Below are positions 1-64,000 of a stretch of 64,000 nt of DNA, in pieces. A model generated the notes under the pieces. That model searched no databases, was not told the origin of the DNA, and worked only from the letters and a program-made list of their open reading frames with translations. Every line of letters begins with the position of its first letter. Within the stretch, counting starts at the first letter, position 1. A program made the position numbers and the translations under genes. The DNA is taken from contig JABTUL010000001.1 in NCBI GenBank assembly GCA_015075425.1, positions 434,001-498,000 of the forward strand, in the 5' to 3' direction. The DNA comes from Spirochaetales bacterium. GTDB lineage: Bacteria; Spirochaetota; Leptospiria; Leptospirales; Leptonemataceae.

Positions 1-1410
1 ACCGGCGTATCCGATGGTGCTGTGGATGTAGACACAGCCTATCAAATTGACCTGGGCAGCGGCGTCTCGACAGATCCTTTCTACAATGGACTGAACCCAC
101 CGGATTCCAATGGTGCTACAGCCGGAGATGTAACGCTGAACAACTGCGATATAGACGGGGGAGATCGCATTTCGCGCTGCCTGGCACCAGGAGTGACCAC
201 AATGAATACCAGTGAAGCCGGCGGGACCGCCAATGCTTCCTTCATTCTTACCCAGGCGCCGGCTTCCAGTGTTACCGTGCCTTTTTCCTCCAGTGATACC
301 ACAGAGTTCACCGTATCTGCGGCTTCCCTTACCTTCACGACAGCCAACTGGTTTACGCCGCAAATGCTTACGCTGACCGGAGTGAACGATTTTCAGGATG
401 ATGGCAATATTACCAGCCAGCTTTCTATCGGTCCTTTGTCCGGGGGCGGAGCCTACTTTGATGCTTTTGATCCAGCTGACCCCAATACAATCAATACGGA
501 CAATGATACCCGCGGTTTTACGGTTTCAGCTGTGTCCGGAAATACGAATGAAACCGGAACGACAGCAACGTTTACGATTCGGTTGAGCAGTCAGCCCTTG
601 CCGGCTGCCGGCACTGTGGTGGTTTCTTTAACCAGTCTGGATACCACAGAGGTCACGGTATCCCCCGCCAGTCTGACTTTTACGGCCAGCGGAGGGGCTA
701 CTTGCAGCGGATCGGGAGGAAACTGGTGCAGCAATCAAACCGTAACGGTCACCGGAGTGAACGATACTCTATTCGATGGAAACGTCGTGGCAACTATCGA
801 GACGGGTGATGCTGTTGCTGCCGGAACGGATTACGATGGCCTGACGGTTGCAGACCGCAGCGTGACCAACCAGGACAATGATAAACGCATTTTCCTGAGC
901 GCAAGCTTACACGATGGAGATTTTGACAATGACGCAACGCTTACCGGCGGAGGTGCCACGAATGCGGATGGAGATCCCGTCGGCGAGGCTGACCGGTTCT
1001 GCGCTCTGGATGGCAACTACCCCGGTAGCGGAACGTACAGGGCATTGCTTGTGGATGGAGTGAATCGTCGTGGATCCTTGAATCCTGATGCCGGGGATGG
1101 GAAGATCAGCTGGGTCTTCAGTTCACTTTATGAATACTATAGACTCGATGACAGTGCGCCGATTTTCACCGCCAATGCCAATGGAATCTTTCCTTTTGGA
1201 AGCCTGACCGGAGCATTCACTTCCGGGGCATCTTCCTACTGGACGGGCCTTGGTGCAGACTGGACCACTTCTACCAATGATTGCGCAAACTGGACAGGAA
1301 CGGCCGGGAATGGAACAGAAGGCGATGGCAGCAGCACCGGCAGTGCCAGCATTTCCAGTGGAACAACAGTGTGTGCTGCTTCCCGGCGTCTGCTCTGTGT
1401 GGAACAGTAA
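1..1410 (+). CDS. DUF1554 surface protein with Calx-beta-like repeats (5' end outside window)
   Basis: The frame is open to the left edge of the window, so the true start lies upstream. Two tandem beta-sandwich repeats are visible, each with a Thr-Glu-x-Thr-Val-Ser turn, a SLTFT strand and a VTGVND strand. These resemble the Calx-beta-like repeats common in leptospiral surface proteins. The last ~170 residues, from about FLSASLHDGDFD to the terminal CVEQ, match the DUF1554 pattern: paired Cys, ADRFCALD, RALLVDG, a Trp-rich core and a C-terminal CVEQ. DUF1554 is largely confined to Leptospira and relatives, and its function is unknown. A cell-surface or outer-membrane lipoprotein role is inferred; the signal peptide is not in the window. 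It converges on the adenylate cyclase gene 42 bp away. Confidence 0.85.
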   Translation, partial: TGVSDGAVDVDTAYQIDLGSGVSTDPFYNGLNPPDSNGATAGDVTLNNCDIDGGDRISRCLAPGVTTMNTSEAGGTANASFILTQAPASSVTVPFSSSDTTEFTVSAASLTFTTANWFTPQMLTLTGVNDFQDDGNITSQLSIGPLSGGGAYFDAFDPADPNTINTDNDTRGFTVSAVSGNTNETGTTATFTIRLSSQPLPAAGTVVVSLTSLDTTEVTVSPASLTFTASGGATCSGSGGNWCSNQTVTVTGVNDTLFDGNVVATIETGDAVAAGTDYDGLTVADRSVTNQDNDKRIFLSASLHDGDFDNDATLTGGGATNADGDPVGEADRFCALDGNYPGSGTYRALLVDGVNRRGSLNPDAGDGKISWVFSSLYEYYRLDDSAPIFTANANGIFPFGSLTGAFTSGASSYWTGLGADWTTSTNDCANWTGTAGNGTEGDGSSTGSASISSGTTVCAASRRLLCVEQ

Positions 1411-1452
1411 GCTTACCGGCTTTCCGCGCAGTGCAAGCGCCGCCGGCCCGGG

Positions 1453-3513
1453 TTACGACCAGGTTTCGGAAATGCCATCCCAGCCAGGCGGGGCCGTTGC
1501 CTTCCAGGCTTCCAGGCGTCGTACATAAAGTGCTACAACACTGTCTGCAGGAGTTTTTCTGGCCAGCGCCTGAAACTGTTTTTTTGCGTCTTCAAATAGG
1601 CCGCTTTTGAAAGCGACCAGTGCCTGCTGGAACTCTGATCGGCTTTCCCCCTTCTTTAGCCTCAGAGGTTCCGGATCCGCGCCAAAGAGCTCAAATAAAA
1701 CGACCGGCGTTTTCTTACCCTTGACGCGCACGGCATCGATTTCACGCACACCCGGATCTTCCGTCATACCGGCAGCTTTCAGCGTGCGGTCTGAGACGAT
1801 GAGGCGCGTGCCATAGACTTTGTTCATACTCTCCACCCGCGAAGCCAGGTTTACCGTGTCGCCAATGACAGTCGTTTCCAGGCGGCGGTCAGAGCCTACC
1901 GTTCCAAGGACCAGTGGTCCATAGTGGATGCCGGCGCCTGTTACTACCTCTTCACTGCTATCCGGGACGCTCAGGCCGATAGCTGCCATGCGCAGAGCCG
2001 CGGCAATGGCCTGTCGGCTTTCCGGAAAGAGAGCCATGATGGCATCGCCAATGAATTTATCGATGAAACCGCCTTCCTCTTCGACGATGGGCGCCATCCG
2101 ATCATGAAAGAGATTCAGAAAATGAAACATGCGCTGGCTGCCCAGGCTTTCCGTGTAAGTGGTAAAATTGCGTATATCAGTAAATAGCACGGCCATGGAT
2201 TTTTCGGTAAACTGTCCCTTTTCCACTGCCAGAATGTTTTCCTTTTCCAGATAGTATAAAAAGGGGCGCGGCACAAAACGGGCCACAGACTCACCGTACT
2301 GCATTTCGCGCCGCAGTGCCTCTTCCTGCCGTTGGAGGAGGTCCTGACGGGCCAGTGCCTCCCTTTGTTGTAAAAGATTGATTCGGTAGCCCAGAGCCAG
2401 ACTCAAAATAATCGTTTCCAGAGCCATTGCTGGATATTGTAAATATTGTGTAAAAAAGTTACCTGGCACAATTCCCAGGTTCTGAAAAATAAAAAGCGTC
2501 ACGCCGATGAGCAGGAGACCCCAGGCCATGAGAAAAATATTGGCCGGACGGTATCCATCGCGGATACGAGTCACTGCCGCGACCAGAATCAAAGAAATGG
2601 CCAGAATGGGGATGGCATTGCCCACAAGAACTGCGCTGCTCCGTTGAGTAAAATAAACGGTGCCAAGGCCCAGGGCATGCAATCCTATCAGAACCATAAA
2701 AAGACGTGAGAGCAAAGGCCGCTCCCTGGCCAGCAGAAGAAAGCTACGTGTGTACAGAAGTCCGCCGCTGGAAGCGAGCAGTGCCAGAGCGGGCGCGGAC
2801 CGCTGACCCGGCCACTGAAAAAAGGTAGGCCAGAAGACCAGAATATAGCCGGAAGCCACAAGAGTGAACATGGCCATGAATGTGATATAGAAAAAATAGT
2901 ATAAATACGCTCGATCCCCGATGGTCAGATAAATGAAAAAATTATAAATCGCCATTACGAACATCAGGCCAAAGAGAAGCCCGAAGGCAAACGTGCGCAG
3001 GCGATCATGGTAGGGGAGCGCCGACTCCTTCCAGAGAAAAATCGGCAGGGTGGCGGCTTCGTGGGAGCGAACACGGAGTATGGTATGCTCAGTCCTCAAA
3101 GGAAATTGATGGAATATGTGCGGGATGAGCCGTTCAGCCGGAGGCATGGTGATGGTTGATTCATACGTATCGGTGATGTGTCCCCCGTGGAGGACGGTCA
3201 GTTGCAGTTCAGAGATCAGGCCTGTTGCCGCTTCAAAAATATAGGGTTCTTCTGGCGGTGCGCTGAGTTTGAGTTCCAACCAGATGTCCTGACCGGTGAT
3301 CCCGAAGCTGGGGTAAGGCGCGCGCACCGGTTGCATCGGACAGTGACCGGCAGCAATGTCCTTTGCCTCGAAGCGTCCCCTGTGGGCAATGCAGTACTGC
3401 ATAAAAGGACCGGCGCGCATGTATGGACGATCCGGGTCGAGTTTCATGGTTTCCCCGCCGGGGCGCTGGCAGTAAAGCAGAGTGACGCCAAGCAGGAGAA
3501 CAAATCGGAACAC
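1453..3513 (-). CDS. Membrane adenylate/guanylate cyclase with 7TMR-DISM sensor
   Basis: This 686-residue protein has the order: short signal with a possible lipobox (TLLYC, Cys15); an extracellular 7TMR-DISM-type beta domain (about 25-165); seven hydrophobic helices (about 172-380); a coiled-coil linker (385-412); and a class III nucleotide cyclase domain (about 430-610). The cyclase keeps the metal-binding aspartates (LFTDIRNFT and FIDKFIGDAIMALF) and the DTVNLASRVE motif, so it should be active. A helical tail of ~65 residues resembling a TPR follows. The predicted role is converting an external signal into cAMP or cGMP at the inner membrane; the ligand cannot be told. The chosen start is a GTG at 3513; the next Met (residue 23) would remove the signal sequence. 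Divergent from the flavoprotein gene at 3552. Confidence 0.9.
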   Translation of the reverse strand: MFRFVLLLGVTLLYCQRPGGETMKLDPDRPYMRAGPFMQYCIAHRGRFEAKDIAAGHCPMQPVRAPYPSFGITGQDIWLELKLSAPPEEPYIFEAATGLISELQLTVLHGGHITDTYESTITMPPAERLIPHIFHQFPLRTEHTILRVRSHEAATLPIFLWKESALPYHDRLRTFAFGLLFGLMFVMAIYNFFIYLTIGDRAYLYYFFYITFMAMFTLVASGYILVFWPTFFQWPGQRSAPALALLASSGGLLYTRSFLLLARERPLLSRLFMVLIGLHALGLGTVYFTQRSSAVLVGNAIPILAISLILVAAVTRIRDGYRPANIFLMAWGLLLIGVTLFIFQNLGIVPGNFFTQYLQYPAMALETIILSLALGYRINLLQQREALARQDLLQRQEEALRREMQYGESVARFVPRPFLYYLEKENILAVEKGQFTEKSMAVLFTDIRNFTTYTESLGSQRMFHFLNLFHDRMAPIVEEEGGFIDKFIGDAIMALFPESRQAIAAALRMAAIGLSVPDSSEEVVTGAGIHYGPLVLGTVGSDRRLETTVIGDTVNLASRVESMNKVYGTRLIVSDRTLKAAGMTEDPGVREIDAVRVKGKKTPVVLFELFGADPEPLRLKKGESRSEFQQALVAFKSGLFEDAKKQFQALARKTPADSVVALYVRRLEAWKATAPPGWDGISETWS

Positions 3514-3551
3514 AGGCTGATCCGGGTTTTTCCGGACAATTTGTAAAGCAG

Positions 3552-4643
3552 ATGAGTGATTTTGATGGATTTTTCCAGCCCGGAGTAAAGGCCGGACAGG
3601 TGGATCCGGTCATTGTTGTGGGGGGCGGCTACGCCGGGCTATCGGCTACCCTGCAACTTTCCAGAAGTGGACTGCCGGTAATCCTCTGCGACACTTCTCC
3701 GGCCTTCACCCATCTGATTCGACTCCATAAAACCGTGTATCGGCCGCTGGAGGCCTACCAGGTTCCCTTTGCCACACTGGCCGGACGCTATGGTTTTACT
3801 TTTCGGCAGTGTGCCCTGAATCTGGATGAACTGTCGCGCCAGGCAGTGGAGGGCTATGTTAAGGTGGGCACAAAGCGGCTCCCTTTTTCTGCCCTCGTTG
3901 TGGCCACGGGCGGGCGTGCAGCGCGACCCCTGCCTGGCACCATGAGCATTGATGATATCCGCAGCGTCGATCTATCCATCCGGATTAAGGAACTGCTTGC
4001 ACTGGCCACTCCTCGAATTGCCGTCGGTGGAGGCGGGGCCACGGGCCTTCAGTTTCTTTTTGAGCTGTCCGATTTTTTTGCCGGTATGCGAAAAAAGGTG
4101 CAACTGTTCCTGCTCGATCCAGGGCAGAGATTGCTTTCCACTTTCCCTCCCGAATGCCATGACTATGTGCGCAGTAAAATACGTAAAAATAATATATTCT
4201 ATGATCAGCAGCCCCTCGATTCTTTTCTGAGTCACGCAGAGAAAGTGGATCTGGCTTTTTCCTTTGCCGGTGTCCGTGAAACTCTGCCGCTTAAGACCAA
4301 TGCCTGCGGTCAGGTGCCCTCGCTGGGCCATTTTGTGTTTGCGGCCGGTGATTGCGCGCGTTATCCGCAGGGTATGGATGCCCTGGACGCCCAGGCTGCG
4401 GTTCGTAAGGCCCGACTGGTAGCCGGGAACATTGAGGCTATGCTTGCCGGGCGACCGCTACAGGAATATAACTACCAGAGTCTGGGGGCCTTTGTCAGTC
4501 TGGGATTCTGGGATGGACTGGGCTGGATCTTTGGCGAGGATCGAATGCTGACCGGTTTACCGGCTTTTACCCTCAAGGAAACGATTGAAGCTCAATTTCT
4601 CCTGTATCTGGCCGGTCTTGATACGTATATAAAAACAAAATGA
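3552..4643 (+). CDS. NDH-2-like FAD-dependent pyridine nucleotide oxidoreductase
   Basis: The 363-residue protein has an N-terminal FAD-binding Rossmann motif (IVVGGGYAGLSA, about 20-31), a second NAD(P)-binding GxGxxG-type motif (IAVGGGGATGLQ, about 155-166) and a C-terminal FAD-contact segment (FVFAAGDCARYP). This is the layout of type II NADH dehydrogenases and related flavoproteins that pass electrons to quinones. It is slightly shorter than a classic NDH-2 (~400-430 residues) and lacks a clear C-terminal amphipathic membrane anchor, so the electron acceptor is uncertain. It overlaps the next gene by an ATGA, so the two are probably co-translated. Confidence 0.8.
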   Translation: MSDFDGFFQPGVKAGQVDPVIVVGGGYAGLSATLQLSRSGLPVILCDTSPAFTHLIRLHKTVYRPLEAYQVPFATLAGRYGFTFRQCALNLDELSRQAVEGYVKVGTKRLPFSALVVATGGRAARPLPGTMSIDDIRSVDLSIRIKELLALATPRIAVGGGGATGLQFLFELSDFFAGMRKKVQLFLLDPGQRLLSTFPPECHDYVRSKIRKNNIFYDQQPLDSFLSHAEKVDLAFSFAGVRETLPLKTNACGQVPSLGHFVFAAGDCARYPQGMDALDAQAAVRKARLVAGNIEAMLAGRPLQEYNYQSLGAFVSLGFWDGLGWIFGEDRMLTGLPAFTLKETIEAQFLLYLAGLDTYIKTK

Positions 4644-4969
4644 TTCATCATATTGCCATAGGCACCCGGCAGGTGCAAACGCTTTTTGAATTCTATAAAA
4701 AACTGCCCGGCCTTACCTTTCTGGCATGGCAGTACACAGCAGATGGCCGGCGGCGTGCTGCCTGGTTTGATGCGCAAGGAACGATTCTGATGCTTGAAGA
4801 GTCGGATATTTCCGAAGCTCCGCGGGCTCTTGTTTTTTCCTGGCGGGAAGAATGGCATCAGGCGCTGCTGGAGCGTGCCTGCGACACATCGGTCTCCACC
4901 ATCTACCTGCAGGATCCTGATGGCAATCGGTTGGGCTACAGCCGTTACCCTGATGCCCTACCGGGGTGA
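4640..4969 (+). CDS. VOC (glyoxalase/bleomycin-resistance) family protein
   Basis: A 109-residue protein with one vicinal-oxygen-chelate repeat pair: it opens with IHHIAIGTRQV and ends with YLQDPDGNRLGYSRYP, the typical first and last strands of a VOC domain. The potential metal ligands are the N-terminal His and acidic residues near LEES and DPDGN. VOC proteins include glyoxalases, dioxygenases and drug-binding proteins; the substrate cannot be assigned here. Its ATG overlaps the stop of the flavoprotein gene (ATGA). Its 3' end overlaps the convergent anti-sigma-like gene by 12 bp. Confidence 0.8.
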   Translation: MIHHIAIGTRQVQTLFEFYKKLPGLTFLAWQYTADGRRRAAWFDAQGTILMLEESDISEAPRALVFSWREEWHQALLERACDTSVSTIYLQDPDGNRLGYSRYPDALPG

Positions 4970-5791
4970 AACATGTAACAGAGCATCAAGTGTGCGCAGG
5001 AATTCCGCAGGGGAAACGGGCTGACCCTCAAGGAACATGGCGTTCTCTGAAAACGTAAGACCCAGGTAAGGATCACTCTGGCCGGCAATTCCCGCACGCG
5101 CAATGGCAACAGGCGGAGGGGATCCCGATTCCAGTTCGTAACGCAGGTAGCCTAATCTGTATCCCAGGGCAAAACGATTGCGGCCGCCGCGCGGGAGGAG
5201 GTGGAAAATGGTTCGGGTGCTCTCTCGACTAAATGAAAAAGGCCCGGTAAGCGCCCCTCCCCAGGACTCATTGAGGCGGGCTGCCTCTGCTGCCGCGATG
5301 CCTGACTTTTCTAATTCACCAAGAAGCCTGTAGCGTTCTTCCGCACTGACCGGTTTATCCTGCCGTTCCAGATGGTAGAGATGATAACCCAGACGCAAAA
5401 AGCTGCCCGTAGATAGGCCTCCACCCTGGAGTGCGTTCAGGTTGGAATGGGCCAATGCACCGACGAGATGATCCGGAAAATCCGGAAGGACTGGCGAACG
5501 GAGATGCCAGAAAATAGATAAGGATATAACTACCGCACAGAATCCTGCTGCGGGTATAAGGTAGGCAGTGGCTCGTTTCGGGGCCTTGTTTCCCTGGACG
5601 GACTGCTCAAATCTTTTGAGTGCACGCCGCGCTGCCCGCCGATCGGCAAAAGAGGGCGCTGCTGTCTGGATGTGACCCAGGTCGGCAAAATCCAGGCTGG
5701 CCTGGGAGCGGAGCTGCCATTTTTTGCGCTCCCTGGCACTCAGGGTACGCAATCCGAGGGCATGTTTGATCCATTTGTCTTGATCGTTCAC
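4958..5791 (-). CDS. Putative membrane anti-sigma factor or sigma-linked membrane protein
   Basis: The 277-residue protein has a charged cytoplasmic N-terminus (about 1-73), one membrane segment (about 75-97, YLIPAAGFCAVVISLSIFW) and a ~180-residue external domain of unknown fold rich in short helices. It overlaps the upstream ECF-type sigma gene by an ATGA, the usual arrangement of a sigma factor and its regulator. I do not see the HxxxCxxC zinc motif of ZAS anti-sigma factors, so the anti-sigma role rests on position and topology. It may belong to a spirochaete-specific family. Confidence 0.65.
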   Translation of the reverse strand: MNDQDKWIKHALGLRTLSARERKKWQLRSQASLDFADLGHIQTAAPSFADRRAARRALKRFEQSVQGNKAPKRATAYLIPAAGFCAVVISLSIFWHLRSPVLPDFPDHLVGALAHSNLNALQGGGLSTGSFLRLGYHLYHLERQDKPVSAEERYRLLGELEKSGIAAAEAARLNESWGGALTGPFSFSRESTRTIFHLLPRGGRNRFALGYRLGYLRYELESGSPPPVAIARAGIAGQSDPYLGLTFSENAMFLEGQPVSPAEFLRTLDALLHVSPR

Positions 5792-6384
5792 GTATGTTCC
5801 TCTTCCAGCACTTCTGGACCCAGGCCAGCCTTTCGCAGCCTATTCTGTAGAGCTATCAGGGCTAACGAGAAGCGCTGGTAGATGGCATGGGTTTTGATGC
5901 CGCGCTCCCGTGCAATCGTCGCGAGGCTCTTTCCCTGGAAGAACCGCTCTTCAAGGAGAGCGCGATCGGCTTTGTTCAGGCGGCGCATACAACGGATTAG
6001 AGTCAGGTGCATATCTTTTTTTTGAAAAATAAGGGCCGGATCGAGAGAAAAGTTCCCGGTTTTCTGACCCCTCTCTATGTCCCTCCTGTTTCTGGCTTGA
6101 GAGAGCTTTCGGAAGAACCAGCGGCGAAACACCTGGGTCAGGAAGGTGGAAAAGCGTGCACCGCGCAGTCCCTGGAAGGAGCGCAGTCGGCGGGCATCAT
6201 TTGCATACACATAAAGAGCGAACTCATGCAAGAGGTCCTCTGCTTCCAGGCCGGCCATTTTTGCGCCGCTCAGACGGATGTACAGGGCAAAACGCGGGCC
6301 CCATTGTTTGAGGACACGGGTAACGATTTGATCGGCGGGCAGGCTATGAACCCATGCATCATCCGGGTGGGTGGCGGGTTTCAT
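5788..6384 (-). CDS. ECF-type RNA polymerase sigma factor
   Basis: About 198 residues. Region 2 lies around AEDLLHEFALYVYAN...FSTFLTQVFRRWFFRKL and covers the -10 recognition and core-binding helices. Region 4 lies around RALLEERFFQGKSLATIARERGI...ALIALQNRLRK and has the helix-turn-helix that reads the -35 element. The chosen start is the ATG at 6384; an in-frame TTG at 6408 would add eight residues. Neither start has a good Shine-Dalgarno sequence. It is followed by the membrane protein at 4958-5791 with a 4-bp overlap. It probably controls an envelope-stress or similar regulon and its own operon, but the promoter recognised is unknown. Confidence 0.85.
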   Translation of the reverse strand: MKPATHPDDAWVHSLPADQIVTRVLKQWGPRFALYIRLSGAKMAGLEAEDLLHEFALYVYANDARRLRSFQGLRGARFSTFLTQVFRRWFFRKLSQARNRRDIERGQKTGNFSLDPALIFQKKDMHLTLIRCMRRLNKADRALLEERFFQGKSLATIARERGIKTHAIYQRFSLALIALQNRLRKAGLGPEVLEEEHT

Positions 6385-6471
6385 TCCCACAGGGGCAATC
6401 TGCCGCAAAAAAAGGCAAATGCTTTTTGCAATGAATGTTGCAATGCCCGGGCAGAACCCACCGGTGGCACT

Positions 6472-7011
6472 GTGATTGTCATTGTATCAGGAACCGATCG
6501 AACCGCAGCGCGGACCACCGGTGTGGCCCGGATGGTGGAACAGGCCGTGGCTGCCCGCGGTGAGACGACCGTCTTCTTGAATTTGCAGACACTGCCGGCG
6601 GGAATCTTTCAAGCGGCACATTACGGCCGGCCTCCCGCGGAATTTGCCCCCTTCCAGAAGGCCATTCTGGAAGCCTCGGGCATCATAACCGTGGTTCCCG
6701 AATACAATGGATCCTTTCCCGGGGCGCTCAAATATTTCCTGGATTTATTGAAATTTCCGGAGAGTCTGCGGGGGATGCCATCGGCTTTTGTGGGAGTTTC
6801 CAGCGGCCGATTTGGTGCAGTGCGTGCGGTGGAGCAACTGGAAATGATCTTTCAATATCGTGAAGCCCATATTTTTGCTCGCCGCTGCTTCTTCCCCGCT
6901 GTGGAAAAGCTGGTGGTTGACGGTGCCATCCAGGACGAATTTATCGCCGGCTTTTTTGAAAGCATGATCCAGGATTTTTGCAGCTTTGTACGCAAGGTGC
7001 GCTTGCCTTAA
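6472..7011 (+). CDS. NADPH-dependent FMN reductase family protein
   Basis: Starting at the GTG at 6472 gives 179 residues, the normal size for this flavodoxin-like family. It opens with VIVIVSGTDRTAART, matching the FMN phosphate loop, and has the family's VPEYNGSFPGALKYFLD segment, which binds the flavin ring. The reading frame stays open further upstream, but that part overlaps the sigma gene in antisense and shows no family similarity, so it is excluded. The predicted role is NAD(P)H-dependent reduction of FMN, quinones or azo compounds in the cytoplasm. The TAA overlaps the ATG of the next gene (TAATG). Confidence 0.85.
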   Translation: MIVIVSGTDRTAARTTGVARMVEQAVAARGETTVFLNLQTLPAGIFQAAHYGRPPAEFAPFQKAILEASGIITVVPEYNGSFPGALKYFLDLLKFPESLRGMPSAFVGVSSGRFGAVRAVEQLEMIFQYREAHIFARRCFFPAVEKLVVDGAIQDEFIAGFFESMIQDFCSFVRKVRLP

Positions 7012-7967
7012 TGATAGAAATGGTGCGGGGACTCCTCGCCGGGGAGCGTCGGGCGCTGTCCCGCGCCATCACACTTGCGGAAAGTACCCGGCCCGAGGAC
7101 AGCCGTCTCTTATCGGAAATTCTACGCGAAATACAGCCCCATACCGGAAAATCTCTGCGTCTGGGTATTTCTGGTGTTCCCGGTGCCGGTAAATCGACCT
7201 TTATAGAAAAAGTTGGCTGTCACTGGATTGACCAGGGCCATCGCCTGGCTGTTCTTGCCGTTGATCCATCGTCGCCACGCAGCGGCGGAGCCATTCTGGG
7301 CGATAAGACTCGAATGATTGAACTTTCCAGTCGGCCGCAGGCTTTCATTCGCCCATCTCCTGCGGGAAACCACAGTGGTGGCGTGAATCGGCGCAGCCGC
7401 GAGTCGATCTATCTTTGCGAGGCGGCCGGGTATGATCGCATCCTGATCGAAACTGTCGGCGTGGGTCAGAATGAAGTAGCCGTGGCATCCATGACAGATC
7501 TTTTCTTGCTCCTGATGCTGCCCAATTCTGGCGACGAACTGCAGGGGATGAAGAAAGGGGTGCTGGAAATCGCGGACCTCGTGATCATTAACAAAGCTGA
7601 CCTGGATCCCCTGGCCGCGTCCCGTGCCCGGGCGGATCTCGTGAGTGCCCTCCACTTTCGCAGTGAGGAAGTACCGGTGATTCTCATCAGCGCACTGACC
7701 GGTGAAGGGCTTCCGGAGCTGGACCGGGCGCTGCTGGCAAAGCAGAAAGAGCTTGATCTTGCCCTCAAGCGCGGACGCCAGCAGGGTCAGTGGTTCCTTG
7801 ATAGCTTTGCGGAAAAACTGCGTGCGTTGATCGATGACAACCGAATTCTACAGAAAAGAAAAGAAGAGTTGCTATTTTCTGTGTCCACAGGGCATAAGCT
7901 GCCCGAGATTGCGGCCGAGGAACTTTTTCAGGCTTTTTTGGACGAATGGAAAATCGGGAATCCCTAA
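7011..7967 (+). CDS. meaB: MeaB/ArgK-type P-loop GTPase
   Basis: From the ATG at 7011 the protein has 318 residues, normal for MeaB. It carries Walker A (GVPGAGKSTFIE), the Mg-binding DPSSPRSGGAILGDKTRM segment, Walker B-like IETVGVGQNE and the guanine motif INKADL. MeaB is the chaperone that loads and protects adenosylcobalamin in methylmalonyl-CoA mutase. No mutase gene is in the window, so the partner must lie elsewhere. It is coupled to the FMN reductase stop and overlaps the DUF2079 gene by 22 bp, which suggests one transcript. Confidence 0.93.
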   Translation: MIEMVRGLLAGERRALSRAITLAESTRPEDSRLLSEILREIQPHTGKSLRLGISGVPGAGKSTFIEKVGCHWIDQGHRLAVLAVDPSSPRSGGAILGDKTRMIELSSRPQAFIRPSPAGNHSGGVNRRSRESIYLCEAAGYDRILIETVGVGQNEVAVASMTDLFLLLMLPNSGDELQGMKKGVLEIADLVIINKADLDPLAASRARADLVSALHFRSEEVPVILISALTGEGLPELDRALLAKQKELDLALKRGRQQGQWFLDSFAEKLRALIDDNRILQKRKEELLFSVSTGHKLPEIAAEELFQAFLDEWKIGNP

Positions 7968-10285
7968 AAATCACGGCCCGGGTCCTGTGCGGAATCGGCG
8001 GTGGCCTGACTCTGCTTTATCGAGCCATACGTAGCGATTCGGCCTTGCTCTTGCAGCTGCCAGATGGCCGTGATGTAGCGGATCCGCTGCGGGCGTGGCT
8101 TTTCCTTTTGTTTCCTGCTCTTCTTGCCGGGGTCCTCTGGTTGGAGCGGGCCACTCGTGAAAATTATCTGCGGACAGTCTCCCGCGTGCTTTTTGCATTT
8201 GTCCCGTTTGTGCTCCTCTGGATTCGCGGGCCGCTATGGATGGAGCGCTCGGTTTTTGTCTTATCATCAGTTTTTTTCCTGATACTTTTGGTTTTACAGA
8301 GCTCTGCTTTACAGAGAGTCGCAGAAGATCTGGTCCGGTTGTTGTCGCAGAAGGCAAAGGGTATTCTGATCCTTTTTTTGACGGCCATGGCGCTTTTTCA
8401 GCTGGTGCTCTTCCTGCGGCTGGGGGAGGACTACAGTGCTTTCATCCTGCAAAATGATCTGCCCAATGTGCGCAAGGGTCGTATGCCTGGCCGCTTTGCC
8501 CTGATCCTGATTCTCCTTGCTGCCGGCTACTTTCTTTGCCGACGCTTTATTCCCGCACGTGATCCCCAGCCACAAAAAGAGGGCACGCCTCATTTCTTTC
8601 GACCGCAATGGAAAAGTCTTCTACGCTTACCCTCCGGGATCCGCATCCCTGTATTTTTGATTGCTGTAATTTCATTTCTTTTTTACCTTTATTTTGTAGA
8701 TCCTTTTCTGGGGTTCCGCCAGCGTTTCTCGACGCAGATCTGGATTCTGCTCATTGCCGGAGCAGGGATTCTTGCATTCAAGGATGAATTGCTGAAATTC
8801 TACGAGGGAAGTTTATCTACGGCTATGGCTGTGCTTCTTCTCGCGCTACTGTGCGGGGCCATTCCCTATTTTATTGTTACGGAAGCGGTGGGCCGCCTGG
8901 ATTTGTTCCTGCCTCAGGAACTCGACATCGGAATCCAGAATCAGGTCATGTGGACTCTTGCTTTTCAAGGCACCCCGCAACTGGCCATGGGTTCGCAAGA
9001 TGGTGTGTACAATACGCATTACTTTCGCGATCACGTTCCGCTCTTCTATTTCTTACTGGCACCTCTGTACCGACTGGAGCCTTCGCCACAGGGCTTGATC
9101 TATCTGCAAAGCTTCTTTCTCTACCTGGGAATCATTCCCTGGATCTTACTTGTCAGGCAGATTGCCGGTAGCTGGAATCTGGCATTTTTTGCCGGGCTGA
9201 TTTACCTGTTCTATCCCGCTTTGCAGATTTTACAGCTATTTGATGTTCACGAAGCAGTCTTCAGCATTCCTTTGTTTCTGACTGCACTCGTTTTTCTCGA
9301 AGCGAGACGAACCTCTCCTCGGCCACGAGCGATGGAAGCTGGCTTTGCTTTGTTTCTTTTCCTGGCCGGACTTGTGCGCGAGGAGATGGGACTCTTTGCG
9401 GTTTCCCTGGGACTCTTTCTCTTTGCTCGGCGTGAAATTCGTCCGGCAACCATTGCTCTGATTCTCGGAATCGGTCAGTTTGTGGTCATGTCGATCATCA
9501 TTCAGCGCAGTTTTGGCAGTGGCGGTCACTACGAGCGTTATGTGCCGCTTTTTTTTAAAGAGGGGGACTATTCCATATTCAGCATTTTACAATTGCTTGT
9601 GTTTAATCCTGTTTACTTCTTCACGCACTGGTGGGATCCGGCCAAGCTGCTCTTTCTGCTTAAACTGAGCACGCCTTTACTCTTTCTGGTATTCGGGGAT
9701 CGTAAATATATCTTTCTATATCTGGCCGGATTTGCCTCGACCATTCTGGCCACCAGTGCGCCCAACTGGACCCAGGGCTACCAGTACAGTGTCCTTCTGG
9801 TGGTCGCCTTTTTCTACGCCAGCTTCCTCACTCTGCGTCGGTTTTCGGATGCCGGGCGACGCCTTGCGGTCAGCGGAATGTTGATCGCGTCTTTTTTTTC
9901 GATGATTGCCACGGGTGTTTTCCTGGCTCCGCTCTACCGTCTGTCTTTCCTGGGACCTTATGCACCGCTAAAGGGGGAGGTGGTGGATCGCTGGATCCAC
10001 CTATCCCGCCGCCCGCCTCCGGATACTTTCGTAGCTTTACGTTCTTTGCTTCGCGCCGTACCCCGCCGCGTCTCCATTGGAGTGAACGAGCCCCGTCTGC
10101 TGCCGCTACTGAGTGGTCGGCCGGCAGCCCATACTCTGCCCACGCATAAGCTGCCTGAATGTGTGGTGCAGTACCCGCCTTTTGGCGGACATGTTATGGA
10201 TGAGGACGCGCTACGCAGGGCTGGCTACCGGTTGCGACTGCGGCAGGAAGAAGCGACCCTCCATTGTCAGGCCCATGTTCCCTGA
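7946..10285 (+). CDS. DUF2079 multi-pass membrane protein
   Basis: The 779-residue protein has about 15 hydrophobic helices. The central segment DLFLPQELDIGIQNQVMW...THYFRDHVPLFYFLLAP matches the DUF2079 signature, a family related to GT-C glycosyltransferases with aromatic-rich periplasmic loops. The first ~260 residues add several helices before the DUF2079 core. Function is not established for the family; lipid-linked sugar transfer at the inner membrane is an inference from fold. Its 3' end overlaps the methyltransferase gene by 11 bp. Confidence 0.8.
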   Translation: MENRESLKITARVLCGIGGGLTLLYRAIRSDSALLLQLPDGRDVADPLRAWLFLLFPALLAGVLWLERATRENYLRTVSRVLFAFVPFVLLWIRGPLWMERSVFVLSSVFFLILLVLQSSALQRVAEDLVRLLSQKAKGILILFLTAMALFQLVLFLRLGEDYSAFILQNDLPNVRKGRMPGRFALILILLAAGYFLCRRFIPARDPQPQKEGTPHFFRPQWKSLLRLPSGIRIPVFLIAVISFLFYLYFVDPFLGFRQRFSTQIWILLIAGAGILAFKDELLKFYEGSLSTAMAVLLLALLCGAIPYFIVTEAVGRLDLFLPQELDIGIQNQVMWTLAFQGTPQLAMGSQDGVYNTHYFRDHVPLFYFLLAPLYRLEPSPQGLIYLQSFFLYLGIIPWILLVRQIAGSWNLAFFAGLIYLFYPALQILQLFDVHEAVFSIPLFLTALVFLEARRTSPRPRAMEAGFALFLFLAGLVREEMGLFAVSLGLFLFARREIRPATIALILGIGQFVVMSIIIQRSFGSGGHYERYVPLFFKEGDYSIFSILQLLVFNPVYFFTHWWDPAKLLFLLKLSTPLLFLVFGDRKYIFLYLAGFASTILATSAPNWTQGYQYSVLLVVAFFYASFLTLRRFSDAGRRLAVSGMLIASFFSMIATGVFLAPLYRLSFLGPYAPLKGEVVDRWIHLSRRPPPDTFVALRSLLRAVPRRVSIGVNEPRLLPLLSGRPAAHTLPTHKLPECVVQYPPFGGHVMDEDALRRAGYRLRLRQEEATLHCQAHVP

Positions 10286-11105
10286 ACATCCGGATCTGGA
10301 AAGAGTGCCATGTCTTTTGTGCGGCGAAGGGGACTCGCGTCTTTACGCAGATTTCGATCCCTACCAGGTGCGCCTTTGCCTGCACTGCGATTTTTTGTAT
10401 CTGAGTCCACGACTCAAAGAAGAGCAAATGCTCAAAGCCTATGCGTCCGATTACTTTGAAGGGGGTGGCCATGGCTATGATGACTACTCTGAACAAGCAC
10501 TGGCACAGATAGCCACGCACAGATACTTTTTAAAACAACTGAAACGGCACTATTCCTTACAGGGCCGACTTCTCGAGCCCGGATGCGGCTACGGCTATTT
10601 TCTTACTGCGGCGCGATCTTATTTTAGCTACCAGGAAGGGCTTGATTATTCGGCGACGGCTCTATCTGTCGCGGCCGAGTCAGCAGATAAAGTGGTCCTG
10701 GGTGGGCTGGGCGAGGCGTCTGGAGAAAAATTTAACTGGATCTTTGCTCATCAGGTAATAGAACATATTTATAATCCCAATTCTTTTCTACAATCCGTTC
10801 ACAGTCTGTTGCTGCCCGGCGGGCATGTGGTGCTAACCACTCCGCGGGCGCGGGGATTCTGGCACACTCTAATGGGGCGTCACTGGTCATCCTACAAAGT
10901 TCCGGAACACGTCGCTTTTTTTACACCCCATCACCTGAAAAATTTGCTGGAAAGAGCAGGATTTTTCGCGGTCCGTCTCCTGCCTTTCTGGCATGCCTTT
11001 CCCGTGGCCCTTGTCTTAAAAAAAGCAGGAATTTCTATATCAGGATGGAAACAGCAAAGCATCTGGATTCCCGGCACGACTTTTGCGGCCGTAGGCCGGC
11101 GGTAG
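10275..11105 (+). CDS. SAM-dependent methyltransferase with N-terminal Cys motif
   Basis: From the ATG at 10275 the protein has 276 residues. The N-terminus has two CxxC pairs (CLLCG and CLHCD), probably a zinc ribbon, as seen in many class I methyltransferases of surface-sugar or secondary metabolism. The Rossmann motif I is LLEPGCGYGYFL, and a post-I segment IFAHQVIEHIYNP marks the usual class I fold. The overlap with the DUF2079 gene suggests a shared pathway, possibly glycan modification. The substrate cannot be assigned. It ends 1 bp from the convergent 640-residue gene. Confidence 0.85.
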   Translation: MFPEHPDLERVPCLLCGEGDSRLYADFDPYQVRLCLHCDFLYLSPRLKEEQMLKAYASDYFEGGGHGYDDYSEQALAQIATHRYFLKQLKRHYSLQGRLLEPGCGYGYFLTAARSYFSYQEGLDYSATALSVAAESADKVVLGGLGEASGEKFNWIFAHQVIEHIYNPNSFLQSVHSLLLPGGHVVLTTPRARGFWHTLMGRHWSSYKVPEHVAFFTPHHLKNLLERAGFFAVRLLPFWHAFPVALVLKKAGISISGWKQQSIWIPGTTFAAVGRR

Positions 11106-11106
11106 A

Positions 11107-13029
11107 CTACCAGATATAGTCACCGGCATCGCTACGGCGATCCCGCGAATCAAGCACATGGAAGCGGCGAACGCGACCCAGGGTTACAGGGCTGATGGTG
11201 GAAAGTGGTACATGGACCAGCTTCTGCCCCAGACGGCCAGCCAGAGCATGAAGCCGTGCTGAGGGAGGCCGCGCAGCCAGATGAACCACAGCATTTTTTT
11301 CATTGTACTCGATTCCCGCGGCGAGGAGTTTATCCCCGACGCGTTCAAAGCCGTTGTAGTGTGAGTCTTCCCAGATGTTGTGCAGGCGTCCTGGTGGATA
11401 GGTCATGAGCAGACCGCCGTAGACGCAGCGACTGATCCCTGGCCCCACAATTTCTTGACCGGGCGCTGTGGCATACATGGCCATATCGCTTTCCTGGGAA
11501 TGTTCGCCGTACCAGACCATTTGCCAGGGATAGTCCGTATCGTCTTCGTCAAAAACGATTACTACGGAGCCGGCATCGATGCTGCCCTCTGCTTCTTCGC
11601 GGACAATGATTTTTCCCAGGTGCAAATTGCGGATCGTTTCGCGATAATCAATGCCATCAAGGAGGCTGCTGGTGAATTCCTGAGAACGTTGCCGTGTACT
11701 GCTCAAAAGGGTGCGTGCTTTCTTCTGCAAATCACGGCCAAAATCTTCGATTTGTATATCTTCTGGTGGGTAGGAGCAGATGCCCTGTCCGGAATCCCAG
11801 GAAGTGCGCCATTCGCCTGGATACTTTTCTTTCTGGAATCGCTTGATCAGGCGTGGCGGGGGAACAGGTCGCTTACGTTTTATTTTGAGTCGGAATCGAA
11901 TCAACTTGCTCGAGCGATACATTTCATCAAGGGTGAGTTCTCGTGAGGGGAAATGGGGATCGATGAGGGGCGGCAAATAGTTCAAAATATCATATAGAAT
12001 GCGGGCAAAGGCATCGCCGCCAAAAGCACGGCCGGCCATGACCAGTTTGTAAAGATCGGGCAGGAGGCGGCCTTCGATGAGACTCCAGTTGCGAGCAAAT
12101 CGGAAAAACAGTTTTTCCTTACGGCGTGAGAATGATTCCGTGCTTTCGCGTTCATAGCGATGCACGGCATCGCGGTAAGCGGTGCGCTGGAGCAATATGC
12201 GATTGAAGTGGTCGATCAGATCCGTGCGGCTGCGAATCAGGAGCCAGCTGCTGTTGTAGTAGGCGGGCTGGTCCAGGACTTCCGGAGTTTGCCTTGAGAG
12301 GGAATGAATTTCTGCATCCAGGGAAATCGGATCTTTCTTCTGGTCCAGCAGTGCCTGCAGTGGTTCGGAATCATTTTGCTGTCCGCTCAATTCCGCGAAA
12401 TCGTCGCCGGAAAGGGCCAGCATTCTCTGGATGGAAGCAACGTGTTCCAGGCCGCAAACAGCGAGCAAATAGCCACCATCAGGAACAAAATTCTGCAAAA
12501 GGCGCAACTGCCCGGCCATATGGATTTCGCGTTGTCGATCCGATTCGCGCACCATCAAATCGAATTGATCAGCAAAGTCCGCGGCTGCTGCTGGAATCAG
12601 CGGTCGATGCGGGCCGGATTTTACGTAGAGCCGGTAAAGTTCTACGGGTGTGAGGAAGGAGAGGGCGTAAGTGTCCGGGAAAGGATTGCTGCTGAAAGGA
12701 ATACGGCTGAGTTCCGGCTGATCAATCAAGTGGTAGGGAATGGACAGTTCAAAAGCGCTGCGCAAAGCCTCCACCAGTGGCTCAAGGGGCTCAAGTATCA
12801 GATGCAGCGCGGGCTCCATTGCCAGAGAGAGCACGGGGATTTCGTCAAGATGGGGCAGGGCGCGAGTAACGCTGCCTTCGAGGCTGCCAGGCAGTTCGAG
12901 GGCCACGGACGTTGGCGGGTCGTTCAGGAACAGTTTGCGGATGGCCACAGTATATTCCACGGAGCCATGGACTACGGGCATAAGCCGTAGCCGGTCATGA
13001 ACGGCCAGGGTGAGTTCTTCGCGCACCAT
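11107..13029 (-). CDS. Large protein with TraB/ChaN-like N-terminus, function unknown
   Basis: The 640-residue protein is not a family I can name with certainty. The first ~215 residues begin VVHGSVEYTVAIRKLF...VALELP and later have VCGLEHVASI, resembling the TraB/PrgY/EreA-type fold in which His and Glu residues form a putative hydrolase site. The remaining ~420 residues are mostly helical, then beta-rich, with a charged FDEDDTDYPW turn near 530; I recognise no known domain. No signal peptide or membrane segment is visible, so it is probably cytoplasmic. Its ATG overlaps the TGA of the MoxR gene by one base. The tight coupling to MoxR suggests it is a client or effector of that ATPase. Confidence 0.75.
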   Translation of the reverse strand: MVREELTLAVHDRLRLMPVVHGSVEYTVAIRKLFLNDPPTSVALELPGSLEGSVTRALPHLDEIPVLSLAMEPALHLILEPLEPLVEALRSAFELSIPYHLIDQPELSRIPFSSNPFPDTYALSFLTPVELYRLYVKSGPHRPLIPAAAADFADQFDLMVRESDRQREIHMAGQLRLLQNFVPDGGYLLAVCGLEHVASIQRMLALSGDDFAELSGQQNDSEPLQALLDQKKDPISLDAEIHSLSRQTPEVLDQPAYYNSSWLLIRSRTDLIDHFNRILLQRTAYRDAVHRYERESTESFSRRKEKLFFRFARNWSLIEGRLLPDLYKLVMAGRAFGGDAFARILYDILNYLPPLIDPHFPSRELTLDEMYRSSKLIRFRLKIKRKRPVPPPRLIKRFQKEKYPGEWRTSWDSGQGICSYPPEDIQIEDFGRDLQKKARTLLSSTRQRSQEFTSSLLDGIDYRETIRNLHLGKIIVREEAEGSIDAGSVVIVFDEDDTDYPWQMVWYGEHSQESDMAMYATAPGQEIVGPGISRCVYGGLLMTYPPGRLHNIWEDSHYNGFERVGDKLLAAGIEYNEKNAVVHLAARPPSARLHALAGRLGQKLVHVPLSTISPVTLGRVRRFHVLDSRDRRSDAGDYIW

Positions 13030-13874
13030 CAGGCTAAATAGCGCAGGGCATCGTCCCCCAGAACTCCCATCACAGCATCGTGCAAAAGTTCGCGCAGTCG
13101 TCGCGGATCAATCTGGCCATTCTCCAGGAACTGGCGGGTCTGACCGAGTTTCAGGACCAGCCGTGTGATATTGATGCCATCGCGGATAGAGAACGGTTCA
13201 TCTTCCAGGTGGGCTTTCTGCAGAAAATCCACAACGTACTGGATCACATCCTGGGGGGCAAATGGCATGTTGGCCAGGAGGATCTCCGCTTCTTCGCTGG
13301 CGTCGGCAAAGTCGATATAGATCTGCGGTTGCAGACGACTCTGGATGTACTCTGGAACTTCATAGGTGGAGGAATCTTCATTCATGGTGGTGCAAAACCG
13401 GAATTCTTCATGCGCTTTGACTTTGATCCCGGCAATAATGCTTTCAATATAGCGACGGTGATCCAGCAGGGGCGCAAGCGATGCCCAGGCCTTCTCGCTC
13501 ATCCGGTTACCCTCATCCAGGATGGCCACGCCGCCTTCAAGCATAGCGCTGACCAGGGCAGAGGCCACATATTTGATCTTCCCGTTTTCACCAATAACGG
13601 GTGTGACCAGAAGATCCTCCGGTCGCGTATCCATCGTAGCTTGAAAGATATAGACAGGGCGACCGAGCTCCTGGGCTGCTGCGCCGGCCAGAGTTGTTTT
13701 TCCTACACCGGGTCTCCCGATCAGCCGGGGGCTCAGAGGTAGGTCATCCGGATGAACTTTGATCCAGCAGGCCAGGAGCTGGTGCAGAACTTCTCTGTTG
13801 CCCACCCAGGGGAATTTCAAATTCTCCGGCCGCGCCAGATGTAAATTCACGCCGTCAATAGTCACTGTGTTCAT
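13029..13874 (-). CDS. MoxR-family AAA+ ATPase
   Basis: The 281-residue protein has Walker A (GRPGVGKTTLAGA), Walker B with sensor residues (GGVAILDEGNRMSEKA) and a TTMNEDSSTYEVPE sensor-1 segment, all typical of MoxR-type AAA+ ATPases. These usually act as chaperones that insert metals or mature VWA-domain partners. Here there is no VWA gene next to it; the downstream partner is the 640-residue TraB-like protein. The upstream gene (MBL hydrolase) ends 9 bp before its start, which suggests a three-gene operon. Confidence 0.88.
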   Translation of the reverse strand: MNTVTIDGVNLHLARPENLKFPWVGNREVLHQLLACWIKVHPDDLPLSPRLIGRPGVGKTTLAGAAAQELGRPVYIFQATMDTRPEDLLVTPVIGENGKIKYVASALVSAMLEGGVAILDEGNRMSEKAWASLAPLLDHRRYIESIIAGIKVKAHEEFRFCTTMNEDSSTYEVPEYIQSRLQPQIYIDFADASEEAEILLANMPFAPQDVIQYVVDFLQKAHLEDEPFSIRDGINITRLVLKLGQTRQFLENGQIDPRRLRELLHDAVMGVLGDDALRYLA

Positions 13875-13883
13875 CTTTGCGTC

Positions 13884-14540
13884 CTAAAAGAAGGGATTGG
13901 TGGTTTTTTCTTCATAGATGCGGGTGAAATCGCCGTGGCCCGGCACCACCGCTGTGCCGTCGTCAAGAGTGAAGAGTCTGTTACGAATGCTTTGCAGAAT
14001 CAACCCGGAGTCCCCGCCAGGAAGATCGGTGCGTCCAATGCCACCGGCGAAGAGAGTATCACCCGAAAATAAAAGTTCGTTCTCTGGCAGATAGAAGCAG
14101 CAGGAGCCCGGTGTATGCCCGGGAGTATGGATTACCTGTAGATGCCAGTGGCCAAACGGTAGCGTCTCTTCATCGCGCAGGAAATGATTGATGGATACTT
14201 CTGCCGGAGTGGGCGGCAGGCCAAACCAGCGGCATTGCGTGTCCAGCATGTCGTAGAGAAAGAGGTCGTCCCGGTGCAGCGCCCGGGGAGCCTGCATGGG
14301 CCTTTCCGGATGATTTTCCACGAATTCGCTTACCCGGGCCGTTCCCAGACAATGGTCAAAATGGGCATGTGTGTGGATGATCCAGCGTACCCGGCAGCTG
14401 TCCTGCTCCAGAAGCCGGGTAATTCGTTCGGCATCTCCGCCAGGATCGATCACAATCGCTTCCTGAGTCGATGCGCAACGCAAAATTGTGCAGTTGCAGC
14501 CCAGAGGAGCCACGGGAAAGGTTTGCACCGACAGATTCAT
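13884..14540 (-). CDS. MBL-fold metallo-hydrolase (glyoxalase II-like)
   Basis: The start is placed at the ATG at 14540 (218 residues). The open frame upstream of it (to 14696) has no family similarity and runs through a terminator hairpin. Motifs: THAHFDHCLG (HxHxDH metal site), HTPGHTPGSCCFYL, FSGDTLFAGGIGRTDLPGGD and the closing VVPGHGDFT. This matches the short hydroxyacylglutathione-hydrolase-like group; the actual thioester substrate is unknown. It is probably the first gene of the MBL-MoxR-TraB-like operon. Confidence 0.88.
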   Translation of the reverse strand: MNLSVQTFPVAPLGCNCTILRCASTQEAIVIDPGGDAERITRLLEQDSCRVRWIIHTHAHFDHCLGTARVSEFVENHPERPMQAPRALHRDDLFLYDMLDTQCRWFGLPPTPAEVSINHFLRDEETLPFGHWHLQVIHTPGHTPGSCCFYLPENELLFSGDTLFAGGIGRTDLPGGDSGLILQSIRNRLFTLDDGTAVVPGHGDFTRIYEEKTTNPFF

Positions 14541-14635
14541 GAAATCCGCGTCAGAGTCGGCCCGGACGTAAGGATCGCAACCCTTTCCCTCTCGCCGGGC
14601 GTAGAGGCTGTGTGCAGGTTTCCGGGGCCTGCCCC

Positions 14636-14658
14636 TAAAAAACGCGGGTGCGCCCGCT
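14636..14658 (-). terminator. Rho-independent terminator after the dioxygenase gene
   Basis: On the minus strand GCGGG-cgca-CCCGC (positions 14657 to 14644) forms a 5-bp G+C stem with a 4-nt loop and is followed by six U residues (14642-14637). It begins right after the stop codon of the LigB-type gene (14659). Confidence 0.7.
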
Positions 14659-15444
14659 TCAGCTCCAGATGACGCTTCGCATGGAGAGTGAACCATAGAT
14701 TACTTCTTCATTGAAAAAAGTCACCCGTTCCAGGGAGCTTGCTGCTCCCAGAGCGTACAGCAGGGGCAAATAGTGCTCACGGGTGGGTACGGACAGCCGG
14801 GCCATCTCTCCCGCATCCATGTATTGGATCAAAGCATCCGTATCTGTGGAGAGAATTCGTTCCGCAGCAAAAGAATCAAACGCCAGCGCCCAGTCATAAG
14901 CGCCGCTCCAGCCGAATCGGGCAAGACCCAGGTTGTGTACGATATTGCCGCTGCAAAGGATAAGGATATTCTCCTGGCGCAGGAAAGCCAGTCGCTTCCC
15001 CAGTTCATAATGGAATGCTGCCGGTTTCTTGCGATCCATGCCCAGTTGTACAACAGGAACATTCGCTGCGGGGAACATGCGGCAGAGGACGGACCAGCTA
15101 CCATGATCCAACCCCCATTCCTGGCTGATGCCGATGTTGTATTCCGAAAGGACCTGCTGGATATGTGTTGCCAGAGCTGGATCGCCCGGTGCCGGATAGG
15201 AATACCGGTGTAACTCGTCGGGAAAGCCGTAGAAATCATGGATCGTGGGTGGAGATGCCTGGCCGGTTAACCAGGGGCCGTCTGTTTCCCAGTGTGCGGA
15301 TACACAGAGGATGGCTCGGGGTTGCAAATGTTCTACGGATCTTGCCCAGTTGCGTGTGGTTTCACTTTCTTCAATCGCATTCATCGGGTTGCCGTGACCG
15401 ATAAAAAGCACGGGCATCTCTTTCGCATTTACTGTTTCACTCAT
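14659..15444 (-). CDS. Extradiol ring-cleavage dioxygenase (LigB / YgiD-like)
   Basis: The 261-residue protein matches the 4,5-DOPA-dioxygenase-like branch of the LigB family in length and motifs: VLFIGHGNPMNAI near the N-terminus, SAHWETDGPW, YSYPAPGDPALA, GLDHGSWSVL and SGNIVHNL. The His residues in GHGNP, SAHW and DHGSW are the expected metal ligands. The likely role is Fe- or Zn-dependent cleavage of a catechol-type substrate in the cytoplasm; the true substrate is unknown. It is a single-gene unit with its own terminator. Confidence 0.9.
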   Translation of the reverse strand: MSETVNAKEMPVLFIGHGNPMNAIEESETTRNWARSVEHLQPRAILCVSAHWETDGPWLTGQASPPTIHDFYGFPDELHRYSYPAPGDPALATHIQQVLSEYNIGISQEWGLDHGSWSVLCRMFPAANVPVVQLGMDRKKPAAFHYELGKRLAFLRQENILILCSGNIVHNLGLARFGWSGAYDWALAFDSFAAERILSTDTDALIQYMDAGEMARLSVPTREHYLPLLYALGAASSLERVTFFNEEVIYGSLSMRSVIWS

Positions 15445-15518
15445 GATGACTCCTGGTATAATGAATTCATAACCCGCTCGTGCTTGCGAATTTTTTTTAT
15501 AGAAAATATTTTTTTGAC

Positions 15519-15548
15519 TTGCCAGCGAAAGGGGATGCGATCTTTAAT
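15519..15548 (+). promoter_or_regulatory. Putative sigma-70 promoter of the Lys/Ala-rich peptide gene
   Basis: TTGCCA at 15519-15524 and TTTAAT at 15543-15548 are separated by 18 bp, and each differs from consensus at one position. The predicted start near 15555 leaves a ~23-nt leader with an AAGGAGG Shine-Dalgarno at 15566-15572. The upstream stretch is A/T-rich (T runs at 15490-15515), which may act as an UP element. Confidence 0.45.
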
Positions 15549-15577
15549 GCGACATAATAATTTAGCAAGGAGGCTTT

Positions 15578-15658
15578 ATGCCAGCAGCTAAGAAGAAAGC
15601 AGCAGCTAAAAAGAAAACTACTGCAAAGAAAAAAGCAGCTAAGAAGAAAAAGAAATAA
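15578..15658 (+). CDS. 26-residue Lys/Ala-rich basic peptide (histone-H1-tail-like)
   Basis: A very short gene with a textbook ribosome site, AAGGAGG five bases before the ATG. The product is built almost only of Lys (15 of 26) and Ala, with PAAKKKAAAKKK and TTAKKKAAKKK blocks and no acidic residue. It resembles the C-terminal tails of histone H1 and of the bacterial Hc1/AlgP type. Binding to DNA or RNA by charge is the obvious inference, but a ribosome-associated or RNA-buffering role is possible. A good promoter and paired hairpins downstream support a real, strongly expressed gene. It stands alone between the divergent LigB gene and the convergent gene at 15854. Confidence 0.7.
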   Translation: MPAAKKKAAAKKKTTAKKKAAKKKKK

Positions 15659-15668
15659 GGTCTTTTGT

Positions 15669-15695
15669 GGCGGCGCCCTTCCCCTTGAGCGCCGC
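15669..15695 (+). terminator. Stem-loop after the basic peptide gene
   Basis: GCGGCGC (15670-15676) pairs with GCGCCGC (15689-15695) around a 12-nt loop, 11 bp after the stop codon. There is no U-run after it, so it may be an mRNA-stabilising stem or a Rho-assisted stop rather than a classic terminator. Confidence 0.4.
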
Positions 15696-15705
15696 AGATT
15701 ACTGG

Positions 15706-15738
15706 ATGCTCCCTTCTTGATAAGGGAATCGGGAGCAT
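15706..15738. repeat. Second inverted repeat with an alternative inner stem
   Basis: ATGCTCCC (15706-15713) pairs perfectly with GGGAGCAT (15731-15738). Inside it CCCTT (15711-15715) can instead pair with AAGGG (15722-15726), so two exclusive foldings exist. No U-tract follows. It lies between two convergent genes and may act as a bidirectional stop. The rest of the gap to 15853 shows nothing else recognisable. Confidence 0.4.
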
Positions 15739-15853
15739 ACCTTCTCCTCTTCTGTGGAGGCCCGGGCTCCGGAAAAAATCCTGGCGTCAGGGCACGTTCC
15801 TCGCTCCTTTTAGCGTATTTTGCTTAAAATGCAGGCTACGGGCCTAAATGTAG

Positions 15854-16474
15854 CTAAAAGTTCCACTGATAGGCGATTTGCAGAGCGCCTGGACTCCGGG
15901 AAGCGCCATACACGCGGCGATGGTCGTAGTAAGCAATGCCCCCGGAAAGGAGGGCGCCGGCTGCCAGAGCCCCTGCTGTCTCATAGAATGTCAGACTGCG
16001 GACGTCTCCCCTGCTGTGCAAAGAAAGGCTGTAGAGGCCGCCGGCAAGAGCTGCCGTGAAGGGCAGGGACAAAAAATAAACGATCTGGAAACGCCGCCCC
16101 GGAGTTTCGCTGTAGGGCTCGTCTGGGTCAGCATAGCGGAACTGTTGCAGACCAAACTGGCGGAGTACTTTTTTTTCATACACACTGCGGCTCTCTGACT
16201 GATTGTAATAGTCCCGGGCGCGGTTCTGAACGGCGCGCTGTTCTTTATTTCGTTCTCCTTTACGCAGATTTTCCCGGGCTTTTTCCAGATCAATGGATCC
16301 ATCCGGAGAGAAAAGGAGCGCCGGGCTGCTTTCCGGTTGCAGGTGCTCAGGCAGTGATGGCGGTATATAGCGAGGGTCGCGCCCGGACGGCTTTTGTTCT
16401 TTGTTCACATCCGTGGCAAACTGGCCGGCAAGAGTCAGAGGGAAAAGGGCACAACAGTAAAAGAGCGCGCGCAT
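15854..16474 (-). CDS. Exported/membrane protein of unknown function
   Basis: The 206-residue protein begins with a signal-peptide-like segment (LFYCCALFPLTLAGQFA) and has a charged, helical middle (about 60-110) and two hydrophobic segments near the C-terminus (about 128-150 and 163-182) separated by a short loop. I do not recognise the family. It starts 4 bp after the MTAP gene and is probably translated from the same message. It may be an envelope protein anchored by its C-terminal hairpin. Confidence 0.65.
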   Translation of the reverse strand: MRALFYCCALFPLTLAGQFATDVNKEQKPSGRDPRYIPPSLPEHLQPESSPALLFSPDGSIDLEKARENLRKGERNKEQRAVQNRARDYYNQSESRSVYEKKVLRQFGLQQFRYADPDEPYSETPGRRFQIVYFLSLPFTAALAGGLYSLSLHSRGDVRSLTFYETAGALAAGALLSGGIAYYDHRRVYGASRSPGALQIAYQWNF

Positions 16475-16478
16475 TGGA

Positions 16479-17339
16479 TCAAAAGGTATCGGGAAGGAGC
16501 TGGTTTAAGATTTCTCTTTCGCGGGCCGGCCTTTTTTCCGCAGACGTGATGATTCCGGCCCGGACACTGCCTCGCAGTTGATTGGGTCTTTCTTCGGGAT
16601 CTTTCAGGAAGGCTTTGAGCAGAGCCTGAGCATTGGCGGCGTTAGCATGCAAATTCCCGATGATGTAGTCAGCGGTTACAGCTTCTTCTTCCACCCGCCA
16701 GGAATCGTAGTCCGTGGACATACAGACCATCTGGTAGTTGATTTCTACTTCGCGGGCCAGTTTTGCCTCTGGAAGCGCGCTCATGTTGATAATATCTCCG
16801 CCCCAGCTGCGGTACATCTGAGATTCGGCCCGGGTAGAAAACGCCGGTCCTTCCATTACCACGAGGGTTTTTTCGCGATGCAGGCGGACTCCCTGAAGAA
16901 CGCCTGCATGGCGCGCTAAAGCATCGGCCAGAGGCCGGGAGAAGGGATCACCAAAAGTGGCATGAACAACAATCGAGCCATCAAAGAAGGTGGAGGGACG
17001 ACTGCGGGTGCGGTCAATCAGCTGGGAAGGAAGGACAAAATCCCGCGGCGCGATTTCTTCGCGCAAGGACCCCACGGCAGAAAAAGCCACGATTTCTTCC
17101 ACTCCGAGGGTTTTCAGCGCAGCAATATTGGCGCGGAATGGGACCCGGGAAGGCGGCAGGAAGTGCCCGCGGCCGTGACGGGGCAGGAAGGCCACGGATC
17201 TACCGGAAAATCGACCGATGGTGATGAAATCGGAAGGCTCACCCCAGGCCGTTGCCGGACGAACCTCTGCAATAACTTCCAGGCCCTCCATTTCATAGAG
17301 ACCCGATCCACCGATGACCGCCAGCTTGACTTTTTCCAT
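16479..17339 (-). CDS. mtnP: S-methyl-5'-thioadenosine phosphorylase
   Basis: Starting at the ATG at 17339 gives 286 residues, the normal MTAP length; the family begins just before the GGSGLY phosphate loop, as here. Other motifs are FLPRHGRGHFLPPS, AVGSLREEIAPRD, GPAFSTRAESQMYR and the substrate-binding INMSALPEAKLAREVEI. STDYDSW near the C-terminus has the Asp pair expected for 6-aminopurine recognition, favouring MTAP over a guanosine/inosine PNP. It salvages methylthioadenosine from polyamine or homoserine-lactone synthesis. No other methionine-salvage gene is nearby. Confidence 0.9.
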   Translation of the reverse strand: MEKVKLAVIGGSGLYEMEGLEVIAEVRPATAWGEPSDFITIGRFSGRSVAFLPRHGRGHFLPPSRVPFRANIAALKTLGVEEIVAFSAVGSLREEIAPRDFVLPSQLIDRTRSRPSTFFDGSIVVHATFGDPFSRPLADALARHAGVLQGVRLHREKTLVVMEGPAFSTRAESQMYRSWGGDIINMSALPEAKLAREVEINYQMVCMSTDYDSWRVEEEAVTADYIIGNLHANAANAQALLKAFLKDPEERPNQLRGSVRAGIITSAEKRPAREREILNQLLPDTF

Positions 17340-17403
17340 GCCGGACAGGCGGTCATGCCGCACTTGACCGTCAAACAGTTTCAAGTGCTATGGAAAGGAG
17401 GGT

Positions 17404-19173
17404 GTGCGCCAGACCATAATGTACACAGAAAAAGAGATCCTATCTATAACAGATATTAGCTGGTTCCTCAACGCCATCAGCGACGGTGCTCTCCTGCTTT
17501 CCGAGAAAGGGGAAGTACTGCATGTGAATGTTCCCGCAAGCATCATTCTTGGTTGCCGGCCTGCGGACCTGCTGGGGCGCCGTGTGTCGGAGTCCACGGC
17601 CACGCCGGAGGAGCTGGATCGTGTCCTCTCCGCGCTGGAACTGGAAGAAGTCGTGGTCACCGAGGAGGTCCAGTTCAAAGGGGAACGTCCGGCCATCCCT
17701 GTGATGCTCACTGCTATGAAGGCACCCTCTGCCGTAGCCGGTCAACCGCTACGCTATCTGCTCCTTTTTTACGACATCAGTCCGCCTTTTGTCAACTTCA
17801 GTGCCCGGGATCGTAAGGAACTTCTGGACAGCATCTTTCATGAGATGGGTTCGGGGATCCTTCTGCACTATGCCAATGGTCGGTTGGCGCGGATGAACGA
17901 CCAGGCCCGCAATCTTCTGGGTATTCAGGGAGAACTGAGCGCGGAGAACTGGGAGATTCAGGATGAAAATGGCCGCAAGATCAACTATGACGATGCTCCG
18001 TTTTTTCAGGTACTGCGCAGCGGGCAGAGCGTAGAAAATCAGGTTCTGGCCGCCGGTCAGGAGTCCCGCTATCTTCTGGCCAACTCCTGCCCTCTGTTTT
18101 TGCGGCCAGGCATGAGACCCATGGTCATCACCACCCTTACGGATCTGGATCCCACCTACCGGGATCGAATGCGGCGTGAATCCTCGATCAAGCTCAGCCA
18201 GGAGATCAATGCTCTCTTGCGTGAACTGTTAACGGAGCGGGGTCCTAAAGAAACCCTGGAGGCTGCTTTGCGCGGTGCGATGCGTATCACCGGAGGCGAA
18301 GCCGGTTGCGCCGGCCTTTACCGCAGCGAAGTCAACACTGTGGAGTACAACGCTTTTGTGAATCTGCCGGAAATCACCCATCTGGAAATTCCGTTCCGCC
18401 GCAGCATCTTTTACGAGCTGGCCAGTGCTGGCCGCGAAGGCACTCTTTCCGTTGACGATTTTACCGCTCACCCGGCAGCGATTGCTCAGATCAAGGACAA
18501 TGGCTATGCGCATATGCTGGGCGCTCTCATCTACTGTGAAGGTAAAATCGGTGGCATGATGCAGATTTTCAATCGGTCCCGTTCTTTTAGCCAGGCCGAT
18601 GAAGACAATTTGCGCGCGCTTCTGCCTGGCCTGTCTGCAGCCCTTCTCAAGATCAACTATGAAGTGCGACTCAACACTCTGGCCAATCGTGACGGACTGA
18701 CCAATCTTTCCAACCGCCGGCATGCTACGGACAGTCTGCAGCGGGAAATTGATCGAGCCAGCCGTTACGGGAGTCCCCTTTCTGCGATTATGCTGGATAT
18801 CGATTTTTTCAAGCGTCTCAATGACGAACACGGTCACCTTGCGGGAGATCAGGTGCTGGTGGAGCTGTCACGCATCATGCTGGCCAATACCCGCAAATCG
18901 GATCTGGTGGCCCGCACCGGTGGCGAAGAGTTCATGATCGTTTTACCGGAAACGCAACTGTCCGGTTGTTTGCACAAGGCCCAGAATTTACAGGAAGCGA
19001 TCAATGCCGCGCGCATCCAGTTTGGCGAGGTGTTACTGCAGATTACCGTGTCTATGGGTTGCGCCCAGTACCGGACCGGCGAATCCATGGATGATTTTTA
19101 TTCGCGCCTGGATGAGTTGCTCTATTCATCCAAAGGCGAGGGCAGAAACCGGATCACGGCTCCAGCAGTTTAA
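17404..19173 (+). CDS. Diguanylate cyclase with PAS and GAF sensor domains
   Basis: The 589-residue soluble protein has two PAS-like domains (about 15-110 and 130-230), a GAF domain (about 255-405) and a GGDEF domain (about 420-585). The active site is intact (RTGGEEF), and an RxxD inhibitory site (RKSD) sits five residues before it, so product inhibition by c-di-GMP is expected. The start is a GTG at 17404 close behind an AAGGAGG; an in-frame ATG at 17419 is an alternative. The 3' end overlaps the convergent PP2C regulator by 20 bp. Confidence 0.92.
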   Translation: MRQTIMYTEKEILSITDISWFLNAISDGALLLSEKGEVLHVNVPASIILGCRPADLLGRRVSESTATPEELDRVLSALELEEVVVTEEVQFKGERPAIPVMLTAMKAPSAVAGQPLRYLLLFYDISPPFVNFSARDRKELLDSIFHEMGSGILLHYANGRLARMNDQARNLLGIQGELSAENWEIQDENGRKINYDDAPFFQVLRSGQSVENQVLAAGQESRYLLANSCPLFLRPGMRPMVITTLTDLDPTYRDRMRRESSIKLSQEINALLRELLTERGPKETLEAALRGAMRITGGEAGCAGLYRSEVNTVEYNAFVNLPEITHLEIPFRRSIFYELASAGREGTLSVDDFTAHPAAIAQIKDNGYAHMLGALIYCEGKIGGMMQIFNRSRSFSQADEDNLRALLPGLSAALLKINYEVRLNTLANRDGLTNLSNRRHATDSLQREIDRASRYGSPLSAIMLDIDFFKRLNDEHGHLAGDQVLVELSRIMLANTRKSDLVARTGGEEFMIVLPETQLSGCLHKAQNLQEAINAARIQFGEVLLQITVSMGCAQYRTGESMDDFYSRLDELLYSSKGEGRNRITAPAV

Positions 19174-20314
19174 TCACGGCCATGGCAATATCGTCGCTGA
19201 AGCCTTCGCGCAGGTGAACGTTTTCCAGCCTGTGCAGCAGTTTTTGAAATTCCTGTTCAAAAGTCGCCTCATCCGTGATCGGTTGCAGGCTCCGGTGAAC
19301 CGATTCAAAGACTTCATCCATGGCCCCGGCCCCCTGCTGCCCCATACCCAGCTCCAGAAGTCCGTTGGTGAATAAAAATAACATCTGACCTTTTTCCACT
19401 CTTGCCCTGGCGGTGCGCAGATCCATGTCTTTGAGTACACCGATGACCTGATTGGAGTGGGGCAAGAATTGGTGGCTGCCATCGGCATGCATGAGAACAG
19501 GCATGGGCGTGCCACAGATACAGTATTCCAGTTCTGCGGAGGTGGTGTGCAGGATAGCGGCCATCACAGATAGAGAACAATTGCCCAGCTTGTCGATAAG
19601 GGCATTATTAATGATTTGCAACAATTGCGATGGGGTTGAAGAGGACCGGTAGTGGGTTTCCATTAACCATTGAACTTCTCTTGAGATCAGGGCTGCCGTA
19701 ACCCCGCTACCGGAAATATCGCCGAGAATAATCAACAGTCGGTCATCCGCCAGTTGATAAAAATAGCAGAAATCACCGTTGAGATACTCTTTGCCTGGAC
19801 GGGTGACGGAATGAAAGAGCAGTCCGTCCATGTGGATTTTTTCCTGGCGTGACAGTTGCTTCTGGATCCGGGCAGCTATGCGCAGGTCCCGCTCCAGAGA
19901 TTCCAGATACATGCTCTTTTCTTTATCCAGTAAATAGTTCTGTTCCGCTTTGCGGATAGCGATTTCGATGAGTTCATCGGCCAGCGGTTTGAATAAAAAA
20001 TTGGGAATCCGTCCGGTGATGCTGCCCATGATTTCCCGAAGATTCTGTTCTTCTATCAGGAAGATCACCTGGCACATGGGCTGAATGCTGTAGAGCAGGT
20101 TCAAAATCTCCACGCCGGACATTACCGGTAGTCGGGCATCCAGAAACACTATGGGCGAGGCTTCCGTTTCAATGTAGCGTATCCCCTCTTCGCCAGAGGC
20201 AGCAATATGTGAAGGATATCCCAGCCGCAAAAAGGAACGACTCAGTTGCAGAGCCAGCTGGCTGTCAGGTTCGATGATCAGGACCTCAGGCTTACGGGTG
20301 TTCTTTTTTTGCAT
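19154..20314 (-). CDS. Response regulator with PP2C (SpoIIE/RsbU-type) phosphatase output
   Basis: From the ATG at 20314 (GGAG six bases upstream) the protein has 386 residues. It has a receiver domain (about 10-125; phospho-acceptor Asp in VFLDARLPVMSG, Lys in FLFKPL), a short coiled coil (RIAARIQKQL) and a PP2C-like phosphatase (about 165-385) with metal-binding Asp in NGDFCYF, GDISGSGVTAAL and FSDDIAMAV. This type usually dephosphorylates anti-sigma-factor antagonists in partner-switching pathways. No anti-sigma antagonist gene is adjacent. It overlaps the upstream gene by 23 bp, making it the third gene of a likely operon with the HDAC-like gene. Confidence 0.9.
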   Translation of the reverse strand: MQKKNTRKPEVLIIEPDSQLALQLSRSFLRLGYPSHIAASGEEGIRYIETEASPIVFLDARLPVMSGVEILNLLYSIQPMCQVIFLIEEQNLREIMGSITGRIPNFLFKPLADELIEIAIRKAEQNYLLDKEKSMYLESLERDLRIAARIQKQLSRQEKIHMDGLLFHSVTRPGKEYLNGDFCYFYQLADDRLLIILGDISGSGVTAALISREVQWLMETHYRSSSTPSQLLQIINNALIDKLGNCSLSVMAAILHTTSAELEYCICGTPMPVLMHADGSHQFLPHSNQVIGVLKDMDLRTARARVEKGQMLFLFTNGLLELGMGQQGAGAMDEVFESVHRSLQPITDEATFEQEFQKLLHRLENVHLREGFSDDIAMAVIKLLEP

Positions 20315-21185
20315 GCTGCTCTCCGGGCGGGACAATGCGGAATTGGATCCGTTTCATTTCATGAACGATGCGCGTGAAATAGTCCCGGTTCCAGAGCAGG
20401 GCATCCAGATCCGGTTCCAGGGTAGAGATCATTTCTCCAGGAGTCCAGCGAATGATTTCATGGTCCTGATTGATGATTCTTTCTTCCGCAAAGGCGCGCG
20501 AAATTTCCCGTGCACCAAACCGCCGCAAATCCCGAATTAAAGATCGAAACTGTGATTCGCGCGAGGGATCGTAAAAACTGAATTCACGGTGAAAGAGCAG
20601 CGCATCGTGGAAGTATTCCGGGATGTTGAAGGCCCCGCGTGCTCCCACTCCTAAAGCAAGATTGGAAATGAAATCGGCCATCTGTGAGAAAATTCCGAGC
20701 CCGGGCACATCCTGACCGGGAAACAAGCGATCCTTGCGGAAGGATTTAACCAGAGGATTGCGGGTGAGCAACCAGTCGATGTAAAGCAGCTTTTTCTCCG
20801 GGATTCCAGCATGCAATCGAAAGCGAAAATTCGAAAGCTTCAGCCGAATATGAATCAGGATATCTTCGCCTGTTTTGACAAAAATGCGCTGGTCGTATTC
20901 GCTAAGGTACTGCAATTCCAGGTGAAAATTGCCATACCCTTTTGACTCTATGGCCTTAAAGATCCCGGACCATTGCATGAGTTCATGAATTTCTTTATGA
21001 CTGAATTTGCCAAAAATCAGGGTATTGCCGGCGCTGTCCTGACCCTGAAATAGAGGGCCGCCACCCAGGTCATCGGCGATTTCTCCCGGCTCAAGCCCAA
21101 CAAGGTCCAGCTGTTTTTCGGATGCTGGCACCTCGGTCGCTTCCTTTTTACGGTCAGACCATTTATCGGTAAAGCGGAACATCAA
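20292..21185 (-). CDS. Conserved hypothetical cytoplasmic protein
   Basis: The 297-residue protein shows no signal peptide, membrane segment or motif I recognise. It is mixed alpha/beta and rich in aromatic and charged residues, with a loop QDVPGLGIFSQMADF in the middle and a C-terminal helix ending PGEQHAKKEHP. It is linked by ATGA to the HDAC-like gene upstream and overlaps the PP2C regulator downstream. Its place between them suggests a shared regulatory pathway. Confidence 0.65.
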   Translation of the reverse strand: MMFRFTDKWSDRKKEATEVPASEKQLDLVGLEPGEIADDLGGGPLFQGQDSAGNTLIFGKFSHKEIHELMQWSGIFKAIESKGYGNFHLELQYLSEYDQRIFVKTGEDILIHIRLKLSNFRFRLHAGIPEKKLLYIDWLLTRNPLVKSFRKDRLFPGQDVPGLGIFSQMADFISNLALGVGARGAFNIPEYFHDALLFHREFSFYDPSRESQFRSLIRDLRRFGAREISRAFAEERIINQDHEIIRWTPGEMISTLEPDLDALLWNRDYFTRIVHEMKRIQFRIVPPGEQHAKKEHP

Positions 21186-22105
21186 AGCAAACCGGCCATG
21201 ACTTCGCAGGTCTGGAAATGTAAATTTACGGTATCTTCTGTTTTTAAAGCATAGCCCCCGGCCATAACGACTACCAGCGGGACATCAGGAAGAAAATCCC
21301 GAACCATGCGATCCCGTTCAGCCATGCCCTCATAGGTGAGCTTGATGCCACCCAGTTGATCACGTTCAAACACATCCGTTCCGGCCAGGTAGAAGATCAT
21401 TTCCGGTTTGAATTTACGTTTGATATGCTCCAGCGCCTGGCTTAAGAGTGTAAGGTATTCTTCGTCGCGGGTGCCGGTCTTCAGGGCAACGTCAAGGGAT
21501 CCCTTTTCCTTTATAGCCGGGTAATTCTTTTCTTCATGCATGCTGAATGTGAACACGTTGCCATCACGGCGAAAAATCCGGGCCGTACCGTTCCCCTGGT
21601 GAACATCAAGATCTATAATCAGGACTTTCTTTATTTGCTTTTCTTTCTGTAACAAGCGGACTGCGATGGCAACATCGTTCAAATAGCAAAATCCTTCCGC
21701 CTGGTCAGCAAAGGCGTGGTGAAAGCCTCCGCCAATGTTGATGGCCCGTCCACAGAGCAGAGCCTCCCGCGCGGCCTGCACCGTGCCCCCGCTGGCCAGA
21801 AAAAAAGCCTCCACAATGGGAGCGGTTAAAGGGAGCTCACTGCGCGAAAGGGCACGCGACCGATTGAGCGTCAAGAGGTCGTTTAGATAGCTTTCTGAAT
21901 GAGCTACCTGGGCCTCTTTCCTGGTCAGAGGTTGCGGTTCAACAAAACGAAAGTCGCGGAAGCGGTCATCTTCAACCAGCTTCAAATAAATGTACCCGAA
22001 CTTAACGCTGGGAAAGACGTGCGGACCCAGGTCCATGTTGTATTCGCTGGAGTAAACGAAGACGATTTGCTTATTTGTGATTGACCCGGAAACTGGAGTT
22101 CTCAT
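21182..22105 (-). CDS. Histone deacetylase-family amidohydrolase
   Basis: The 307-residue protein has the arginase/deacetylase-fold signature of class I/II HDAC-like enzymes: GGGFHHAF (catalytic His pair), GFCYLNDVAIA, LIIDLDVHQGNGTA (zinc ligands Asp and His) and LAGTDVFERDQLGG (third ligand Asp). In bacteria such enzymes deacetylate acetoin-metabolism proteins, polyamines or lysine side chains. The target is unknown. It is the first gene of a three-gene unit and starts only 12 bp from the divergent App1-like gene. Confidence 0.9.
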   Translation of the reverse strand: MRTPVSGSITNKQIVFVYSSEYNMDLGPHVFPSVKFGYIYLKLVEDDRFRDFRFVEPQPLTRKEAQVAHSESYLNDLLTLNRSRALSRSELPLTAPIVEAFFLASGGTVQAAREALLCGRAINIGGGFHHAFADQAEGFCYLNDVAIAVRLLQKEKQIKKVLIIDLDVHQGNGTARIFRRDGNVFTFSMHEEKNYPAIKEKGSLDVALKTGTRDEEYLTLLSQALEHIKRKFKPEMIFYLAGTDVFERDQLGGIKLTYEGMAERDRMVRDFLPDVPLVVVMAGGYALKTEDTVNLHFQTCEVMAGLL

Positions 22106-22117
22106 ACCAACTTATCT

Positions 22118-23701
22118 ATGGAAGAACAGGAATCGAGCCGGGAAGTCCCTGTCGATAAAAAACGTATTGCGCTCTTCAATGGCGCCTGCGGTCAGAGCGG
22201 GCACATTGTGATAACCGGACAGGTGGTTGATATCCCCATTACCGAGTCGCACCGTGACGAAGAGTGGGATCTTTATACTCCCATTCCTTACTCCCAGAAG
22301 AAGAAGATTCGGCCCATCCAGGACTTTGGAATGTCTGGCGTTCGCCGGCCTCGGTTGCAGCTGGAAGTCCTCAATCACGGCTCCCGTAATTTGCGCCCCC
22401 ATGAACTTGATTCCGTTGAGGTCCTTTTTACTTCTGAGGAGTTCAAGGGCAATGACAATAGTTTCTTTAGCTATGATTTGAAAGCGGACCTGCCCCCCGG
22501 CAACTATTTGATTCGTATCATTTTGCGGGGAGTTGATTCTCTGCGGCAGAGTGTGAGTGATCTGAGTTTCATTGGTAACAGCGATTCTCTGATATTGAAA
22601 CGGGATATCCCCATAGGCTACGGTCCCGTGCGTATTCTTCCGGCGGACTACTCCGGCTACATCATTAGCTCGGACATTGATCAAACGTTTCTGGATACAC
22701 GGATAGGCTCGACGCAGGGCTTGATGGAAACTCTTTTTGAAACGCCGGAATCCAAACAGGCCATCCCGGGAATGCCGGAGTTTATCCGCGAAATTTTACG
22801 GGCCCAGAATCCGCCGTATCCGCTCCATTTTATTTCTGCATCCCCTCATTTTTTTCGCCGCACACTCAGTACCGTCTTTGATGACCTCGACATCCATTTC
22901 AGTTCCCTGAATCTGAAGTATCTGGCCAGCACTGTTGAGAATGTTTTCAAGAAAACATTTGATACTATTTTTCATTTTGATGACCTTATCAAAGGTGGAG
23001 TGAGCACGGCCATCAATCGGACGATGAAATTTCTGGGATCGAGTATTCAATCGCTCTATGACCAGATTGCTTATAAATTGACAACCCTTCTCGAGAATCG
23101 ATTGACCCAGCCGCGCCTTGCGCGGGAAGTACTGCTGGGCGATAACACGGAAAGTGATTTTCTGATATTCTCTCTTTACCAGCATATTTTGCTGGGGCAC
23201 ATTAAAGGCGAAGATCTTGAGAATTTTCTATATAAACTAAATTTTCAGGAACGCGAAGCGCTGACCCGCGATGCCGCGCGCGGCATCGCGGAACTGGCAG
23301 CCGCTTGCCTGAAAAAACACGGTCAGCATAATTCTGTGGTGGCGGTGTGGATCAATCAGGCTTTTGAGCACCCGGACCAGTCGGAAATGAGGGCCCTGAT
23401 CGAGTCGGCTCTGCCGGAAGGTTGCCGGGATGCGACAGCAGTGGTTCCGGTAAAAGGAGCAGCGGGGGCTCTGGGGTTTGCGCTGCATGCTCTGGACCTG
23501 GGACTCATCGATCGCGAAGCTGTGAAACGCATCTGGCATAGCATGAAAGGCAGGGTTTACGGAACCACGCCCATAGATGATGAATTTGCCCGGGCTGCTC
23601 TGAAGACGACGACTGCGATTTCCCCCGGCGAACTGCTGGACAGCGTCCCCGCTCCGGTCTATGCTTCAGCCTATCAGGATCAGTTGCCGGAGACGGATTG
23701 A
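22118..23701 (+). CDS. App1-like (DUF2183) phosphatidate phosphatase-domain protein
   Basis: The 527-residue protein has an N-terminal beta-sandwich-like region (about 15-165) and a HAD-type App1 catalytic domain starting at SSDIDQTFLDT (D186xD188xT190), with FISASPHFFRR as motif II and LLGDNTESD as motif IV. The yeast App1 enzyme dephosphorylates phosphatidic acid; bacterial members are poorly studied. The last ~150 residues are helical and extra to the core. No membrane segment or signal is visible. No good Shine-Dalgarno precedes the ATG. Confidence 0.8.
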   Translation: MEEQESSREVPVDKKRIALFNGACGQSGHIVITGQVVDIPITESHRDEEWDLYTPIPYSQKKKIRPIQDFGMSGVRRPRLQLEVLNHGSRNLRPHELDSVEVLFTSEEFKGNDNSFFSYDLKADLPPGNYLIRIILRGVDSLRQSVSDLSFIGNSDSLILKRDIPIGYGPVRILPADYSGYIISSDIDQTFLDTRIGSTQGLMETLFETPESKQAIPGMPEFIREILRAQNPPYPLHFISASPHFFRRTLSTVFDDLDIHFSSLNLKYLASTVENVFKKTFDTIFHFDDLIKGGVSTAINRTMKFLGSSIQSLYDQIAYKLTTLLENRLTQPRLAREVLLGDNTESDFLIFSLYQHILLGHIKGEDLENFLYKLNFQEREALTRDAARGIAELAAACLKKHGQHNSVVAVWINQAFEHPDQSEMRALIESALPEGCRDATAVVPVKGAAGALGFALHALDLGLIDREAVKRIWHSMKGRVYGTTPIDDEFARAALKTTTAISPGELLDSVPAPVYASAYQDQLPETD

Positions 23702-23720
23702 AGAGACTTTTGAACCAGGC

Positions 23721-24398
23721 TCAAGGCGCTGCCGATTTGCGCAGCATGGCCAGGTCAGGATAAAGCCGTTCCAGGTCCCCCGTCCCCCGTCCGCGGTAGA
23801 TGCCCCGGAGGAATCCCTGCCGATCCACCAGAAAAATATTCTCCGTGTGAACAAAGTCCATGAGATTGTCCTTGCCCACCCGTGCCAGGATGTCTGCGGC
23901 AAATTGCTTGCGGGTCAATTCTTCAATGTGACCTTTATTCCCGGTGAGTAAGTGCCAGTTTTTTTGTTCGATTTTGTATTCCCTTTTGAATGCGGCAAGG
24001 CCTGCCGGGGTATCCGTAGTTGGATCCACTGTGATGCCCAGAAAAAGAAGATCATCCTGCTGCGGGAGCCGGCGGGATATCTCACGGACGTTGGCGGTGA
24101 TGAGAGGGCATATGCCGCGACAACTCGTAAAGAAAAAATACACAATACTGTATTTTCCATTCGTGTCCTTGAAATCAAATGTTCTACCCGAATCATCGAT
24201 GAGGTCTATCTTCTGTATATTGCGCAGTGTACTGGCGTCGGGCTCCTCCGCCGGCCAGTGGGGATCCATGATTTCACCCTGAAAGTACGGTAGCACACCA
24301 TCGACCGGTGCGGCTGCGCGGGCCAGCTCCGGGTGAAAATTCCCGGATTCTCTACAGAAGCTGAGAAAAACAAGAATAAGAATGGATTTCCCGTTCAT
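23721..24398 (-). CDS. SCO1/SenC-type lipoprotein, cassette copy B
   Basis: The start is the ATG at 24398 (overlapping the previous stop as ATGA), giving 225 residues; the longer open frame has no signal sequence. Signal and lipobox: ILILVFLSFC. The thioredoxin-like core has CRGIC (the CxxxC copper/redox motif) in a FFTSCRGICP context and the conserved His in DFVHTENIFLVD. SCO proteins deliver copper to cytochrome oxidase or act as thiol reductases. It is the last gene of the two-cassette operon. It differs strongly from copy A (25956-26660), though all key residues are shared. Confidence 0.88.
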   Translation of the reverse strand: MNGKSILILVFLSFCRESGNFHPELARAAAPVDGVLPYFQGEIMDPHWPAEEPDASTLRNIQKIDLIDDSGRTFDFKDTNGKYSIVYFFFTSCRGICPLITANVREISRRLPQQDDLLFLGITVDPTTDTPAGLAAFKREYKIEQKNWHLLTGNKGHIEELTRKQFAADILARVGKDNLMDFVHTENIFLVDRQGFLRGIYRGRGTGDLERLYPDLAMLRKSAAP

Positions 24399-24937
24399 TT
24401 TTTTCCCGGGGGCGGATCGCAGAGTTTGCTGCCGGGCATGCCGATGCTTACATTTTTGCTGAATACGAAATTGAAATAGATCTGGCCTGTTTCGCGCCAT
24501 TTTTTGGCGGCCAGCGGTCGGCCCTGATTATCATAAAGGGTGAACTCGCCGGGGTTCCCATTGGAATACCAGGCCCAGGACTCGCCGGAATAGTTTCCAC
24601 GATCAAACTCCGCATAACTGCGCCGCTTTCCATCGGGGAACCAGGTCTGGTGTTTGCCGTGTTTGATCCCGGCGACGTATTCGCGGCTGGCCAGTTTGAT
24701 TCCTGTCCTGGTAAAAATCGTTGCTTCTCCATGTTCCACTCCTTCAACGTAAGGAGTGCGATGCACTTCCTGTAGATCCGAAATCTCTTCGATCAGGATG
24801 CCGCGGAAGGGTTGCCCCCGGTACATTAGGCGACCGCCGGCCATACTCAGGCCGGCGTCACCGCTGTGCACTTCCAGTCTGGCGCGCGTGCAGGCCAGAC
24901 TGGGAAGGATCAGAACTATGAAAAAAGCCCGTTTCAG
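24395..24937 (-). CDS. MORN-repeat lipoprotein, cassette copy B (probable CTG start)
   Basis: The C-terminal ~110 residues hold MORN_2-type repeats (GEATIFTRTGIKLASREYV, GKHQTWFPDGKRRSYAEF, GESWAWYSNGNPGEF), as in YwqK-like proteins. A lipoprotein signal LKRAFFIVLILPSLAC lies directly upstream in frame, but no ATG, GTG or TTG precedes its Cys. The first codon after an in-frame stop is CTG at 24937-24935, which overlaps the TGA of the YHYH gene as CTGA. A GTG at 24871 would lose the signal. Copy A has the same arrangement, which supports CTG initiation by translational coupling. Total length from CTG is 180 residues. The function is unknown; repeats of this type usually bind lipids or proteins. 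Confidence 0.75.
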   Translation of the reverse strand: MKRAFFIVLILPSLACTRARLEVHSGDAGLSMAGGRLMYRGQPFRGILIEEISDLQEVHRTPYVEGVEHGEATIFTRTGIKLASREYVAGIKHGKHQTWFPDGKRRSYAEFDRGNYSGESWAWYSNGNPGEFTLYDNQGRPLAAKKWRETGQIYFNFVFSKNVSIGMPGSKLCDPPPGKK

Positions 24938-25914
24938 TTAGTTACCGTCCCTATGGTTCCGTAAAAGGAGGAGCCCATCAGTGTTTTGATCGTTGCGGTG
25001 CTGTCGTACACGTAGTGGTAATGGTAGGTGGCCGTAGAAAAATGCTGCGTCACTGCGGTGTGACCGTGGTAGGTGTCCAGAGTCGGTGTGAAGTCGTCAC
25101 CTGTTCCGGCGGTTCCGTTATCGCATCTGGATCCGTAAATTGCATAGCCATCGAGGGCCAGGCCAATCAGCAGCACATCATTATTGTACTGAGTTGTAGC
25201 GGTTCCGGACTGGTCCGTCGAATACTGTTTCACCCAGGCGTGGTGATGGGTGACTCCGGAACTCTGCGGGTGGCTGCCAAAAGCATCAAAGGTTGTCGCT
25301 TCCGTTGCCAGGGTATCGCCCGGGGCGGCTGCATTGTTGAAAATGGCCAGCCCATTGCGGGTGATCCCGATGGAGGATAGACCTGCCTGAGTTCCGCTTT
25401 TCGTGCCGTTCTGAACAGTGGGGTTTTTGGGAATTGCATACACAAAATTCTGGCTGGCAATACGGTTGGTCCCTGCTGCTGTGTGTTGCGTGCCGTCAAG
25501 ATTGGGCAGAGCAGCGTAGAGGTTTGCGCCATTACCCCAGTAGTAGCTGGCATGGTTGGGTAAATTTTTGGACTTGAAGCAATAGTAATCGCCCACTACG
25601 TAACCTACGGAGCACTTGAAATTATCTTTGATCCAGCCAGGCAGGCTGCTGTCCATTGAGGTGGTCACCCCGCTGATACAGCCATCGCCGCCCACCGTGG
25701 CTGTAGAATTGCTTATGGTGGATCCGGTGGAAACACTGCTTGTGCATGGATTGCTCGATCCGCTGCTGCTACTCTGGCTGGCCAGAAGTAAAGCGGCCAG
25801 AGCTGTCAGGTTGGGGCTCTCTTCCTCGCCCTGCCCAAAAAGGGACAGGATGGTGTTGCATTGTAACAGGAGGCCGGAAAGAACCGCCACTCCCAATCGC
25901 ATGGTTGTTTTCAT
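24934..25914 (-). CDS. YHYH-domain lipoprotein, cassette copy B
   Basis: The 326-residue protein has a lipoprotein signal (AVLSGLLLQC), a Ser-rich linker and a YHYH domain with many His residues: GVTHHHAW, LDTYHGHT and the name-giving TYHYHYV. A fixed spacing of ALDGYAIYG and the His motifs is seen in both copies. YHYH proteins are exported and of unknown function; the His clusters suggest metal binding. The ribosome site AAGGAG and first ~54 codons are identical in DNA to copy A. The mature domains differ widely. Its stop is coupled to the MORN gene. Confidence 0.88.
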   Translation of the reverse strand: MKTTMRLGVAVLSGLLLQCNTILSLFGQGEEESPNLTALAALLLASQSSSSGSSNPCTSSVSTGSTISNSTATVGGDGCISGVTTSMDSSLPGWIKDNFKCSVGYVVGDYYCFKSKNLPNHASYYWGNGANLYAALPNLDGTQHTAAGTNRIASQNFVYAIPKNPTVQNGTKSGTQAGLSSIGITRNGLAIFNNAAAPGDTLATEATTFDAFGSHPQSSGVTHHHAWVKQYSTDQSGTATTQYNNDVLLIGLALDGYAIYGSRCDNGTAGTGDDFTPTLDTYHGHTAVTQHFSTATYHYHYVYDSTATIKTLMGSSFYGTIGTVTN

Positions 25915-25928
25915 AAGTATCTCCTTAA
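25752..25928. repeat. 177-bp perfect direct repeat, copy B
   Basis: Identical base for base to 27972-28148. It covers the ribosome-binding site, signal peptide, lipobox and Ser-rich linker of the YHYH genes. Similarity ends sharply on both sides. Confidence 0.95.
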
Positions 25929-25955
25929 ATTAAGTGAAAAAAATCAAATCATTCC

Positions 25956-26660
25956 CTATAAAATATCCGGTCCGGACGATTTGAGCAGAGTTTCAATATC
26001 CGCGATCATTCCCTGCAAAGAAGAAGTGCTGTCTCCGTTGTAGATGCCGCGTATATGCAGCCCCCCATCGACAAGATAAACATTTTCGGAATGAAGAAAG
26101 TCATTCTCCGTTAATTCGCGCCTCTCCCGGTCGGCCTTAAAGGAAACTCGTGCCAGTTCATAAATTTCTTTTTTGGGTCCGGTCAGGAGGTGCCAGTTTT
26201 GCCCATTGATTTCTTTTTTTTCTGAATAATCTTTCAGAACAGCGATTGTGTCCAGGTCTGGAGTGACAGAATAGCCGACAAGCTGAACATTCGGAACATT
26301 GCGGAAGCTGGCTTGAACCGGTCGCAGCTTCTCTATGAGGCGCGGACAATAGTCCCGGCAGCGTGTAAAGAAAAAGGAAACAACCGTAATTTTTCCTTTT
26401 AGATCCTGGTCACCGAAATTTCTGCCAGCTTGATTGGTGAAAAGAAACGGCTGCACCATGAGGGCATTTCCCTGGATTTCCTGGACATTGCTGGACCAGA
26501 AGGGCCTGGTGTCCGCGGCAAAATAGGGGAGCTTGCCGGGTTCGGGCGTATCGAGTTCCAGCATTTCCGCGCTGTACTTCTTTCGGGGATCGGAAGTATC
26601 ATTTTGTGGGGCCTTCTGGCAGGCAGAAATCAAAAATAGCAATATTATAATCAATCTCAC
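25956..26660 (-). CDS. SCO1/SenC-type lipoprotein, cassette copy A
   Basis: The 234-residue protein has a lipoprotein signal (IIILLFLISAC, Cys14) and a thioredoxin-like SCO domain with CRDYC in FFTRCRDYCP and the matching His in DFLHSENVYLVD. These three residues are the copper ligands in known SCO proteins. It starts 11 bp after the MORN gene and ends 41 bp before the second YHYH gene, so it lies mid-operon. It aligns with copy B over its full length but with many changes, so the duplication is old. Confidence 0.9.
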   Translation of the reverse strand: MRLIIILLFLISACQKAPQNDTSDPRKKYSAEMLELDTPEPGKLPYFAADTRPFWSSNVQEIQGNALMVQPFLFTNQAGRNFGDQDLKGKITVVSFFFTRCRDYCPRLIEKLRPVQASFRNVPNVQLVGYSVTPDLDTIAVLKDYSEKKEINGQNWHLLTGPKKEIYELARVSFKADRERRELTENDFLHSENVYLVDGGLHIRGIYNGDSTSSLQGMIADIETLLKSSGPDIL

Positions 26661-26671
26661 AAGTGTTACCC

Positions 26672-27262
26672 TCAGTTAAGGATTCGTTTTGTTTGCGCCG
26701 CGTCTCCAAGAACCGGCTTGCATAGGCGTCCGCCATTTTTACCTATATTGCGGTAACCGGAGACAACATAATTCTGGTAAATGCGTCCATCGGCAAACCA
26801 CTGTTTGGCCCCGAGTTCCTGGCCGTTTTCCAGCTTGCGGTAGATGTAAAGTTGTCCGGATTTGTGCCACTGGAATTCTTCTCCATGTTGTTCGCCCCGT
26901 TCATTGTACTGCCGAAAGAAGCGCCGGTTGCCATTGGGCCACCAGGCTTCTTCCGTTCCGGATAGGTTTCCATTTTTCCAGGTCAGGCGATGAGCAGGAC
27001 GCCCGTCAGCATACACATCTTTCACTTCACCTTGTACAAGACCATTAACGTAAGTTGTTAGGTGAATGACTCGATCCTCTCCTGTGCCAATCGGACCGAA
27101 GGTAACACCTGTGAACGGCTTTAAGTTCAGATAGCGGCGGCCATCACCGGGGAAGGTGAAGCCGGGGGCATTTTCCGGCAAAGCGCCTTCCGGAGGTTGC
27201 CAGTCTTTTTGGCAACCAGCCAGGAGGGTCAGAATGCAGAACTTAAAAATGAGCCGGTTCAG
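26672..27262 (-). CDS. MORN-repeat lipoprotein, cassette copy A (probable CTG start)
   Basis: The product has MORN_2-type repeats (GEVKDVYADGRPAHRLTW, GTEEAWWPNGNRRFFRQY, GEEFQWHKSGQLYIYRKL). In frame upstream is a lipoprotein signal LNRLIFKFCILTLLAGC. Between an in-frame TAG and this Cys there is no ATG, GTG or TTG. The CTG at 27262-27260 overlaps the YHYH stop as CTGA, just as in copy B, and the two signals then align from residue 1. A TTG at 27181 would cut off the signal. An ATT at 27250 is a less likely alternative start. Length from CTG is 196 residues. The function is unknown. Confidence 0.72.
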   Translation of the reverse strand: MNRLIFKFCILTLLAGCQKDWQPPEGALPENAPGFTFPGDGRRYLNLKPFTGVTFGPIGTGEDRVIHLTTYVNGLVQGEVKDVYADGRPAHRLTWKNGNLSGTEEAWWPNGNRRFFRQYNERGEQHGEEFQWHKSGQLYIYRKLENGQELGAKQWFADGRIYQNYVVSGYRNIGKNGGRLCKPVLGDAAQTKRILN

Positions 27263-28134
27263 GGTGTTTTGGTTCCTCTATAGTTACTGATAATGTACGG
27301 ATCGCTGTCCGTTACATGATAGTGAAAGATCCCGGAAGGGAAGAGGTTCGTGGTATGGCTGTGCCCATGGGTTGTTGCATCCAGGTTTGTCGGGTAGGTG
27401 CCATCCTCATCCTTCTTTCCGTAAACGGGATAGCCATCGCGAATGATGCCTACCAGGCTTGAGTCATCGCTGGAAACCTTGCAGGGTTCGATGTGGTAGT
27501 GGAAAGCTTCCGTATTGGTGGGGTGCCCGTTTCCTTTATCCAGTGTACTGATTTCTTCAGAGAGAGTGTCAGGTGCTGCTGCGGAATTGTTGTAAATATA
27601 AACACCGTTCACGGCTATGCCAACGTGAGACAGATCCGTGGCTGCTCCCGTATTGGCCTGTGCGGCCGGATCTTTCCAGAAATTTACAGTACTCAGGACG
27701 CCGTTGGTAATTGTGTTGGGATTGGCTGAGCGCCCTGAGGGCATACTCTCCTTCTTGTTGGAATCTGTCCAGTAGGCGCTTTTGTGGTCCGGCAGGCCAC
27801 GGGTCTGTATAGAGAATGTAGTGCCGCTCACATTGGCTGTCACAACGCAGGTGAAATTGTTGCGGATCCAGGAAGGAACATTTACGGCATCGGGGTGGCT
27901 CGTTGCCAGTGTGCAGGCCACTTCCGGCGAAGTGCGGCTACTGACCGTGCCGATGCCATTACAGAGGGAGGTGCTCGATCCGCTGCTGCTACTCTGGCTG
28001 GCCAGAAGTAAAGCGGCCAGAGCTGTCAGGTTGGGGCTCTCTTCCTCGCCCTGCCCAAAAAGGGACAGGATGGTGTTGCATTGTAACAGGAGGCCGGAAA
28101 GAACCGCCACTCCCAATCGCATGGTTGTTTTCAT
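27259..28134 (-). CDS. YHYH-domain lipoprotein, cassette copy A
   Basis: The start is the ATG at 28134 with AAGGAG eight bases upstream, identical to copy B; an upstream in-frame ATG (28272) lies in the structured leader and is rejected. The 291-residue protein has the same signal (LLLQC) and linker as copy B, then a YHYH domain with EAFHYHIEP, RDGYPVYG and IFHYHVTDSD. It is the first gene of the six-gene operon. The exported, His-rich nature and the SCO partner suggest extracytoplasmic metal handling; this is inference. Confidence 0.88.
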   Translation of the reverse strand: MKTTMRLGVAVLSGLLLQCNTILSLFGQGEEESPNLTALAALLLASQSSSSGSSTSLCNGIGTVSSRTSPEVACTLATSHPDAVNVPSWIRNNFTCVVTANVSGTTFSIQTRGLPDHKSAYWTDSNKKESMPSGRSANPNTITNGVLSTVNFWKDPAAQANTGAATDLSHVGIAVNGVYIYNNSAAAPDTLSEEISTLDKGNGHPTNTEAFHYHIEPCKVSSDDSSLVGIIRDGYPVYGKKDEDGTYPTNLDATTHGHSHTTNLFPSGIFHYHVTDSDPYIISNYRGTKTP

Positions 28135-28148
28135 AAGTATCTCCTTAA
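27972..28148. repeat. 177-bp perfect direct repeat, copy A
   Basis: Identical to 25752-25928 at a distance of 2220 bp, the length of one cassette. It covers the ribosome-binding site and the first ~54 codons of the YHYH gene. Identity stops inside the linker, where the two proteins diverge. Confidence 0.95.
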
Positions 28149-28149
28149 T

Positions 28150-28265
28150 CGTTGCCGGATGGCCGTCTGACCCGGTCTCCCGGCTTACGGTTCCCGCCTT
28201 CCCAAAAAAAGGACAGATCCCATCCGGAATTACCTCATCCTGCGGTCCACAGGTGCAAGCAGTTT
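28150..28265 (-). promoter_or_regulatory. Leader RNA resembling a cobalamin riboswitch
   Basis: Read on the minus strand, the leader of the six-gene operon holds in order AGGTAATTCCGG (28235-28224), ATCTGTCC, TTTGGGAAGG (28205-28196 region), a CGGGAACCG stem and AAGCCGGGAGACCGGG (28186-28171). The pair TGGGAAGG ... AAGCCxGGAGACC is the conserved 3' half of cobalamin riboswitches. The 5' half is short and degenerate: the classic GGTG and CCCGC-ACTGT parts are only partly present. CCGG-GAGA-CCGG makes a tight hairpin. The element ends just before the AAGGAG ribosome site, so control of translation would be possible. Confidence 0.42.
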
Positions 28266-28266
28266 T

Positions 28267-28287
28267 TTCCAATTCTATATATTGGAA
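28267..28287. promoter_or_regulatory. 21-bp palindrome, possible operator
   Basis: TTCCAAT (28267-28273) and ATTGGAA (28281-28287) form perfect 7-bp arms around TCTATAT. It lies at the start of the A/T-rich stretch upstream of the riboswitch-like leader, where the operon promoter would be expected. The 306-bp gap between the divergent YHYH and DUF1554 genes holds this palindrome, the leader and otherwise nothing I can name. Confidence 0.4.
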
Positions 28288-28440
28288 GAATCAGCAGGAG
28301 GTGGCCCCTGTGCTGCCTGTTGACTCCCGGGGATTCATGGGCCCTCGATGCCAGGCCAGGCGGTCCGCCGGGAGCCCCCGGAGTTCGCAATTTTAGCGAT
28401 TTTCTTTGACATTTTTGCCGCCGACATTGTTGTTTGTACC

Positions 28441-29694
28441 ATGCATCGCTTGGCTGTTTGCTCGTTGGTATTCCTTGGTGCCTGCTTTCTATCGCCGTTT
28501 CCGGAGTACCAAATCTCCGGTTTCATGGGCTATTACCTTTCCGAGCAACTGAACAAAGAATCTCAGTCCTCAACACAGGGCAGCTCTTCCGGCGGTGGGA
28601 GCACAACCCAGGCCAGTGTCCCTGTGGCTTCTCCAGGCGCCGGAAGCTATAATGCAACGCAAAATGTGACCCTGACCTCCACGGCAGGGGCGATCATTTG
28701 CTACACCACGGATGGCTCTCAGCCCACATGCAACTCCGGCAGTTGCACGGCCGGTAGCATTTATTCTGTTGCCCTGAGTGTGAGTTCCAGCTCTACCGTG
28801 CGCGCTCAGGCTTGCGGAAACAGCCTTGCTCCCTCAGCCACCCTGGAAGCCCAGTATGTAATCGATACAACGGCCCCAGGAGCGGTAACCGGCCTGTCGG
28901 CGACGCCTTCCGATTCACAGGTGAACCTTTCCTGGAGTAATCCCGGTGATGCCGATTTTGCTGGAGTCCGGGTGCTGCGCAAAACTGGTTCTGCGCCCAC
29001 GAATGAAAATGATGGTACTGTTGTATATACCGGAACGGGAGCGAGCCACCTGGATTCCGGTCTCACCAATTTTACGCTCTACTACTATGCGGTGTTTGCC
29101 TATGACCAGGTGAATAATTTTTCCGCCGCCGCGCAGACGACAGCAACACCCAGCCCCGTGGTCTGCGGCGGAAATCCCTGTCGTATCTACCTGGCGATAA
29201 ACGGCGGCGCGCTCTACAATGGCAATCTGGGCGGCGTTGCCGGAGCTGATAGCATCTGCAACAGCGACCCCGCCAGACCCAATGCCAGTACGTACAAAGC
29301 GATCATCGGTTCCACGACCCGCCGGGCCTGCACCTCATCCAATTGTGGCGGGGCAACGGGCATGGAACAGAGCCTGGACTGGGTCCTTTATCCCAACAAA
29401 GCTTACGTGAGGGCTGATGGTTCCACGCCCATCGGGACCACCAATGCCAGCGGTATTTTCACCGGCACGCTTACCAGCGGTTTCAGCCCATCCGGTAGTT
29501 ACGCCTGGACGGGGTTTGTCGCCAATTATTCTGTTGGCGGCTGGCTCTGCACAAATGGTGGTGATTGGCTGGATAGTACATCTGGAGTCAATGGAAGTGT
29601 GGGGTCGGTAACTACAACCGATGCATCGGGGGCCCTGTACTGGACGCTCACCGCCTGTAATGTAGGCAGACCGCTCTACTGCGCCGAACAATGA
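28441..29694 (+). CDS. DUF1554 lipoprotein with chitobiase-C-like and FN3 domains
   Basis: The ATG at 28441 begins a lipoprotein signal (AVCSLVFLGAC, Cys15); an open frame upstream adds no signal. Order of the 417-residue product: a Ser/Gly/Thr linker; a chitobiase C-terminal-like sandwich (VASPGAGSYNATQNVTL...YTTDGSQPTC); a fibronectin type III domain (APGAVTGLSATPSDSQVNLSW); and a DUF1554 domain (CRIYLAINGGALYNGNLGG to CNVGRPLYCAEQ). It shares only the last domain with the protein at the left window edge. A surface-exposed role in binding glycans or host/environmental surfaces is plausible but not shown. The ribosome site is weak. Confidence 0.88.
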   Translation: MHRLAVCSLVFLGACFLSPFPEYQISGFMGYYLSEQLNKESQSSTQGSSSGGGSTTQASVPVASPGAGSYNATQNVTLTSTAGAIICYTTDGSQPTCNSGSCTAGSIYSVALSVSSSSTVRAQACGNSLAPSATLEAQYVIDTTAPGAVTGLSATPSDSQVNLSWSNPGDADFAGVRVLRKTGSAPTNENDGTVVYTGTGASHLDSGLTNFTLYYYAVFAYDQVNNFSAAAQTTATPSPVVCGGNPCRIYLAINGGALYNGNLGGVAGADSICNSDPARPNASTYKAIIGSTTRRACTSSNCGGATGMEQSLDWVLYPNKAYVRADGSTPIGTTNASGIFTGTLTSGFSPSGSYAWTGFVANYSVGGWLCTNGGDWLDSTSGVNGSVGSVTTTDASGALYWTLTACNVGRPLYCAEQ

Positions 29695-29737
29695 GCCCCC
29701 TGCTTCATGCCTGCGGGATCCGGGGTCCATTCGTCCG

Positions 29738-30532
29738 GTGAAATCCATCAGCACAGAAAGTCGGCGGCTGCCCGGTGGCGGGCGGATTGAAATTCTGTAT
29801 CTGGATCAGCCGGCCACGCGCAATTCCATGACTCTGGAAATGGGATTATCTCTCAATCAGACTCTGCACAAACTGGCTGGAGAAATGGAAACGCCGCGGG
29901 CCCTCATCATTACCGGCAATAATGGGGTTTTCTCCAGCGGAGGCGATTTTCATTTGCTGCGCAGTTTTGCAGAAAAGGAACCGGAAGAAAATCGCGAATA
30001 CATGGGGTCCTTTTACAGGCTTTTTCTGGCGGTCCGCGATATGCCCTTTCCGGTTCTGGCTGCGGTGAACGGACATGCTGTAGGTGCTTCTCTGGCTCTG
30101 GCTCTGGCCTGCGATTTTCGCTATCTGGTCGCCGATGCGCGGTATGCCCTGAATTTTGTCCGGCTGGGTATCCATCCGGGCATGGGTTCCAGTTTTCTGG
30201 TTAAGGAAGTGGCCGGCCTCGCCCAGGCCCAGGAACTCCTCTTTACAGGGCGCTACTTCAGCGGAGAAGAAGCCCTGCGACGGGGACTCTGTCATGGTCT
30301 GTTCCCCGCCCATTCCATCCTGGAAGATACGTTTGCTGTTGCCGCAGAAATCGCTCGTGGCGCGCCACTGGCCATCCGCGATCTCAAACGCGGCCTCTAC
30401 CGCTCCCAGACGCTGGAAGAAGCCCTGGACCATGAGGCCCAGAGCCAGGCAGACCACTTTGCCAGCCAGGATTTCCGGCGTGCCCTGACCGCTCTGGAAG
30501 AGAAAAAGGAACCGCAATTTGAAGGCGACTGA
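29738..30532 (+). CDS. Enoyl-CoA hydratase/isomerase (crotonase) family protein
   Basis: The 264-residue protein from the GTG at 29738 has the crotonase oxyanion-hole motifs (NNGVFSSGGDFHLL and AAVNGHAVGASLALALACDFR) and the GIHPGMGSSFLVKEV segment. The Glu normally found two to three residues after ALP in active hydratases appears replaced (ALNFVRLGIHPG), while the later Glu in AQELLFTGR is present. It may therefore be an isomerase, hydrolase or another crotonase rather than a true hydratase. No other beta-oxidation gene is adjacent. Confidence 0.85.
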   Translation: MKSISTESRRLPGGGRIEILYLDQPATRNSMTLEMGLSLNQTLHKLAGEMETPRALIITGNNGVFSSGGDFHLLRSFAEKEPEENREYMGSFYRLFLAVRDMPFPVLAAVNGHAVGASLALALACDFRYLVADARYALNFVRLGIHPGMGSSFLVKEVAGLAQAQELLFTGRYFSGEEALRRGLCHGLFPAHSILEDTFAVAAEIARGAPLAIRDLKRGLYRSQTLEEALDHEAQSQADHFASQDFRRALTALEEKKEPQFEGD

Positions 30533-30547
30533 TTGATTGTGCTTTTC

Positions 30548-30563
30548 AGTCGGGCCGACTTTT
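30548..30563 (+). terminator. Possible terminator after the crotonase gene
   Basis: AGTCG-ggc-CGACT followed by TTTT, 16 bp after the stop codon. The stem is short (5 bp) and the next gene starts 16 bp later on the same strand, so partial read-through is likely. Confidence 0.35.
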
Positions 30564-30578
30564 GCTTCGTTGTAGCCT

Positions 30579-31589
30579 ATGGGTTCTCGTCGTAAGGAAC
30601 AGGGCGGCTCCGGCCGGGCCTTTCGTATTCTCCTGATCGCAGGGCTTGTAGCTCTGGCAGCCGGCTTCTATCTTTTGAGCGCTCGACCATCGGCTAACCA
30701 GGAGACTGTCGATTTTGAAGTGCCTCCAGGAAGCGGAATTCATCGGGTAGCCACGGATCTGGAAAGCCGTGGCCTTATAGCCAGCGCAGAGGCTTTCAAG
30801 CTTTACATGAGGCTTTCCGGCAAAGCTTCCGCCATTAAGGCAGGCACCTATGAACTGAGTCCAGCGCTCACCATGCTCGAAATCGGCGAACGCCTTTCTT
30901 CGGGAAAGGTGAAACTCATGGCTCTGACCATTCCGGAGGGCTGGACCAATCGGCAGATTGGCGACTATCTGGCTGCCCGGGGGCTGGTTCGGGATCGAGC
31001 CGATTTCCTGCGACTCACCGCCGATGCAACCCTTCTGGGGGAATTCTCCATCCCGGCCGAAACAACAGAAGGGTATTTGTTTCCGGAAACCTATCACGTT
31101 CCTTCCGGGTATTCCGCTCTGCAATTGCAAAAACTGATGATCAAGAATTTCCGGGCCGCCCTGCGCCGGGCCGCAGTCCCGGAGGACTTGCGTCCGGACC
31201 TCCTGCATGAACGTGTGATACTCGCATCGATTGTGGAACGTGAAGCTGTCCGCCCTGAGGAGCGGCCCATGATGGCCCAGGTCTTTATCAATCGCCTGGA
31301 AAAGAAAATGCGCCTGGAGTCCTGCGCGACGATCCAGTATTTATTTGATAAACCTAAACCAAGGCTTTTTGAGAAGGATCTAAAAATCGATTCGCCGTAC
31401 AACACCTACCAGATCAAGGGGCTGCCACCAGGGCCGGTTTCCAATCCGGGACTTGCGGCCATTCGTGCGGCTTTTGCTCCGGAAAAGAGCACGTTTCTTT
31501 ATTTTGTGCTCAAGCCGGACGGTTCGCATCATTTTTCAGAAACCTACAAAGAACATCTGGAAGCCAAAAAGAAATACCTGGGAACCTGA
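30579..31589 (+). CDS. mltG: Endolytic murein transglycosylase MltG
   Basis: The 336-residue protein has one N-terminal membrane helix (about 15-33), a LysM-like region (IHRVATDLESRGLI...YELSP) and the YceG catalytic domain with the active-site Glu in ASIVEREAVRPEERPMMAQVF and the YNTYQIKGLPPGPVSNPG signature. MltG cleaves nascent glycan strands at the inner membrane and sets their length. It is the expected size. It is not beside its common neighbours (Holliday junction resolvase, thymidylate kinase). Confidence 0.95.
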   Translation: MGSRRKEQGGSGRAFRILLIAGLVALAAGFYLLSARPSANQETVDFEVPPGSGIHRVATDLESRGLIASAEAFKLYMRLSGKASAIKAGTYELSPALTMLEIGERLSSGKVKLMALTIPEGWTNRQIGDYLAARGLVRDRADFLRLTADATLLGEFSIPAETTEGYLFPETYHVPSGYSALQLQKLMIKNFRAALRRAAVPEDLRPDLLHERVILASIVEREAVRPEERPMMAQVFINRLEKKMRLESCATIQYLFDKPKPRLFEKDLKIDSPYNTYQIKGLPPGPVSNPGLAAIRAAFAPEKSTFLYFVLKPDGSHHFSETYKEHLEAKKKYLGT

Positions 31590-31598
31590 AAATCTATT

Positions 31599-32243
31599 TT
31601 ATTTTGTAAAATCTAATATTTCTTGCTTCACCATATCCAGGGCTTCCTCTTTTGACATCACCCGCGCCGGCACTTTGAAGGAATGATCGCCGTCCGGTAT
31701 CTCCAGAAGTCGCGCCTGGTTGCATTTTTTAAGGACCTTTCGCAGCAGGGTAAGGGTACAGAATGGGTCACGAGTCCCGCTGATAAATAGCTGCGGCGCA
31801 GAAATTGCATAGAGAACGGAATCGCGTAGCTGATCGGGTTTGCCCGGTGGATGCAGCGGATAGCCCAGATAAATAAAGCCACTGCTCTGTGCCTGCGGGC
31901 CAATATGAGCGGCAATTCTTCCGCCCATGGATTTTCCTCCCAGAAAGAGAGACACCGGCCGGACTTGCGTTCGTACAAATTCCACAACCGACCGATACGT
32001 TTCTTCAAGGGTTGCCGTTTGATCCGGACGTTTGCGGCCCACCTCCTGGTAGGGGAAGTTGAATAGAATCGTTGTGGGGCCGGCACGGGCAATGCTTCTG
32101 GCAAAATACTGCATAAAGGGACTCTGTAGTGGCGCGCCGGCTCCATTGCCAAGGATGAGACTCTTATCCGGCAGGCCCGGATGCAGTTGCAGAGTAACGG
32201 AATGCTTTCCCGTCGGGATTTTATATTCTTTTACCGTCTTCAT
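31599..32243 (-). CDS. Alpha/beta hydrolase of the Tex30/KANSL3-like group
   Basis: From the ATG at 32243 (GGAG four bases upstream) the protein has 214 residues; an ATG at 32267 is also possible. It has an LILGNGAGAPLQSPFM oxyanion segment, the nucleophile elbow FLGGKSMGGRIAAH, the acid in SGTRDPFC and the His in IPDGDHSFKVP. The predicted role is a cytoplasmic serine hydrolase of unknown substrate. Its start overlaps the end of the four-helix membrane gene by 23 bp. Confidence 0.85.
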   Translation of the reverse strand: MKTVKEYKIPTGKHSVTLQLHPGLPDKSLILGNGAGAPLQSPFMQYFARSIARAGPTTILFNFPYQEVGRKRPDQTATLEETYRSVVEFVRTQVRPVSLFLGGKSMGGRIAAHIGPQAQSSGFIYLGYPLHPPGKPDQLRDSVLYAISAPQLFISGTRDPFCTLTLLRKVLKKCNQARLLEIPDGDHSFKVPARVMSKEEALDMVKQEILDFTK

Positions 32244-32703
32244 GGCTCCGTTCCCTGTTTTTTTCATAATTGCAGAGAGCAGCGTATCCAGTCAGGGCAG
32301 AAAGCACAAGGGAAAATGCAATCAAGGCCAGTCCAACAATCAGGTCTGTACTTTTACCAAGCAGATAATCTTCCAGTTCTTTACTGATTCCCACAAATGC
32401 CATAGAGGCAAAAAGCAGGGCAGAGCTGCCGGACAGTAACACCTGCCAGTTCTGTTTTGCCAGAAACAGCAAGCCAGAACCCAGTCCCAGGCAGGTCATG
32501 CCCAGTCCGACGCCAAAAACAAGGCCGGTTTCGCCGCCGCCCTGTCCGGTCAATTCCACGATTAAAAATAGCATGCCCATAGCAAGCGCGGAGCTACCCA
32601 GTAGATAGAACAACCAGCGCACAAGAAACGGTGGCCTTTTTCCTGACACTTTTTTTGGGACCGCTGGAGTGACGGTTGCGGCGTAAGGATTTTCGTTCAT
32701 CAA
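32221..32703 (-). CDS. Small four-helix membrane protein
   Basis: The 160-residue protein begins with a polar Pro/Lys-rich stretch (about 1-27) followed by four hydrophobic helices (about 28-50, 60-82, 88-105 and 118-143) rich in Gly, Leu and Ala, and ends with a charged tail. I do not recognise the family. It is coupled to the outer-membrane-type gene upstream by ATGA and to the hydrolase downstream. Confidence 0.65.
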   Translation of the reverse strand: MMNENPYAATVTPAVPKKVSGKRPPFLVRWLFYLLGSSALAMGMLFLIVELTGQGGGETGLVFGVGLGMTCLGLGSGLLFLAKQNWQVLLSGSSALLFASMAFVGISKELEDYLLGKSTDLIVGLALIAFSLVLSALTGYAALCNYEKNRERSHEDGKRI

Positions 32704-33428
32704 AGCGGGTGCTGGTAGCCCAGAAGAAACATTCGTTTGATGAGTGTACCTGGACGACTGTAATTTCCGCGTTCCAGCAGAAATTTTTCCGTGTACTGTC
32801 GTAATGTGGGTCGTTCGATGAAAAAAGCCGGATAGGTAAAGGAGAACTCACTGCCGGGCCGCGTGCGAACCCAGGCGGCGATTTCAAAGCCGGCGTAGAG
32901 GCCCCGAAACGAACCGGACTGCACTCTGTACTTAAAGCCAGCACCCAGGCCCCCAAAGGCACCGTAGCGGTCTTTGTGCTGGTAAACATAATCAGGCAGT
33001 CTTTCCGGTTCGCCTCCTTCCAGGAGATTCAGACCCAGCGGCGAATCGTGGATCAGTCTGGCGCCGGCGTAATCCGCTCCGGCATAAAAGGAAAGGTACA
33101 TGAACTCTTCATCGGCGGGTGACCAGTGAGCGAAAACGAAGGCATTGCGCGGCGGTGTGGTGCGTGTTTTTCTATAAATATAATACACACTTTCATTAAA
33201 AAAAGTCATGGTCGGGCCCATGGATTCGCTGATTCCGGAACTGGTATAACCGATTCCCGTTTTCCAGGCTTTATTCCAGGCGTAAGCCAGACCGGCGTAG
33301 GGGTAAACGGTCAGGTCAATGTGGCGGTTGAATGTTTCTGCCTGCAGGGTGCCGGCGATGAAAAGTCCTGCCAGACTGAAAGGTCTGACACAGCGGGAAA
33401 ATAGACTGGTGGGGTGGGAGCCTTTCAT
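32700..33428 (-). CDS. Exported beta-barrel-like outer membrane protein
   Basis: Starting at the ATG at 33428 gives 242 residues with a signal peptide (FSLAGLFIAGTLQA-ETF). The mature part alternates hydrophobic and polar residues and is rich in Tyr, Phe and Gly (LTVYPYAGLAYAWNKAW, AGFEIAAWVRTRPGSEF), as expected of a small barrel of eight to ten strands. The longer frame upstream (to 33788) lies antisense to a lipoprotein gene and is not counted. The function is unknown. Confidence 0.72.
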   Translation of the reverse strand: MKGSHPTSLFSRCVRPFSLAGLFIAGTLQAETFNRHIDLTVYPYAGLAYAWNKAWKTGIGYTSSGISESMGPTMTFFNESVYYIYRKTRTTPPRNAFVFAHWSPADEEFMYLSFYAGADYAGARLIHDSPLGLNLLEGGEPERLPDYVYQHKDRYGAFGGLGAGFKYRVQSGSFRGLYAGFEIAAWVRTRPGSEFSFTYPAFFIERPTLRQYTEKFLLERGNYSRPGTLIKRMFLLGYQHPL

Positions 33429-33537
33429 CTGCTCTACTGGTCGAGCGGCAGCAATTTCTGTCAAACCCAATGAATGACCTTTGATGCGCTGGATAATTCT
33501 CTTGACGATAAAGTTCTCCGGCCAGGATCTTTTTTTT

Positions 33538-33837
33538 GTGAAAGTGCTGCCTTTTTTTCTGGTGGTAAATCTGGCAATGTTTCCGGGCTGCACAACTGCC
33601 TTTGAGGCAATGTGGTTCAGTGAGCAGCTGGACCCTGATCTATCCACAGAAAACGGACGGGAATGTCTGATGATCAGCATGGTTCTGTGGCATGATTGCC
33701 AGAGGCGTACGAAACGGGTGAACGAGAACGGGCAGGAGGAAATTTCGGGTGAATGCCAGATCTTTTTCCCGCCCATTTTTGATTCCATTTGCTGCTCCAG
33801 AAAGGAAGATGGATGCGCTCATATGTTCTGGAACTAA
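33538..33837 (+). CDS. Small Cys-containing lipoprotein
   Basis: From the GTG at 33538 (AGGAT upstream) the product is 99 residues with a lipoprotein signal (VLPFFLVVNLAMFPGC). The mature part has five more Cys residues (ECLMIS, HDCQRR, GECQIF, SICCSRKEDGC), and a WFSEQLDPD segment. I do not recognise it. It precedes two more lipoprotein genes on the same strand, 20 bp and then an overlap apart, so the three probably form one operon. Confidence 0.55.
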   Translation: MKVLPFFLVVNLAMFPGCTTAFEAMWFSEQLDPDLSTENGRECLMISMVLWHDCQRRTKRVNENGQEEISGECQIFFPPIFDSICCSRKEDGCAHMFWN

Positions 33838-33857
33838 ATTCCATGAATGGAGATCGA

Positions 33858-34163
33858 ATGAAAGCAATTCTGAGGATACTTGCCCTGATTTTTTTTGCCT
33901 CCTGCATCTCCCCGGGCGGCGCCGGCGGCATCATTTACAACAATTATACCGGTCCCTACCAGGCCCTTGCCGACGCCTCCGGGAGCAAAATCGGTCAGGC
34001 AAGTGTGAGTTGCTTTTTGGGGTTGACCTGTGTGGGCAATGCAGGGATCGCCGAAGCTGCACGTAACGGGGGTATCATCCGAATTGCCACCGTGGATTAC
34101 CGTTATACGAGTATCCTTGCCATTGTGTTCACAAGAACCACGACTATCGTAACCGGTGAATAA
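33858..34163 (+). CDS. TRL-family lipoprotein
   Basis: From the ATG at 33858 (GGAG five bases upstream) the product is 101 residues: signal ALIFFASC, then a TRL-like domain (GGIIYNNYTGPYQA, GQASVSCFLGLTCVGNAG, EAARNGGIIRIATVDYRY, TRTTTIVTGE). TRL proteins are small exported proteins of unknown role, common in spirochaetes and proteobacteria. Its stop overlaps the start of the next lipoprotein gene by 8 bp. Confidence 0.82.
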   Translation: MKAILRILALIFFASCISPGGAGGIIYNNYTGPYQALADASGSKIGQASVSCFLGLTCVGNAGIAEAARNGGIIRIATVDYRYTSILAIVFTRTTTIVTGE

Positions 34164-34632
34164 GCAACCTTTCAGATTCCGGGCTCTCTACCTGGTCGTG
34201 CTCCTGCTTGCGGGTTGCTTGATGCCAGGCATGCATATTCCCCCCGGAAACCGTCCGCAACGGGGCCCCAATGCCATGCGCACGGGAACAGATTATTACA
34301 CCTCCCATGAATTCCTGGTCGGGGCCTACCACAACACAGGCTTCTACCGGACACTCGAAGAAGCTATGGCCGCCTTCTACATGCCCCTCGCGACCGGGCT
34401 TATCTATTCCCGGTATACTATGCCCATCGCTGCCACAGCGCAACCGGTTGGCCAGGACACAATGAGTTACAGTGCTGTTTGTATGTTCTGGATTTTCTGC
34501 GCCAATGATGAACCGATTCGCGCCTCCGACAGGCTTAAAAGCATTCATGCGATAGATGCAGAGATTCTATCTGTCTTGCTCGGAATGTATACCAGGCGAA
34601 CCATCATCTTCAGCGGATACAGGGCCCTGTAG
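34156..34632 (+). CDS. Hypothetical lipoprotein
   Basis: The 158-residue protein, from the GTG at 34156, has a strong lipoprotein signal (ALYLVVLLLAGC). The mature part is rich in Tyr, Met and Ala, with GAYHNTGFYRTLEEAM and a VCMFWIFCANDEP loop that may form a disulphide. I do not recognise the family; a distant relation to TRL is possible. It is the third gene of the small lipoprotein operon. Confidence 0.65.
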   Translation: MNKQPFRFRALYLVVLLLAGCLMPGMHIPPGNRPQRGPNAMRTGTDYYTSHEFLVGAYHNTGFYRTLEEAMAAFYMPLATGLIYSRYTMPIAATAQPVGQDTMSYSAVCMFWIFCANDEPIRASDRLKSIHAIDAEILSVLLGMYTRRTIIFSGYRAL

Positions 34633-34680
34633 CGTGCAGTCAATCTCAACGGATGGGCAAGGAATGCTGATTTCCCCCAC

Positions 34681-36615
34681 CTACTTCCGTTCAGCAATCA
34701 GGCTTTCCACAACGGAAGGGTCTGCCAGGGTGGAGATGTCGCCAATGGCATCGGGTTCATTTTCCGCTATTTTTCTTAAGATCCGCCGCATGATTTTTCC
34801 GGACCGCGTCTTGGGAAGTCCGTGAGTGAACTGTACTTTATCTGGCGTTGCGTGGGAACCAATATGCTGGCGCACACTTTCCTTGATCGCTTTTTCCAGA
34901 TCCGTGGAGCCATGAATGCCCTGCATGGGCGTGACAAAAGCGTAGATGCCCTGGCCTTTGAGGTCGTGAGGAAATCCCACGACTGCTGCCTCCGCGACAC
35001 CGGCGGTCATGCCGATGGCTCCCTCTACCTCAGCGGTGCCAATGCGATGTCCGCTCACATTGAGCACATCGTCCACGCGACCTGTGATCCAGTAGTAGCC
35101 ATCTTCATCCCGTCGGGCACCATCTCCTGTAAAATAATACCCGGGAAATTGTGAAAAATAGGTTTGCTTAAATCTTTCATGATCCCCGTAAACTGTGCGC
35201 ATCTGCCCTGGCCCAGCAGATTTGAGGCAGAGAAGGCCACTGGCCTCTCCGTGAAGTTCTTTGCCTGAGGGATCCAGCAGGACCGGTTCTACACCAAAGA
35301 AGGGCAGGGTCGCCGATCCGGGTTTGGTTGGCGTGGCCCCGGGCAGGGGAGATATCAAAATTCCGCCGGTTTCTGTCTGCCACCAGGTGTCCACAATGGG
35401 ACAACGTCCCTGCCCAATCATATGATGGTACCAGAGCCATTCAGGTGCTTTGATCGGCTCGCCCACGCTACCCAGCAGACGCAAACTGGAAAGGTCACAT
35501 TGCCCGGGCCAGCCATCGCCTTCACGCATCAGTGCACGCAGAGCCGTGGGCGCGGTATAAAACAAATTAACCTTATATTTTTCTATAATTTGCCAGAAGC
35601 GGCTGAAATCCGGATAGTTGGGGACACCTTCGTAGATCACAGTGGTGGCCGCGTTACAGAGCGGACCGTAGATGATGTAGCTGTGGCCCGTGACCCAGCC
35701 CAGGTCCGCCGTGCACCAGTAGATATCTTCTGGACGGTAGTCAAAGACAAGTTCATGGGTCAGAGCCGTATGCAAGAGATAGCCGCCCGTTGTATGCAGA
35801 ACGCCCTTTGGTTTTCCGGTCGAGCCGGAAGTGTAAAGAATGAAAAGCGGGTCTTCCGCGTCCATGGGTTCCGCCGGGCAGGATGGCGGCGCTTCAGCCA
35901 GAAGGTCATGGAGGTAAATATCGCGTCCGCTCTGCATGGCGATAGTTGCTCCTGTGCGTTTCACAACTATGACCTTTTCAATCGAGGGCGTTTCGCGCAG
36001 GGCCAGGTCGCCCTTTGCCTTCATGGGGATGTCTTGCTTGTTGCCACGAACTCCCGTGTCCTGGGTGATCAGTATCTTGCAGCAGGAATCGTTGATCCGA
36101 TCGCGAAGAGATTCCGCGCTGAAGGCGCCAAATACTACAGAATGCACGGCTCCCAGACGAGCGCAGGCGAGCATGGCTACGGGAAGCTCGGGAATCATCT
36201 GCATAAAGATGCAAACACGATCGCCTTTTTTTACGCCCAGACCGCGGAGGGCAGCCGCAAAATGTTCGATCTGGCTTTGCAGTTCCTGGTAACTGATCTT
36301 CCGGCTCTGTCCGGGTTCATTGCCTTCCCAGATGATCGCAGTGCGCTGGCCAAGCCCGCGCTGCACATGACGATCCACGCAATTGTAGGCAACATTGAGC
36401 TGACCGCCAGCAAACCAGCGGATGCGAACATCATGGAAGTCCACATCGCGAACCGTATCCCATGGGCGAATCCAGGTCAGTCGCTGTGCTTCCCGGGCCC
36501 AGAAAGCATCGGGGTTTTGAATGGACTCCTGGTAGCGCTCCGTGTATTCGGAGAGAGTCTTGATATGAGCTGCGTTACTGAAATGCGCGGGTGGATAAAA
36601 ACGCTGGCTTTGCAT
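34681..36615 (-). CDS. acsA: Acetyl-CoA synthetase (AMP-forming)
   Basis: The 644-residue protein is full length for Acs. Motifs: FILYTSGSTGKPKGVLHT (P-loop), YWCTADLGWVTGHSYIIYGPL, DTWWQTETGG and the C-terminal RSGKIMRRILRKIA, whose Lys is the usual acetylation-controlled residue. It activates acetate with ATP and CoA. An Acs is consistent with a lipid- and acetate-using spirochaete. It appears to be transcribed alone. Confidence 0.97.
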   Translation of the reverse strand: MQSQRFYPPAHFSNAAHIKTLSEYTERYQESIQNPDAFWAREAQRLTWIRPWDTVRDVDFHDVRIRWFAGGQLNVAYNCVDRHVQRGLGQRTAIIWEGNEPGQSRKISYQELQSQIEHFAAALRGLGVKKGDRVCIFMQMIPELPVAMLACARLGAVHSVVFGAFSAESLRDRINDSCCKILITQDTGVRGNKQDIPMKAKGDLALRETPSIEKVIVVKRTGATIAMQSGRDIYLHDLLAEAPPSCPAEPMDAEDPLFILYTSGSTGKPKGVLHTTGGYLLHTALTHELVFDYRPEDIYWCTADLGWVTGHSYIIYGPLCNAATTVIYEGVPNYPDFSRFWQIIEKYKVNLFYTAPTALRALMREGDGWPGQCDLSSLRLLGSVGEPIKAPEWLWYHHMIGQGRCPIVDTWWQTETGGILISPLPGATPTKPGSATLPFFGVEPVLLDPSGKELHGEASGLLCLKSAGPGQMRTVYGDHERFKQTYFSQFPGYYFTGDGARRDEDGYYWITGRVDDVLNVSGHRIGTAEVEGAIGMTAGVAEAAVVGFPHDLKGQGIYAFVTPMQGIHGSTDLEKAIKESVRQHIGSHATPDKVQFTHGLPKTRSGKIMRRILRKIAENEPDAIGDISTLADPSVVESLIAERK

Positions 36616-36650
36616 TGTGCATGTCCGCTCCTGGAAAGCTAAAAAGCAAG

Positions 36651-37433
36651 TTAAAAATCGCGCTTGAGATAGTCTTGACGGAGCTTTTCCGGCAGTTTTT
36701 CAATCGCATAGCGGAGCATGGTGCGCGGCATGGTGGCTGCGTATTTATCCAGAAATTTTATCATTACCGCCTGGTCCCGTTGACCGATTTCGCGCAGCAT
36801 CCAGCCGGCGGCCTTATGGATCAGATCTTCTTTGTCCGCCAGGACCCGCCGGCAGAGTTCCAGAGTGGTGGCAAAATCACCCTTTTTGATAAAATGAAAA
36901 GTAGCCAGCAGGGCTATGCGTCTGTCCCAGAGGATGCGCGACTCCACCATTTTGAGCAGGAGGCTGCGATTGCCATCGACATGCATGGGCCCCATGATAT
37001 GTTCTGCCGATGAATCCACCAGATCCCAGTTGTTGACCTTGTTGCGCAGCCGAAAATAAAGATCATAAATGGCCTTGCGCTCGTCGGTGTAAGGGTGCGC
37101 CGGGTTCTTGCGGGCCTTCCGGGCCTGACGCGTACAATCCTGGAAGCGCAGAACCATGATGAAGAGAGCTGTCAGACGTTCTTCATGGTAAGGGGATTTG
37201 AGCAGTTTCTCAACATCCGGCAGGGGAAGTGCTCTGTAGCGCCTTGCCAGTTTGCGCTGAGCCGGAACCGTGATGCCCAGAAATTGATCCCCCTCACCGT
37301 ATTCGCCAGGCCCTGTCTTAAAAAATCTTAATGAATGAGCGGCCTTCTCCGGACTGGCCAGCTCCTGGATTTCTGCTCTCAGTTGTTGCAGATTGAGGTC
37401 CGGGTGGGCCGGTTTTTTACGCGAGGCAGGCAT
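36651..37433 (-). CDS. AlkD-like DNA alkylation repair glycosylase
   Basis: From the ATG at 37433 the product has 260 residues with HEAT-like helical repeats. The signature NNWDLVDSSA contains the catalytic Asp of AlkD, and WDRRIALLATFHFI and HKAAGWMLREIG match the family. AlkD removes 3-methyladenine and 7-methylguanine without base flipping. It is divergent from the Pup-like gene with 53 bp between starts. Confidence 0.9.
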   Translation of the reverse strand: MPASRKKPAHPDLNLQQLRAEIQELASPEKAAHSLRFFKTGPGEYGEGDQFLGITVPAQRKLARRYRALPLPDVEKLLKSPYHEERLTALFIMVLRFQDCTRQARKARKNPAHPYTDERKAIYDLYFRLRNKVNNWDLVDSSAEHIMGPMHVDGNRSLLLKMVESRILWDRRIALLATFHFIKKGDFATTLELCRRVLADKEDLIHKAAGWMLREIGQRDQAVMIKFLDKYAATMPRTMLRYAIEKLPEKLRQDYLKRDF

Positions 37434-37439
37434 AAAGGA

Positions 37440-37468
37440 TTGACATCGAAATCGAACGGGACTATACT
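37440..37468 (+). promoter_or_regulatory. Near-consensus sigma-70 promoter for the pup-like operon
   Basis: TTGACA at 37440-37445 and TATACT at 37463-37468 with exactly 17 bp between them. The predicted start near 37475 leaves a leader of about 12 nt that includes most of the GGAGG ribosome site (37474-37478). This is the closest match to the sigma-70 consensus I saw in the window. Confidence 0.7.
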
Positions 37469-37486
37469 GCGCTGGAGGCACCATCT

Positions 37487-37618
37487 ATGGAAGCAAAAAA
37501 AGTCAAAATCGCTGTGGAAGAGCCGCTGGCGATGGCGGTGGAATCTGTGCGCAAAGCTGCGGCGGAGAAGCCGGCCACCTATCTCAAAGATAGTATCGTT
37601 CCGGCAGGCGGAGAGTAG
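37487..37618 (+). CDS. Pup-like small protein modifier (43 residues, C-terminal Gly-Gly-Glu)
   Basis: A 43-codon gene with GGAGG eight bases before its ATG. The product is polar, rich in Ala, Lys, Glu and Val, with no Cys, and probably disordered to helical. The last residues, TYLKDSIVPAGGE, parallel the C-terminal FVRSYVQKGG(Q/E) of actinobacterial Pup and of Gram-negative UBact: an aromatic, then aliphatic, then basic residue, ending in Gly-Gly-Glu. Pup is linked through its C-terminal Glu to lysines of targets by PafA, whose homologue is the very next gene. Ending in Glu means no deamidase would be needed. It is shorter than typical Pup (~60-70 residues). Proteasome genes are absent from the window. 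The assignment rests on the C-terminus plus the neighbour. Confidence 0.75.
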   Translation: MEAKKVKIAVEEPLAMAVESVRKAAAEKPATYLKDSIVPAGGE

Positions 37619-39285
37619 CCCGTCTCTGCGGGCAAGAAACGGAATACGCCATCCGCTATTCCGGCCTGGTTCATCCGGGCAACCGCCTGATTTACGAATG
37701 GTTAAAAGAGGCCATTGAGAAGCGCGTGGCCTGTCAGCCCGGAGAGCGGGCTTTTTTTCAGGATCAATTTTTTCTGGCCAATGGCAGTTCCTTTGCCTAT
37801 GAGCACCTTCCCCAGGCAATCGACGGGGGCCTTATAGAGGGAGCCACGCCAGAATGCACAACGGCCAGTGAGCTTCTGCTCTACCAGCGAGCCCAGGAAG
37901 ACCTTCTCGCGGAGTGCGCGGCAGAAGTGGAGAAGAAACTACAGGCTTCCGACGTGCACTGCAGTCTCGGGCTCATCAAGAATTGCCGGGATGCCGCCGG
38001 TCACATCTACGGCGCTCAAGAAAATTACCAGTTACCCATTGCCCGGGGGTTCAGGCTTTTTATGCTGCGTTTTTGTCTGGGTCTGTACCTGCCTGTATTT
38101 GCTCTGGGTTTTGTTAGTTACTGGATTCTCTTTGCGGCAATGCTTTTACCGGCCGGCCTGCTGCTGGCAGCTTTCGATTCGTTACGCGCAAGAAAAAGGA
38201 AAGAGGAAGATTCCGCTCAGGTTCGGCTGCTTTCCCTGCTGGGCCGACTGGAGTATACTATCGCTCTTCCATTTTTCTCACTGCTGCTTTTGCCTCAGGC
38301 TCTGCTCTATCGTTTTTTAGCGTTCCACCCGGTGCGCCGCGCACTGCTGCCTTTCCTGATCAGCCGCCCTTTGCTGAGCGGCGCCGGAACCTTGCTTGAT
38401 TCATCCGAATTTCGCCTCTCAGAAAAAGGTGTGGCGATCCGCTGGCTGTACCGCTATACAATTGCACCTGGCGACAGACCTGTTTACGATTCGGGAAATC
38501 TGCTCAAGCAGTCCATGCTGGCCATGATGGGACTTTTGCGACTCGAGACCGGTCATCTCTGCTCCCTTTTTTCCGCAGAGCAGCGCATGCAACTGGGCCT
38601 TTCCGATAGCAATCGCGCCGATTACGCCGAATGGTTAAAAATTGCAACCACCCGGCTGGTGATAGACATGGCTCTTGCAGGCGCTCTGCCTGATGTACCG
38701 GTTATCAAAAGGCCGATTCAAGCACTGCACAATCTGACCGGTCCGGACACGGTGCTGCGGACCGGCCAGGGAGAGCAGACCGTTCTTTCCCTGCAGCGTT
38801 TTTATCTGGAAGCGGCGGAAGAATTTTTACAAAAGAAAAAAGCCGTCGACTGGGAAGAGCATGAGACCGTGCGCCTCTGGCGCGAAACTCTGGATTCCCT
38901 GGCCGCTGACCGCAGTCGCATGCTGGGCCGCCTGGATTGGGTGAGCAAGGAGTATCTGCTGGCCACGGCCGGCGCCGGGGCATCCTTCCCTGTGCTTCGC
39001 AAGATCGATATTGGTTACCATGAGCTGGAGCGGGGTTACTACGATGAATTGCGGCGCGCTGGCGTGGCCCTCCTGCGCTTTTCCTCTGCAGAGGTCCACA
39101 GAGCGCGCCTGGAACCACCGGACAATGAACGGGCACGGCTCCGATCCAGCTTTATAAAGGCGGCGGCCTTTAGCGGGGAGCGTTTGACCGTTAGCTGGGA
39201 CAAAATCTCCAGCCCGCGGGGCGTCGTGTCCCTGGACCATTTCCGCCGCGAAAAAAAGAAGACGGCGGATCCGGATGCGGGCTAA
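37615..39285 (+). CDS. PafA/Dop-family Pup ligase homologue with membrane insertion
   Basis: The frame opens RLCGQETEYAI, the N-terminal G-x-E-T-E motif of PafA/Dop. Further family matches are FFLANGSSFAYE, IDGGLIEGATPEC (the catalytic Asp region), LIKNCRDAAGHIYGAQENY, a long helical middle, DWVSKEYLL, IGYHELERGYYDEL and the C-terminal domain RARLRSSFIKAAAFSGERLTVSW. Between GAQENY and FLISRPLLSGAG, where PafA has ~25 residues, there are ~110, with two or three hydrophobic helices; this suggests anchoring in the inner membrane. The spacing after ETEY lacks the long Dop loop, favouring a ligase. No ATG, GTG or TTG lies upstream of the motif: the frame opens after a TAG at 37591-37593. GTA (37615), overlapping the pup-like stop as GTAG, is used here as a nominal start. 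A frameshift or sequencing error is the alternative. Confidence 0.85.
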   Translation, partial: VARLCGQETEYAIRYSGLVHPGNRLIYEWLKEAIEKRVACQPGERAFFQDQFFLANGSSFAYEHLPQAIDGGLIEGATPECTTASELLLYQRAQEDLLAECAAEVEKKLQASDVHCSLGLIKNCRDAAGHIYGAQENYQLPIARGFRLFMLRFCLGLYLPVFALGFVSYWILFAAMLLPAGLLLAAFDSLRARKRKEEDSAQVRLLSLLGRLEYTIALPFFSLLLLPQALLYRFLAFHPVRRALLPFLISRPLLSGAGTLLDSSEFRLSEKGVAIRWLYRYTIAPGDRPVYDSGNLLKQSMLAMMGLLRLETGHLCSLFSAEQRMQLGLSDSNRADYAEWLKIATTRLVIDMALAGALPDVPVIKRPIQALHNLTGPDTVLRTGQGEQTVLSLQRFYLEAAEEFLQKKKAVDWEEHETVRLWRETLDSLAADRSRMLGRLDWVSKEYLLATAGAGASFPVLRKIDIGYHELERGYYDELRRAGVALLRFSSAEVHRARLEPPDNERARLRSSFIKAAAFSGERLTVSWDKISSPRGVVSLDHFRREKKKTADPDAG

Positions 39286-40928
39286 AACGTCATTTCTGTG
39301 CGCAGGAAGACCTGGCGGTCTATTCTTTCCTTACCAAAAATATCGTTCAGGATGAACTTTTCGCCGGCCGGTGTGCCAAGCGCGCTGGTGATTTTACTGC
39401 TTTCAATCTGATCGGATACGGTCCCCGTCTTTTTGGCTCCGGCAGCGGTTGTACCTTCTACCGGTATGGCCTGTAACCAGTTGATTTTTGTGGGATAACC
39501 GGTAGCAGCATCAGTGGCGCGCACTTCAATGACTCCCAGAGTTAGCCGGAATTGCGGACTGAAATGGTAGTTGAGGCCATACATAACTTTGCGAAAGCGC
39601 GCCCGACCCAGGTCCAGAGTACGCAGGTCAGAGTATTTGATATCTCCCAGCTGATTGTTCTCCAGGTCTTTAAGAACCATGGTTTTTAATCGTGCTTTGC
39701 CTGGCTGAACTCCCAGCCGGCCATCAAAGGTACCGCCATCTCCTTCCGTGTAGCGGGCCACCGCGCCAAAAGATCCGACTTTAATGCTGCCGAAGATGTA
39801 ATTCGCCTGACCCATGGCATCCTCTTCTATGCGGATGGTACCAAAGACTTGATCGTACTTGGTGGTATCGATGGGATCTTTAACGATTTTATCGGTCAGG
39901 CGGGTGGCTGTGCTGCGCTGATCCCGGCGGACCACGGTTCCGGCCCCGGCCGAGATTTCAAAACTCTCCTGCCGCACAGCCAGGTCCACTTCTGCACCAT
40001 AGTAGTAATCCTGCTTGGCACGGGGATTGCCGCGTAGATAGGTATAGCTGATACGATTGTCCAGATTTCCATCGTTGTTCGGGTCCAGATCCGCACTGAC
40101 GTAGCGGTATTCACTTTCATGCATACCCATGACGTTCTGAAAGCGTACCGGCAGTCCCAGGGCCACTTCAAAATCTTTAGCATCTCCTGTTGGTTTTACG
40201 GTAAATAGTCCATAGAAATCCTGACCGTAGGAGTCACCCGTTCCGCGAGCAAGGTCCCCTATGGCATCGTAGGCTTTGGGGTTGCGTTCTGCATTGCTGT
40301 GGCTAAAACCTTCACCATTGCCGAGCAGACCATGAATGCCAAAGTGGCTGTGCTTGTAGATGATGGCCAGTCCCAGATCAGTAGAGCTGGCCATGCCCAG
40401 CTCTTCCACGGAAGCACGATCCAGATAGCGATGATCCCAGTACCTGGTGAAAGAAGTCCCGGCCTGACCGTCAACAATGGGTATATGCTGCTGGCCCATG
40501 CGTACGGACAATCCTGAGAGAACGGGTATGTCGATATACGCATATTTCAAAAAGAACACATGATCATTCTTTTGCTCACAGACAGCAGTGTTTCCTCCGC
40601 TTCCAGCTTTTTTGCAGCCATCTCCCTGAGAGGCCACCCGGGCAGCATCCGGTGTAATGCGAAAGTTGACTTTCTTGTAAGGACCATCCTTGACCTCGCT
40701 GCGAAAGTCCAGATAAGCGCGCGTGATCTGAAAGCCTGTGGCCGTAGAGGTGGGTCCGCTCTGATCCGGTATGCCAATCACAGAGGAGTCCGTGGCTTCA
40801 AAACCGCTGAAAACTGTGCCGTCCATTTTGAAAAGAGAAGGAGATTCAATTCGTTTGTCAGTCCAGTCCTGTTCATAGGCCTGAAGGGATAAAGGGATGA
40901 GGGAAACGAGCAGCGCAGCTCTTCGCAT
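39282..40928 (-). CDS. Outer-membrane porin-like beta-barrel
   Basis: From the ATG at 40928 (GGAGG six bases upstream) the protein has 548 residues, with a signal peptide (RRAALLVSLIPLSLQA). The mature part shows alternating barrel strands (ITRAYLDFRSEV, YKKVNFRITPD, LSVRMGQQHIPI, YGLNYHFSPQFRLTLGVIE) and ends in the aromatic F of VFLRTEMTF, the usual assembly signal. It resembles phosphate-selective or DcaP-type porins in layout. The transported substrate is unknown. Its end overlaps the PafA homologue by 4 bp. Confidence 0.8.
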   Translation of the reverse strand: MRRAALLVSLIPLSLQAYEQDWTDKRIESPSLFKMDGTVFSGFEATDSSVIGIPDQSGPTSTATGFQITRAYLDFRSEVKDGPYKKVNFRITPDAARVASQGDGCKKAGSGGNTAVCEQKNDHVFFLKYAYIDIPVLSGLSVRMGQQHIPIVDGQAGTSFTRYWDHRYLDRASVEELGMASSTDLGLAIIYKHSHFGIHGLLGNGEGFSHSNAERNPKAYDAIGDLARGTGDSYGQDFYGLFTVKPTGDAKDFEVALGLPVRFQNVMGMHESEYRYVSADLDPNNDGNLDNRISYTYLRGNPRAKQDYYYGAEVDLAVRQESFEISAGAGTVVRRDQRSTATRLTDKIVKDPIDTTKYDQVFGTIRIEEDAMGQANYIFGSIKVGSFGAVARYTEGDGGTFDGRLGVQPGKARLKTMVLKDLENNQLGDIKYSDLRTLDLGRARFRKVMYGLNYHFSPQFRLTLGVIEVRATDAATGYPTKINWLQAIPVEGTTAAGAKKTGTVSDQIESSKITSALGTPAGEKFILNDIFGKERIDRQVFLRTEMTF

Positions 40929-41159
40929 TGGATCCTCCGGTAATCCTGCCCGCATGGGTCCTTCGCGTGTCCCGTCAAGAAGAAAACGGTTCGGCACCCT
41001 TTTTTCTTGATAACTTCAGAGCCTATATATTTTTGCAACGAATAAATTACATTGAGAAAAATACCCTGATCTGATCCAGATCTTCGCCAGGGCCGCTGCA
41101 GCCGCTGAAATCTTATTGACAGCAGAACGTGCTGACGGCAGGGCATCGCAGGAATTTCC

Positions 41160-43229
41160 ATGAAACAAAGTCTGATCGCTCTTTTCTTGCTCTGCTTGAT
41201 CGCTTGCACGGATACAATCTACATAGGTGTTGCCCTGCCTTTAAGCGGTTCCAAAGCCAATCGGGGCACAGACATTTTACAGGCGCTGGAACTGAGGGTG
41301 GAGCAGATCAATTCCGCCGGTGGAATGGAAGGCCGTCGTATCGAACTCGTTGTCAAAGATGACAAAAGCGACAAAGAAGCAGCCCGTCAGGTGGCCGCAG
41401 AACTGGGAGCAGATGAAAGAGTACAGGCAGTAATCGGGCATTACGACAACAGTATGGCCCTGGCCGCGCGCCCGGAATATGAGAAGGCAGGTCTTGTGGT
41501 TTATTCGCCGGCAGCGGGGGCTCCGGAATTTACGTCCGGCAGTGACTTCACGTTCAGCGGCACCTACTCCGATGCGCTGCAAGCAGAGAATATTGCCGTC
41601 TACGTCCAGAATGTTCTCGAGGCCAAAACGGTCGTGGTTCTGGCATCAGATGAAGTCCATGGTGTGGTGGGTGCCCGCGCTTTTACAGCCCGTGCCGGGC
41701 GAATTGGCTTGAACTACACGCTGCGATCGGTGGCGGAGGCTGCTTTAGCCGGTAATGGTGCCGATGTCGTGGTTATTCTCTCGCATGCGGATACCGGTCA
41801 GAAGGCCCTGCGTGAGCTGCGCGATTCTGGCTACAGCGGGACTATTCTGATCAGTGATCGCGCCAGCACGGATATCATTGAGAAACTCGATTTGAAATAC
41901 AAAAAAGATACATTGATATCGTTCCCTTTCATGTATGATCTGGCGGATTTTGTCGCTTCCGATTTTTTGCGCGATTATCAAAAGCGTTACGGCAAGGAGC
42001 CGTCCGTATGGGCAGCATTTGCCATTGATGGTTTACAGATTCTTTCCCGGGCAGCGGCAGGCGGAAAGGGCCGCAGTGAGGTGCTCAATGCCCTGAAAAC
42101 CATGCAAAACAAAGATAGCGGCGGTGATGGTCTGACCGGGAAGGTATTCTTTGATAAAGAGGGGTCAGCGGTTCGTTCGGCTACGGTGGTGCGTTTTTCC
42201 ACTCCCGGTGATATGTTCAAACCTTTATACGATCAGCTCAAGATCGTTTCTGATGAACACAATCTGAGGCAGGTGGATAAGAAAGTAAAGGCCGGGGAGT
42301 TTCTGCTCGCCGATGGCGTTCCTTATTTTAAGATAAAGGTCGTCTACGTGGGTATGGATTATTCCCGGGTGAACAGTATCCGTCCAAAAGAGCAGAGCTT
42401 TGATATGGAGTTTTTTCTCTGGTTCCGCTGGACCGGAGACTTCAACCCTGAGGATCTGGTGATTGTCAATGCAATTGGCGATGTTAACCGCGCTCCCCTG
42501 CGCGAGGATCTGAGTCGGCCTGACCGTTATCAGGCGTTCAAAGTTCGCGCAGAATTCCGCCACCCATTCAATTTGCGACGCTTTCCCTTTGATGAACAGG
42601 AATTGCCCATAACCATTGCCCACCGCAACCGCAACGCGGACAAACTGGTTCTGGTTGCCGACCGTGAGCGCATTCGCGAGTATCCGGTGAAGGAAATCTA
42701 CCCTGAGGAGTATCTTTACCTTGGCCGTAAAGAAGCCGGTGGAACGTTTACCATCTACTCTGTTTTTGGTAACCCTGGATACCGGGCCAATGAACGCCAG
42801 GCGGATTTCAGCCAGTTCCATTCTTCGCTGCTGGTCCGGCGCGATATCACGCCTTACCTGATAACATTGTTCTTTCCGCTGGCGATTATCTTCATCATTG
42901 CCCTTTTTAGTTTCCTCATAAATAAAGAAGATTTTCAGGAAAGACTGAACCTGTTCATGACAGCTTTGCTAACGGTCGTCGTGTTCCAGATGGCTCAAGG
43001 GGCAGAAATGCCGCGTCTGGGCTATCCTGTGATGGCCGATTTCTATTTTCTCATATCGTACGGTGTGCTATTTCTCTTCATCTTGAAAACCCTGTATGTG
43101 AACTACAGGCACCGGCGTGAACCGGAAAGCTCGGCCATTGATGTTCTGGATAAACGCTCTGATTTGCTTTTCATTGCAGTTGGGCTTATCGCTTTCACGG
43201 TGATCAGCTTGATCGGCTTTGCCGGTTAG
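41160..43229 (+). CDS. Binding-protein/pentameric ligand-gated ion channel fusion lipoprotein
   Basis: This 689-residue protein has a lipoprotein signal (ALFLLCLIAC, Cys16). Residues ~19-370 form a type I periplasmic binding protein of the LivJ/ANF-receptor kind (YIGVALPLSGSKANRG, INSAGGMEGRRIELVVKDD, AVIGHYDNS, VVYSPAAGAPEF). Residues ~385-560 form the beta-sandwich of a pentameric ligand-gated ion channel with the family hallmark loop FPFDEQELPI (475-484). Residues 564-689 give four membrane helices: M1 with its conserved Pro (FFPLAIIFII), M2 (RLNLFMTALLTVVVFQ), M3 (YPVMADFYFLISYG) and M4 (FIAVGLIAFTVIS). The expected role is a cation or anion channel in the inner membrane gated by an amino acid or similar ligand. 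It is preceded by a 231-bp divergent gap with A/T-rich stretches but no promoter I can defend. Confidence 0.9.
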   Translation: MKQSLIALFLLCLIACTDTIYIGVALPLSGSKANRGTDILQALELRVEQINSAGGMEGRRIELVVKDDKSDKEAARQVAAELGADERVQAVIGHYDNSMALAARPEYEKAGLVVYSPAAGAPEFTSGSDFTFSGTYSDALQAENIAVYVQNVLEAKTVVVLASDEVHGVVGARAFTARAGRIGLNYTLRSVAEAALAGNGADVVVILSHADTGQKALRELRDSGYSGTILISDRASTDIIEKLDLKYKKDTLISFPFMYDLADFVASDFLRDYQKRYGKEPSVWAAFAIDGLQILSRAAAGGKGRSEVLNALKTMQNKDSGGDGLTGKVFFDKEGSAVRSATVVRFSTPGDMFKPLYDQLKIVSDEHNLRQVDKKVKAGEFLLADGVPYFKIKVVYVGMDYSRVNSIRPKEQSFDMEFFLWFRWTGDFNPEDLVIVNAIGDVNRAPLREDLSRPDRYQAFKVRAEFRHPFNLRRFPFDEQELPITIAHRNRNADKLVLVADRERIREYPVKEIYPEEYLYLGRKEAGGTFTIYSVFGNPGYRANERQADFSQFHSSLLVRRDITPYLITLFFPLAIIFIIALFSFLINKEDFQERLNLFMTALLTVVVFQMAQGAEMPRLGYPVMADFYFLISYGVLFLFILKTLYVNYRHRREPESSAIDVLDKRSDLLFIAVGLIAFTVISLIGFAG

Positions 43230-43286
43230 ACTTTTTTGTCTTGACCGTTTCTCGTTCCCGCATTGTCTGAGGCTGGAAGGTACACA

Positions 43287-43559
43287 ATGTCAGAACAAAT
43301 ACCCCCCGGTTTCACTCCAGAGGTCTGGAATCAGCTCACTCCGGAACAGAAAGCAACGTTCAAGCAAAGTCAGAGCCAATCGGCTCAAGGTCAGGCGCAG
43401 ATAGGGCAGCCACCGGCGCAGAGTGCGGGCGGATATCCAGGGATGAACCAGCAAGCAGACATGATGAACAAAATGCAAAAAATGACGATGATCAGCATGG
43501 CTGTGGGGATGCTATCGAGTCTGGTGTATTCACTGACCTCGTTCTTCCGTAACCGGTAG
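43287..43559 (+). CDS. Small Gln-rich single-helix protein after the channel gene
   Basis: From the ATG at 43287 (GGAAGG six bases upstream) the product is 90 residues. The first ~60 are polar and Gln/Ala/Pro-rich (QSQSQSAQGQAQIGQPPAQ), followed by one hydrophobic helix (ISMAVGMLSSLVYSLTSFF) and a basic end. It starts 57 bp after the ion-channel gene on the same strand and could be its small partner. The family is unknown. The last 30 bp overlap the convergent GGDEF-EAL gene. Confidence 0.7.
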   Translation: MSEQIPPGFTPEVWNQLTPEQKATFKQSQSQSAQGQAQIGQPPAQSAGGYPGMNQQADMMNKMQKMTMISMAVGMLSSLVYSLTSFFRNR

Positions 43560-46319
43560 ACTCAAAGCTTCCTTTTCCTGGAGCTTCCCCTGCATCATAC
43601 GGCGGATGTCGTCCAGGGGAGCGGGTTTCTGGATCAAATAGCCCTGTAGCGCATCGCAGCCCAGCTCCTTGAGAAATTCAAGTTGCTCTATCGTTTCGAC
43701 TCCTTCGGCAACAGCCTGTAGATCAAAATTCCGAGCCAGATCCAGAATGGTGCGCACGAGTACCTGGCTTCTTCCATTATCCGGTAGCCCGGAGATGAAG
43801 CTGCGGTCGATTTTGATTTTATCCAGGGGAAAACGCTGTAGATAAGAAAGAGAAGAGTAGCCCGTTCCAAAATCGTCCAGGGAAATTTCAAAACCCATCC
43901 GGCGCAGGTTGCCCAATGCCTCAAGCGCAGACTCATCCAGATCCATCAGCAGGCTTTCTGTAAGCTCCAGGCAGATCTGTTCCGGAACGATCCCGAATTC
44001 GCGCACTGTATTTTGAATCAAATCAAAGTGATCCTTCTGCTGTAACTGCCTTGCAGAAACATTGACGCTGATGGGAATACGCTGCCCTGCTTCCTCCAGC
44101 ATCAGCGCCATCTTACAGGCCTCGCGCAGGGCCCAGATGCCCAGCGGAATAATGAGCCCGGTGTCTTCCGCAACTCTTATGATATCAAGTGTGCTTATGT
44201 TGTAATTCTCCGCCTCCTGCATACGCAGGAGCGCTTCGCAGTTTATGATCTGTCCGGTTGCCGCATCGACTATGGGTTGCAAATGAAGCTGAAACTTTCC
44301 CTCGCGCAGGGCCAGGCGAATGATATTTTCCAGGCTGTGCAGGCTGCGCACTTCTTCACCCATGCTCTGATCAAAAGTAGCGAACCTGCCGCGCCCTTGA
44401 TTTTTGGCGCGATACATGGCAACATCGGCATCGCGCAACATTTCTTCTGGCGTCTGGTAACCCTGGCTCAAGGCAATACCCAGACTGGCGCCAACGTGGA
44501 TTTCGTTGTCGTCCAGGAAGAACGATTGTCCCAGAGTTTTTAAGATACGCTCACTGATTTGCGCGGTCTGATGGGGATCCTCCAGATCTTCAATCAAAAT
44601 GGCAAATTCGTCGCCGCCGATTCGGGCCACAAGATCCATGGGGCGCAAGGCAGCGTGGATTCGATGCGCGGCCTGTTTGAGGATTTCGTCGCCCACGAGA
44701 TGGCCCAGGGAATCGTTAATGATTTTAAAGCGATCCAGATCCAGGAAAAGAATGGCAAAGAGGTAGTCTTTGCGCCGACTGCTGCGAGCAATGTTAGCCT
44801 GAAGCCGTTCCAGAAACAGGGTGCGGTTGGGCAGGCCGGTCAGACTATCGTGCAGAGCCTGATGTTGCAGTTGTGATTCAAAGTGTTTACGATTGGTAAT
44901 GTCTGTCATGGAACCGGCCATGCGCAGAGCCACCTGGTCGCTGCCGCGGATCGCCAGGCCCCGGGTTTGAACCCAGATGTATTTCCCATGACTGTGCAGG
45001 ATCCGCGAATCGACCTCCAGAAACTCAGAATGCCCGGCCAGATGTTCGCGAACCGCCTGCTGGAATCGCTCGCGGTCCGATGGATGGATGCGAGAAAGCC
45101 AATCTTCCGGACAGCGAATGCCTTCGCGAAGACCCAGCATTTCCTGCCAGCGGCCCGATACGTAGAGGGTTCCTTTCTTGATGTTCCAGTCCCAGATCCC
45201 ATCATGAGATCCGCGGGTTGCCAGCTGGTAGCGTTCTTCGCTGATGCGCAGCTGCTCGGTGGCCCGTGCCTGGTCAATGGCCAGACCGACCACGTGGCAG
45301 ATGCGTTCTACCAGGTTTCGATCCGCCTGGCTTAAGGGCTGCACTTGTTTTTTGTAAATCGCCAGAGCGGCGCAAACGTCACCGGTGCTTGAAAAAACAG
45401 GAATGGACCAGCAACTGCGGAAATCGAACTGCCGGGCAAGGGGCAGGTAAGGTGCCCACAGCGGGTCTTCCAGGATATCCCGGGTTTCAACGGGCAAACC
45501 GGCGGCAACAGCCCGCCCGCAGGTGCAGGACTCCTTTTGCACCGGTATGCCACCCAGATCGCGGAGCGTTTCGAGAAAAGAAGGCGGTAGTCCCGGAGCC
45601 ACACCCCCGATCAATCTTTTCTTCTCCGAATCATGGAGCATCACCGTGCAGTGCGCGCCCTGGAGCTGTTTTTCGACGCTGCCGGCGATGGCCGTGAGCA
45701 TGGGCTCAAGGGCCGCACCGGAAGCGATAAGTTCCAGGAGTTCTTTCTCCTCTGCCAGAAGAGTGATCATGCGCTTCTTATCTGAAATATCAATGACCTG
45801 ACCTATAAAACGCCATGGACTGCCATCAGCATTGCGAACCAGAGATATGTGCAAAATAGTATGCAATATATTTCCATTCTTATGGATGTAGCGCTTTTCA
45901 AATTGGGTAAATCCCGGATCTGCGGAGAGAAGGCGGGTGCGGAAGATTCTGTTGCGTTCAAAATCCTCCGGGTCAATAATTTCTTCATACGTCTTATGCA
46001 CCAGTTCTTCTGGCGTGTATCCCAGAAGGTCACAGAAAGATTGATTTACTTCAACTATATTTCCCTCCAGATCCGTAATGGCCATGCCCACGGGAGCCCG
46101 GGATATGAGCAGCCGGAGCTGCTCTTCACTGCGATGGATGATAGCATTACGTTCATTCAGTTCCTGCGTGGAAATTTCTAACGACCGCTCAAGAAGCTTT
46201 CGATCCATCTCAAATTGCCTGTAGGCCTGATCCACATCACGCAAAAAGGAGATCAGCTCCGGATGCGCCAGTGGATCTGTTATGTGTCTTTCAAGCTGGC
46301 GGCGCAGCAGGTTATGCAT
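43530..46319 (-). CDS. PAS-GAF-PAS-GGDEF-EAL c-di-GMP signalling protein
   Basis: The 929-residue protein has an N-terminal coiled coil (about 1-65), PAS/PAC (about 66-185), GAF (about 200-355), a second PAS/PAC (about 365-485), GGDEF (about 495-660) and EAL (about 670-925). Both active sites look intact: RIGGDEFAIL in the cyclase, and the CEALLRM, ELTESLLMD and DDFGTGYSSLSYL motifs in the phosphodiesterase. It could therefore synthesise or degrade c-di-GMP depending on the PAS/GAF input. There is no membrane segment. It starts 3 bp after the FIST gene, so the FIST protein is a likely sensor partner. Confidence 0.95.
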   Translation of the reverse strand: MHNLLRRQLERHITDPLAHPELISFLRDVDQAYRQFEMDRKLLERSLEISTQELNERNAIIHRSEEQLRLLISRAPVGMAITDLEGNIVEVNQSFCDLLGYTPEELVHKTYEEIIDPEDFERNRIFRTRLLSADPGFTQFEKRYIHKNGNILHTILHISLVRNADGSPWRFIGQVIDISDKKRMITLLAEEKELLELIASGAALEPMLTAIAGSVEKQLQGAHCTVMLHDSEKKRLIGGVAPGLPPSFLETLRDLGGIPVQKESCTCGRAVAAGLPVETRDILEDPLWAPYLPLARQFDFRSCWSIPVFSSTGDVCAALAIYKKQVQPLSQADRNLVERICHVVGLAIDQARATEQLRISEERYQLATRGSHDGIWDWNIKKGTLYVSGRWQEMLGLREGIRCPEDWLSRIHPSDRERFQQAVREHLAGHSEFLEVDSRILHSHGKYIWVQTRGLAIRGSDQVALRMAGSMTDITNRKHFESQLQHQALHDSLTGLPNRTLFLERLQANIARSSRRKDYLFAILFLDLDRFKIINDSLGHLVGDEILKQAAHRIHAALRPMDLVARIGGDEFAILIEDLEDPHQTAQISERILKTLGQSFFLDDNEIHVGASLGIALSQGYQTPEEMLRDADVAMYRAKNQGRGRFATFDQSMGEEVRSLHSLENIIRLALREGKFQLHLQPIVDAATGQIINCEALLRMQEAENYNISTLDIIRVAEDTGLIIPLGIWALREACKMALMLEEAGQRIPISVNVSARQLQQKDHFDLIQNTVREFGIVPEQICLELTESLLMDLDESALEALGNLRRMGFEISLDDFGTGYSSLSYLQRFPLDKIKIDRSFISGLPDNGRSQVLVRTILDLARNFDLQAVAEGVETIEQLEFLKELGCDALQGYLIQKPAPLDDIRRMMQGKLQEKEALSLPVTEERGQ

Positions 46320-46322
46320 GCT

Positions 46323-47405
46323 TTACGTTTCCGTAAACGTGGTTACTGTCATGGACTGATTGCAGAGACCGCTGGCAACTTCCCCGTAGGCATAGAAACC
46401 GGTCAGGCAGGCCTTTCCCAGCAAAGATTGCGCCTTTTCGATTTCCTCTTCCGATCTCTGGGCCAGAAAAACCCGACGGCCGGCTCCACTCACAAGGAGT
46501 GCGACCTGAGCGGCCGGCCCGTGCTCTGTGGCCGACCGGGCAGCGGTCCCGGCGGCTTCAATGAGCTTATGGTGATTGGCTTTCATCAACTGCACAGTAC
46601 TTCCTTCATTGATTTCTCCGGCAAAGACCAGGGCGCCTTCCTTTTCCCGAATGCCAATTAGAGTCCTGATCAGCGGCTCCCCTCCTTTCCTCTGAATGCC
46701 CAGTGGAAAGAGCAGACCGGAGGCGGGCAGACGTCCTGCCTCATCTCCCAAATATCTACGATACAGGTCGAGCGCGGGTTCATTGTCAAGAGAATACAGG
46801 ACATTTTCTATGGCTCCGGTTACCAGCCTTCCCGGCCCGAAAGAATCCCAGCCGCTGCATGTACCGATTCCTGTATGAAGACTGCTGCCGTACAGACCCA
46901 CGGCGGCCGCAAATCCGTGTTCGATGTTTTGCCGGGCCAGGGTAGAGGGTACACGGAATTCCAGACCATCAGCGGCAAGTCCGCCAGAAACTTTTACCGT
47001 CGGGCCCAGTTCCTGGCAGAGTCCGGCGAGCAGTGCAGTGCCGTTGAAGGGACCATCGGCAAAAAGCAGGACATGCTTCAGATCCGGCCCCTGCAAATCG
47101 CGACCGAGTTTTATTCCCGCTTCCAGGATTTTCTGCGGAGGCAGCCGGATGGTCGCGAGTCTGGCTTTTGTTTTCTGGAATTTAATCGTCGTAATGGACA
47201 TGCCAGCATCATGGATGCTCCGGCCCTGGATGTGTCCTGCCGTTGAGCAACCCACGATGATGGCCCGCGGACAGCGCTCCGCCAGATTCTTGAGCGCGGT
47301 TTCCCAGGCATTGCCGGCGGCATAGAAGACTAAAGCCAGGTCTGTTTGCGGGTCCGGTTCTGCTGTAACCGACGGGGAACGGGCCAGAAATTGACTTGCC
47401 TGCAT
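46323..47405 (-). CDS. FIST-domain sensor protein
   Basis: The 360-residue soluble protein has FIST N (about 20-205: AIIVGCSTAGHIQGRSIHDAG, VLLFADGPFNGTALLAGL, VSGGLAADGLEF) and FIST C (about 215-340: EPALDLYRRYLGDEA, IRTLIGIREKEGALVFAGEI) domains. FIST domains are thought to bind small ligands such as amino acids and feed chemotaxis or c-di-GMP pathways. It sits 3 bp upstream of the GGDEF-EAL gene on the same strand, matching that role. Confidence 0.92.
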   Translation of the reverse strand: MQASQFLARSPSVTAEPDPQTDLALVFYAAGNAWETALKNLAERCPRAIIVGCSTAGHIQGRSIHDAGMSITTIKFQKTKARLATIRLPPQKILEAGIKLGRDLQGPDLKHVLLFADGPFNGTALLAGLCQELGPTVKVSGGLAADGLEFRVPSTLARQNIEHGFAAAVGLYGSSLHTGIGTCSGWDSFGPGRLVTGAIENVLYSLDNEPALDLYRRYLGDEAGRLPASGLLFPLGIQRKGGEPLIRTLIGIREKEGALVFAGEINEGSTVQLMKANHHKLIEAAGTAARSATEHGPAAQVALLVSGAGRRVFLAQRSEEEIEKAQSLLGKACLTGFYAYGEVASGLCNQSMTVTTFTET

Positions 47406-47494
47406 GTTCCAGGCAGAAGGAGAGCTGCCGGTCTTTCCGCAAGTCTTTTTACCTAATAGAAAAAGAATACTATTTCAGGTATTTTCCACAGGTA

Positions 47495-47767
47495 TCAGGC
47501 GACGGGCAATGCTGGAGTTTCTGGCTGTGCGCCAGAGTGGCCTTGTGCACTGCGCGCCGTATTTGAAATCCTGAGTTCATCCAGTTGTCCCTGCCAGTAT
47601 TCCCCGCCTCCGGCATACTGGCCAGTATCTGCGGTGCCATTGACCCCGCCCGCCCAGGTGTAAGCTCCGGTAGCGGTAGTCGTTGGGTCGCCATCCAGAT
47701 AGGTTGCAGGGCTCCGCCATTCCAGGTAATGGCCAATAGAAGAGGACTCATGGACCTCATAGAAGCA
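47495..47767 (-). pseudogene. C-terminal remnant of a LamG/jellyroll-domain protein
   Basis: A frame of 90 codons lies between two stop codons and has no plausible start. It reads ...GAYTWAGGVNGTADTGQY and GEYWQGQLDELRISNTARSA, the last strands of a concanavalin-A-like LamG domain, whose family ending is typically DEVRISxxARS. The N-terminal and middle parts are gone; the upstream side runs straight into the end of the alpha-2-macroglobulin gene. It is probably a decayed or truncated gene. Other frames through this stretch give no recognisable protein. Confidence 0.6.
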
Positions 47768-47807
47768 TTACCAGGTTATATGTGAAAAGAGCGACGGGCA
47801 ATTTCTT

Positions 47808-50800
47808 TCACCGCACCACAATGGTCCCCGCCGCAGTCCGGCCAAAGATTTCCGGCTCATACATGGCAAAAGCCTGAGCCGGCGGATGGACCGCTTCTCC
47901 CCGGGCAATCGGGCGGACCAGATAGAAGTATTCTTTCACGCCGGCTCGAAAATAGGGCTGGGTGGTCACAATTCTTTCATAGCGCACTTCTGTGCGATGG
48001 CCGGTATTCATCCACCATCCGCCGGACTGTTCTTTGCGAGCCAGAAATCGCGCGAAGACCGAGCTTTCCGTGGCAAAGGAACTCTGCACCCCTTCCAGAT
48101 TGGCCGGGAGCGGATCGTTTACGACAGTGTCGTATAAGACGCGCGGACTGGTCACTTGAATGCGTGCCAGATATACCTGACCGCGCTCCCATGGTCCGGT
48201 CACTTCTTGAGAAGGATTCTTCAAGCTGTAGTAACTGCGTCGTATTTCCAGACCCTCATCGCGGGCATCCACTTTCTGCAGTCGCGGAGCGTAGCGCAGA
48301 GCTGCCGTGTAGTAGAGGCGACCCCGGGAAGAAAATTGCAGGGGGACGGAACCGGTACCAAAGCGTCCGGTCAGATCCTGAAAACTCAGTAACTTTTCCG
48401 CGATTCTTTTTTTTGCATCCAGGCGGACTTCCAGCAGATTCGTTCCTTTAAGCGATGCCGTCCCGGTAACTTCGGGTTCTTTTTCATACAGTTTGCGATA
48501 GAGGGACAGTGCATAAGCAAGCTGGCCGGAGCTATGGCTATCGCGCCAGAGGGACTTGGCGCTCTGTGCCACGGCATGCTGAACCATACCGGGAATGAGC
48601 GGATGATCTTTGTTTACGGCCATGAAGCTCTGTAAAATCACAGATAGGGTGCTGCCGGCTGCATTGTAAGTCTGGCCGCTGGAAACGGAGCTCTTAAAAG
48701 AAACACGACGGGTGGTAACGTCCATTGAATTACGGAAATTCTGTAAAATTGCTTTAATGTCGGGATCGCTGGCATCGGCTCCGGATTCCACAAGAGAGAG
48801 CAGTACATAGCCCTGTCCGCGCAAGGAGAGCTGGTCTTTCTTTCCGCGGAGAAATGCCGCCAGCCCTGCCTGGCCTTCATTTTCGCGGGAGAGAACGTAA
48901 TGGATGAAAGCCAGACTTTCCAGTAAGTAAAAGCCGCGGGATTCATCCGGTTTCTTTAAGTATCCCTTTAAGTAATCGATGATCTTCTTCTTGCCGGAAA
49001 AGCCTTTCTGTCCGTTTTCCTCCGCCACTTGAAGAACAAACAAGACATAGGCACTCAGATAAGGCTGGGAAGGGCCGTTCTCCCGCCAGGCTCGCAGGCC
49101 GCCGTCACTGTTCTGGAATTGAGCTAACTCGCCGGCAAACAGGGTTTCGATGGTTTTCCAATCGTAGCCGATTTCTGTTGGCCGTTTCTGGCCGAATTCT
49201 TCCAGCAGGGGTCCGGCAGCCAGGGACATGAGATAGGCAGACGAACGCTGTTCCAGACAAAAGTACGGGTTGCTACGGAAAAAACTAAAACCATGCTCCA
49301 GACCGCCCAGAGCCGTGCTCATGACTTTGAGGGATAGCCCGCCCAGCGGCAATTCAATTTCTCCAGGACCCGGAATGACCAGCTCTTCGCTGGCAGTGGG
49401 GTCACTGAAGCCAGCAATGGTGAAGGCTTCCATTACCGGTTCGGTTTTGATTTTGATCTGATAGGAGACGGCATCGCTTGCGCCAGAATCGGACTGGATG
49501 CTGAACTTGCCCTGTATCTGGTCTAAAGTGGAGTCGGTGAGTTCAAGTGGAAAACTGACTTCTCTGGAAGCGAACGGCTCCAGGCGGAACGTTGTCTCAT
49601 ACCCTTTGAGGCCTTTGCTTTCCGAGCGGAAACGAAAATTTTCCGCTTTGCCGCTGTTGTTGATAACCACGGCTCCGCCGGAAAGTCGATCTGCGGGACT
49701 CAGAAAATGGGGCAGAGTCGGTGAGAGGACGACGCTCCGGGCAACGGGAAACTCATGGCTGGCCCGCGCATAGCGCCCGCCCAGAGCCGCCACCGCCATA
49801 ATCCGGAAGGTGGTCAGATTGTGCGGAAGTTTGAAAGTAAGTTTTACCTGACCTTTTGCGTCTGCCTTGAGTGTGGGTGCCCAGTGTGCTGTGTAACGAA
49901 AATCCTTGCGTGTTCCATCTTCGCTGTCTTCTGAGAAACCACCATCGCCGAATTGCATGGCGTCGGGACCTTTTCCGCCGGGGCTTGCTCCCTTGAGTGC
50001 GTAGCTTACCTGACGCACCAGGGAACTCAGGTTTTCATAGACCTGGATGGTGAGCGGCCAGTCGCGGTAAAAGATACCCAGCGGATCGGGATAGCGATAT
50101 TCAATCAAATCAAGGACCCCGCGATCGGCAACGGTGAGCGCGATTTCCGCACCCGGTTGTGTCTGGATGTTCACCGTAGTTTCCATGCCCGGTTCGTAGG
50201 TACTGCGGTCTGTGGAGATCGCAAGGGGAAGCTGCCGGGCTTTACTGTCCACTTCAATGCGAGCCATGCCCATGCGCATCTGCGGCCGACCTGGATCCAG
50301 GTCCGCGGACACGGGGGCATCTTTGGCCCGGGGTCGGTAGAGCATCACGCTCACGTAGACATTGGGCAGGTAGTCGGCTTTTATGGGGATAAGAATGGGT
50401 TCACTGGCTTTGTAGGTCTGGCTCTGCTGGTAGAGGACCTTTTCACGTTCCACGGTAATGACGGCCTGCGCTGTGGGGTAGGGCGATTTCAGCAGCAAGC
50501 GGGCCGTCTGTCCGGGAGCGTAGCTGTTTTTTTCGGGAATGAGCTCCAGCGTATTGTCATCGGGATAACGGTAACCGGCCTCGCCTCCCCAGGCATAGAA
50601 CGTGGTGCGACTGTAGGCGCGCCCGTACATGGCCATGATGGAGAACTCACCGGCCCGCTGCGGTTTATACGTAAAACGCACCGATTCGGGACCGGCTTTC
50701 AGCGTGGAACGGGCAACTTCTGTGCGGATCAGTGTGTTTTTACGCTGCACACTATCGGCCGGGCCTTTGATCTGCACCGATTTCCAGTCTTTGTGGACCA

Positions 50801-53435
50801 CTACGATGGTAACATCTCCGCGAGGCCCGGCCGATCCGTCGTTTGTTGCAAGAACAATATCAAAAGTAAATTCTGATCCAACACTGTCAAAACCGTTGAC
50901 CACTTTGATTCCTGGCGTCGCGACCTCCGGGTGCACCAGAATACTTTTGCGATGCGAGACGGTTTTCTCATCGCGATCGGAGACGCTGGCCTCCAGTTCG
51001 AGTTTGTAGCTGCGTTCCACACGATCGTTCCCGGTGTCGTCACCGGGAAAGGAAGTAAAAGGAACGGCGATGGTGGCCTTACCGGCGTTACTGAGCACCC
51101 CGGATCCACTTTTTACAGATCTAAATGAACCACTGTCCCAATCTTCGCCGGCATCGTAATCGCCAAAGGTGTATTCGCTGTAGCGATCGTGGTGCGCATT
51201 GTGCCTGGCACGAGACACATTGTAAGAATAGGGGGCCTCCTGCATGCTGGCACCGAACAGATAGCGCCCGGAAAGAGTCACATCTCTACTTTCGCCTGTT
51301 CGCCCGTCTGTGAGCCCCTCGAGATTCACGGCAAAGGTTGCCGGCCGGAATTCTTCAACCTGAAACGTTTCCGAAACAGAGGAGCGATGGTCCGATCGGC
51401 CAGGGACGGAGATTTCCACACGGTAATGGCCGGTAGGAGCCTCAGCTTTGATGGCCGCCTGGAAGTCGATTCCCCCTTCTTTCGAGGGGCGGTGTTTGCT
51501 GCGCGATAGCTCCTGGCCTTCGGAATCGTACACCCGGGCTTCCACTTCACTCTTTCCATAGAGGAGTTCTGCTCCGCGCCTTTCCGCAAGAAATGCCTTG
51601 CCGTACATGGTTTCACCGGGTCGGTACAGCCTACGGTCGAAAAGCACAAGACCGGTCAGCCTGCTTCTGGGGTCCGGACTTTCAAAGTGCGGGCTGAAGG
51701 CCCACATGCCCACGGAATTGCTTCCCAGCATGAAAGCCCGGTCGGTTTTGTGCGTGGCCAGAAATATCGGTTTACTCAGAAGCCCATGTTTGACAAAGCA
51801 TTGACCGGTTTTTTCTGTGCGACAGTTGCCGGATTCTTTTCGCGCATCGAAGACCTGCATGGCAGCGTTTGCCACGGGTTCCCCTGAACTGAGTGAATAG
51901 GCGTACAGGTGGGAGCCGTCCATTCCCTGGCGGACAAAAAAAGCCAGATCGGTTTTCTGTAAGAATCGCGTGCTGATTTCCTGGGCATCCTTCCCTTCCC
52001 AGTCCTGTACCTTTGCTGATAGTTGAACGGCGGTCCAGTTGCCGTCCGCAAAGTAGGGAGAAGCGTCAAAGGCAACGGTGCCCAGTTGTCCGGCGGAGAC
52101 TCCGGTTTTCCAGTCAAAGGTTTTCTTTGCCGTGAACTGGAGTGCTTCATTGCCGTCCTTTTCCACATAACGTTGCAGTTGCTCGAGACTGAAAGGACCG
52201 GTTCTGGCCTGCACTTCCGGGAGGGCGCTCAGAAAAACCGGCAAATTCTGCTTCATCTGTGACTCAATAAATGCAATGCCTTCATCCATATACATGGACC
52301 GCCGCGGCAGGGGGATCTTGATTTTGAAATCTCGCGGTCCAATGAGTCCGTTGCCATAAATATCTTTAAGTCCGCTCTTGAAGGTAACCTGGATTTCATC
52401 TCCTGGCCGCACTTCCACGTTGTCCATGGAGAAGGCAGACATTTCCTGGTCGTCCTCGACAAGGATGCGCCGTTCCGGAGTTAGCTGCACGTTTTCGCGC
52501 AGCACTTTGCCATTCACCGGACTTGAAAAATCAAAGCGTAATTCCCATAGAGACTGGAAGTAAGTAGCTTCTTCCTTGAGCTCCACGGTCAGCGGTCCGA
52601 ACGTCCGGTAGTCCACAATGGCAGGAGAGGAGCTACCGCTCAGGGCAGGATCCAGGCGCAGAATAACACTTGCATCGCGTGGCAGCGGATTTTCCGGGAT
52701 GAGGGTCCAGAGTGCGGCCCGGTCCGTTGGTGCCAGGCGGTAGCCCACAGAGCGATCATTCACCTGCAGGCGCGTGTGCTTCTTAACGGTTGCTCCATCG
52801 ATGGGATAGTTGAAATAAAGAGTGAAATGGGTATCGTAAGCGATGGTACTCCCTTTGTAGGGACTGGTATGATTGAGCTTGATGGGCGGAGTACTGAAGG
52901 TAATAGCCGGAACATTCTGGATTTTCTTCCCATTCAGGGCGCTCAAATCTTTGCGCACCTGGATGGTATACGTTGTGCCCGGGCTGTATCCCTGTTCCGG
53001 AATGAACGCGGAAACACGGCTGCCGTACCAGCGGAATTTTCCTTTAACTGCCGGTGTGATGGTGAAGGCCCCGGTTGTAGTTTCTTCCAGGCGGGCGAGA
53101 GGTACAACGGGGTGGTTCAGGACGATTACTGCTTCCTTCTTTAAATCTGTCGATTGAATCTGCCCTTCCGGACTGAAGTCCACGACGCGCAAGGATCCAT
53201 CATCGGAATTTTCCGGGTCGATTTTGATTTGAGCCTGGAAGGTATCTCCTCTTAGAATTTCTAAACGGACAAAGAGAAAAATGGCAAGGATGATCAGGAG
53301 GACCCCCAGAAGGGAGGCGACACGGGTGATCAGCCGCAGCTGGAGAAAATTCTGAAAGGAATGGCGCAGAAGCTCTGCCAGTCGTTCCAGAATTTGCCGG
53401 GTCCTTGACAGGAGTTGCTCAAAAAGGGATTTCAC
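47808..53435 (-). CDS. Bacterial alpha-2-macroglobulin (YfhM-like)
   Basis: The 1875-residue protein has a cytoplasmic N-terminal helix, one membrane anchor (about 38-56, VASLLGVLLIILAIFLFVR) and a very long periplasmic part of macroglobulin domains. Motifs include an MG-type start (FSPEGQIQSTD), the YRPGETMYGKAF and YEPGMETTVNIQT linkers, the bait-region area and the thioester motif C1393-L-E-Q1396 within YFCLEQRSS, followed by the alpha/alpha toroid. The intact thioester implies covalent trapping of proteases in the periplasm. The length is a little above E. coli YfhM (~1650). The usual partner gene pbpC is not adjacent. The start is a GTG at 53435. Confidence 0.95.
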   Translation of the reverse strand: MKSLFEQLLSRTRQILERLAELLRHSFQNFLQLRLITRVASLLGVLLIILAIFLFVRLEILRGDTFQAQIKIDPENSDDGSLRVVDFSPEGQIQSTDLKKEAVIVLNHPVVPLARLEETTTGAFTITPAVKGKFRWYGSRVSAFIPEQGYSPGTTYTIQVRKDLSALNGKKIQNVPAITFSTPPIKLNHTSPYKGSTIAYDTHFTLYFNYPIDGATVKKHTRLQVNDRSVGYRLAPTDRAALWTLIPENPLPRDASVILRLDPALSGSSSPAIVDYRTFGPLTVELKEEATYFQSLWELRFDFSSPVNGKVLRENVQLTPERRILVEDDQEMSAFSMDNVEVRPGDEIQVTFKSGLKDIYGNGLIGPRDFKIKIPLPRRSMYMDEGIAFIESQMKQNLPVFLSALPEVQARTGPFSLEQLQRYVEKDGNEALQFTAKKTFDWKTGVSAGQLGTVAFDASPYFADGNWTAVQLSAKVQDWEGKDAQEISTRFLQKTDLAFFVRQGMDGSHLYAYSLSSGEPVANAAMQVFDARKESGNCRTEKTGQCFVKHGLLSKPIFLATHKTDRAFMLGSNSVGMWAFSPHFESPDPRSRLTGLVLFDRRLYRPGETMYGKAFLAERRGAELLYGKSEVEARVYDSEGQELSRSKHRPSKEGGIDFQAAIKAEAPTGHYRVEISVPGRSDHRSSVSETFQVEEFRPATFAVNLEGLTDGRTGESRDVTLSGRYLFGASMQEAPYSYNVSRARHNAHHDRYSEYTFGDYDAGEDWDSGSFRSVKSGSGVLSNAGKATIAVPFTSFPGDDTGNDRVERSYKLELEASVSDRDEKTVSHRKSILVHPEVATPGIKVVNGFDSVGSEFTFDIVLATNDGSAGPRGDVTIVVVHKDWKSVQIKGPADSVQRKNTLIRTEVARSTLKAGPESVRFTYKPQRAGEFSIMAMYGRAYSRTTFYAWGGEAGYRYPDDNTLELIPEKNSYAPGQTARLLLKSPYPTAQAVITVEREKVLYQQSQTYKASEPILIPIKADYLPNVYVSVMLYRPRAKDAPVSADLDPGRPQMRMGMARIEVDSKARQLPLAISTDRSTYEPGMETTVNIQTQPGAEIALTVADRGVLDLIEYRYPDPLGIFYRDWPLTIQVYENLSSLVRQVSYALKGASPGGKGPDAMQFGDGGFSEDSEDGTRKDFRYTAHWAPTLKADAKGQVKLTFKLPHNLTTFRIMAVAALGGRYARASHEFPVARSVVLSPTLPHFLSPADRLSGGAVVINNSGKAENFRFRSESKGLKGYETTFRLEPFASREVSFPLELTDSTLDQIQGKFSIQSDSGASDAVSYQIKIKTEPVMEAFTIAGFSDPTASEELVIPGPGEIELPLGGLSLKVMSTALGGLEHGFSFFRSNPYFCLEQRSSAYLMSLAAGPLLEEFGQKRPTEIGYDWKTIETLFAGELAQFQNSDGGLRAWRENGPSQPYLSAYVLFVLQVAEENGQKGFSGKKKIIDYLKGYLKKPDESRGFYLLESLAFIHYVLSRENEGQAGLAAFLRGKKDQLSLRGQGYVLLSLVESGADASDPDIKAILQNFRNSMDVTTRRVSFKSSVSSGQTYNAAGSTLSVILQSFMAVNKDHPLIPGMVQHAVAQSAKSLWRDSHSSGQLAYALSLYRKLYEKEPEVTGTASLKGTNLLEVRLDAKKRIAEKLLSFQDLTGRFGTGSVPLQFSSRGRLYYTAALRYAPRLQKVDARDEGLEIRRSYYSLKNPSQEVTGPWERGQVYLARIQVTSPRVLYDTVVNDPLPANLEGVQSSFATESSVFARFLARKEQSGGWWMNTGHRTEVRYERIVTTQPYFRAGVKEYFYLVRPIARGEAVHPPAQAFAMYEPEIFGRTAAGTIVVR

Positions 53436-53523
53436 GGGATGATCCAGATCTCCTCCTTTCCGGGGTCAAGTACAAGCAGAGCAAATGTCTTGAGAAGAGA
53501 CGGGCAAGTTTGAATTGTGGCCC

Positions 53524-54882
53524 ATGGCTCTGCACGATTACATTTTTCGCGAATATGATATCCGGGGTGAGGTCGAGCGCGATTTTCCCCCCGATGTGGT
53601 TACTCTGCTGGGTAAAGGGGCAGGAACTTATTTTAAGTCGCGAGGAGCCAGCAGGATCGCTCTTTCCGGAGATGTGCGCAAGTCCACACCGGAGCTCAAA
53701 AAAGCCTTCGCCGATGGTCTACTTTCCACCGGCATTAATGTGCTGGATCTGGGCACGATTACCACGCCCATGAATTATTTCAGTCTTTACCATTTGCCTG
53801 TCGATGGTTCCGTGCAGATTACCGGCAGCCACAATCCACCTGCTTTCAATGGCTTCAAACTGTCCTTACAAAAAGGCGAACCCGTATACGGCGATGCGAT
53901 CCAGCAGATTCACACCATTATAAAAGAGGGAAATTTTGCCACAGGAGCCGGTCAGTCGGAAACAGCCGATATCTATGAAGCGTATCAGGCCATGCTGCAA
54001 AGTAAGATCCAGCTGGAACGTCCTCTGAGCGTTGTCATCGATTGCGGCAATGCAGCCGGGTGCATCTCCGCACCGGATGCCTTTCGTCGGGCAGGACTCA
54101 AAGTAAAAGAATTATTCTGTGATATTGATGGTAGCTTTCCCAACCACCACCCGGATCCAACGGTGGCGGAAAACCTTGCCGATGTGGTAAGAGAAATGAA
54201 GACCGGACAGTATGATGCTGGCTTTGCTTTTGATGGCGATGCCGATCGCGTGGGTCTGGTCGATGAGCAGGGTCGCATCGTCTGGGCTGACATCATCATG
54301 GCCCTCCTCCTGCCGGAAATCCTGACTCCTGGTGAGCGGGTGGTTTTTGATGTAAAGTGTTCCCAGGCCCTGGAAGAAACCATTGTGGCTCTGGGCGGCC
54401 GGCCCGTTATGTGGAAGACCGGACATTCTCTGATCAAAAATGAATTACGAACGAATGGCGGAAAAATTGGTGGAGAGCTTTCCGGGCATATATTTCTGGC
54501 CGATGAATTTTATGGATTTGATGATGCAGTTTACGTAGCTTTGCGCATTGCTCGACTCCTGTCGCGCAGCCAGGAGCCCCTCAGTGCACTCATTGACAGG
54601 ATCCCGGCCTATGTGAGTTCTCCAGAGATCCGTTTTGATTGTCCCGATGATGCCAGCAAGTTTGAGATTGCCCGACGCAGCGCAGAGTACTTCCGTGAAC
54701 GCTATCCCTGCATCGAAGTCGATGGTGTGAGGATCAAATTTCCCGATGGCTGGGGGCTGGTCCGCCCATCCAACACCCAGCCCAGCATCACCTGTCGCTA
54801 TGAAGCGCGGACAGAGGAAGGAGTGGCGCGCATTGAAGGGGAGATCAAAGCGGGACTCAGGGCCAGCGGCCTTAGAATTTAG
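53524..54882 (+). CDS. Phosphomannomutase/phosphoglucomutase
   Basis: From the ATG at 53524 the protein has 452 residues, the normal size for ManB/AlgC-type enzymes (an in-frame TTG at 53515 would add three). The phosphoserine loop is TGSHNPPAFNGFK, the metal loop FDGDADRVG, the sugar-binding loop GGELSGHIF and the phosphate-binding loop VRPSNTQPSIT. It interconverts hexose 1- and 6-phosphates for surface polysaccharide or glycogen precursors. It is divergent from the macroglobulin gene. Confidence 0.95.
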   Translation: MALHDYIFREYDIRGEVERDFPPDVVTLLGKGAGTYFKSRGASRIALSGDVRKSTPELKKAFADGLLSTGINVLDLGTITTPMNYFSLYHLPVDGSVQITGSHNPPAFNGFKLSLQKGEPVYGDAIQQIHTIIKEGNFATGAGQSETADIYEAYQAMLQSKIQLERPLSVVIDCGNAAGCISAPDAFRRAGLKVKELFCDIDGSFPNHHPDPTVAENLADVVREMKTGQYDAGFAFDGDADRVGLVDEQGRIVWADIIMALLLPEILTPGERVVFDVKCSQALEETIVALGGRPVMWKTGHSLIKNELRTNGGKIGGELSGHIFLADEFYGFDDAVYVALRIARLLSRSQEPLSALIDRIPAYVSSPEIRFDCPDDASKFEIARRSAEYFRERYPCIEVDGVRIKFPDGWGLVRPSNTQPSITCRYEARTEEGVARIEGEIKAGLRASGLRI

Positions 54883-54946
54883 CCCGAGGGCTTTAGCCTT
54901 ACGATAATTTAACGGCCTGTGCCGGCGCATTTTCCGATAAAAAAGT

Positions 54947-56038
54947 ATGCGCCAGGCTCCTATACTGGTCTTGCTTTCCTGCCTTCTCTCTGTTCTTTCT
55001 CTCCCGGCACAGAATCAACCCGGAAGCTACGAGCAGGCTTTTCTGGATCATGCGTTTCGCCCGGCACCACGCAGCATAAATCCCCTTATTCTCTTACCAC
55101 CGTATGACCCCTTTCCCTCAGAACGCACCCTGAGTGCCCGTCACTACCCGGCTTCCAATGAAAATCGGCTCGATCTTTTTCTTCCCTACATTCAGGAGAT
55201 TGGTGGCGGCTACGTGGGTGTGGGCACCGATCAAAACCTGCTCCTTATGGGCCGGGCCCGCAGTGAATTTGGTTACCTGATCGACTTTGACCCGGCTGCG
55301 GTGGGCATCAATCGCATTCATCTATTTTTTTTAAGAATTGCTCCGGACGCCGCCGCGTTCAGAGACTACTGGAAATATTCTGCACGCAAATCCTCCTGGC
55401 AGCTCCTCAAAAAGGAATTTGCCGGTCAGGACGATTTTGCTTCAGTGCAACTGGGTTGGGACATAGCTCAGGCGTCCTGGCGGCCGGTAGAAAATCGGCT
55501 CAAAGAGCAGGCAAGGCTGGCGCGGGACTATGGTTTGCGCGGCTATTTCAATGATCCTGCCGACTATGCCCATTTGCGGTCCATGGTGGCCGCCGGTCGT
55601 ATCCAGGCTTTGCCGGGCGATTTAAATGGGTCGAAAAGCCTTCGTTCTGTGGCCCGGGCGGCCGGACACATCGGGCGACCCATTCGCATTCTGTACCTTT
55701 CCAATGCAGAGGACTATTTTCCTTTTTACAGCGCTGAGTTTCGCCAGAATGCAATTCATCTACCCGCCGATGAGCAGAGCCTGGTTCTGCGCACCTGCTC
55801 CATTCAGACGATGGGACTCAGTCACCCGCAGGGGGAGTCCAATCGCCAGAAACCGTTCCATTACAACATAGAACCGCTGATCCATCTGCAAAGAACACTG
55901 GCCGCACCGGGGACTTTCCGTGTCACGGATCTGTTGCGCGTGCGGCGCGATCTGAAAGCGGGTCTTTCTCTGCGGACGTTTGCGGGATCTGCGCGCGCAG
56001 AAAATCGGGCAGGGGTTGAAACCCGGCAATCGAACTGA
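54947..56038 (+). CDS. Exported protein resembling the leptospiral LIC_10091-type family
   Basis: The 363-residue protein has a signal peptide (LVLLSCLLSVLSLPAQNQ). The conserved core includes YIQEIGGGYVGVGTDQNLLL and GYLIDFDP, a Gly-rich turn followed by an acidic segment that recalls a Rossmann methyltransferase-like fold, and LYLSNAEDYF. I recall similar proteins from Leptospira, but the function is not known. The last ~20 residues (from AGSARAENRAG) are encoded by a 31-bp sequence that is also found at the end of the thioesterase gene, so the natural C-terminus may have been altered by the event that brought in the MNT-HEPN genes. Confidence 0.65.
   Translation: MRQAPILVLLSCLLSVLSLPAQNQPGSYEQAFLDHAFRPAPRSINPLILLPPYDPFPSERTLSARHYPASNENRLDLFLPYIQEIGGGYVGVGTDQNLLLMGRARSEFGYLIDFDPAAVGINRIHLFFLRIAPDAAAFRDYWKYSARKSSWQLLKKEFAGQDDFASVQLGWDIAQASWRPVENRLKEQARLARDYGLRGYFNDPADYAHLRSMVAAGRIQALPGDLNGSKSLRSVARAAGHIGRPIRILYLSNAEDYFPFYSAEFRQNAIHLPADEQSLVLRTCSIQTMGLSHPQGESNRQKPFHYNIEPLIHLQRTLAAPGTFRVTDLLRVRRDLKAGLSLRTFAGSARAENRAGVETRQSN
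55983..56013. repeat. 31-bp direct repeat, left copy
   Basis: Perfect match to 56924-56954. In the right copy the sequence encodes RLPDFLRAQIP of the thioesterase (minus strand), a natural C-terminus for that family. The left copy lies inside the 3' end of the upstream gene and is probably the duplicated one. Confidence 0.9.
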
Positions 56039-56162
56039 ACATGCGGCTGCACGCTAAAAATTCTTAACACATAGCGTATGCCAAAATAGCTCGCCAGATT
56101 GTCCAGATTCCGGAAGGTAGTGTCAGGACGGTTCAATGTTGCAGGGGGATCAAATATAGAAT

Positions 56163-56495
56163 ATGGACTGGAAAGAACGCATCACCGTTGATCCGGAGAT
56201 ACTTGAGATCCTTGGTCGAATCAAGGAAAAATATGAACCGGAGGGGTTCATCATTCTGGGTTTGTTTGGTTCGCGAGCCCGAGGGGAAGCAAAATCGCAA
56301 AGCGACCTTGATATTCTCTACCAGGTAAGCCCCGTGACAAAAGCTAAGTATCCCGGGCTGCGCTTCTTTGCTCTGTATGCCCGGGTGAAGGCCGATATGG
56401 AAGCTCAGCTTGGTATTCCTGTCGATCTGGCGGACAGCGACGCTCTGAGCTCTGTCGCCCGCACGTACATACTTCCTGAGGTTGTCCATGTCTGA
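56163..56495 (+). CDS. MNT-type minimal nucleotidyltransferase (antitoxin)
   Basis: The 110-residue protein has the MNT signature GLFGSRARGEAKSQSDLDIL (GSxxxGx6-8DxD) and a second acidic strand (IPVDLADSDAL). In HEPN-MNT modules this protein neutralises the HEPN RNase, in known cases by adding AMP groups to it. The next gene, overlapping by 8 bp, is the HEPN partner. A 124-bp gap separates it from the preceding gene. Confidence 0.9.
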   Translation: MDWKERITVDPEILEILGRIKEKYEPEGFIILGLFGSRARGEAKSQSDLDILYQVSPVTKAKYPGLRFFALYARVKADMEAQLGIPVDLADSDALSSVARTYILPEVVHV

Positions 56496-56826
56496 ACAAG
56501 GTGATCGGGCTCGCCTTGAATTCATTGCGCGGATGATTCAGGACATTGAAGTGATTGTGAAGCGTCACGAATCGGTTCAGAAAACTCTGGATGATATTGA
56601 AGGCAGGCCGGCTCTCCTCATGTGCTTGCATCAGATTGGGGAGACTTTATTCCGGCTGGAAAATATCGACATGCGCGCACAACTCCCGGTCACCGAGGCT
56701 TACACCATGCGCAATATCATCGCTCACAGTTACCTGGGCGTGAATGATGATATCATTTCACAAACGGTGGACCAGGATCTTCCGGAGCTGAACCTGATGG
56801 TTCAAAGGCTGCTGCAAAATCCATGA
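56488..56826 (+). CDS. HEPN-domain (DUF86) RNase toxin
   Basis: From the ATG at 56488 the product has 112 helical residues. The RxxxxH RNase motif is RNIIAH, followed by Y as in typical DUF86 HEPN toxins (RNIIAHSY), so the site looks intact and is the target for tyrosine AMPylation in known pairs. It overlaps the MNT gene. The pair lies between 31-bp direct repeats, which suggests acquisition as a unit. Confidence 0.9.
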   Translation: MSEQGDRARLEFIARMIQDIEVIVKRHESVQKTLDDIEGRPALLMCLHQIGETLFRLENIDMRAQLPVTEAYTMRNIIAHSYLGVNDDIISQTVDQDLPELNLMVQRLLQNP

Positions 56827-56911
56827 AGCGGTGTTGATTTCGCAGTTGTCGTCAGCGCGTGTAAAATATGAGGGATCTCTCCTTCAAACCCGCAATTTGA
56901 TTCCCGGGGGT

Positions 56912-57316
56912 TTAACTCCTGATCGGGATCTGCGCGCGCAGAAAATCGGGCAGGCGCCGCACCTTTCCCTCACGATTGATTACGCAGTGCACGGTGTAGC
57001 CATGGACCAGCTCTTCTGTATCCCGTTCAATCGTATATTCCATGCGAAACGTTGAGCCCTGGCCGGATTCAAACCAGCCCTTGATGGTCAACTCATCATC
57101 ATAGCGGGCCGGACTATCGTAGCGGGCATGGGCCTCAATCACGGGAAATAGAAAGCCCAGTTCTTCAATCTGCCGGTAAGAATGTCCACCCTGGCGAATG
57201 ATTTCATTTCTAATTCTCTCAAAGTAAATAAAATAATTTGCGTAATAAACTACGGCCATTTGATCCGTGTCCGCGTAAGGTACGCGATAGGCAATGCTAT
57301 GGACCTGGCGATTCAT
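56912..57316 (-). CDS. YbgC-like acyl-CoA thioesterase (4HBT)
   Basis: The 134-residue hotdog-fold protein has the active-site segment YADTDQMAVVYYANYFIYFE, with the catalytic Asp in the usual place. YbgC-type enzymes hydrolyse short acyl-CoAs or acyl-ACP, often in envelope lipid metabolism. Its last codons carry the right copy of the 31-bp direct repeat. The start overlaps the DinB gene stop by 4 bp. Confidence 0.93.
   Translation of the reverse strand: MNRQVHSIAYRVPYADTDQMAVVYYANYFIYFERIRNEIIRQGGHSYRQIEELGFLFPVIEAHARYDSPARYDDELTIKGWFESGQGSTFRMEYTIERDTEELVHGYTVHCVINREGKVRRLPDFLRAQIPIRS
56924..56954. repeat. 31-bp direct repeat, right copy
   Basis: Perfect match to 55983-56013. It encodes residues near the C-terminus of the thioesterase. 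Just inside the repeats, about 56015-56036 (TTGAAACCCGGCAATCGAAC) and the reverse complement of 56892-56914 are similar to each other, hinting at imperfect terminal inverted repeats. Confidence 0.9.
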
Positions 57317-57855
57317 CCGTTTTTCTGCCGGCTTTTTACCTTATTTGTGTGGTGATCGTTGTGCAAGAATTGAAACAAGAGCATCTCACGCAAAGTACGC
57401 CGGCCCAAAATGGGATGCGGTAAAGAGAGTCGGTCCAGGTCTTCTTCCGTGAAAGCATTCAGTCTGCGCAAAAGGCAGAGGCTCATGCTTTCCAACCGAT
57501 CGAGCATTCGCTCCTGCGCCCGGGGCCGTAGTTCGGGAAGCGGCAGTGGTGTGTAAATGCCGGCTGTTGCCCCTGCGTTCAGGTGCGCCAGGTATTCGCT
57601 GCGGATGGTTGCCGTGCGCTGTGAAGGCTTCTTACTTTTACCAAAGAGAAGGCGCAGAAGGAATCGCGGCAGGGACAGACCAACAAGGAGGGCCAGGGTT
57701 GCATTGGTCAGATGGCGCACGTTTCCCGCAGGGGACCAGCCCGTGGGCGGCTTTGTAAAGAAAACGGGTCCGGGGAGAGAGGCGTAAAAGGAACGCAGCC
57801 GGGCGAGTTGCTCAAGGAGTGCCGATTGAATTTCCGTTCTTGTGTAAGGATCCAT
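57313..57855 (-). CDS. DinB-like putative metalloenzyme
   Basis: The 180-residue four-helix protein has metal-ligand candidates at NVRHLTNA and FLHNDHHTNKV, the usual His triad of the DinB_2/YfiT group. Family members include thiol-dependent transferases for small thiols such as bacillithiol or mycothiol; the specific reaction is not known here. It is the first gene of a two-gene unit with the thioesterase. Confidence 0.82.
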   Translation of the reverse strand: MDPYTRTEIQSALLEQLARLRSFYASLPGPVFFTKPPTGWSPAGNVRHLTNATLALLVGLSLPRFLLRLLFGKSKKPSQRTATIRSEYLAHLNAGATAGIYTPLPLPELRPRAQERMLDRLESMSLCLLRRLNAFTEEDLDRLSLPHPILGRRTLREMLLFQFLHNDHHTNKVKSRQKNG

Positions 57856-57913
57856 AGCAGCCAGAAAAGGAAAAGCGCGTCTGGAATCAATTTAAACTTG
57901 CTAAGGAAGGCTT

Positions 57914-58471
57914 TTGCGATTTTTTGACAGAGTGCGGTTGCTGAAGGCCAGTTTTGCTCTCGTTTTTTTCACAGCACTCTCTGGCTGCTGCGGCCTGTCA
58001 GTACCTTCCGGTCTACAGGCGGTCCGGTCTTTTGAAGTGGATCGCTATCTGGGGCTCTGGTATGAAGTGGCCCGCCTGGATCATTCCTTTGAGCGCGGGC
58101 TCAGTGATGTTACGGCAATGTACGTGTCCAGGCCGGACGGCGGAATTGATGTGATCAATCGCGGGTTCCATGAAGAAGATGGCAAGTGGAGCGAGGTCCG
58201 CGGAGTGGCTTACTTTCTGGAAGGCCGCCAGACGGCCAGTCTGAAGGTTTCGTTTTTTCGTCCCTTCTACTGTGGTTACCATGTTCTGAAAATCGATCCT
58301 GGCTACAATTATGCAGTGGTCAGTGGTGCGGATCGTACAGCACTGTGGATACTGGCCCGCAAGCCTTCTATTCCGCATGACATGCTTGCGGAACTGTACC
58401 ACTTTGCCCGTCAGGCTGGCTTCCCCACAGATGAACTCATCGAAGTAAAGCACAGTCGGCACAAGTCCTGA
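57914..58471 (+). CDS. blc: Lipocalin lipoprotein (Blc-like)
   Basis: The 185-residue product starts at a TTG (57914) with AAGGAAGG just upstream. A lipoprotein signal (ALVFFTALSGC) is followed by the lipocalin GxW motif (YLGLWYEVARLDHSFERG), NRGF and the closing YNYAVVSGADRTALWIL strand with its Arg. Blc-type lipocalins bind lysophospholipids in the outer-membrane inner leaflet. The ABC-F gene follows after 4 bp. Confidence 0.92.
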   Translation: MRFFDRVRLLKASFALVFFTALSGCCGLSVPSGLQAVRSFEVDRYLGLWYEVARLDHSFERGLSDVTAMYVSRPDGGIDVINRGFHEEDGKWSEVRGVAYFLEGRQTASLKVSFFRPFYCGYHVLKIDPGYNYAVVSGADRTALWILARKPSIPHDMLAELYHFARQAGFPTDELIEVKHSRHKS

Positions 58472-58475
58472 GGGA

Positions 58476-60257
58476 ATGAAAGTTCTCTTAACGATCAACA
58501 ATATAGAAAAATCCTATGGCGGCCTGACTCTGTTGCGCGGCGCACAGGCCACGATCTCTGACGGTCAGAAAATTGGCGTGGTGGGCCGCAATGGTGCCGG
58601 CAAATCCACATTATTTCAGATTATTATGGGCAAAGAGGAAGCGGACAGTGGGAACATTGTGCGCTCAAGCGGACTGCGCCTGGCCTGGCTGGAACAAGAA
58701 GCACATTTTGAGCCGGGAGAAACCGTAGCCGATTTCCTCATGCGAAAAAGCGCCGCGGAGCTATGGATCTGTGAGAAAACAGCCCATGAGTTTGGTTTGT
58801 CTGATGCCCTGCTGCAAAGCCCCGTAGCGGATTTGAGTGGTGGCTATCAAATGCGTGCGCGTCTCATGGCTCTATTGCTCACGGATCCAGAGCTACTCCT
58901 CATGGACGAACCCACCAACTACCTGGACCTTTCCACGCAGATTCTCCTGGAACAATTCCTGCGCAACTTCGACGGCAGCTATCTGATCATTTCGCATGAC
59001 CGTGAATTCCTGATGCGCACCTGCACGCATACTCTTGAGGTGGAAAACGGAGAGCTTATGCTTTTTCCGGGAACCATCGAGCAGTATCTGGATTTTAAGG
59101 CGGACCAACAGGCACAGGCTATCGCTTACAATAAGAACATTGATGCCCGCCGCAAAGCTCTGGAAAGTTTTGTGGAACGATTCCGGGCCAAGGCATCCAA
59201 AGCGGCGCAGGCTCAGTCCAAAATGAAGCAATTGGCCCGGCTGGAAAAAGTCGACCTGGCCCGTTCCGGTCCCACAGTCCGCATCCCGGTTCCGGAGGTT
59301 CGCATTCGCAAAGGGAGTGCCCTCTCCCTGAACGATCTTTCCATTGGCTACGCGGATCACAGGGTGGCCTGGGGCATTGATGTACAGATCGGTCGCGGCA
59401 GCCATGTGGCCATCCTGGGTGACAACGGTCAGGGAAAATCAACTTTCCTTAAGACTATCTCGGGAGTGCTGCCGCCTCTATCAGGGAGCATTCAGTGGGG
59501 TGAGGAGAATATCGGCTTTTACGCGCAGCATGTTTATTCTTCCATTTCTGAGTCGCTGACAGTGTTTGATCACCTGCAACATACGGCGGATCGCAGCGTC
59601 AGTCGCCAGCAGATTTTAGATATGGCCGGATGTTTTTTGTTTCGCGGCGACGATGTGAAGAAGAGTGTTAAGATGCTCAGTGGCGGAGAGAGAGCACGCC
59701 TCTGTCTGGCCGGTCTTTTGCTGCGCAAGTGCGCTGTTCTTCTGCTGGATGAACCCACCAACCATCTGGATTTTGAAACGGTTGAGGCTCTGGGTTTGGC
59801 CCTGGCAAATTTTGCCGGCACTTTGCTTTTCGTGAGTCACGACCGCACTTTTGTGAATCTGGTGGCATCGCAGATCATCACTGTGGAGGACGGCACCCTG
59901 GAGCTGTATCCGGGCAGCTACGCCGACTATGTTTTTCGCATGGAAAGTCGTCTACAGGAGAATCCGGTGCTGGAAAAAAAGTCGGCCCGGAATCAAGCTA
60001 AAGTAAAGGCATCCGGTGGATCCACTAAAGTGCGCCGCCGGCAAAAGGAAGTGCAAACACAGCTCGAGTTACTGGAGAAGGAGCTGGAAGTTCTGCAAAA
60101 AGAGCAAAGCGCCCTGCTGGCTTCTTTTCAGGAACAGCCAGGCGATGATCGTGAGCGCCGCGAGCGTCTCTTTGAACTTGATCGTCTCATTCCTTTGAAA
60201 GAGGAAGAATGGATACAGGCTGGCCGCGAACTCGAAGAAGCAGGTCAAAAGTCATGA
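58476..60257 (+). CDS. ABC-F family ATPase
   Basis: The 593-residue protein has two ABC domains and no membrane segment: Walker A GRNGAGKSTLFQI and GDNGQGKSTFLKT, signatures LSGGYQMRARL and LSGGERARLCL, Walker B LLLMDEPTNYLD and VLLLDEPTNHLD, a linker helix between (about 200-265) and a C-terminal coiled coil (about 505-590). ABC-F proteins act on the ribosome as translation factors or antibiotic protection factors. The layout fits the Uup/EttA-like housekeeping group; no resistance context is present. It overlaps the next gene by ATGA. Confidence 0.95.
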   Translation: MKVLLTINNIEKSYGGLTLLRGAQATISDGQKIGVVGRNGAGKSTLFQIIMGKEEADSGNIVRSSGLRLAWLEQEAHFEPGETVADFLMRKSAAELWICEKTAHEFGLSDALLQSPVADLSGGYQMRARLMALLLTDPELLLMDEPTNYLDLSTQILLEQFLRNFDGSYLIISHDREFLMRTCTHTLEVENGELMLFPGTIEQYLDFKADQQAQAIAYNKNIDARRKALESFVERFRAKASKAAQAQSKMKQLARLEKVDLARSGPTVRIPVPEVRIRKGSALSLNDLSIGYADHRVAWGIDVQIGRGSHVAILGDNGQGKSTFLKTISGVLPPLSGSIQWGEENIGFYAQHVYSSISESLTVFDHLQHTADRSVSRQQILDMAGCFLFRGDDVKKSVKMLSGGERARLCLAGLLLRKCAVLLLDEPTNHLDFETVEALGLALANFAGTLLFVSHDRTFVNLVASQIITVEDGTLELYPGSYADYVFRMESRLQENPVLEKKSARNQAKVKASGGSTKVRRRQKEVQTQLELLEKELEVLQKEQSALLASFQEQPGDDRERRERLFELDRLIPLKEEEWIQAGRELEEAGQKS

Positions 60258-60865
60258 ATTATGCAATCGTACTGCGGGCCCTCATGGCCCGTCCACAACT
60301 TCATGCCTCCTGGCTTTCCACTCTTTCCCTTCTGGAGTATGTGGGAGCCCGCAAAATCAGCCGGACGTTTCGACTGCCAACGGCTGCTGTAATCTCGCAC
60401 TTTGCCGAAGAGGCAAGGCATGCTCGTTTTTTTAAAGAACGCGCAGAGAGGCTTGATCCCGGGTCTCGCCCTCTCCTTGCCGGTCGGGCTCGCCTCTATT
60501 TTGAACGATTGGATGCCGGCGTGGCCCGACTCCTTTTGTCGCATGGAGTAAAGGAGCCACAGGCAGCTTACGTCCTGGTTACGCGGGTGATCGAGGAGCG
60601 CGCTACAGACCTGTACACCGATTACAATCGCTTGCTCAAAGAAATGCACCACCCTTTTACCCTGGATGGTGTCCTTGCTGAAGAAGGTCGCCATCTCCAG
60701 CTCATGGAAGAGCTTACTCTGGCCTGGGGTCTGGAAACGTGTCTACAGGAGGCCCGCCAGGAAGAAGTCAGGCATTTTGAACCATTCTTTGCCTTGCTCG
60801 AGCGACTCGCAACAGGCGCGGCTGAAGCCTCTCTGGCTGAAGCTCCTCTTCCCGGTAGCCGATAA
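60254..60865 (+). CDS. Ferritin-like di-iron protein
   Basis: From the ATG at 60254 the product has 203 helical residues. Two ExxH motifs ([11 protein letters not shown] and [11 protein letters not shown]) and a Glu in [11 protein letters not shown] give the ligand set of a ferritin-like di-iron four-helix bundle. The enzyme activity cannot be assigned; relatives include hydroxylases, rubrerythrin-type and tRNA-modifying enzymes. It is translationally coupled to the ABC-F gene. Confidence 0.78.
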
Positions 60866-60872
60866 GCTAAGA

Positions 60873-62588
60873 ATGGATGACAACCAGAGACATCGCCTCT
60901 GGGTCAAGATGCTCGCTGTGACGGCAACCTTTTTGACCTTCTCTGGCATCGGGATGACTGTTTACACAGTTTATGAACAGCGCCGCCTGGCCGTCCTGCA
61001 ATCGTATGAGCTTTCTGATAGTGTGCACCAGTTAACCCTGGCCGGAATCACTACACTCATGGTGACCTCAAGTATGCAGCATCGCAGCATTTATCTGGAT
61101 CAGATCTTACAGAGCTCCAGTGTTAAAGAATTGCGCATCACCCGGGGAACTAAGGTCACCGCCCAGTACGGAGAAGGCCTTGAGCAGGAGAGCATCCTCT
61201 ATCCGGAAGAGCGTGAGGTCATGGCCAGCGGGAAAATGTTCAGTCGATTGGAAACGGGAAAGGATGGCATAGAATATTTAAGAGTGATCCGGCCGGTCAT
61301 CAATCAGACCAATTATCTGGGAAAGAACTGCCTGGCCTGCCATCATGTAGCAGAAGGCAGCGTCCTTGGGGCTGTGGGCATGAAGATTCCGCTGGAAAAA
61401 GTATACACAGCATCCAATTACTTTGCCCTCAAAATCTTTGCCATGGGATCTGTTCTTTTCATTTTTCTAATGGCTGTCATCTACATGTTTTTCCGTCGCT
61501 ACGTAAGCCGGCCTGTCAGTGAAGTCCTGACGCTGATGCAGGATATGGAGCAGGGAATTCTTCAAGGGTCCGTTCAGGTCAGCAGTAAAGATGAAGTCGG
61601 TCTGTTGCAGCAGGGGATGAATGTCATGATCCAGAAGCTGGCCGCCCTGGTTGATAACATCTGTCGGATAACGGAGAATACATCCTCCGCCGCTGTTCGC
61701 CTTTCTGAGCAGGCGGCCCATTTTTCCGGGTCCGCTCAGAATCTGGCCGCAGTTTCTGAAGACACATCGGCTGCGGTGGAGGAGATGTCCGCTTCTCTTG
61801 AACATGTCTCTTTTTCTGTGGAAAGGACTTCAGAAAGTATGCAGTCCATGCATGGTAATATAAAATCTTTAAGTCTTTCGATCAGTGAAATCAGGCAGAG
61901 CATGCAGAGTCTCAGTGAATTTGCTGATCGGCTAAGCGAACGTGCCCGGGCCGGCTCGCAAACGATCACCCAGACAACACAGGCCATGGAAGAGATTCGG
62001 GAACGGTCCCGGCGGATCAATGACATCACCCGGGTGATCAATGAAATTTCCGATCGCACCAACCTGCTTTCTCTGAACGCGGCGATTGAAGCGGCGCGCG
62101 CCGGAGATGCCGGTCGCGGCTTTGCCGTCGTGGCCGATGAAATTTCCAAGCTGGCCGCAATTACGGTGAAAAGTGTTAAAGAAATCAATGAGCTGGTCCG
62201 CTCGACAGATGTTGCCATTGATCGCGGCAGTGCGATGGTGGAAGCAACCACCTCGTCATTGCAAGAAATTGTCAGCCGGGTCAGTGAGATCAGCGGTGCG
62301 GCTACCGGTGTATTGCAGGCGATTGAAACTCAAGACGCGAATTCGGATACGATTTCCACCCATATGGCAGACATTTCCATTGCCGCCGCAGAGATCCGCA
62401 CGGCAACAGCAGAGCAGCGCAGCACTGCCGGTGAGATCAGCCGCAGTGTTTTTGACGTTTCTACGGAAGCCCAGCAGGTAGCCGATGCTTCCCGGGAGGT
62501 TGCTGAACTTTCGGCGCGTCTGGTGGAAGAGGCAGAATCCTTGCGCCGGGAAGCCAGCCGTTTTCAGACCGGCAGCAGGCAGGCTTAA
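60873..62588 (+). CDS. Methyl-accepting chemotaxis protein with a haem-c-type sensor
   Basis: From the ATG at 60873 the protein has 571 residues: TM1 (about 11-33), a periplasmic domain (about 34-185), TM2 (187-207), HAMP (about 208-262) and a cytoplasmic signalling domain with the conserved hairpin [20 protein letters not shown]. The sensor has C153-L-A-C156-H157 in [11 protein letters not shown], the covalent haem-c attachment motif, close to the second membrane helix. This fits redox- or gas-sensing chemoreceptors such as DcrA and Geobacter PAS-haem receptors. It starts 7 bp after the ferritin-like gene. Confidence 0.92.
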
Positions 62589-62602
62589 TCACTTTACAGG
62601 GC

Positions 62603-63541
62603 ATGCGAGCCGGGACAACTGGTAGTATGGAACATCTGGCCAGGTACAAAAGCTGGAAGGAGCGCATCATCCTTTATTCCAAAGGTGTGGCCATGGGCGT
62701 TGCGGATGCGATTCCCGGAGTTTCCGGTGGAACCATCGCTCTGATTTCCGGAATCTATGAACATCTTATTTTAGCCATCAGTTCCGTGAGAGTCCATCAT
62801 GCCTGGACCGTGCCGCAGATCGTTCTGCCTTCCCGTCGTAAAGAAGCCCTGAGCGACTTGCTTTCCATCCACTGGAGTTTTCTGATTCCTCTGCTTGCCG
62901 GCATTGCAACCGGGCTACTGTCTGTGGCCGGGATCATGCCGATTCTGATTCGGGATTATCCTTTCTACACTTTTTCCTTTTTCTTTGGTCTGATCCTTTT
63001 TTCCGTCTGGATTCCCTTCCGGGCCATGGAAAAGAGGCCGCGCGAAATTCTCCTCCTTCTCCTGTTTGCTGGTCTGACCTTCTACGTGGTGGGTCTCGAT
63101 CAATATTTTTCCGGCAGCACAGCGTTGCCCTATGTTTTTTTTTCCGGAGCGGTTGCCATCTGTGCGATGATCCTGCCCGGAATTTCCGGTGCTTATATTC
63201 TCGTGCTTCTGGGCGAATACGATTTGATTTTATCAGCCCTTCATGAAAGAGAATTTACCATCATACTGGTTTTTATCGCCGGCCTGCTTACCGGGATTCT
63301 TTCTTTTATACAATTGCTAAAAATTTTGCTCGATCGCTACCACAGTCTGACCATGGCTGCACTCACCGGAATTCTGGTGGGCAGTCTGCGCAAACTCTGG
63401 CCATTTGATTATATACAAGAAAATCAAGTGATTCCCTATGCGCCGCTTGTGGCTCTGGGCCTGATTGTGGCCGGGTCGCTGACCATCATGGTGATGGAAT
63501 GGCTCTCGATCAGGCTCAAAGACCCGGAACCGCCTTATTGA
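62603..63541 (+). CDS. popT: DUF368 undecaprenyl-phosphate transporter (PopT)
   Basis: The 312-residue protein has about nine membrane helices and the DUF368 hallmark GVAMGVADAIPGVSGGTIALISGIYE, repeated in an inverted-topology half as MILPGISGAYILVLLGEYD. DUF368 proteins were recently shown to return undecaprenyl phosphate across the inner membrane. The start is the ATG at 62603; an ATG at 62627 is possible. Confidence 0.93.
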   Translation: MRAGTTGSMEHLARYKSWKERIILYSKGVAMGVADAIPGVSGGTIALISGIYEHLILAISSVRVHHAWTVPQIVLPSRRKEALSDLLSIHWSFLIPLLAGIATGLLSVAGIMPILIRDYPFYTFSFFFGLILFSVWIPFRAMEKRPREILLLLLFAGLTFYVVGLDQYFSGSTALPYVFFSGAVAICAMILPGISGAYILVLLGEYDLILSALHEREFTIILVFIAGLLTGILSFIQLLKILLDRYHSLTMAALTGILVGSLRKLWPFDYIQENQVIPYAPLVALGLIVAGSLTIMVMEWLSIRLKDPEPPY

Positions 63542-63544
63542 TCC

Positions 63545-64000
63545 ATGTCCGCGTCCATCATCGCATCGCTGCGAGAGCTTTTTGCCCGTGATACCACTGC
63601 CCTTCTGGAAGAGGTCGACTCCACTTTAGCCACAGATCGCACGAAAATTTCCGGTCAGGCGCTGGCTCTGGTGCGCCCCGACCGTGAAGAAGACATCTGT
63701 AAGCTTGTGGGTCTGGCCCGTGAGTTCCATTTTTCCCTGGTCCCCTCCGGTGGCCGTACAGGTCTGGCCGGTGGAGCCGTTGCCGTAAGTGATCGACCGG
63801 TTGTGCTGCTCTCTTTTTCGCGCCTTGCCGCCTTCAAATCATTCGATCCGCATACGGCCAGCATCACAGTCGGGGCGGGAATGACCCTGGCAGAGCTGCA
63901 AAGACAGGCGCTGGAACGGGGATATTTTTTTCCGGTAGATTTTGCCGCAGCCGGCACAGCACAGGTCGGCGGTGCCATTGCCACCAATGCGGGCGGCATT
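63545..64000 (+). CDS. FAD-binding oxidase, GlcD-like (3' end outside window)
   Basis: The frame from the ATG at 63545 runs off the right edge (152 residues seen). It shows a PCMH-type FAD-binding domain: ALVRPDREEDICKLVGLAR, FSLVPSGGRTGLAGGAV and FFPVDFAAAGTAQVGGAIATNAGG. This is the start of the GlcD/D-lactate dehydrogenase family. The substrate domain lies outside the window. It begins 3 bp after the popT stop. Confidence 0.9.
   Translation, partial: MSASIIASLRELFARDTTALLEEVDSTLATDRTKISGQALALVRPDREEDICKLVGLAREFHFSLVPSGGRTGLAGGAVAVSDRPVVLLSFSRLAAFKSFDPHTASITVGAGMTLAELQRQALERGYFFPVDFAAAGTAQVGGAIATNAGGI

Follow-up and report, generated by a model that had tools for sequence, protein, structure and literature searches.

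The locus described here lies on the forward strand of a 64-kb stretch of spirochaete DNA (the window) and comprises two adjacent genes, with AlkD-like and porin-like genes as neighbors. The first gene, at positions 37487 to 37618, encodes a Pup-like product of 43 residues (MEAKKVKIAVEEPLAMAVESVRKAAAEKPATYLKDSIVPAGGE) with the tail ...ATYLKDSIVPAGGE and a C-terminal GGE. It is the only GGE-ended product among the 567 open reading frames of at least 35 amino acids in the window. The second gene (37615 to 39285) encodes a Pup ligase carrying a membrane insert, which is 556 amino acids long if the GTA codon at 37615 is taken as its start; the frame is open from 37594, and the segment GQETEY follows directly after the pup stop codon. 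Upstream of pup, the sequence TTGACA-17-TATACT (37440 to 37468) matches a sigma-70-type promoter at 11 of 12 positions with a 17-nt spacer, and it is the best of six sites of such quality in 3 kb, where 1.3 would be expected. A Shine-Dalgarno-like GGAGG (37474 to 37478) can be read directly 8 nt 5' of the pup ATG. An earlier note on this DNA had described a near-consensus promoter and a 43-codon, GGE-ended gene directly before a PafA-family ligase. Its coordinates and content were right, and the promoter is presumably functional. Further downstream on the same strand (41160 to 43229) there is a 689-aa open reading frame in which a periplasmic binding domain of the amino-acid type (Peripla_BP_6, 1e-42) is fused to the membrane region of neurotransmitter-gated ion channels (Neur_chan_memb, 1.2e-8); the product seems to be a ligand-gated channel that carries its binding protein within the same chain.

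When named genomes were scanned, 47 loci were found, distributed over Myxococcota, Planctomycetota, Acidobacteriota and Leptospira-type spirochaetes. The comparison used 49 loci: duplicates were dropped, as was a single locus of the canonical PafA/Dop type, while the loci from the class search and the Myxococcota locus L126 were included. In 47 of the 49, a small ORF ending in Gly-Glu is located just 5' of the ligase gene (GGE in 42 of them), and an adjoining Pup-like ORF is lacking at two, L063 and L066. The last residue of the tag is Glu in all 47 cases and Gln in none, even though the search pattern permitted Gln, and the tags have the pattern D[AS]...P..YL.E[ST].VP.GGE in common. The small gene is thus conserved beside the ligase, as would be expected from the earlier note. 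The tag did not match the Pfam Pup model (PF05639), and nothing was found when its profile was compared with Pup chains in the PDB; what it has in common with canonical Pup is the Gly-Glu tail and the position beside the ligase.

The ligase matches Pfam PF03136 (Pup_ligase) with an E value of 4.4e-62 and 210.9 bits, as compared to a curated cut-off of 25. It reaches neither the NCBIfam PafA equivalog (TIGR03686; 149 bits, cut-off 551) nor the Dop equivalog (111 bits, cut-off 492). As both scores are far under the cut-offs, the protein is a member of the family that cannot be called a standard PafA or a standard Dop. The previous assignment to PafA-type ligases therefore stands as to family, while a plain PafA it is not. 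An AlphaFold model, made with 38 sequences, has a mean pLDDT of 92.1 and a pTM of 0.91, and the best solved structures in a Foldseek search were Dop (4b0r, E 4e-23) and PafA-Pup (4bjr). The model shows the PafA/Dop (GS) fold, which bears out the relationship that this check had been proposed for. All 556 codons are free of stops, every residue invariant in the clade is kept, and GC3 is similar to that of the neighbor genes.

What the earlier description did not include is a hydrophobic insert, about 90 residues long, between the YGAQENY and FLISR segments (residues ~145 to 235, positions 38047 to 38319, plus strand). In the model, core strand 4 (residues 134 to 141) is followed by two long helices, 145 to 191 and 197 to 235, giving a predicted helical hairpin. 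The number of residues between the flanking motifs is 103 in the window and 96 to 139 in the clade versus 18 in the canonical locus L065, and canonical PafA and Dop are without the insert. The insert places the ligase in the membrane-anchored Pup-ligase group of Iyer, Burroughs and Aravind 2008. The hairpin would be expected to locate the enzyme at the membrane, with an even number of crossings (2 or 4), because the two halves of the catalytic domain must share one side.

Alignment revealed three substitutions at the active site. Where PafA and Dop have their catalytic Asp (D94 in Dop, PMC8599861; replaced by Asn in the chain of the PafA-Pup crystal structure 4bjr), the ligase of the window has E63 (codon 37801 to 37803, plus strand); the residue at this site is Glu in all 51 clade rows and Asp in all ten canonical rows. 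Loss of this Asp had been named beforehand as a finding that would speak against a ligase. The Asp is indeed replaced, yet the Glu is invariant across the clade. Two active-site His residues, used by Dop for metal, are replaced by Q135 in YGAQENY (38017 to 38019, plus strand) and by Q326 in RMQLGLSD (38590 to 38592, plus strand), and each is Gln in 37 of 42 main-clade rows. The residues kept in the clade are those of GxETE together with E75, K122, D126, R251, R324, D331, D441 and H469. Because the catalytic Asp is Glu and the two metal-site His are usually Gln, ligase activity is not assured. GxETE and the NG motif lie 50 residues apart, compared to 45 in PafA and 75 to 101 in Dop.

The beginning of the ligase gene is unusual. 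As a correction to the earlier description, no ATG, GTG or TTG occurs in its frame before 37726, and a start at 37726 would remove the GxETE motif. Alignment with the TTG start (TTG-GAT-CGC) of locus L022 assigns the start position of the family to a GTA codon (37615 to 37617, plus strand), which overlaps the TAG stop of pup as GTAG. Such an NTAG overlap was seen at two distant loci, the window (37615) and L060; in the latter, ATA is present in the equivalent overlap (ATAG), just upstream of position 672, and the ligase is intact. Short stop-start overlaps serve termination-reinitiation (PMC10666635). We infer that the genes once overlapped as GTGA or ATGA and that the stop then changed to TAA/TAG, destroying the third base of the start codon, or a sequence error at this place may be the source of the missing start.

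Inside the ligase ORF, at 37736 to 37758 of the plus strand, is an intrinsic-terminator-like hairpin followed by a T-run (AGCCCG-GAGAG-CGGGCT-TTTTTT), the sole such site under strict criteria on the plus strand of the window. An arm across the pup stop and the ligase start (37610 to 37634, plus strand) can pair with 37730 to 37758 at -37.3 kcal/mol, and equally strong pairing was found for 3 of 9106 arms in the window. This alternative pairing would fit an attenuator keeping the tag in excess, a possibility that was chosen post hoc and applies to this lineage only; a terminator-like hairpin was not found at the equivalent place in relatives. Together, the missing canonical start and the hairpin within the ORF raise the question of whether the ligase is expressed.

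The genome from which the window derives is 96% complete and has exactly one PF03136 gene. The same is true for each of the other five genomes of the class that have the family and for 19 further clade genomes, in which double PF03136 entries are pieces of one open frame. As there is a single PF03136 gene per genome, a Glu-ended tag without a deamidase is the rule in the clade. Both the one-enzyme arrangement and the idea that a tag already ending in Glu should need no deamidase, proposed earlier from the locus, are in line with these data. The search for prcA, prcB and mpa that had been suggested detected neither a 20S proteasome nor Mpa in this 96% complete genome, only HslV and FtsH: the PF00227 protein, considered as a 20S subunit, is HslV (281.9 versus 137 bits), and the best match to the Mpa model is FtsH. 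None of the other clade genomes has more than one PF00227 protein, where a 20S proteasome would have an alpha-beta pair. Separately, the actinobacterial genome of Flaviflexus huanghaiensis (G066; L065, L068, L088, L092 and L093) has two distinct clusters with four PF03136 genes between them and no PF00227 match, giving two pupylation loci without a proteasome.

Several other origins for the pair were considered. A phage or plasmid origin was rejected, as two scans of viral contigs gave no relative; phage and plasmid records gave one remote match each, at 27-28% over half the length. The pair had no PADLOC match as a defense system. A frameshift fusion of tag and ligase was also set aside, since no slippery site was seen by eye and the frame offset varies among loci; it is further disfavored because a fusion would block the Glu of the tag.

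The PF03136 family was found in 6 of 48 genomes of the window's class, all of them in the window's own family, and in 7 of 393 genomes of a phylum sample, indicating that it is sporadic in spirochaetes. In a tree with the insert columns removed, on which the claim of a clade rests (an earlier tree had the insert cut from some rows only), the membrane-insert ligases form one clade with a support of 100/100, apart from PafA/Dop. The clade that holds the ligase of the window also includes Plesiocystis (L056). A single origin of the spirochaete ligases was not adopted, as they fall in two sets in the tree, yet one clade is not rejected (p-AU 0.20). All-against-all comparison of the locus flanks revealed no third conserved gene and no neighbor common to the loci.

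Taken as a whole, the locus is probably a two-gene, membrane-anchored, single-enzyme pupylation module that works without a proteasome and attaches its tag to Lys with ATP. A bolder version would hold that this is a membrane-embedded, non-degradative system with a rebuilt Glu/Gln/Gln site, acting irreversibly on membrane proteins or even lipids, and as yet unstudied although present in at least four phyla; we think this version rather doubtful. Another notion is that the tag is attached, much as in Atg8 lipidation, to a non-protein amine at the membrane rather than to protein lysines; the acceptor might be a polyamine or the head group of an aminophospholipid. The membrane hairpin starting right after the active-site strand, the genome lacking a proteasome and a depupylase, and the active site being changed clade-wide are all compatible with it. 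However, characterized Pup ligases act on lysine, and the targets suggested by Iyer et al. are membrane proteins, so we hold such chemistry to be quite unlikely.

It could also be argued that the pair was formerly functional and that the ligase is decaying in the window's lineage alone, given that it has no in-frame ATG, GTG or TTG start, has a strict terminator-like hairpin at 37736 and combines these two features in a way not seen in relatives. An open frame of this length with its invariant residues and a GC3 like that of its neighbors speaks against decay, and L060 has an NTAG overlap as well with an intact ligase; hence decay is unlikely. Even less probable is a Dop-like deamidase or depupylase, a reading prompted by PDB scores that are slightly better to Dop than to PafA. 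As the sole family member in its genome, such an enzyme would have nothing to reverse, and the tag already ends in Glu; moreover, the GxETE-NG distance is near that of PafA and shorter than that of Dop, and, in the tree with the insert cut from some rows only, the clade falls, although weakly, on the side of PafA. Finally, the lack of a Pfam match might suggest that the small ORF arose by chance upstream of an unrelated ligase, a view that is refuted by its conservation at the ligase loci and by the common pattern D...YL.E..VP.GGE and can be dismissed for practical purposes.

If the locus is such a single-enzyme module, we envisage that: the hairpin would keep the ligase at the cytoplasmic membrane, the active site being on the cytosolic side; the enzyme would use ATP to phosphorylate the gamma-carboxylate of the C-terminal Glu of the tag, which would be used without deamidation; E63 would take over the role of the catalytic Asp; and the activated Glu would be joined to the Lys amine of membrane or membrane-near proteins. 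The mark may be regulatory, or a general protease (FtsH or HslUV, for example) may recognize it, either being likelier than a proteasome signal because there is no depupylase or proteasome. The ligase would probably be scarce relative to the tag, because its translation would depend on ribosomes that reinitiate at GTA once they have reached the pup stop and because part of the transcripts would end at the hairpin inside the gene. The Gly-Gly-Glu remnant on Lys for which mass spectrometry had been suggested is not to be expected after trypsin, as the last Lys of the tag is K34 and the remnant would be DSIVPAGGE.

Ubiquitin-like tagging in bacteria has been studied mostly as a proteasome signal. 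If the above interpretation is true, a conserved, membrane-held pair without a remover or proteasome would show a role of pupylation apart from degradation. The pair is small enough for transfer to E. coli, and the comparison names the precise residues.

Compared to the actinobacterial system of Pup, PafA, Dop, Mpa and PrcAB, the pair has the same fold, the GxETE motif and a small tag with a Gly-Gly-Glu (or Gln) end, encoded next to the ligase gene. It differs in that the window is without Dop, Mpa and 20S, in the membrane insert, in the Asp-to-Glu and two His-to-Gln changes of a ligase that scores below the PafA equivalog cut-off, and in the VP.GGE tail of a tag that has no Pfam Pup match. 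Another point of comparison is the tmH clade of Myxococcota (L117-L121 and L123-L125), a third paralogue in some of these bacteria, whose host genomes mostly carry further, canonical PF03136 genes. Like the ligase of the window, the tmH proteins contain a membrane insert and have Glu in place of the catalytic Asp, but they keep both His, and a Pup-like ORF adjoins the ligase at none of the eight loci.

The closest precedent is the Pup and membrane-insert ligase reported in Plesiocystis and Rhodopirellula by Iyer, Burroughs and Aravind in 2008 (PMC2588565). In those ligases, core strand 4 is followed by four predicted TM segments; they have no linked proteasome genes, membrane proteins were proposed as their targets, and the motif notation used, [HQ]x[NH] and [QH]x4D, already includes the Gln forms (PMC2588565). 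The window likewise has one ligase with its insert after core strand 4, an adjacent pup gene and no linked proteasome genes. The insert is shorter, with two long modeled helices instead of four predicted TM segments; the host is a Leptospira-type spirochaete; and the GTA start position and possible attenuator are peculiar to the window in this comparison. The window also has no linked membrane-protein gene, which is a weak criterion and not a defining trait, as such a gene was noted for two genomes only (PMC2588565). In the literature searched, which left most subscription journals outside its scope, we found no experimental follow-up of membrane-insert pairs and nothing linking pupylation to Leptospiraceae, Leptonema or Turneriella, in agreement with the earlier note, which knew of no described case in Leptospiraceae. 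The pair therefore belongs to the membrane-insert kind described in 2008 in other phyla. The present analysis adds how widely this kind is distributed, that its tags end in Glu only, that there is one enzyme per genome, that Glu replaces the catalytic Asp throughout the clade, and that the ligase gene has an unusual start.
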